From Boothiomyces macroporosus (Eukaryota; Chytridiomycota; Chytridiomycetes; Rhizophydiales; Terramycetaceae): a DNA stretch of 30,328 bases. The stretch is from positions 1 to 30,328 of the forward strand of contig JADGKB010000142.1 of assembly GCA_027604185.1 (NCBI GenBank), in the 5' to 3' direction. Under the pieces are notes generated by a model that was not told where the DNA came from, did not search any database, and saw nothing but the letters and a program-made list of their open reading frames with translations. How positions within the stretch are numbered: position 1 is the first letter of the stretch; each line of letters starts with the position of its first letter. Shown here piece after piece: positions 1-30,328 of the stretch. Both the position numbers and the translations under genes were made by a program.

Positions 1-22
1 AGAGGAAATTTCAATTGATCAA

Positions 23-406
23 ATGCCACCAAAGGAAGCTGCTGCCACAAAGAAACCAGCTGGAAAAGCACCAGCCAAGACTGCAGAAAAACAAACCAAA
101 TCATCTGCCAAGTCCAGAAAGAAGACCAGAAAGGAGACTTTCAACACTTATATCTACAAAGTATTGAAACAAGTGCACCCAGATACCGGTGTTTCCAACA
201 AAGCCATGTCAATCATGAACTCTTTCGTTGCAGATATTTTTGAAAGAGTTGCTGAAGAAGCCTCCAAGCTGGCAACTTACAACAAGAGATCCACCATCTC
301 TTCCCGTGAAATCCAAACCGCTGTTCGTTTGATTCTTCCTGGTGAATTGGCTAAACACGCAGTATCTGAAGGAACCAAAGCCGTTACCAAATACCAATCT
401 TCTTAA
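23..406 (+). CDS. H2B: Histone H2B
   Basis: Core nucleosome histone that pairs with H2A. The 127-aa product has a lysine/alanine-rich N-terminal tail (about residues 1-37) followed by the H2B histone fold, with recognisable [52 protein letters not shown] and the C-terminal helix ending KAVTKYQSS. Length and termini are normal for fungal H2B. There is no intron. The start is the first ATG, 22 bases from the window edge, so its promoter (and perhaps a divergent H2A partner) lies outside. It converges on the H3 gene, with 287 bases between the two stop codons. Confidence 0.98.
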
Positions 407-693
407 TGTGTTCTTTAACATAATATAACTTTTACATTCAGCTTACAATCGATACAGTGTTAAAAATGTCAGAATTTGATATCTCGATACTTTTCAAGAA
501 AACCTTGTTTGTGATCCAATTCATTTCTCACATGGCAACTGGCCAAGTACGAATGGAGATTTGAACTTCAAGTAAAGAGCTACTCTGCAGGTTTAGATAG
601 CAATATTCTCAATACGACTAATTACATGAACAAATGTAAAGATACAGTACTATTAATCATATTTATTAAATGGTAATTATAATCACCGGGAAT

Positions 694-1539
<846 letters not shown>

Positions 1540-1585
1540 ACTAGTGTTAATGAACACTTAATAAATACACATTTAATTAACTTTT

Positions 1586-1630
1586 GGAACAATCCATTCC
1601 GGAACAATGCTTCTCGGAACAATGCATTAG
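1586..1630 (+). promoter_or_regulatory. Three 15-bp direct repeats upstream of the first peroxygenase
   Basis: Three head-to-tail copies of a 15-bp unit start at 1586, 1601 and 1616, each beginning GGAACAAT(C/G)C and followed by five variable bases. They end 33 bases before the ATG of the peroxygenase at 1663 and lie after the H4 3' end. Spacing and position suggest a clustered binding site for a regulator of the peroxygenase gene; this is inference. The same unit was not seen upstream of the second peroxygenase. Confidence 0.5.
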
Positions 1631-1662
1631 CGCATTAAATACTGACAGAAATCCAAAAGCGT

Positions 1663-2367
1663 ATGAAATTTGAATTGCTGATCACCGCTGTCTTGGCAGT
1701 ACAACATCCGCTATACAATGGAATGTGCAACAAGTTTAAAGCCCCAGTTCCATCTGATGTTCGATCTCCTTGCCCGGCATTAAACACATTGGCCAACCAC
1801 GGTTACATTGCCCACTCTGGTAAAACAATAGATTTACCAATACTTGAAGAAGCGATCACTCGGGTGTACGGATTTGCTCCAACTGCAGCAAAGAAATTAG
1901 TAAAAGCGTTGGACAGTTTCAAGAATCCAGATGGCACGTTTGACTTGTCTGCCTTGCAAAAACACAATGCAATCGAACATGACGCCTCGCTAGTTCATGA
2001 TGATACGGGATTGGGCCCAAACTATATTACTAACCAAACTCTTGTTAAAACTCTGCTTGGAAACAAGACTGAGCTCTCCATTGAAGATCTGGGAAGGTAC
2101 ATGAAAAATAGGCAGGTTGAATGCCAAAAGAATGATAAGTTTTATAGTTATGGGCTAAAGAATCAGATTACTGGGCTAGCTGAAGCCAGTACTCTGATGA
2201 CAGTGTTTGGAAATGACAAGTCTGCTCGAGTGGATTTCTTGATGGAATTTTTGGGCAAAGAAAAGCTTCCTGATGGGTTTGTTCCAAAAACAGGCGACAG
2301 ATTAGTTTCTGTTTTTGAAACAGCGATGGTTGGATTGAAGCTGAAATGGTACTCGCTATTTGGATAA
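1663..2367 (+). CDS. Heme-thiolate peroxygenase/chloroperoxidase family, secreted (copy 1)
   Basis: Probable unspecific peroxygenase (peroxidase family 2): hydrogen-peroxide-driven oxygenation by a cysteine-ligated heme. The 234-aa product has a short hydrophobic leader (MKFELLITAVLA), then the heme-ligand motif SPCPALNTLANHGYI with Cys37, the EHD motif at 105-107 in NAIEHDASLVHDD, and a likely acid-base Glu174 in GLAEASTL. Length fits the short class. Start is the only ATG before the leader. A tandem paralogue begins 89 bases downstream in the same orientation, so the pair arose by local duplication. No intron is needed. The substrate cannot be read from sequence. Confidence 0.9.
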   Translation: MKFELLITAVLAVQHPLYNGMCNKFKAPVPSDVRSPCPALNTLANHGYIAHSGKTIDLPILEEAITRVYGFAPTAAKKLVKALDSFKNPDGTFDLSALQKHNAIEHDASLVHDDTGLGPNYITNQTLVKTLLGNKTELSIEDLGRYMKNRQVECQKNDKFYSYGLKNQITGLAEASTLMTVFGNDKSARVDFLMEFLGKEKLPDGFVPKTGDRLVSVFETAMVGLKLKWYSLFG

Positions 2368-2456
2368 TATATCTGATATCCACTTGACATTCGTTATCTT
2401 TATAAAGATTTAGCTGTGCGGCAATCCTTGGCTTAATTTGCAACGTGGAAAATCTC

Positions 2457-3113
2457 ATGAAATTTGCACTGCTCGTACCTTTTTGTATTGCAATACAACA
2501 TCCAATAGTTGAAAATGAAAGATCGCCTTGTCCGGCAATGAATACACTTGCTAACGAAGGGTATATTCCAAGCTCTGGTAAATCCATAGATTTGCAAGTA
2601 TTGAAAAGTAGCTTGACGACTGTTTATGGATTCTCGCCATCACTAGCTGGCACTCTAATTAATAACCTTGGTGATTTGTTGAACAGCGATGGCACTCTAG
2701 ATCTTGCATCGTTAAGAAAACATAACGCGATTGAACATGATGTTTCCCTAGTGCATGATGATACTGGACTAGGTCCCAATTGGATTATCAATCAAACTTT
2801 GCTCAATCAACTGGTTCAAGGCAAGACCGAGTTGACTGTAAAAGACGTAGGACAGTTTCTCAAACAACGTAAAATTGACTGCAAGAAATACGACAAGGAG
2901 TTTTCATTCACTCTTAAACAGGAATTTGCCGGTCTAGTAGAAGCTAGCACACTATTTACTGTATTTGGCGATGATAAAAAAGTAAATGCCAGTGATGTGT
3001 TTGAATTTCTGGGAAATGAACGGCTACCTAAAGGTTACATCCCCAGAAAAGATAACTTGATCTCTATTGTTGAAAGTACCAGAGTTGCATTGTCCATCAA
3101 GTGGTACACTTGA
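2457..3113 (+). CDS. Heme-thiolate peroxygenase/chloroperoxidase family, secreted (copy 2)
   Basis: Tandem paralogue of the preceding gene, 218 aa. It has a hydrophobic leader (MKFALLVPFCIAIQHP), heme-ligand Cys25 in ERSPCPAMNTLANEGYI, EHD at 93-95 and Glu162 in GLVEASTL. The ATG at 2457 is chosen because it aligns with the MKF start of copy 1; the in-frame GTG codon upstream is not a eukaryotic start. A TATAAAG box lies about 57 bases before the ATG. Compared with copy 1 it lacks about a dozen residues between leader and PCP motif. Gaps elsewhere are small, and the conserved KHNAIEHD and LVHDDTGLGPN stretches are shared. Confidence 0.9.
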   Translation: MKFALLVPFCIAIQHPIVENERSPCPAMNTLANEGYIPSSGKSIDLQVLKSSLTTVYGFSPSLAGTLINNLGDLLNSDGTLDLASLRKHNAIEHDVSLVHDDTGLGPNWIINQTLLNQLVQGKTELTVKDVGQFLKQRKIDCKKYDKEFSFTLKQEFAGLVEASTLFTVFGDDKKVNASDVFEFLGNERLPKGYIPRKDNLISIVESTRVALSIKWYT

Positions 3114-3172
3114 ATTTTAATATATCTGGTATCAAATGCGCAAGGACTTGAATATAAAAAAAATGGGTGGTT

Positions 3173-3814
3173 ATGCTTTGGTTGTTGACTACTGTATTTG
3201 ATTCACTCGTATTTCAATACTATGGTGGAGCAATTCTCCATTCAGTCCAGGTTGTCCCGGTTCTACTGGGAAAGAACAAAGGTAAATTATCGTAAACTAG
3301 GTACATTTCCATTCAAAGGCTCCATTGCGCCATACTATCAATCACTCTTGAATCCTAGTTTTATCGCCAAAGTCCAAGAATATTCCATTCAGTCTGACAA
3401 AATTATTACAGGAAAGGCGTGGACACCGCAAAACATTATTTACCCTTCTTCCACCATTGATAATTCGCAAATAGGGCATACCTTGTAGATATGGTAAATA
3501 GTAAAGTACTTAAACCATCTGTCAATACTCTCTATGTTGTTCACCACTCGAATGTCGTCATCCCGGCCCCACCTGGAGTCTTGTATCACATTGTTGTCCC
3601 GTATCTGGACTGCAATGCATGTAACCATGGTTTGTCTGATTTCAACAGCATTGCAATGTGGGCTTCCAAAGAAGTTGCTGAGGGAATTACCAATCCAGAT
3701 AACAATGGATGGTCCAGTCCTGGCGTAGGGGACATTGGCCAGCCGTGTATTGGCCAGTTTACCTTTGTAGATAGCCTTCCTACCCAAGAGATTTTCTCAA
3801 ATAGTTGTCACTAA
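3173..3814 (+). CDS. Secreted EXORDIUM-like (phosphate-induced protein 1 family) protein, frame interrupted once
   Basis: The start is an internal ATG giving a signal peptide and MLWLLTTVFDSLVFQYYGG, then AILHSVQVVPVLLG, typical of the family (YxGG...V.V.PVxxG). A 19-nt intron at 3282-3300 (GTAAATTATCGTAAACTAG) restores the frame after LLGKNK. Downstream, NTLYVVHHSNVVIPAPPG, EVAEGITNPDNNGW and GDIGQPC match the family's conserved half. Between TIDNSQIG and VNSKVLKPSVNTLYVV the frame changes by one base near 3470: an extra G in the GGG run would join them at the expected spacing. This may be a real mutation, an assembly error, or a 17-nt intron at 3489-3505. The family's SHE motif reads SKE. 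A TATAAAAA box is at 3153-3160. Function in fungi is unknown. Confidence 0.65.
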
Positions 3815-3847
3815 AGTTTATTTGAAAAAAGTTTTTTAATCTTGCCA

Positions 3848-4018
3848 ATGCAGCCAGAGAAATTCAACGTTAGTAATATAAGAAACACATACCAATCTCA
3901 ACCCCCCAGGACTAGATTATATTTATCGGTTGGATTATTTTGCTTTGCTCTGGGAGGAACTTTTATGGCTTACAAGCTGGAGGAAATGTTTCCACCTCCA
4001 AAAAAGACACTCAATTGA
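3848..4018 (+). CDS. Small single-pass membrane protein, 56 aa
   Basis: A short open frame beginning MQPEKFNVSNIRNTYQ and ending EEMFPPPKKTLN. It has one predicted membrane segment, LYLSVGLFCFALGGTFMAY (residues 24-42), flanked by basic residues before (PPRTR) and an acidic/proline-rich tail after. The layout resembles small mitochondrial inner-membrane or respiratory-assembly proteins, but I do not recognise the family. It begins 33 bases after the preceding gene and in the same orientation. The evidence for coding is the clean hydrophobic segment with ordered flanks; no intron is needed. Confidence 0.6.
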   Translation: MQPEKFNVSNIRNTYQSQPPRTRLYLSVGLFCFALGGTFMAYKLEEMFPPPKKTLN

Positions 4019-4220
4019 GCGATGGATTTATCTTAACAGTACAAGGAACACTTGTATATAATAAACAGCGATTATGTAATCCCAGTGTAGCTAATTCAAA
4101 ATTGACTTGAACGACGACTACCAAGCCGAACTGTTATATAATCAAGATATTTGAAATAACCCCACATGATCGATAGTGAACGCTTGAAATTTTGCTTGAA
4201 AAAAGTTTAACAATCTAAAA

Positions 4221-6944
4221 ATGTCTGTAGATTTTGTAAAGGACTTGGAAATATCCCTTAATAACGCTGCGGTGCTTCTTGAACGAACAAAGCAGAGAAC
4301 CAAGATAGTTGGAGATGGAAGAGATAAACCTAGCAAGCGCGACAAGGAGAATATTCCTCCCAAAGAATACGATCGGATAGAAAGTACAAATATAAACCAG
4401 TTATTAGAAATTACTAGAATTACAGAGTCGCTTCACAAGCTGCAATCGCGAATAATAAAGCAGCACTCGCTTTTGCTGAAGGAACAGTCGCAATCACTCC
4501 AGTACCAGAATATCATTCAGCTGGATAATATCAACGAACTACAGAAACGCCAAACTATGCACCAAATGAGTAGTTATCAACAGATGATTGTAATTTTTGC
4601 TAATTTAGAAACTCAATAATTCGCTAACTACTATTCCTATTCAGCGGCCAGTTGTTGTTGAACATAGATCTAAACCAATGGTCCAGAATACTACGCTTAT
4701 TCCAGAGGATATTTACTCTGTGAGTGCAAAGCAGGATATAGAGCAAACTCCAAAAGTAAAACCAATAGAATCTACAGAAAAGGGGATCCAGGCCGACCAA
4801 CCAGACAATTTAGAAAAGAAAGAATTGGAGGAAATCAAGGATAAGGTAGAATTGTTGATATCTCTCGTTCAAAAAGAAAATGAAAAGAAACTGGATTCAT
4901 TTGACTACAACATAATCAAGGACGTGATTCATTCTGAGCAAATCAATATAGAATTGAAAAAGATTGACGAGTTGATTGAAAACATCCCTAAAAAGAAAAA
5001 AGACACAAAGATTCCAAAGTGGAGCTCTGTAAAGAAAGAGACAAATATAAAGAAAATGGAACAAAGAGTTGGTGTCTCACCTACCAAAACTGCAAGTGCA
5101 TCAGTTAGGGCTCGAGCACCAATCATAAAAGAGCCAATTAGCAAGTTACCCTCTCCCAAAAAACCTGTGCTGACTCAAATTCCCTTAGCACAGCCAATGG
5201 ATTCAAATCCGATTCTTTTATCCAAAGATCCAATATTCTTGAGGAAAACAACAATCCGACCAAAATCATTAGAATTCTTGAAATCCAATGCCGCTGCAAA
5301 AAAGCCTGAAGTTATAGAAACTAGAAATATAGCTACCAGTCCGATAGAATTTAAAGAAATCAAAACAACGCCTGGGCCAGAAACGAAACCTAGCACTGTT
5401 AGTGAACCACTTGTTTCAATTCCCTCAAAAGCAACAAAAGAGGAGGCAACCAGTACATTACCAGAACCAAAACCACCATCTAAAACAGAATCAACTCAGA
5501 TTTCACCACTATTTCATCAAACTAAAAGTGTGCAATTTCAATCTCCTACAAAAGATGCTTCTATTCAACATGACTACTCTCCACCGCCAATATTTGAACT
5601 ACGAAAGCCTGTAACAGAAGAAAGAATAGAACCCATCATGGAACCAATTAGAATTCCGGTTATTGAAAAATCACTTGAAGATCGCCTAGCAGAGTGGATT
5701 AAAAGTGAAGTACTGCTTAAAGTTATTAAACAAACTGATAATGTTCCATTAGTTACTGTGAAACCACCGGTAGAAAGCGAAAATATCACCAAGGAACCAG
5801 CAGTCGATGATAAAGAAATTCAAACAGTAACAGAAGAGAGACAAATTGGTCTCGAAAAATTAAAAGAAACAGGCAAGGTAGTCGAAAAAGAGATCCTTCC
5901 AGAGCCTTCGCCACTAGTTACTGAATCTGATGTTGAACCAATTCAGATGGAACAGCCTGCAATTAAAAGTCCTGAACATAACCTGGAAACTAAAGTGGGT
6001 GATGTTGAAGATTATTTGAACGAGTCTTTCAATACTGTTTCTACGCCATTTACCCAGAAATCGTATGAGTTGTCTGAATTCGAACCAATCGTCAATGAAG
6101 ATGAACCTTCACATTTAATGGACAATACATTTGACGAATACTCGTTGGACATTATCTCTTCAGTAATCAAAGAAATGAATCAAGTTCGTGTTGTGGAACC
6201 ACCAAAGGAAATTGCAATACAAACAAGTGATACTGGTACAAGCGAGAGTGTTTCTCTCTCCAGTGCATATCCTTTACCTGAACCTCCTCTGCAAATACCA
6301 GATAGTATATTAATCCACGCTTTAGATGAAATATTAGAGCAAGAGATAAATATCCATCTTCTTGAAGCCATAATAGAAGTTAGAGAAGAAAGATATAAGG
6401 AATCTGCTGAACAATTAAAAACTGCCAAACTCCAGCCAGTACCCTCCCCAGAACAAATACAATTCCATGGATTCCAAGAAGCGCAGCAGTTATCAGAGCG
6501 TATATCAAGACTGGAAGAGTCACTAATAGAACTGGAAAAATCAAAATCAATAATTGATCCAAGTATATCCTTCATTATTGAATCTCTCAATCAGTCAGAC
6601 TCTAGCGATTCTAGTAAAACACCAAGCGTATCCCAAATAATTAGCGATAATTCTACAAGTATGTCGTTTACAATGACCAGTCTTCCAACATTTTCTGAAG
6701 GTGAGATTATTACTGGATTGTACAGTCAAGGGCAAATTATACCAAGAAAACAAGAAGTAAAGATTGAAAGAGATGGTGAGACTGAAAGTTCAGAAAAAAC
6801 ATCTTCTGGACAAGTATCTGAAGGGCTATTAAAAGGTAAAATATTAATTTATTAGACTCTATTAAAATTGTTGATGAAATTGAGCGAGCAAGAAGAATCC
6901 CATTACCAGTATCGCCAGAGGACGAAACGGAAAGCAGTATTTAA
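4221..6944 (+). CDS. Large coiled-coil/low-complexity protein, possibly TALPID3 (KIAA0586)-like
   Basis: Two long open stretches and a short last exon join through two tiny introns: 4590-4608 (GTAATTTTTGCTAATTTAG, 19 nt) and 6836-6855 (20 nt), giving an 894-aa protein. Residues about 50-125 are coiled-coil (LLEITRITESLHKLQSRIIK). The middle is rich in Lys, Glu, Pro, Ser and Thr with repeated IQT/IQAD-like motifs. Conserved-looking islands are SLEDRLAEWIKSEVLLKVI, LDIISSVIKEMNQ, ILIHALDEILEQEINIHLLE and a C-terminal FSEGEIITG. These islands and the SEGE motif recall TALPID3, a centriole/basal-body protein, which is why I suggest it, but the match is from memory and weak. If correct, it would imply a flagellated life stage. 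The real gene structure is well supported; the identity is not. Confidence 0.75.
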
Positions 6945-8076
6945 TATAACTTTATGTACAAACCATTTAAAAACTGTCAAATTGTAGAGTGTGATTCCTG
7001 ATAAAGTTTCTTTACCCAACCAAAAAAGAAGTGTTTGTTTTAACACAATTTGAATTGTATATATTACGGCGATTTTTAAAACAAAAATTCGGGCAGTTAA
7101 TATTGAGTAATATTTTTAAATTAGTGCCAATCTGTTTGTCCTTGCAAATCAGACTATTTTCAATCATAAAAAAGTGATAAAAGCTATAATCTTCACAATT
7201 TCAATGAATTATTGTTTGCAGATAAGAATCATATTTGGGTCAACTTCTAAATTTGTTTTGCGATTGAAACAACTAAAAATCCAGAGATAACGCATTTCTT
7301 ACTTTAAAAAGAGTTTAATCTCGTAATATCCGCATAATTTCTTGTACTAGCAATTCCAAACTTTTGAATTTGGGTTGGTAGTAGCAAATTATTCCCTCGT
7401 GGATTAACCACCATGCTGTATTGCCTGTATTTGTCAGAGTTTTTCTTTACTTTTGATATTACATCCTGACTTCATGAATTATATGCTGTACAAATGGAAA
7501 TAGTTTATGTTGATAAATCAATTTAATTACAATTAATTTTCGAAAATAAGTGTAGGATACAGAATACAATCGAACTATACCGTGTGGCGTATTAAAACAA
7601 ATTATAAATCTGCTGTTGTATTTCCAGGTTGAATATAGAAGAAAGATTTTCTTGGATTGTATAAATGCTATCCGAGTTATATGTAGAATTCGCCCCTATC
7701 CTCCAAAATTATTTACTCTAAACGGTAAAATGATCCGTCACTTTAAATCCATTTTAAACCAAAGAATTAATCAATTTCTAAATTGAAATACATTAACCAC
7801 ACATTAATTTTTAAATTAATAGCGGTTAAAAAAGGCAGCTGTTTTTGGAAAATAAAATACTCCAGCTTATTACAGAGATTGTTCCAGGTGATCGATACAT
7901 GATCATAATATAAAATAAAATCACTTGAGCTACTTGAAGCACTTTTGTGAGAAATCGACTGTTCTCCATACAAGGGAATGTTAAACGAAATTGAATATTT
8001 TTCTCTTTTATCAAAATACAATTACTTTTTTTTTCAAAAACTTTGCTCTTGTTGGTGTTTTTAATCTATCGCACGT
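6945..8076. other. Gene-poor interval, possible decayed minus-strand gene
   Basis: No intact gene is visible. On the minus strand, from about 7490 down to a stop at 7304, there is a coding-like stretch containing SDKYRQYSMVVNPRGNN, LLLPTQIQKFGIAS and NYADITRLNSF, which could be a last exon. Further upstream on the same strand (7980-7600) short coding-like patches appear in different frames. No start or full set of junctions could be assembled, and no family is recognised. Confidence 0.3.
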
Positions 8077-8717
8077 CTAAATAGAAGTGCTATTGATATT
8101 TAGCAGTTTCATAAACAACCTACTATTCTTATTTAATATTCCTTGACGTTCAAACGATATCTGAAGCTGCGACTTGATCTTGTTCTTTTTGAATGACCGA
8201 ACAGAAAACACTCGAAATGAGGCGGTTCTTAGTATAGTTATATCCAGTCTAACATTAGTATTAAATTTATACGTTTTCAGATCTACTATATGGCATTCGA
8301 ATCGGTAATAACCCTTTTCTCTTATTCCTAAACAATTAAAAACAAAAAATAGTTTGGGTTTTCCATCTAACGGATCATTTAATAAAACGGCGGGTATAGA
8401 TTTTTCTCCAATTAAATTATCTGTCAATATCAAATGATCAGTTGCTGTCACTTTGGGGTCTTCTATGATCGTGTTACAGCCTTTGTTTTCAATTGAGAGA
8501 AGGGATATATTGCAAATAAATTGCTCAGGAATCAGCTACTTTTAGAGTGCGAGAACCTCTTTTTCGTTTTTCTCATTATAGTACCTAATTTCTAAAATGA
8601 GCATTGGGTCACTATATTAGATTCCATGTACATGCAACTGTCAATTAGTTCGTTGAATTTGTTCTCGCAGCTCCTGCAAGTTTTAGGTTCTTGTCTGATA
8701 AATATTTTGTAATTCAT
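8077..8717 (-). CDS. Velvet-domain protein, copy A
   Basis: Velvet proteins are fungal regulators with an NF-kappaB-like DNA-binding fold that link development and secondary metabolism. This 191-aa product is almost only the domain: start MNYKIFIRQEPKTCRSCENK, then LIDSCIDPMLILEIRYY, LLNDPLDGKPKLFFVFNCLG, IREKGYYRFECHIVDLKT, and ASFRVFSVRSFKKNK with SFERQGILNK. These match the family's IRQxP, IDPP, FFVF..L..R..G.YR, FxVxSxKxF and F..QGI. Four exons are joined by introns at 8612-8631 (20 nt), 8536-8556 (21 nt, starting GTTCTC) and 8249-8272 (24 nt); intron positions match copies B and C. It is the most divergent copy. Confidence 0.85.
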
Positions 8718-8745
8718 AGAACTGTATTGATACAGCTGGTTTCAA

Positions 8746-8760
8746 AAATTTTGGAAAGTT
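8746..8760 (-). promoter_or_regulatory. Upstream box shared by the velvet genes (copy A)
   Basis: The minus strand reads AACTTTCCAAAATTT here, ending 29 bases before the ATG of velvet copy A. CTTTCCAAAATTT recurs exactly upstream of copy B (10202-10214) and nearly so, as CTTTCCAGAAATTT, upstream of copy C (14070-14083). It lies 10-30 bases from each start codon. It could be a core-promoter element or simply common ancestry of the duplicated flanks. Confidence 0.4.
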
Positions 8761-9519
8761 TTCGCTAGAATGGAAATGGAAAAAATGCGATAAAAAGGCT
8801 ACCTCTCTACTAGTTGTTCTTTTTGATAGTAAATAAGGTGCAATTATGTTATTAATTTCGGGAGCTGGACTGAATATGAAAAAGTGCTTGCTATGCCTGG
8901 GCATTTGCTTAACCCGACAACATTGGTGGAACATTATAGAATATCCCAAGGCCTACATTGACAGTGGCTGTTTCATTTCCTGAAATCAATTACAAATAGT
9001 CCAGGAACAATGGGAATATGAACAAAGGATGAGTAATTTTGAATCAATTAGTTCCAGCATCCCACACCATTTAAAAATTAAAAAATTAAAAACCTATACA
9101 AATGAAATATGGTTAGTCCTATAATAGTGCTCCCTCTACTGTTTCAAGCCTCCCTCTCCTAAGTTTGAATCTTTTGGTTTCAAGTGTTCAGAAAAGGAAA
9201 TTTTGAATGGCTTTCCTGTGATCGCCTCCTTTTCGTTGTTTCAAAATTGCTCAACTCATTCTTGTGGAACAGCGGATTCTAAATTATACATTTTGCATTT
9301 CCGGAGTTTTTTCCGCCTTCATCACAGACGAAATTGCTACTATTGAAGGAGGGCGAGCTCAAAGTTTAATTATTCATGTGTTTATTTGTGCTCGATGGGT
9401 ATTCGTATTATCGTGAATATGGATTCATTCAAATCAATGTTGAGCTGAAGGAAAGTATTCACAAGGATTATTCAAATTAATATTATTATCAACTACTATT
9501 CTATCAAGCGCTAGTAAAC
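8761..9519. other. Intergenic between velvet copies A and B
   Basis: No gene is seen in these roughly 760 bases. A pyrimidine-rich CCTCTCTACT patch at about 8803-8813 on the plus strand resembles ACCCCTCTACTT upstream of copy C (about 14126-14137), supporting shared ancestry of the upstream flanks. The rest is AT-rich with frequent stops in all frames. Confidence 0.4.
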
Positions 9520-10192
9520 CTATTTGCCCAAACAACTGAGCATTTGCTCGACTTCATAACTATTTACTGCTCCCAGCTGCCTCATAAACTGCTTGCTATT
9601 CTTGTTGAGAATACCCTGGCGTTCAAAAGACTGCTGGAGATAAGTTTTTGTTTTGTTTTTCTTAAAAGACCTCACAGAGAACACTCTAAATGAAGTCGTT
9701 TTCACTACGGATACGTCAGACCTGGAATTAAACAATTTGTTTACGTTTCTAGATCGATAACTTGGCATCTGAATCTGTAAAATCCCTTTTCCCTTATTCC
9801 TAGGCAATTGAACACAAAAAATAATTTCATTTTTCCATCCTCCGGATCTTTTAGTAACTCTGGTGGAATACACTTCTCCCCAATAAAGTTATCGGTATAT
9901 GTTGGGATTTCCACTCCTGTTATTTCTGTATCTTCTATTAGGGTATCGCACAAGCTATTCTCTATCGAAAGCAGGTTTATACTACATACAAATTGCTTAT
10001 ATCTCAGCTAGATATTAGATTTACTAAAAACCTGTGTTTCAGTTTGCTCTTCATCAAATCTAATTTCCAGTATCAGCATTGGGTCACTACATTATATTAC
10101 AATTACAGACAGCTATCTATCAGATTCCAGTACTTGTTTTCACAGCTACGTCCGCTTTTTGGTTCCTGTCTAATGAATATTTTGTATTTCAT
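9520..10192 (-). CDS. Velvet-domain protein, copy B
   Basis: Second of three tandem velvet genes, 201 aa. It begins MKYKIFIRQEPKSGRSCENK and continues LIDSCLDPMLILEIRFDEE, FIGEKCIPPELLKDPEDGK, LFFVFNCLGIREKGFYRF, and TSFRVFSVRSFKKNK with QQSFERQGILNKNSKQ. Introns are 10087-10106 (20 nt, GTAATTGTAATATAATGTAG), 10008-10031 (24 nt, starting GTTTTTAG) and 9722-9744 (23 nt); each is required because it carries stops or breaks the frame, and all three sit exactly where copies A and C have theirs. Much closer to copy C than to A, including inside intron 3. No N- or C-terminal extension beyond the velvet domain apart from about 25 residues at the end. Confidence 0.87.
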
Positions 10193-10201
10193 TCTTTCAA
10201 A

Positions 10202-10214
10202 AAATTTTGGAAAG
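10202..10214 (-). promoter_or_regulatory. Upstream box shared by the velvet genes (copy B)
   Basis: CTTTCCAAAATTT on the minus strand, ending 9 bases before the ATG of copy B, identical to the box upstream of copy A. Confidence 0.4.
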
Positions 10215-13200
10215 TTTTTTTTGGCCAAAAGCCCTGAAAAAAATTTATTCGAGTATCAGATGTATGTGAAAGGAATGGCCATCAAATCTAATAATTAAAT
10301 AGGAAGGTTGTCAAATAACGATATAAACGCATGGGGACGCTTCCCAAGTTGAATTTTGAGAAGCACTCAAGCTAGGGAATGTTTGAGGAAAGAAAGAGTT
10401 ACCCAAGCTAAGCTAAGCAGGCAGATATTCTCGCATAGTTTGAACTAATGGTATTCGAATACAACTGGGCTTTAGCTCTTTTCGACTCTGCTCCAGAATC
10501 ACCAAACATTGCAAGAGTATAATTCCGATCCAAATAGTCAAATTTCATCAAGAATTAAGCTTCCTCACTTATTCGATAACAATCTTTGGGTTTTTGTTGA
10601 ATTGCACTTTTCCTTGTTGCGATTGTTCAATTTTGAGTAGTGCTAATTGAATCCACTAAAACAAAGATAGATCAGCCATTAGCACAATTACCAAATTAAT
10701 CGACTATATCTAGAAGGCATTCATCTTTGTTTCCAAGTTTCTGTAGATTTTTGAAATTTCTATTGTACGGATCCAAATGCCAACATTTCGTGAATATCAT
10801 TGCATACTTACCAGATCACTACCCAATCTATTCAGTTATCATTTTAATATATGTAATTTCTCGAAAGCAGTGAATAAATGGTAAAATATTGATAACCAGA
10901 ACTTCCTTGTATGAAAATACTTGATCCATAGCGCCTTTCTACGGATAAAAATCAATAGATCCGCACAAGCCATAGATCCGTCATGTTATATGCTTGCAAG
11001 ACATAAAATGAGATATTAGAGTCTTTTGCGATTGAGGAAGAGCGTTTTTCAAAATATTCAGCGATTTGTACCACACGCTCACAATTGGAATTTCATTTTC
11101 ATATCGAGTACGATTTCGATCCAAGACCTGCAGATTGTATTACACTTGACATTCTATTTGAAATGCTGGTTGTTCACAAATTTGAGGTGAGATTAATTTT
11201 GTGAACCTAGGGCGGAGTTCAGTGGAGCTGTGCGGAAAATTAACATTCACCATGACAACACAAAATGATTACAATAATTGTCCAATAGATCTCTGGCTCC
11301 CATTCATATAATTCACTGGAGAGCTAATGTGACATCGTTGTGTGATTTTCTTGTATTATATTCCATTCCTGTAAGCAAATCTTCCACCTTATCCAGCATA
11401 ATTTTGGTCTACTTTATAAAGTGATAAAGGAATTACAGTTGGATCAATCGACCATTTTTTCGTAATCAGTCACCCTCCTTGCCATTCTTTGAGATTCAAA
11501 CCGTATCAACACATCTTCACTAGCAAGAGACCACTGCAAAAAGCGGATATTACTTTAATCCATGTCACTTCACTTTTAATGTGGAAAAACTTTCCTGGAA
11601 CAATGCCCAAAACAAAATCGGGACTGTGCTGTAACCATAGTCACTATTACTCATCCAGGTTGGATCCAATCACGTTGAAGGGAAGTTGTAAGATGCTCCA
11701 GTTTGAACCTTTTCTAAAAACTAGGGTTTTGAAAATAACTACCTGTTCGTGTCGGGTAACCCCAAGCTTGATTCCCAAAATTTGCACAATTTGGGCTGTT
11801 GACTATATTTCTAAATCGCTATGCAGAGTAGAGAATTTCACAGACTCTAGTGATGCACTTTAATGATCGACTAATAACAATACTGGGCTGTATAATTGAT
11901 TAAAGGTATTTCAACCATTGTAATTTAAGTGTATTGAATTCCCTATCCTAGGATAGGAAATACTATTGATCTCTATTACTACACTTTTTCGTAATTGCTG
12001 GCGATTCAAATAGCGTTGCTGATTGAATATGCCCCTAATGTAGTTGTCCGCTGCAATTGAAAGCTACAGAGTCAAACTGTTGCTTATAGCGATGTTGAAG
12101 CTCGATAATTGCAGCCGGTACTTGTCTAATATCTTTGAATACTTGACCAATCACCTTGAGCGAAAATGAAAAATTGCGGCAATAAAGTTGAAGGTCCTCC
12201 TAAAACGTATCGCATTTCCAGTATGAGATGGAACTTTGTGTTCTAAGCATCAGCTACAGTCATTTCTAAAGTAAACCAGCTATACGAGCAAAGTATCTAT
12301 GAAAAAACTTTGAAAATTTTCATTGCTGAAACAACATATTTGGACAAGAATATTACTTTTAATACCATAGGATTAGCAGTATCAGTATATTGCTTTACAC
12401 GATATTCACGAAATTGCTTGTTGGTATAAGAGACTAATTGCACCATATTCACCTCCGTCACGCAATTAAGAATCAAACTATCATCAAGTCTAGCTATATT
12501 TACAAGGCTACTTTTACAGAGTCCACATACCGCTTCTTGATGATTTATTTTTTTACTCTGGAAAGTTGCAACTAGAGTACATTGCAAAGACATACAACAA
12601 CAGTAATTCATCGACAAAATGTATTAGAATATGGATAATTTGGCCTAGTGTCGGCTATTTAGCCTCATTGTATATTCGGCCCAGCGTCCCCCTCTTTCAA
12701 TTTTTTCTCTTTCAGAAAAACAAAAAAGTAATTCAATAGGGTACAAACAATGCCTTTCTAGATCTTAAATTTCAAACAATTATAGGACCAAAACAATTAG
12801 TACGGGTTAATTCTTGTTGATTTTTAATGATTTTCGGTGGGTAATAAGTTGACAGGAATGGCTGAATATGCTGGCGGCCACAACCTGACACAGAACTGAT
12901 TGCAATTACTATTAAAACATTCCAAACACTATATGAACAATTGATCTTTTAATTCTATGGTAAAATTGTGCTTTTAAATCTCCTCAAAATTCACAGTCCA
13001 GTGGCAGATTTAAAATTCTTAAAACAGCTTTGCAACTATCGCTTGAATCAAGTATTATGGCTTGGGTCTATATTTGAGGAAGGAAATCAAGGTATGGCTC
13101 ATTTGTAAAACTCAACTCCCGTTTTGAAAAAATCTACCACAAACTAGCAAAATATTGTGGTTTTCTAACATTGCCAAGTCAATCAGAAACTGTGATCAGC

Positions 13201-13378
13201 GATAGGAAGCACCTTTTTCGAGTTAAAATATCTCTAAACGGTAGGAAATTATTTACTGCGGTAATTTTACACCTAATTCGCGAATGTGATCTGAGGTGGA
13301 GTCTGACTTCCGCCGCTCAGTAAACAAGAATTTGAAAACTGGTATTAAATGTAATATTAATTAATTTATTATTAAGAA
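10215..13378. other. 3.2-kb gene-poor stretch between velvet copies B and C
   Basis: No intact gene could be built. The longest open frames are about 106-124 codons with no recognisable domain. The minus strand holds coding-like patches, for instance at about 11145-10985 (VLDRNRTRYENEIPIVSVWY, SLNILKNALPQSQKTL) and 12540-12300 (EAVCGLCKSSLVNIARLDD, VSYTNKQFREYRVKQYT), in changing frames with stops between them. This looks like one or more decayed genes. No terminal repeats, transposase or RNA gene was recognised. Confidence 0.4.
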
Positions 13379-14041
13379 CTAATTTGTATAACCTATTAAT
13401 GCCAATGTGTTTTCCTCTTCTAGCTGCTTCATAAACTGCTTGCCATTCTTGTTGAGAATACCCTGGCGTTCAAAAGACTGCTGGAGATAAGACTTTAGCT
13501 TGTTTTTCTTAAAAGACCTCACAGAAAACACTCTGAACGAAGTCGTTTTCACTACAGATACGTCAAACCTGACATTAACAAATTTGTTTACGTTTCTAGA
13601 TCGATAACTTGGCATCTAAATCTGTAAAATCCCTTTTCCCTTATTCCTAGGCAATTGAACACAAAAAATAATTTTGCTTTTCCATCCACTGGATCTTTCA
13701 ATAGCTCTGGGTAAATGCATTTTTCTCCAATAAAATTCTCTGTATATATCGGATTTGTTTGTCCTGTAACTTGAGGATCTTCAATTAGGGTATCACAGTG
13801 CTTATTCTCTATCGAAAGCAGGTTTATATTACATACGAACTGTTTGCTATTCATCTAATCATCAAATATTTGCAATACCTGCTCTTCTGATAGCTCCTTG
13901 TTGAATCTGATTTCCAATATCAGCATCGGGTCACTGTATTAAGGATTCAACTTACATGCAGCTGTCAATTAATTCATGTTCCTTGTTTTCACAGCTCCGT
14001 GCTATTTTAGGTTCCTGTCTAATGAATATCCGATAGTCCAT
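13379..14041 (-). CDS. Velvet-domain protein, copy C
   Basis: Third tandem velvet gene, 197 aa: MDYRIFIRQEPKIARSCENK, LIDSCIDPMLILEIRFNKE, NFIGEKCIYPELLKDPVDGK, LFFVFNCLGIREKGFYRF, TSFRVFSVRSFKKNK and QQSFERQGILNKNGKQ. The introns are 13934-13955 (22 nt, ends TTAATACAG), 13855-13878 (24 nt, ends GATGATTAG) and 13569-13591 (23 nt, ends TTAATGTCAG). Near-identical to copy B over long blocks, so B and C are a recent duplication relative to A. Being just a DNA-binding velvet domain, it might act as a homodimer or as a partner of a full-length velvet protein; that is inference. Confidence 0.87.
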
Positions 14042-14069
14042 CAATAACATAATAAAGCGACCGCACGAT

Positions 14070-14083
14070 AAATTTCTGGAAAG
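14070..14083 (-). promoter_or_regulatory. Upstream box shared by the velvet genes (copy C)
   Basis: CTTTCCAGAAATTT on the minus strand, ending 28 bases before the ATG; one base longer than the box in copies A and B. Confidence 0.35.
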
Positions 14084-14776
14084 ATTCACGGAATGCTGAT
14101 GCGGGTATTGAAAATGAGCCACATGACCCCTCTACTTTGATTGGTTTAAAATTATTTCGAAAAATAAAAGTAATTGTTTGTGAACCACGAAAGGAAACCA
14201 AAACACAAATATAATATAACTCTTGATTCAACGAACCGTTCTCTTCCCTTGAATTTACTCTAGAGTAGAAATGTAAATTTACCAACAACACAGCCCCATT
14301 AGTGCTTTGCGCAAAAGATAAAAATAGTAAAACCGGTCCCCTCAATCAAAATAATTCTCTGAACGGATAGACTTTAAATTCAAGCCTTACAAGAGCGCTT
14401 ACACGACTGAAATGTAGAAATTAATTGAACTAGGTTGTGCTACCGAGCCAACCTCAACATTCAATCAGTTTTCAGAATTAAATAAGGAGGAGGCGGCACT
14501 CAATAAAGGTGGCTGCAATTATTTTCTATTATTAAAAATGTGTAACCACGCCTCACAGATATCAGACCAAAATAAAGCCATGATTCCCTCTTTTTAGACG
14601 TGAGTAATGATGAATCACCAATTTTAACCACTCTTGCAAAATTTTCAATAACCAGAGGAAAAGCAAATTAGCAATTGTGAAATACTACACTTGAAAAGAG
14701 CGATAATCCAAATAAAAGATAATACGTAAAAATCAAAATAATATAATGTAAACCAATCAGAAACTGATATAAATAG
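14084..14776. other. Intergenic between velvet copy C and the MSL1-like gene
   Basis: About 690 bases upstream of copy C and downstream of the MSL1-like gene. A 108-codon minus-strand open frame overlaps it and runs into copy C's first exon in another frame; it shows no family features and I treat it as chance. Nothing else was recognised. Confidence 0.4.
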
Positions 14777-15415
14777 TTAAATATACTTTTTTATTATTTC
14801 ATATAATTCAGGACTATCATCAAAATCAAATTTGGTTATCCTAGGAACAGGCACCCCAAACGCGATAAAAGAACGATTAGATCTCCGCTTCTTTTCAGAA
14901 GAGTCATTTCGCGGCTCCAGCGGCCGCTTTTTACCTTCAAACTTTAAAATCAATTTCGGCAACTTGTAGATTGGCTTGACTCGTTTAGTAAATATTCCTT
15001 TCAGCTTCAGTCTTTTTTTAATTTTCCTTGGTTTATATTTTGTTGGCTGCGGAATGTATACTGCAATGTCGTCTCCTTTTAGCTCTAGTGTGCTGTAATA
15101 TTCTTGTGGTTTGTTGCCTCTTTCTACGTACAGCTTGTGCATGATCAATTCCTGATCTCTGGATTTCATTCTTTTTTCAATCATTTCAAGCCGCTTGTGT
15201 CTCTGCAGTACCGCTTGCTCATCTTCTTCAATTTCCAACGTTTCTTGGGGCTTTACTTGTTCAAAGGACGGTATCTGAATCTTTTCTTTTACACTATCCT
15301 TTTCAATAATGATATGATTGTAGTCGCCTATCCCTGGCTGTATCTTCAAGTCATTCGTAATCCCTAGTTTTTCCACACTGGTTTCTTGCTTCTGTCTAGG
15401 TCGTAATTTCAACAT
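14777..15415 (-). CDS. MSL1/KANSL1-type PEHE-domain protein (probable histone-acetyltransferase complex scaffold)
   Basis: A 212-aa basic protein. Residues about 45-205 fit the PEHE domain, which binds MOF/KAT8-type acetyltransferases: EKIQIPSFEQ, an acidic stretch EIEEDEQAVLQRHKRLE with the DExxLxRH pattern, helix EMIEKRMKSRDQELI, and the C-terminal hallmark IAFGVPVPRITKFDFDDSP (family: AFGxPxP...FxLP). A lysine-rich insert lies between the two halves. The start is the ATG at 15415 because the eight codons upstream in frame begin with TTG. No intron is needed. Divergent from SFM1 across 131 bp. The identification comes from motif order and is not certain; other small nuclear scaffold proteins are possible. 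Confidence 0.6.
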   Translation of the reverse strand: MLKLRPRQKQETSVEKLGITNDLKIQPGIGDYNHIIIEKDSVKEKIQIPSFEQVKPQETLEIEEDEQAVLQRHKRLEMIEKRMKSRDQELIMHKLYVERGNKPQEYYSTLELKGDDIAVYIPQPTKYKPRKIKKRLKLKGIFTKRVKPIYKLPKLILKFEGKKRPLEPRNDSSEKKRRSNRSFIAFGVPVPRITKFDFDDSPELYEIIKKYI

Positions 15416-15546
15416 TTCAGATTCCAAAAATACAAACAAGAGGAAAAATTAAAAACAAGGGCAAGAGAAGGATACTCGATTGATTGATAGAAACACTCTA
15501 GAATCAAGAGATATTTTTCCGCTTTATTTTTTCTTTTTTTTCAGCA
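15416..15546. promoter_or_regulatory. Divergent promoter of the MSL1-like gene and SFM1
   Basis: 131 bp separate the two start codons, so both genes must be transcribed from here. A T-rich tract (TTTTTTCTTTTTTTTC) lies immediately before the SFM1 ATG. No clear TATA box was found. Confidence 0.5.
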
Positions 15547-16153
15547 ATGAAGCAATTCACCTATGTTATCGAGCACATGGAGCCGGAAATAACAGGATGG
15601 CCAGAGCTGGAATACAAAAACATGTTGAAGCATGTCAAACTGCATTTATCTCACCTTGACCCTAATTTAAAAAACAACATGCCCGAAAGTTTAAAAGGAG
15701 CTCAGGTATCAACGGATTCAGTTTCTGAATGGCCTAAAGAAGTTCAGCAAAGAGTGCTATTACTGGATCCTGCATCGCCACATGAATTATCACCAGAAGA
15801 CGCTGAAAACTATGACTATTTGTTGTTTGGCGGTATTCTAGGAGATGACCCACCACAAGATAGAACAAAGTACTTGATTTTAATATAGGATATTGAGAAA
15901 TATGGGCTTCGCAACTAGACACTTGGGCCCAAAACAAATGACTACTGACACTGCAGTTCTGGTATCGCAAAGAGTACTTGAACATGGAATCAAACTGAGT
16001 GACTTGGAGTTTGTTGATTTTCCTGAAATACCGCTTGGAAAGAAGCAAACTGTTGAATTGCCATTCAGGTACTTGGTTGAAAATGGAAAGCCAAAGCTGC
16101 CTGATGGGTTGCTGGACTTGTTGCGCAAGCAAAACGATGAGCCGTTGTTTTAA
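15547..16153 (+). CDS. SFM1: Protein arginine methyltransferase SFM1 (SPOUT family)
   Basis: In yeast SFM1 is a SPOUT-fold methyltransferase that modifies an arginine of ribosomal protein uS3. Here the 195-aa product has YVIEHMEPEITGWPELEY at the start, VLLLDPASPHELSPEDAE, the conserved FGGILGDDPPQDRTK, then RHLGPKQMTTDTAVLVS (knotted cofactor-binding segment) and VELPFRYLVENGKPKLPDG near the end. A 19-nt intron at 15870-15888 (GTACTTGATTTTAATATAG) splits the DRTK motif; without removing it the frame ends at once. Length is close to the yeast protein. It converges on the NYN-LOTUS gene, whose stop is 27 bases away. Confidence 0.93.
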
Positions 16154-16180
16154 TAAAATGCGAAGAATCTATTTATTTCT

Positions 16181-17704
16181 TTAATAATCTTGAATAGGGA
16201 CTATAGGATTATTTCGTTCATCAAACATGCCATATGATGGAATGATATAAGGTTCTTCTTCGTCACGTTCAAATGAAAAGGAATTGGTTTTTGGCGACAC
16301 TTGATTAAGCGTCCATGGTTCGGTCCAAATAGTTTGAGAGGTTTGTCGCTCCATGGTTGGTGATTGGAATGAGGACCAAGTTGAAGTTATGAGGGGCGTG
16401 TAGTCTTTTTTCAAAATTTCATCCATAGTACGTTTGTCCCATCTTTCTTCAGATTTTTTAGATTCCCACAGTTCTTTAGGTTCAGTTACTTGCTTTCGAT
16501 GTTCCCAGATTTCAAGTTCAACTTTCTTGTCCCAAAGTTCAATGCTTTCGGAAGATTGTCTTTTGCCTTTCCATTCAGGAGATGGGTAGAATTTACTATT
16601 AGGATCCCATTCGCTAGCTTCTGCTATTTGCTTTCCATTCCATTCAGAGTCGTTTTTATCCTTGTCAATATCAGGCAATGAAGTATACCGCTTCAAGTTA
16701 TTCTTTTTAAAGATCTCTACTTGAGTCTTTGGTCTATCACTGTGTACACTACCTTCCGACGAGGCAAGACTAACCCAAGCAGTACCACCACTTCCGCCCA
16801 AAAAGATATAGCCATGCTTTTCGGCCTGTTCAGCGTATGTTTTAAAGTTATCAAATCCCAACTGCTGATAAATTTGAGGATTTTTACTAGTCAGTGCCAT
16901 TCCGACTTGGCTCCTGAGTGGTTGAGAGACCCCTTTTGCTTGAAATGATTTAACAACAGATACAATGGCTTCAAAAGGAGAATCAATAGTGAATTTCTTT
17001 CGCTTTTCTTTAGGAAGCTTGATATTCTTATCGATCAGCTCAATCCAAGCAGTGCCACCAGTACCACCAAGTTGTACCAAGCCAAGTTTCTCTGCCTGTT
17101 CAGCATACATTTTAAAACCGTCTGCACCAGCTTTGGCGTAAGCTTGGCTGTTTCTAGTACTGATTTCCAAGCCTACATAGCTTCGCAACGGTTGGTTGCT
17201 TCCTTTAACCCGAAGTTCTTTGAGGATTTCTATTAACAAAGCATATTGGTGTATTTTAGATTTCTTTGCGTTAAATCTAGGATCTAGGTCTGGCTTGAAT
17301 AAGCTGTTCCAATCGTGCCAATTTAGTTTTTCTTTTTGTTTCCTTTGTTCGTCAGAATAAGGAGAATATACTACAGTCTTGAAGTTGCGGCTAGCGAGAG
17401 CGGATATCGTGCTAGAGAAATCTTTATTGGTAATTAGCATTAGAGTAAGTTTGCCTCTCTTGTGGTCCAAGCAGCAGCCAAACATCTCGATAATCATATT
17501 CCGTTCGATATGCTCTCGCTTGTTCATATCAATTACAACGCTAGGATGGCGAGCTATTTCTTTTGAGGTGAATATGGTGAATTTTGCGATTTCCTGGCCT
17601 TTCAATTTCTCTTGTATCGCTTCGATAGCTAGCAACACTGATTTGTCTGAGGGTGGTTTACAGGATTCATAGTCCCAGAATACGGCAAATCGACCAATGA
17701 CCAT
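16181..17704 (-). CDS. NYN-domain RNase-like protein with two LOTUS (OST-HTH)-like repeats
   Basis: 507 aa in one exon. Residues about 1-140 form a MARF1-type NYN/PIN-like domain: GRFAVFWDYESCKPPSDKS with Asp11, and LTLMLITNKDFSSTISALAS with a second acidic site, followed by RNFKTVVYSP. Two similar modules follow, near 148-230 and 243-320: each has a helix, QPLRSYVG or QPLRSQVG, a GxxxFKxYAEQAEKxG helix and an LGGTGGTAW or LGGSGGTAW turn, as in LOTUS winged helices. The last 180 residues are charged and probably disordered, with repeated short WxxK/E motifs (EWNGKQ, ELWDKK, ELWESKK). The expected role is RNA binding and cleavage in RNA control; substrate unknown. Confidence 0.75.
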   Translation of the reverse strand: MVIGRFAVFWDYESCKPPSDKSVLLAIEAIQEKLKGQEIAKFTIFTSKEIARHPSVVIDMNKREHIERNMIIEMFGCCLDHKRGKLTLMLITNKDFSSTISALASRNFKTVVYSPYSDEQRKQKEKLNWHDWNSLFKPDLDPRFNAKKSKIHQYALLIEILKELRVKGSNQPLRSYVGLEISTRNSQAYAKAGADGFKMYAEQAEKLGLVQLGGTGGTAWIELIDKNIKLPKEKRKKFTIDSPFEAIVSVVKSFQAKGVSQPLRSQVGMALTSKNPQIYQQLGFDNFKTYAEQAEKHGYIFLGGSGGTAWVSLASSEGSVHSDRPKTQVEIFKKNNLKRYTSLPDIDKDKNDSEWNGKQIAEASEWDPNSKFYPSPEWKGKRQSSESIELWDKKVELEIWEHRKQVTEPKELWESKKSEERWDKRTMDEILKKDYTPLITSTWSSFQSPTMERQTSQTIWTEPWTLNQVSPKTNSFSFERDEEEPYIIPSYGMFDERNNPIVPIQDY

Positions 17705-18030
17705 CAGTATTAGTTGCTATAGGTGGTTTGTAATTTTTCAAAAAAGTAAAATCAGGTGGTTGCCACTTGAAAGCACGGACAGTCCGAGACCTATTGTATT
17801 GATATTAATGCAAGCTAGTCATTTCTATTCAATATATGATCAATCTAGCCATGTATCTTTATTGATAGGCTATTTTTATGCATTACATCATCGTGGTATC
17901 CGTGAACACGATAAAAAATAATCTTGCGTTTTGTATCTATTGAAATGATTACTTGATTTCCATTGCTTTCATTTATTAGAAAAGGTTGAACACGGTGGGA
18001 ATTTACTTTGAATTTTTTTCAATCAGAAAA
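17705..18030. other. Divergent intergenic of NYN-LOTUS and TOP1
   Basis: 326 bases between two divergent starts. No gene is seen. It must contain both promoters; no clear TATA box was recognised. Confidence 0.5.
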
Positions 18031-20305
18031 ATGGCAAAGCGTACTGTGGAAGACTCTTCAGATGACGAGCCAATGGTAAGTGCTCTTAATCCAGCTTAAC
18101 GCAGTCAAAGTAATTTATTTATTAACTAGAGAAAGAGAACCAGGAAAAGGTGATTTTTATCTTACTCAGATTGTCAAATCAGAGAGTAACCAGCAAGCAA
18201 AACCAAAAGCAAAGAAGATCAAGGTAGAAAAGAAGGAAAAAATCAAAAAGGAAAAGGAAGAAAAGGAAGATTCGCCAGAGAAGGAAGATGACGATGAAGA
18301 AGAAGAACGTAAATGGTGGTTGGAAGAGAAGGAGGATAACGGAATCAAATGGACGACTTTGCAGCACCAAGGTCCTTTGTTCCCTCCGCCTTATGAGCCG
18401 CATGGTGTAAAGATGCTTTATGATGGTAATAATAATTAATTATAGGTTAATAATACTAATGTTAGGTGCGTAGTTATTAACCAAGGCAAACCTGTTGAGT
18501 TGACACCAGCAGCAGAAGAAGTCGCCAGCTTCTACGCAGCTTTGTTAGGCACAGATAACGGCAACAACCCAGTATTCCAAAAGAACTTTTTCGCTGATTT
18601 CCTCAAAACAATCAAACAGGAAAAGATTCCCAACTGTCCAATCAAAGAATTCTCAAAGTGCGACTTTACCCCAATATTTGATTACTTGAACAAAGTAAAG
18701 GAGGAAAAGAAGCAAATGAGCAAAGAAGAGAAAAAGAAATTAAAAGAAGAAAAAGAAGCGATCGATGAAATCTATGGATGGTGTACCATGGATGGACGAA
18801 AAGAAAAAGTAGGAAACTACAGGATTGAACCTCCTGGTTTGTTCAGAGGCAGAGGTAATTTGTATTAATAGTAGGTGAACATCCAAAAACTGGCTGCTTA
18901 AAATTACGCGTACAACCAGAACAAGTTACTATTAATATTGGGGCAGATGCTAAAATACCTGATCCGCCAAAGGGACACAGCTGGGGTACTGTTTCCCATG
19001 ATAATACTGTCACTTGGCTAGCAATGTGGAAAGAAAATGTAAATGAAAGCACAAAGTACATTTTCTTGGCTGCTACTTCTTCTCTTAAAGGTCAGTCAGA
19101 CATGAAGAAGTTTGAAAAAGCTAGAGAATTAAAAGTAATTTATTCTTAACCAGAAACACATTGATCACATCCGCAAATCCTATGAAGAAAATCTTAAAGA
19201 TAAAGTAATGCAGGTGCGTCAGTTGGCTACCTGCTTGTACTTTATTGACAAACTAGCTTTAAGAGCTGGTAATGAAAAGGGGGAAGATGAAGCAGATACT
19301 GTTGGTTGCTGCTCTTTGAGATACGAGCATATTACTTTGGAGCCGCCAAACAAGGTAGTATTTGATTTTTTGGGTAAAGATTCTATCCGTTATGTCAATA
19401 CTGTAGAAGTTATTGATCAGGTTTACAAGAACTTGAAAATTTTCAAAAAGGAGCCGAAAACTGTCGGAGACGATTTATTCGACCGTATCAATGTACCTAT
19501 TTTTAATCTAGACCACTTTATTAAATAAGCATTTAAATCAGTTAATGCCTGGGCTTACAGCCAAGGTATTCCGTACCTTTAACGCATCCTATACTTTCCA
19601 GGAAGAACTTCGTAAAACACCTGCTGACGGTACCATTGCTGAAAAAGTCTTGGCATACAATAGAGCAAATAGACAAGTAGCTGTCTTATGTAACCACCAA
19701 AGGGCAGTCCCTAAATCACATGGTACCCAAATGTCTAGACTGACAGACAAGGTTAGTACTAATTTATTGTAGATATTGGCTGTGAAATACCAGCGACAAG
19801 AAGTTAAACAGCAAATATTGGAATTGGAACCCTCGCTAAAGAAACAACGGCCCGAATTACTCGAGCCTGAATCAGATTTAGATGACGAGTTTATCAAACG
19901 ACATGAAATCGCATTGGAAGAAAAGGAAAAAGAACGGCTGGAAAAGCTATTGATCAAAGAAAATGAAAAGCGAAAAGAAAACGGTGAAGAGCTATTGAAC
20001 TCCCTTCCAGAACAAAAAAAGAAACAAACTATTCCAACAATGGACAAGTTGGAAAAGAAACTACAAACATTAACTGACCGAATACAAGCACAAAAAATGC
20101 AAATGGTAGACAAGGTAATTGATTCCTTATGCAGGATGAAAACAAACAAACAGCACTAGGAACTTCGAAAATCAATTACATTGATCCAAGGATTTCAGCG
20201 GCTTGGTGTAACAAGTACAATGTACCTTTGGATAAAATATTTAACCGAAGTTTACGTGAAAAGTTCAAGTGGGCGATGGAATCGGATAAAGACTGGGAAT
20301 TCTAA
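18031..20305 (+). CDS. TOP1: DNA topoisomerase I (type IB)
   Basis: Nuclear enzyme that relaxes supercoils through a 3'-phosphotyrosyl link. About 698 aa. An acidic/basic N-terminal tail leads to [34 protein letters not shown], core [17 protein letters not shown], and catalytic-site segments [18 protein letters not shown] (Arg), FLGKDSIRY (Lys), [18 protein letters not shown] (Arg, His) and [10 protein letters not shown] with the active Tyr (about 657). It ends SDKDWEF like other eukaryotic TOP1. Homology fixes introns 18426-18485 (60 nt), 18855-18874, 19135-19153, 19493-19511, 19752-19772 and 20115-20134 (19-21 nt each). An N-terminal intron begins at 18076 (GTAAGTGCTCTTAATCCAG, 19 nt), but the splicing of 18076-18169 is ambiguous. 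Confidence 0.97.
18076..18169 (+). other. Ambiguous intron cluster in the TOP1 N-terminus
   Basis: Three intron-like units sit here: 18076-18094 (GTAAGTGCTCTTAATCCAG), 18110-18129 (GTAATTTATTTATTAACTAG) and 18150-18169 (GTGATTTTTATCTTACTCAG), separated by 15- and 20-nt spacers. Several combinations keep the frame into [13 protein letters not shown]: removing only the first, removing 18076-18169 whole (94 nt), or removing the first plus 18110-18169 (60 nt). Removing each unit singly does not keep the frame. Confidence 0.6.
18426..18485 (+). other. TOP1 intron made of three contiguous 20-nt intron units
   Basis: Between MLYDG and [11 protein letters not shown], conserved as one continuous stretch in TOP1, lie exactly 60 nt. 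They divide into GTAATAATAATTAATTATAG, GTTAATAATACTAATGTTAG and GTGCGTAGTTATTAACCAAG, each with GT, AG and a TTAAT/CTAAT/TTAAC branch-like motif near its end. The exon sequence GAT G / GC AAA resumes perfectly across all three. Confidence 0.85.
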
Positions 20306-20390
20306 TAATATTTCATCCACCTTTACTATATTTAAGATCTGTAGTTGTATTTTATAGCCGTTCTCGGTTGAATTGTCAGTAATTGAAAGA

Positions 20391-22438
20391 AAGATTTGAG
20401 TTTGATTTTACAAATAACTGGAAAGATTTGATTTGAACTTCAAATCTTTCGACACAGGTCAACAAAAAATTCCTTCCAAATGTCAGATCTTACACCAAGC
20501 GAATCGGCCTCAAATATTAAGTCAAACAAGAGACCAAGATCAGTTGTATGGGATCATTTTACAATATCGGACTCGGATAAAACAAAGGCAATTTGTAGTC
20601 ACTGTGCAATACACACTAACAGTTTTTCGTACAATGTAGGAGGAACGACGAATTTGATGAATCATTTAAATTCTCAGCACAAACCAATTATAAATGCTTG
20701 TGAAAATAATTCAAAACAGTTACGAATTGACGAAGCGCTGAAACTCTGTCCTGTCGTGTCGTATTCACAAGAGCTATTTGATGATCATTTAATTGATTGG
20801 ATTGTGTCAAATGACCAGCCATTCGTAGAGGTGGAATCGGAAAAATTTAAATCAATGATAAAGTTATTGAAACCAACAGTTTCAATAATGAGCTCAGATA
20901 CCGTCAAACGGAGAATCTTGGCCAAGTACGAAGTCAAATTGTCGGAAATGAAGTTTATGATGGAAACACTTGACTCGAAAGTTTCTTTTACTATGGATTG
21001 TTGGACGTCACCTAATAATCTTGCATTTTTGGGTGTAACTGGACATTTTATTGACAAAGATTGGAAAGCACACGCATATACTTTAGCATTCAAACCTTTG
21101 GATAAATCACACTGTGGATCAAATTTATATGAAGCATTTTTAGGAATACTTGAAGATTGCGGATTACGACAAAAAACTATGGGTATTACACTTGATAATG
21201 CGTCAAATAATGATGCTTTTGCAGCTTGTTTAGATCAAGATGACACTAGTTTTAGTAATTTTCGTCATATCCGTTGTTTTGCACATGTTTTAAATCTAGG
21301 AGCTCAAGCTGCCTTGAATGTGATCAAAGATGATTTAAATCAGCTTAGAGTTGGTATTCGAAAAATTAGGAGCAGTCCTCAATCATTTATCAAATTTAAA
21401 GAGTTTCAACAACCTACGGCAGATGGTAAATATTTAAAGCCAATTTTTGACGTTGTAACCCGTTGGAATTCTACGGCTGATATGCTTGAACGTTCGTTAA
21501 AGTTAAAAAATTCTTTGATTAGTTTCTTTACTGACTGGGATTCTAAAAAAAAGATTAATGAACCTTTATTATCTTTAAATCCTCAAACTTGGGCAAACTT
21601 TGAACGGATCCTCTCTTATTTACAGCCATTCCGGAAATGTACGCTTATGGTGTGTGAGGATAAATATCCCACTTTATCTTTGGTAGTTCCGCTTTACAAC
21701 AGGCTAATGGATCATTTGGATATTTGGATGACTCAAAAGACAAAGCCCGAAGAAGCTTTTCATCGAGCAATTGTTGCAGAAAGTGCAAAAATTAAGCAAT
21801 ACTACAACATGACTAGTGACGTTTATACGATTAGCACTGTGTTGGATCCTCGTTTTAAACTTGATTATTACAAAAAAAGTACCAGAAATGGTCAAGAGTC
21901 CTACCAAGAAACTTATGACATTGTTAATGTGGTATATACAACATTCTATGCTCCAGCTGCAGCTGTTACTATCGAAGAAGATAAAACCATTGATGATGAT
22001 TTTTACATATTTGACCAAGATATACCCTTAAATGCCGTCGACGAATTCAGAGAATATTGTAATGACAAAAACAAGCTAAAGGGTGGCAAAAAAGCTGATG
22101 TTTTGGGTTGGTGGAAAACTAATTCTAAAACGTATCCAAACCTTTCGAGAATGGCTAGGGACTACCTAGCTATTCCTGGAACATCTTCGTCGTCTGAGCG
22201 ACTATTTTCAACAGGCAAACATTTGATAACTGATACTAGATGCTCAATGAGTCCTACTACAATCGAGGCTTGCCAATGTCTCAAGTCATGGTTATAAATT
22301 ATCAAATCATTTCAAATATACGTCAAATACTTTTAAGATTTGAATTTGATCAAATATTTAAAATTAAGACTTGAGTTTGAAATTTTCAAATATTTAAAGT
22401 ATATTTGATCGATAGATTTGGATTTGTGTGGAGCCCTA
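20391..22438 (+). mobile_element. hAT-family DNA transposon
   Basis: The element carries an intact hAT transposase (20480-22297). Subterminal repeats AAGAYTTGARTTTGA occur at 20391-20405 on the left and at 22335-22349 and 22366-22380 on the right, all in the same orientation. A perfect inverted pair GAAAGATTTG/CAAATCTTTC (20421-20430, 20441-20450) could form a hairpin upstream of the gene. The right end probably falls at GTGTGGAGCCCTA (22438), as hAT termini read TAGGG inward. No matching left terminal repeat or 8-bp target duplication was found, so the left boundary is uncertain and may be eroded. It lies between TOP1 and the expansin-like gene. Confidence 0.75.
20480..22297 (+). CDS. hAT transposase with BED zinc finger
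   Basis: 605 aa, uninterrupted, unlike the intron-bearing host genes. Residues about 20-65 form a BED zinc finger: VVWDHFT, CSHCAIH, and TNLMNHLNSQH. The RNase H-like catalytic core shows FTMDCWTSPNNLAFLGVTGH (first Asp), GITLDNASNNDAF (second Asp) and HIRCFAHVLNLGAQAAL (CxxH). The C-terminal hAT dimerisation region has MARDYLAIPGTSSSSERLFS, containing the usual SxxSER signature and likely third acidic residue, then CQCLKSWL. The frame is complete with no disabling changes, so it may be active. Confidence 0.95.
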   Translation: MSDLTPSESASNIKSNKRPRSVVWDHFTISDSDKTKAICSHCAIHTNSFSYNVGGTTNLMNHLNSQHKPIINACENNSKQLRIDEALKLCPVVSYSQELFDDHLIDWIVSNDQPFVEVESEKFKSMIKLLKPTVSIMSSDTVKRRILAKYEVKLSEMKFMMETLDSKVSFTMDCWTSPNNLAFLGVTGHFIDKDWKAHAYTLAFKPLDKSHCGSNLYEAFLGILEDCGLRQKTMGITLDNASNNDAFAACLDQDDTSFSNFRHIRCFAHVLNLGAQAALNVIKDDLNQLRVGIRKIRSSPQSFIKFKEFQQPTADGKYLKPIFDVVTRWNSTADMLERSLKLKNSLISFFTDWDSKKKINEPLLSLNPQTWANFERILSYLQPFRKCTLMVCEDKYPTLSLVVPLYNRLMDHLDIWMTQKTKPEEAFHRAIVAESAKIKQYYNMTSDVYTISTVLDPRFKLDYYKKSTRNGQESYQETYDIVNVVYTTFYAPAAAVTIEEDKTIDDDFYIFDQDIPLNAVDEFREYCNDKNKLKGGKKADVLGWWKTNSKTYPNLSRMARDYLAIPGTSSSSERLFSTGKHLITDTRCSMSPTTIEACQCLKSWL

Positions 22439-22715
22439 CAATGTATTAGTAGCACTGGCAAAGCTCTTACTCCAAGTCCACAGTTATCGATGTTTGATGT
22501 TTCAGCAGATCTCCATCATCCTGTCAAAGCGGGATAATACTTTAAGCGATCCCTTTCATGTAAAACTTAATGCGGATCTCGTAGTCATAGCTTGATCCAA
22601 AAGTTCTAAAATATTTTCCAAAAAAGGAAGTCTTAAAAATAAGAAAGACCCTCTCCTTAATTCCTTAAAAATCTGCGACAAAGTATAAAAGGTTCGAGTA
22701 CAAAATGATCCGCAC
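22298..22715. other. Right end of the transposon and promoter of the expansin-like gene
   Basis: The left part, to about 22438, is the transposon's AT-rich subterminal region. Right of it is about 280 bases of host sequence ending in a TATAAAAG box at 22684-22691, 24 bases before the next ATG. Confidence 0.6.
22684..22691 (+). promoter_or_regulatory. TATA box of the expansin-like gene
   Basis: TATAAAAG, 24 bases upstream of the start codon. Confidence 0.55.
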
Positions 22716-23480
22716 ATGTTATTCTTGTTGATCCAGACCATTGCAGCTCAATGGAGCACTGGCCTTTGCACCTTCCATGATTATGAAGGTGATTACAATA
22801 GATTCGGAAAGGCTTTGGACAACAATCCTGGCTGGTGTGGAATAAGATACTCTGTCTTGAATGTGGCTCGTATCACTGCTATGCACGGAATATCAGCATC
22901 CTCTTGCAACCAGTGTCTGGAATTCTCTGCTGCCGATGGATCTGGGCCTTCTGTTTATGTTCTAGTAGTTGATCAAAAGGGAGCGGAAGGACTGGATGTT
23001 GCTCAGTCATCATTTGCTGCTGCATTCCCAGGAAAAAATTCTCTTGATCCAGAAACTTGCAGATGGAGAATTGTAGATCCAAGCAAGTGTGGAAAAATCT
23101 GTTATGCTGATGATCCTGAATGTAATGTTGGTGAAAGAAATATATTGGCACCTGCACAGCTTCCACCTGCCAATCAAGCACCAATCGGATTAAATGTTGG
23201 GGCAGTTAGCTCTAGTTCCTCTAGCACCACTTCCAGCACCAGTTCAAATGGTGCATCTAATAGCAATTCTTCAGGGGGTTCAACTTCTGGATCTAACCTT
23301 GCATCAAACATTCAATCAAACTCCACTTTAAACTCTACTGCAACCACTACTACCCCTGCTTCTGTCCAGACTGTTGGTCAAGCGTTTCAAATTATCGGTT
23401 CCAATCCTTTTCAGTCAAATGCATTTATAGATCTACCATACCTGTACACTATTTTGTTACTAGCACTATTAATAAATTAA
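22716..23480 (+). CDS. GPI-anchored secreted protein with expansin/RlpA-like double-psi beta-barrel
   Basis: 254 aa. A short hydrophobic leader (MLFLLIQTIAAQ) precedes a roughly 120-residue barrel-like domain: GLCTFHDYEGDYNRFGKALD, NPGWCGIRYSVLNVA, SSCNQCLEFSAADGSGPSVY, VLVVDQKGAEGLDVAQSSF and ETCRWRIVDPSKCGKICY. The cysteine pattern and VxVxDxxGxxGLDVAxxxF resemble expansin/barwin-related proteins of fungi that loosen or bind wall polysaccharides without clear hydrolysis. Then comes a Ser/Thr/Asn-rich stalk (about 175-225, including runs of serine) and a hydrophobic tail LPYLLYTI-type segment typical of GPI anchoring. The first in-frame ATG is used, 24 bases after a TATA box. Confidence 0.78.
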   Translation: MLFLLIQTIAAQWSTGLCTFHDYEGDYNRFGKALDNNPGWCGIRYSVLNVARITAMHGISASSCNQCLEFSAADGSGPSVYVLVVDQKGAEGLDVAQSSFAAAFPGKNSLDPETCRWRIVDPSKCGKICYADDPECNVGERNILAPAQLPPANQAPIGLNVGAVSSSSSSTTSSTSSNGASNSNSSGGSTSGSNLASNIQSNSTLNSTATTTTPASVQTVGQAFQIIGSNPFQSNAFIDLPYLYTILLLALLIN

Positions 23481-23573
23481 GTTATTGTCTCTTTCTAAAT
23501 CGTAGTATCCTTGTTCAAGATATTAGTTGGATGGAACTGATAGAGTCTTGAAATTCGTGAACGTACTATTAAT

Positions 23574-25524
23574 TTATTCAATGATTTTCTTTTCCTTTAA
23601 TCTCTGCAATGCTGCCTTCTTCATTTCCTTCTTTTCACTTCTGTTCAAAGCCTTCTTTTCAACTTCTGGCCCTGGCTTTGGCAAAACAGGCTTCTTTTTC
23701 TTCTTTTCTACAGTCAATTCTACATTAAATGATAATTACCTTGCATAATCTTTTCATCTTCGTCATCGTTAAATGTGACTGGCTTTTCTACCTTTTCAAC
23801 AGTAGGTTTATCTTCTTTTTCTTTGGCTTTGAAAGTGTTGCTGGTTTTTTGAAGTTTGGCTACAAAGAAACCGTCCATGTTATGAGTATGGGGATAGTAT
23901 CTCTTTGTCAAGTTCATGTTTTGGTGGAATCTCTGTCCACGGAAGTTGGTGAATCCATCCTTTCCGAACTCTAAACCAGTAGGTACTAGTTTAACGTTTG
24001 GACGTTTTTGAAGGGCATATTGAATAACTTGTTCGTTCTCTTCTACAGTAATGGAGCAGGTAGAGTAAACCAAGTAGCCGCCAGTTTTTGAATTTGCATC
24101 TATCGAATCAATAGCAGCCAGAATTAATTCTTTTTGAACGTGGGTCAAAAATTGGAAATCTTCTTTGCTCTTGTTCAACTTTACACTTGCATCCTTGGAA
24201 ATGACCCCAGTACCAGAACATGGAGCATCTAGCAATATACGGTCAAATCCACCGATAATTTCTGGGAATTCCCTTCCATCATAGTTGCAGACAACTGTAT
24301 TTCTTATCCCTAGACGGTGAACGTTACCAATTAGCGCCTTCATTCTATCTTTGCTGATATCATTTGCAAATACACATCCAGTATTTTTCATTAAAGACGC
24401 AATATAAGTAGTTTTACCACCTGGTGCTGCACACATATCCAAGACTCGTTCATGTTCTTGAGGTGCAAGGGCCATGACTGGCAAGAATGAAGCTGCTGCT
24501 TGAAGCATATAATGCCCAGCAAGATATTCTGGAGTGGCACCAATAGGTACAGGAGAATCAAATATTTGAATCCCGACTTTGGACCATTTACCAATAGGTT
24601 CCAAGTTCACACCTCTGTTAATCAACGCTTGTGCCAAATCCCTTCTTCTTGTTTTAAGAGTGTTTGCTCTGATAACAACTGGTCTTGGGACTTCGTTCGC
24701 TTCAAAGAATTCCACGACTTCAGAAAGAGGGAACAGGTGGAATAGCATTTCAACCAAGAACAAATTATATCCATAGTAAAGTGCAATATCTTTGAGTAAT
24801 TGGTCGACATATTCTGAACGGGATCTACATTAAACTAATTTTACCTGTCAGGATCTCTTAAATCATTGAAATTACTAAGAGTACGGATAATTTCACTGAT
24901 TCTAGCATGAACGACAGTAATATCTTCTGCTTCGTCTTCTTCGCCTTCACCCTTAGGCTCAGGAAGAATCAACTTTTCTCTTTGTTCGATATTGTCGAGC
25001 ATTTCTTGATTGGCCAATTCTTCATCTTCCAAATCTTTTTCATCTTCCAATTCAGCTTGCTTTTCAAATTCAGTAGGCCCTTCATCGTCAGAGTCGTCAA
25101 ACATTTGTCTGACTTCCATATCTTCATCAGAATCGGCATTGGAGTCTTCTACTTCAATATCTGAAGGTATATCTTCTTCGTCCTCTTCAATAACTGGCTC
25201 GTCATCATCGAAAGCCGGTTCTTCATCTTCTTCCAATTGTTCAAATTCGTCTTCTCCTTCGAATTCATCCGCGCCTTCAAAGTCATCCTCACCTCCAAAG
25301 TCATCCATCTCTTCAAATTGTTCAGATTCCTCCGATTCTGGTTCAGGCTTCTTTTTTCCCTTTCCATTCTTCTGAGTTTGCTTTCCATTCGTTTCAACTC
25401 TTTGGATTTTATTTGGCTGCTCCAATTCTGGATTCTTTTTTCTCTTGAGCTTGTTGAATAGCTCATCAGACAGTGGAAGTGGGTCTCTCTGCTTGTTCTT
25501 TGCCTGTCTACTTCTGTTTCCCAT
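23574..25524 (-). CDS. NOP2: NOP2, 25S rRNA (cytosine-C5) methyltransferase
   Basis: Nucleolar enzyme that methylates large-subunit rRNA and is needed for 60S assembly. The 636-aa protein has a basic start (MGNRSRQAKNKQRD), a long acidic region (about 75-200), then the NOL1/NOP2/Sun catalytic domain: PLSEVVEFFEANEVPRPVV, RRRDLAQALINRGVNLEPIG, cofactor motif LDMCAAPGGKTTY (about 356-368), LLDAPCSGTGVISKD with Cys429 and VYSTCSITVEENE with catalytic Cys483, and YYPHTHNMDGFFVAKL. A lysine-rich tail ends the protein. Introns are 24825-24844 (GTAAAATTAGTTTAATGTAG) and 23720-23739 (GTAATTATCATTTAATGTAG), both 20 nt. It diverges from TSR4. Confidence 0.97.
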
Positions 25525-25674
25525 ACTGAAAAAGAAAAAAAAATATGAGCAAAAAAAAAGTTAAATTGAGAGCGCAAGAAATATTTTGAATAAACTAAGA
25601 GTCAAGTGACTTGAGCCAAGCTAAATTTCACTCTAGCATGTAAACGACAGTCCTGCAATTTTTTTTTATTTTTT
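25525..25674. promoter_or_regulatory. Divergent promoter of NOP2 and TSR4
   Basis: 150 bp separate the two starts. It contains A- and T-tracts close to each ATG. Both genes act in ribosome biogenesis, so shared control is plausible, though this is inference. Confidence 0.5.
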
Positions 25675-26553
25675 ATGCAAGTTGGATTTGTAGGTTCGTC
25701 AACAAACGAAGATGTGGATAAAATTGGAGGAGAACCATATGGTATAAAGAATCCAGCATGTCCGCATTGCTCCAAGATATGTTTTTTGCTCACTCAAATT
25801 TATTCCATGGACAGGACAATTTTAGTATTCATATGTCCCAATAATCCTTGCAAATAGTATGTTGTATTTCATAGTAGTGTGGTATCATTCAGAATCAATT
25901 TGAAAATTACAATTGTTGAGCAAGTTAAAGTAACCAAGGCTGAGCCGTTGTTCAAAGTAGAGAGTTGGTCAGATTCTGAAGACGATACGCCAGATATAAC
26001 GAACCAGAGTAAGGAAATTACCATGAATCAAACCAGTTACAAGACAATTGAGCTCGATTTATTTGAAACTGATTCGAAATTTCCTTGCTTTGAACTGTAT
26101 TTTGAAAACGAAACAAGAGCAAAAGAGTCATATACATATGAACAGAAACTACTTGAAGAATATTTAAAAAACAATCCGCAAGATGAGCAGATATTGAACG
26201 GTAAAGTGGAAGAAGGCGAATGGAACGAGGATTACGAACCAGCAGACCTTTCGATGAAGCTCTTTAAAAAGTTTACAAAGACTATACAGTTCAATCCTAC
26301 TCAAGTTATGAGATACGAGTACAAAGGAAAGCCATTGTATTACAAACGCTTGGAGAATATTCCAGACTGTCCGTGCGGTGCCAAGAGGGTATTTGAATTC
26401 CAAATAATGCCATATGTGCTGACTATCATACAAAAGATTGACCAAGTCCAAGACTTTATCGATAATGGATTGGATTTTGGAACAATATTGGTCTTTGTAT
26501 GTGAAAAGGATTGTGACAACCAGACAGAATTTGCAGTTGCTCAATCAGATTAA
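25675..26553 (+). CDS. TSR4: TSR4/PDCD2-like ribosome-assembly chaperone
   Basis: In yeast Tsr4 binds newly made ribosomal protein uS5 (Rps2) and brings it to 40S assembly. The 285-aa product starts MQVGFVGSSTNEDVDKIGGE and has the N-terminal zinc-binding part PACPHCSKICFLLTQIYSMD and VFICPNNPCKY. After an acidic linker (ESWSDSEDDTPD) the PDCD2_C domain shows CPCGAKRVFEFQIMPYVL, LDFGTILVFVCEKDC and a final FAVAQSD. A 21-nt intron at 25857-25877 (GTATGTTGTATTTCATAGTA then G) lies just after CPNNPCK; an 18-nt version ending at 25874 would also keep the frame and add one Ser. Confidence 0.92.
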
Positions 26554-26623
26554 TAAATACAAGTTAAAGTGAATTTAATTTATTATGTGCTTGGGATATT
26601 TACACATTTAATAATAGGTGGAT

Positions 26624-27250
26624 TTAGAGAGCCAAGAAGGCAACAGCGATAGCAGCCAGGGAGAATACAGTAGATTGAGCACCAGAGACAATTGGGGCAT
26701 TGTATCCAGAGGCAGCAGTGGTAGCAGCAACTGGAAGGTCAGCAGTAGCAGTTCCGTAAACATCCGCTGCTGGGGTGGTTGCAGCAACTGGAAGGTCTTC
26801 ATCGCATCCAGTGGTGGTTGGTACAGCAACTGGAAGATCTTGGTTGTAAGCTGGGGTTGGGACAGCCTTTGGAGCATCTTCAGCGCATGGAGTGGTAGCT
26901 GGGGCAGCAACTGGAAGGTCTTGTCCATAAGCATGGGTTGGTGCAGCTACTGGAAGGTCTTGTCCATAAGCTTGAGTTGGAGCAGCCTTTGGGAGGTCTT
27001 GTCCATAAGCTTGAGTTGGAGCAACAACTGGAAGGTCTTGTCCATAAGCATGGGTTGGAGCAGCCTTTGGAAGGTCGTGGTTGTAGGCTGGAGCAACTTT
27101 TGGAAGATCGTGGTTATAAGCTTGAGTTGGAGCAGCTTTTGGGAGGTCATTGTTGTATGGAGCAGCAGTGGTAGCAACTGGAAGGTCATTTACGTAAGCG
27201 TTGTAAGCTGGAGCAGCGATGACAGCAGAGGCGATGATGAAGAATTGCAT
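26624..27250 (-). CDS. Secreted, GPI-anchored tandem-repeat protein (1)
   Basis: 208 aa with a short leader (MQFFIIASAVIAAPA) and a hydrophobic GPI-type tail (STVFSLAAIAVAFLAL). Between them is a low-complexity domain of Ala, Pro, Thr, Asp and Leu built on repeats of AYGQDLPVAAPTH and variants (AYNHDLPKAAPTQ), then less regular units with CAEDAPKAVP and CDEDLPVAATT holding the only two cysteines. Probably a cell-wall or surface coat protein. It is a paralogue of the gene at 27971-28501, sharing leader, DLPVAATT units, tail and promoter. A TATAAATA box is 41 bases upstream. The reverse strand also has a long open frame, which I regard as a shadow. Confidence 0.75.
   Translation of the reverse strand: MQFFIIASAVIAAPAYNAYVNDLPVATTAAPYNNDLPKAAPTQAYNHDLPKVAPAYNHDLPKAAPTHAYGQDLPVVAPTQAYGQDLPKAAPTQAYGQDLPVAAPTHAYGQDLPVAAPATTPCAEDAPKAVPTPAYNQDLPVAVPTTTGCDEDLPVAATTPAADVYGTATADLPVAATTAASGYNAPIVSGAQSTVFSLAAIAVAFLAL
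26899..27160 (-). repeat. Tandem 39-bp (13-codon) coding repeats
   Basis: About six consecutive units coding variants of AYGQDLPxAAPTx, nearly identical at DNA level in the middle four copies. Such repeats change copy number by slippage or recombination. Confidence 0.75.
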
Positions 27251-27970
27251 TTTTATTTCTATTTGTTGATAACTACTTTCAAAAAACTTGTATTTATATT
27301 TTTCTTCTGACAGGGAGGCGTCAATGTTAATTGGTTGCCATGTCCGGGGCGTTTGATGCGCCTTCGAAAGTTCACTGAGCGTGGAGTCAGTCAGTTTGTT
27401 TTATGTAGAAGCCATCACTTTTTTTGCGTTTCGGGACTCGAGCAACTGTTTTTAATATGTGAGCCATTCAGTAAGAATAATTATTCGCGTAGAGGGAATT
27501 GGTATATCGTGTAGCTCAATTGTTTGATATCCAATATATAGCTTGCCCAACCAAGTAATTTATTTGCCATTTGGTAACCGCGGTTTGAATCCACAAAAGT
27601 CAATGAGGCTTACTTTTGGTGAAAAATGGTATCTAAATGTTACAGATAAATATGGAGCTGTAATATGGGAACTTTAAACTATGATTAACAAAAGTGCAAC
27701 TTTTGGTAGTTTAATGTTTCTCCAGTTTAAGTTATTGAAAAGTTAAATTCAAGTACAGAAAGTTTAAATTAACTAAAGTTTACTATTATGTTTCAGCTTT
27801 GGATTCCGAGAATAATCTTGGAGTCCCTGTAGTTGAACCAGAGGTAATACCAACTACTGGAGTAAAGTCAAAGTCAATGAGGTGGAATCAAGTAAAGCAC
27901 AACTATATGAATTGAGAATTTATTAAATGTTATTATAAACAGGTTTTACAGATTTCAAATCAGATTACGT
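27251..27970. other. Intergenic between the two secreted repeat genes
   Basis: The left end is the promoter of the first repeat gene: TATAAATA on the minus strand at 27291-27298, and a CATGTCCGG patch at 27343-27351 that resembles CATGTCTGG upstream of the second gene (28579-28587). Around 27795-27915 on the plus strand is a short coding-like patch (ALDSENNLGVPVVEPEVIP, KSMRWNQVKHNYMN) with no start; its origin is unknown. No other gene was recognised. Confidence 0.4.
27291..27298 (-). promoter_or_regulatory. TATA box of repeat gene 1
   Basis: TATAAATA on the minus strand, 41 bases before the ATG. The equivalent for the paralogue is at 28543-28550. Confidence 0.5.
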
Positions 27971-28501
27971 TTACAATACAAGCAAGAAGGCAGCAGCAGC
28001 CAAAACTGAAAAACCAGCAGTTTGTGCACTGCTGATTACGTTAGCGCCATATGGAGCAGAGGTAGTTGCAGCAACTGGAAGATCTGCAGTAGCAGTTGGG
28101 TAGGAAGCAACAGCAGCTGGAGTTCCGTATACTGGAGCAGTGGTAACTTCAGGAGCATCTTCTTCACATTCATCATAAGCAGTTGTGGTGGCTACAACTG
28201 GTAGGTCTTGTTCGCAAGGAGTAGTGGTAGCAACAACTGGCAAATCAGTAGTTTGAGCTCCATAACCTCCATACGCAGAAGGAGTAGCAATGACTGGAGA
28301 GTCTGTGGTTTGAACACCGTATGCGGCTCCAACTGGAGCTTGGGTCTGAGCAGCATAAGCTGCAACTGATGAAGAGTAAGCTGCCATTTCTTCAGGGCAG
28401 TTGGTGTTGGTTGGGGTAGGGATAGCAACTGGAGCTTGTTGACCATAAGCACCATAAGCAGGAGCAGCGATAGCGACGGAAGCGAGTACAATGAATTTCA
28501 T
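27971..28501 (-). CDS. Secreted, GPI-anchored repeat protein (2)
   Basis: 176 aa. The ATG at 28501 is used because it gives the leader MKFIVLASVAIAAPAYGAYG; nine upstream in-frame codons begin with GTG. The mature part has repeats of DLPVVATTT and DLPVAATTS, four cysteines (TNCPEEM, TPCEQD, DECEED) and Ala/Tyr/Gln-rich spacers (AAYGVQTTDSPVIATP), ending in a hydrophobic GPI-type tail (TAGFSVLAAAAFLLVL). It is less regular than its paralogue at 26624-27250. Both share the same leader pattern, the sequence GAAATAAAAATG around the start and a TATAAATA box at a similar distance. Confidence 0.72.
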   Translation of the reverse strand: MKFIVLASVAIAAPAYGAYGQQAPVAIPTPTNTNCPEEMAAYSSSVAAYAAQTQAPVGAAYGVQTTDSPVIATPSAYGGYGAQTTDLPVVATTTPCEQDLPVVATTTAYDECEEDAPEVTTAPVYGTPAAVASYPTATADLPVAATTSAPYGANVISSAQTAGFSVLAAAAFLLVL

Positions 28502-28542
28502 TTTTATTTCTAGTTTTGATTTGTTCACTAGCTATATGGCTG

Positions 28543-28550
28543 TATTTATA
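28543..28550 (-). promoter_or_regulatory. TATA box of repeat gene 2
   Basis: TATAAATA on the minus strand, 42 bases before the ATG at 28501, matching the box and spacing of the paralogue. Confidence 0.5.
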
Positions 28551-29018
28551 TCAATTGTATGAGGCACCTGAACGTTCATGTCTGGACGCCCCCTATTGCC
28601 TCATCCAAAGGTGAGCCTGCTTTAGGCTCAGGCTCAAGATTATTGCTTTTATCAATTAAAGATTTGTAAATTATTTTCCGACTGATAAGACGATGCAGTG
28701 ATACGATATAAAGAGTAATTGAACTATTCCACCAGGTTTTAAAATTCCTACAGTACTACAAGTTTAGTTGGAGCCGCGCTACAATTTTTTTGGTGCTTGG
28801 AGGGATGAAACTGTCTCACTTTTACGGCCTACGGGACCTTACACACAAGCTAATTAATTACAAGAGCCAACAACTAAATTCAAAGTGCAGATCAACGGCT
28901 TGCTTAAAGACCGCGCACTGAAAGTGAAATTTCTCTTTATTCAACTTTTCAAAGGCTGAACCTGTTCACATTTTACAAAGGGAACCGAAACAAAAAAATA
29001 AGTGTACATGCAGAAATA
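28551..29018. other. Intergenic, no gene seen
   Basis: About 470 bases upstream of repeat gene 2 and downstream of the DUF7709-like gene. It contains the CATGTCTGG patch at 28579-28587 and otherwise nothing recognisable. Confidence 0.4.
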
Positions 29019-29327
29019 TTACAAGTACTTTTTGGCTTCTTTACCAACTAATGACCTACCGGGATTATTCCCAGATATCCATTCGTCAGGAGGAAACAAG
29101 TCAAACAACCCCACTTTAATTAGTGTCGGAACAGAGGCAGATAGTTCATTTGCTACCGTTTGGTCTCCAGAATTGTACTTTGCAATATTCACAAGCATAG
29201 TGGCAACTGTTCCTGTTTGTACTTTGGTACCATCAGCTAAAGTGACGGCTGGTAACGGAGCACTGTCTGCAGCTAAAATCTTTGAGTTGATAGTCTTTAA
29301 ATCTGCTGTTAAATCTTGTTTTGTCAT
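29019..29327 (-). CDS. Small DUF7709-like protein, 102 aa
   Basis: Starts MTKQDLTADLKTINSKILAA and contains PLPAVTLADGTKVQTGTVAT, then MLVNIAKYNSGDQT and a C-terminal SVPTLIKVGLFDLFPPDEW. This matches a family of short uncharacterised proteins that I recall mostly from bacteria and scattered fungi. No signal peptide, membrane segment or intron is present. The pattern is a compact globular protein of unknown function. Because of its mainly bacterial distribution, transfer into the lineage is possible. Base composition is close to that of its neighbours. Confidence 0.72.
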   Translation of the reverse strand: MTKQDLTADLKTINSKILAADSAPLPAVTLADGTKVQTGTVATMLVNIAKYNSGDQTVANELSASVPTLIKVGLFDLFPPDEWISGNNPGRSLVGKEAKKYL

Positions 29328-29470
29328 TGTCGAGGTAATATTGTGTGGTAATTTATAATTTTCGGGTATATCCGGTTAAATATCGGGTTTAATTCAAATA
29401 CCAAGTAAAGACAGAACACAATATGGGCTTGCGGAATGCTATGCGAATCAAAATTAAATTCTTTAGCGGT

Positions 29471-29665
29471 TCATATTCGGTTAACAAGCACATCCGGGTT
29501 GCTTTGGTAATTACAAAGTCGCTCAACTTTCATTTTCTCAGGTGTAAAGTAATATCGGTATCGCTTATCGACGTATTGCGTTATCTCTGGACTTTTGGTA
29601 TCGTTCACCACATTTATCATACGTAAGCAAGCCTTGCACCATTTTTCAAGTCCAGCACGCAACAT
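29471..29665 (-). CDS. Hypothetical small ORF, 64 aa
   Basis: Begins MLRAGLEKWCKACLRMINVV and continues KSPEITQYVDKRYRYYFTPE and KMKVERLCNYQSN. It has a CxxC pair and a basic/aromatic middle, and richer CG content than the flanking spacer, which is why I list it. No family is recognised. A plus-strand frame of similar length overlaps it, so coding is uncertain; it could also be one exon of a longer gene. The rest of the interval 29328-29866 shows nothing else. Confidence 0.3.
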   Translation of the reverse strand: MLRAGLEKWCKACLRMINVVNDTKSPEITQYVDKRYRYYFTPEKMKVERLCNYQSNPDVLVNRI

Positions 29666-29866
29666 GGAGACAAACGGTTAAAAAAATATGAATAGCAAAA
29701 GAATGGCGGCTGTATAAAGACTGGTCTTGTCAGAAATGGAAAAACTATTTGTTAATGATGTCCATGTTGTGTGTTATCAGTCTTGTGCCTGTTATCAGTT
29801 GAGAGATGAATGAGGTCACATGACTTTGAGATTAGTTTAAAAATCAAAAAATAATTTTGAAAATTA

Positions 29867-30328
29867 ATGTTCAATATCCGGTTAGAAAACAAGCAGATTC
29901 TAGTGGTAATAGGAAATGATTATCAGCAACAAAACGATGCTGGGGTTATCAAGAAGCTGCTGCCATCCAATGCAAACCTTACTGTTGCATCATCAAAGCC
30001 TCCATCCAAACATTTGGAATCATTCATCGTCACTGGAGAAGTGGGGTTGATTAATAGAGAGGTTGAACCGGAAGAATGTCGTAATTATCATTGGATAATA
30101 TTGGTTGGAAACAGTAATGAAATTGTGAAATACTGCAAGCACTCTAGGATCTGGATTACGGTATTGGACGATCCAATTATCTCTGACATTGAATTCACTT
30201 TTGAAAAATTGGGGATGGAAATTGTTGAAAGCGACTCTGATTCAAGTTCATTTTCTGAATGCGAGTCCCTGGTTTCTGAAACTACGTTGAATGGAACCAA
30301 TGAAAAGAGTGGTACTCTATACTTGGTT
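29867..30328 (+). CDS. MET8: MET8-like siroheme synthase (dehydrogenase/ferrochelatase), 3' end beyond the window
   Basis: MET8 oxidises precorrin-2 and inserts iron to make siroheme for sulfite reductase. The first 154 codons are present: MFNIRLENKQILVVIGNDYQ, KKLLPSNANLTVASSKPPS, HWIILVGNSNEIVKYCKHS and WITVLDDPIISDIEF, matching the family layout of Rossmann strand, NAxLTVxSP and the VNxxDxPxxxDxxF segment. The usual glycine-rich GGGxxA loop reads IGNDYQ, so cofactor binding may be altered or the protein may have another role. An acidic serine-rich stretch (ESDSDSSSFSECE) follows. The frame is open to the window edge. Confidence 0.55.
   Translation, partial: MFNIRLENKQILVVIGNDYQQQNDAGVIKKLLPSNANLTVASSKPPSKHLESFIVTGEVGLINREVEPEECRNYHWIILVGNSNEIVKYCKHSRIWITVLDDPIISDIEFTFEKLGMEIVESDSDSSSFSECESLVSETTLNGTNEKSGTLYLV

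What the first reader, a model, noticed from the sequence alone, without database searches (positions are those of the whole stretch)
18426..18485. Three 20-nt introns directly abutting, with no exon between
The single conserved exon junction in TOP1 (MLYDG / KPVELTP) is interrupted by exactly 60 nt that split into three complete 20-nt intron units, each with GT, branch-like motif and AG. Either the outer sites are used as one intron, or the units are removed stepwise so that each splice recreates a junction for the next. It suggests intron multiplication by tandem duplication or insertion at the same site, and zero-length exons, which I do not know from other genes.
Basis: partly seen in the sequence, partly recalled or inferred. 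Interest (0 to 1): 0.9.

Follow-up and report, generated by a model that had tools for sequence, protein, structure and literature searches.

The report
Back-to-back 20-letter introns without exons
In a soil chytrid fungus whose introns are only about 20 letters long, some genes carry several complete introns joined end to end with no exon between them, so the cell probably has to cut them out one after another.

Summary
Confirmed, and wider than reported. The window is contig C142 of a 15.2 Mb chytrid genome, Boothiomyces macroporosus. TOP1 is interrupted at [10 protein letters not shown] by exactly 60 nt made of three 20-nt GT..AG units. Yeast TOP1 aligns ungapped across the junction. All 7 states that keep one or more units give a premature stop. 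The public 48-nt intron model adds VINQ, absent from the other 104 readable TOP1 proteins. The genome's introns are about 20 nt: 192 of 269 called introns are 18-24 nt under a flat length prior. TAGGTA..TAGGTA pairs peak at one-intron spacing: 45 of 76 at 19-23 nt, 33 loci. Whole arrays interrupt PP2A-C (5 units), glycogen debranching enzyme (6), MGM101 (9) and others. Adjacent units are mostly as unlike as random introns yet keep AG|GT, so internal sites look selected. MGM101 holds near-identical neighbours, a sign of tandem duplication. Best reading: trains of minimal introns removed one at a time through true zero-length exons. Removal order is inferred; no RNA was available. Drosophila ratchet points resemble zero-nucleotide exons but need a cryptic exon. 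My searches found no report of such trains.

The parts
18426..18445 (+). array unit 1, 20 nt, GTAATAATAATTAATTATAG
   Evidence: score 9.95, 75th percentile of called introns
18446..18465 (+). array unit 2, 20 nt, GTTAATAATACTAATGTTAG (TACTAAT branch-like motif)
   Evidence: score 6.52, 23rd percentile
18466..18485 (+). array unit 3, 20 nt, GTGCGTAGTTATTAACCAAG (weak donor, AAG acceptor)
   Evidence: score 3.35, 4th percentile; its removal is required by the ungapped protein junction
18170..18425 (+). TOP1 coding sequence just upstream of the array, ends ...MLYDG (phase 1); its 5' limit depends on the unresolved region 18095-18169
18486..18854 (+). TOP1 exon downstream, starts (G)KPVELTP
18076..18094 (+). 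upstream TOP1 intron, 19 nt; the gene structure between 18095 and 18169 is unresolved
18855..18874 (+). ordinary TOP1 intron, 20 nt
19135..19153 (+). ordinary TOP1 intron, 19 nt
19493..19511 (+). ordinary TOP1 intron, 19 nt
19752..19772 (+). ordinary TOP1 intron, 21 nt
20115..20134 (+). ordinary TOP1 intron, 20 nt
18031..20305 (+). TOP1 gene, predicted start to stop codon
   Evidence: top hit P0001, DNA topoisomerase 1 of Boothiomyces macroporosus, on a 30328-bp contig

Best explanation
The 60 nt are three complete spliceosomal introns joined end to end in the chytrid Boothiomyces macroporosus. Its spliceosome works mainly on introns of 19-24 nt, most with a YTNAY branch motif 2-3 nt before the AG. 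Mechanism: each unit is recognised by intron definition. A removal joins the upstream exon's G to the next unit's GT (or the previous AG to the downstream exon), so the next unit is again a complete intron with its own sites. Units therefore leave one at a time, in any order, through true zero-length exons. Arrays begin by tandem duplication of a whole intron, which is neutral when the copy brings its own GT, branch point and AG. They then diverge while each unit's sites stay under selection, because the fused 40-180 nt stretch is a poor substrate. SHOWN: the array, its exact excision at protein level, the genome's intron size, and recurrence of arrays up to nine units. INFERRED: stepwise removal, the upper size limit, and duplication as the origin of the TOP1 array.
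For: Intron size: under a flat 15-150 nt prior on 231 kb, 192 of 269 called introns are 18-24 nt (88 at 20, 45 at 19, 37 at 21). Spacing genome-wide: TAGGTA..TAGGTA pairs fall 45 of 76 at 19-23 nt, 9.0 per spacing against 1.2 elsewhere; counted by locus, 33 against 30, binomial P 4e-11. The weaker pair TAGGTA..AAGGTA: 15 of 39. Abutting patterns exceed versions spaced by 2 nt: 46 v 9 and 58 v 17. Coding-gap search over 120 of 122 junction hits: 114 gaps, 73 coding-supported, 23 perfectly tiled; null tiling is 0 of 17,369, 0 of 28,109 and 0 of 21,712 in the longer classes. Homologues align ungapped at the junction of the excised array: TOP1 x3, PP2A-C x5, 110 nt, RPT1 x2, glycogen debranching enzyme x6, 133 nt, tyrosine aminotransferase x2; MGM101 x9, 179 nt, residues 17-89 to profile 42-114, no net gap. 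Domains merely span it in ING x5, CTLH x2 and endosulfine x2. Adjacent units: median identity 0.64 against 0.65 for random introns, boundaries intact; 3 of 56 pairs exceed the 99.9% null.
Against: No RNA evidence. Internal units score lower than single introns (mean 5.73, n=30, against 8.24, n=192; first units 6.65, last 7.17), and TOP1 unit 3 is weak, so some internal sites may be little used. One apparent 45-nt intron (C1, plus strand, 0-based 109914) stayed unresolved, and 32 of 70 calls of 38 nt or more passed my support filter, most not examined, so longer introns may be spliceable. In C1:1-200000, a sample not chosen for the finding, none of the 8 abutting unit-like pairs had coding support for joint removal. 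22 of the 73 supported gaps were long and not tiled. Arrays were found by patterns that demand AG|GT, so decayed arrays would be under-counted. 28 of 73 supported hits were single introns whose preceding AG is exon, a bias that the spaced control does not remove.
Confidence: 0.72

Rival explanations
1. The outer sites are used: one 60-nt intron is removed in a single reaction and the inner AG|GT sites are relics of past duplications.
For: Outer removal gives the same mRNA. Internal units score lower than single introns. One apparent 45-nt intron is unresolved.
Against: Units have diverged to random identity (median 0.64 v 0.65), yet 10 of 29 coding-supported gaps over 47 nt are tiled at every internal boundary (in one, L032, the last tile proved to be exon); chance is about 0.1% or less per gap. 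Called introns cluster at 18-24 nt. Two that looked long score better as GC-AG introns of 21 and 20 nt (37.2 v 34.4; 47.9 v 46.0).
Confidence: 0.2
2. Repeated insertion: new introns inserted next to an existing one at a G|G site (introner-like or by reverse splicing), not duplication.
For: Most adjacent units are no more alike than random introns (53 of 56 pairs do not exceed the 99.9% null).
Against: MGM101 and L025 contain identical or near-identical neighbours. Old duplications would also look random. No mobile intron family was searched for.
Confidence: 0.2
3. The public model is right: a 48-nt intron 18426-18473, and the protein carries VINQ.
For: Coding score is about equal (72.5 v 71.7). 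It is the deposited model (P0001).
Against: The other 104 readable TOP1 proteins keep the fixed spacing without the insert; 15 of 120 were not readable. Its acceptor scores -5.46, below the minimum 0.1 of 192 called short introns. The same model drops two conserved exon stretches next to 19-nt introns.
Confidence: 0.02
4. Chance subdivision of an ordinary 60-nt intron.
For: The region is AT-rich and unit 3 is weak.
Against: 0.1% null tiling rate; genome-wide spacing peak; arrays of 5, 6 and 9 units.
Confidence: 0.03

Closest known systems
Recursive splicing at Drosophila ratchet points (zero-nucleotide exons)
   Same: Acceptor and donor juxtaposed as AG|GT; splicing regenerates a donor; successive removal.
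   Different: There within long introns, and it needs a cryptic exon at the ratchet point (PMC8605326, passages seen). Here the next acceptor is only about 20 nt on and the next unit is itself an intron.
Stwintrons (spliceosomal twin introns, fungi)
   Same: Composite fungal introns removed by consecutive reactions.
   Different: Nested: an internal intron interrupts a splice element of the external one (abstract starts in a listing; PMC7138796, passages). Here every unit keeps its own complete elements and they abut; up to nine units.
Dual-specific AGGT splice sites and the human UBC array
   Same: AGGT acts as acceptor or donor; tandem array of such sites.
   Different: UBC sites delimit ubiquitin monomers and give variable isoforms (PMC10809524, abstract and section 6 read). 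Here retained units break the frame.
Tiny introns of Stentor (15-16 nt) and of chlorarachniophyte nucleomorphs (about 19-20 nt, recalled)
   Same: Narrow, extreme intron length.
   Different: 'tandem' does not occur in the main text of the Stentor paper (PMC9505925, passages). Two nucleomorph papers were seen only as a listing. Here a chytrid fungus, plus trains.

Membership tests
Ultrashort spliceosomal introns | Narrow length peak near 20 nt genome-wide | tested here: met
   192 of 269 called introns 18-24 nt with a flat length prior, in a 231-kb sample
Ultrashort spliceosomal introns | Major (U2) spliceosome present | tested here: met
   two U2 snRNA loci over the Rfam cut-off; a U2AF large-subunit-like match, 230.7 bits, below the curated cut-off of 310.3 when searched without regard to introns
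Recursive splicing at ratchet points | Juxtaposed AG|GT with the two sides used in successive reactions | tested here: inconclusive
   AG|GT present and kept in diverged arrays; successive use not testable without RNA
Recursive splicing at ratchet points | Cryptic RS-exon at the ratchet point | tested here: inconclusive
   inside arrays the next acceptor lies 19-24 nt after each AG|GT, which leaves little room; alternative downstream donors were not searched for
Stwintron | Internal intron interrupts donor, branch or acceptor of an external intron | tested here: not met
   the 82 units of the 26 catalogued arrays each begin GT, end AG and abut the next; they were defined that way, and TOP1, PP2A-C and other arrays tile their protein-defined gap exactly
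Introner | Many sequence-similar copies dispersed at unrelated sites | not tested
   only within-array similarity was measured
UBC-type dual-specific site array | Array sites delimit coding repeat monomers | tested here: not met
   in TOP1 every state that retains a unit gives a premature stop, 7 of 7

The most novel reading that the evidence does not exclude
This fungus's spliceosome has a hard upper limit near 24 nt. An intron that grows by duplication cannot be removed in one step, so it persists as a train of complete introns, up to nine, spliced one by one through genuine zero-length exons by pure intron definition and without any RS-exon.
Probability: 0.5. Interest if true: 0.9.

Novelty: new variant of a known kind. 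Interest (0 to 1): 0.82.

Why it matters
If true, it is a natural system with real zero-length exons, a contrast to Drosophila ratchet points, which need a cryptic exon. It catches intron duplication at every stage, from identical neighbours to diverged units, which makes one route of intron gain directly testable. It asks how a spliceosome measures a 20-nt intron and what its upper limit is. In practice, the public TOP1 model of this species is damaged around such introns, and other genes are probably affected too (inference).

Tried and rejected
Rejected: chance subdivision and the public 48-nt model. Rejected as arrays: all 8 abutting unit-like pairs of C1:1-200000 and one more in the window at 6814 (listed; tested). 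The last 18-nt 'unit' of L032, first tiled as a seventh, is exon: debranching enzyme GYNLVTAPYL (translation checked). Long introns: 32 of 70 calls of 38 nt or more passed my filter, one of them the TOP1 array. I looked at 12 non-array calls of 41-150 nt, not at the rest. Many look like gene merges by eye. Two score better as GC-AG introns of 21 and 20 nt. One at C1 offset 28411 scores better as 62 nt (28.3 v 24.6), but its 20-nt version restores a regular leucine-rich repeat by eye. One of 45 nt is unresolved. Of 19 joined array proteins scanned by Pfam, 4 had no family. In others the match does not cross the junction (polyprenyl synthetase, DnaJ) or is below the curated cut-off (VWA, RINT1, Sos7). 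Spanning matches differ in net length from the profile: ING 109 residues to 100, endosulfine 81 to 76, CTLH 127 to 129, so exactness is not shown there. The tool's backwards controls were 6, 16 and 29; for they were 252 and 340, more than the matches themselves. I take these to be common words read backwards and relied on the spacing profile instead. Four of the 26 matches in the spaced controls are also abutting matches (AGAGGT). The N-terminal TOP1 structure (18095-18169) stayed unresolved. Literature searches listed no paper on abutting intron trains, and no listed title is an intron study of this genus. Only open-licence papers are held, and most listed papers were not opened. Of PMC5639578, PMC7138796, PMC8605326 and PMC9505925 I saw passages only.

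Full report
WHAT THE WINDOW IS. The window is contig C142, bases 1-30328, of a 15,203,306-base, 216-contig genome. The best database match to its TOP1 is DNA topoisomerase 1 of Boothiomyces macroporosus, on a contig of 30328 bases. This is a chytrid (Rhizophydiales, Terramycetaceae).

THE OBSERVATION. TOP1 runs from 18031 to 20305. At 18426-18485 the reading frame is broken by exactly 60 nt, which split into three 20-nt units, each GT...AG with a YTNAY-like motif just before the end. Joining the flanks gives [12 protein letters not shown], which aligns without a gap at this place to yeast TOP1 (1ois). Coding score is 71.7 for removing all 60 nt, against 31.6-40.2 for removing one unit or two adjacent units, and all seven states that retain one or more units end in a premature stop. 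The public protein P0001 uses a 48-nt intron and carries an extra VINQ; its coding score is about equal, 72.5. Of 120 TOP1 proteins, 105 could be read at this place; 104 keep a fixed spacing and only P0001 has the insert. Its acceptor scores -5.46, where the lowest of 192 called introns has 0.1. P0001 also lacks two conserved exon stretches next to 19-nt introns, so the annotation seems unable to use such short introns (inference).

THE GENOME'S INTRONS. A simple gene finder with a flat length prior of 15-150 nt was run on 231 kb (C1:1-200000 and the window). It called 269 introns, of which 192 are 18-24 nt: 88 of 20, 45 of 19, 37 of 21, 16 of 22, 5 of 23 and 1 of 24. Where a YTNAY motif is found it mostly starts 9 or 10 nt before the intron end; 34 of 195 introns had none. 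That leaves no room for a pyrimidine tract. The longer calls are a thin scatter; many look like gene merges, but I examined only 12 of them. The sister genus may share the trait: Terramyces TOP1 (P0002) has a 7-residue insert RLQLMIG exactly where B. macroporosus has its intron 18855-18874, and a 21-nt GT..AG intron would encode it if retained (inference from the protein only).

ARRAYS GENOME-WIDE. Two patterns for abutting units gave 46 and 58 matches; the same patterns with two extra bases between AG and GT gave 9 and 17. A search that assumes no intron structure, TAGGTA followed by TAGGTA at 7-37 nt, gave 76 pairs; 45 lie at 19-23 nt, 9.0 per spacing against 1.2 at the other 26 spacings. 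Pairs within one array are not independent; counted by locus there are 33 against 30, binomial P 4e-11. TAGGTA followed by AAGGTA shows a weaker peak, 15 of 39. I fetched 120 of the 122 matches. For each I sought the best coding-compatible gap of any length up to 200 nt, with no requirement for tiling. Of 114 distinct gaps, 73 had coding support on both sides: 28 were single introns, so the AG before them belonged to the exon; 23 were perfectly tiled by abutting units; 22 were long and not tiled. By chance, tiling occurs in 265 of 12,168 GT..AG intervals of 38-46 nt, 14 of 13,340 of 57-66 nt, and none of 17,369, 28,109 and 21,712 in the three longer classes. The two-unit arrays were selected by their one junction, so for them only the coding evidence counts.

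HOMOLOGY CHECKS. Solved structures align ungapped at the junction of the excised array in PP2A-C (5 units, 110 nt), RPT1 (2 units), tyrosine aminotransferase (2 units) and glycogen debranching enzyme (6 units, 133 nt). In the last, an 18-nt piece first tiled as a seventh unit proved to be exon. In MGM101 (9 units, 179 nt) residues 17-89 match profile positions 42-114 with no net gap; its last two units score only 2.3 and 2.7. In ING, CTLH and endosulfine proteins a Pfam domain spans the junction, with net length differences, so exact excision is not shown there. Other arrays rest on coding score alone, and for some the Pfam match does not cross the junction.

HOW ARRAYS ARISE AND PERSIST. In a catalogue of 26 arrays with 82 units (four added by hand, see Tried and rejected), adjacent units have median identity 0.64; random pairs of single introns have 0.65. 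Three of 56 neighbouring pairs exceed the 99.9% point, in MGM101 and L025, where neighbours are identical or nearly so. So whole introns do duplicate in tandem, and most arrays are old. TOP1 units 1 and 2 are 80% alike (98th percentile), units 2 and 3 are 55%. That old, unlike units still meet at exact AG|GT boundaries suggests that the inner sites are needed. Against this, internal units score lower than single introns (5.73 against 8.24), so their use may be less efficient. A catalogue chosen by AG|GT patterns cannot show how often boundaries decay.

MECHANISM. The most likely course is one-at-a-time removal under intron definition. After any unit leaves, each remaining unit is still a complete intron; in TOP1 the exon end GATG always meets a GT. 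A zero-length exon cannot be exon-defined. Acceptor and donor overlap at AG|GT, so neighbouring units are probably not bound at the same time (inference). U2 snRNA and a U2AF-like match are present. The alternative, one removal through the outer sites, gives the same mRNA and is excluded by no RNA evidence here; I give it 0.2.

COMPARISON. Drosophila ratchet points appear to be zero-nucleotide exons but need a cryptic exon (PMC8605326, passages). Stwintrons are nested rather than abutting (listing, passages). Dual-specific AGGT sites in UBC delimit ubiquitin monomers (PMC10809524, abstract and section 6). Stentor has 15-16-nt introns (PMC9505925, passages). None of the literature searches listed a paper on trains of complete abutting introns.

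FREQUENCY. Arrays are uncommon. In C1:1-200000, none of 8 abutting unit-like pairs was supported. The patterns together would catch about 29% of random abutting pairs, so 22 supported non-duplicate arrays among the hits suggest something of the order of 100 in the genome; this is a rough extrapolation.

Searches were run as a check. They replaced the pair-based P value by a locus-based one, completed the test of C1 pairs, and confirmed the TOP1 spacing count.

Noticed in passing
window 18031-20305; P0001: The public TOP1 protein of this species drops conserved exon stretches and adds VINQ beside 19-20-nt introns. The public proteome is probably damaged in other genes too.
   Followed up: partly
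Terramyces protein P0002: A 7-residue insert RLQLMIG at the site of the 18855-18874 intron fits a retained 21-nt GT..AG intron, so tiny introns may be a family trait.
   Followed up: partly
C1:1-200000 sample (L002-L021 joined), minus-strand offset 164823 and plus-strand offset 1833, 0-based: Likely GC-AG introns of 21 and 20 nt; they score better than the longer GT-AG readings.
   Followed up: partly
window 20432-22297 (+): Open frame for a hAT transposase with BED finger, hAT RNase-H-like and dimerisation domains, just downstream of TOP1.
   Followed up: partly
window 16181-17716 (-): Long open frame with a weak NYN-domain match, below the Pfam cut-off.
   Followed up: no
window 26630-27250 and 27960-28500 (-): Two neighbouring stretches that look like genes for repeat-rich, related proteins by eye; the first has no Pfam match, the second was not scanned.
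   Followed up: no
C49 and C100; C1 and C173: The same array sequences occur on two contigs each (L062/L130, L063/L131, L041/L076), so the assembly holds duplicated or haplotype copies.
   Followed up: no
L025 (C8:114290-115320): Two separate runs of three abutting units lie within about 400 nt, one of them with identical neighbouring units.
   Followed up: partly
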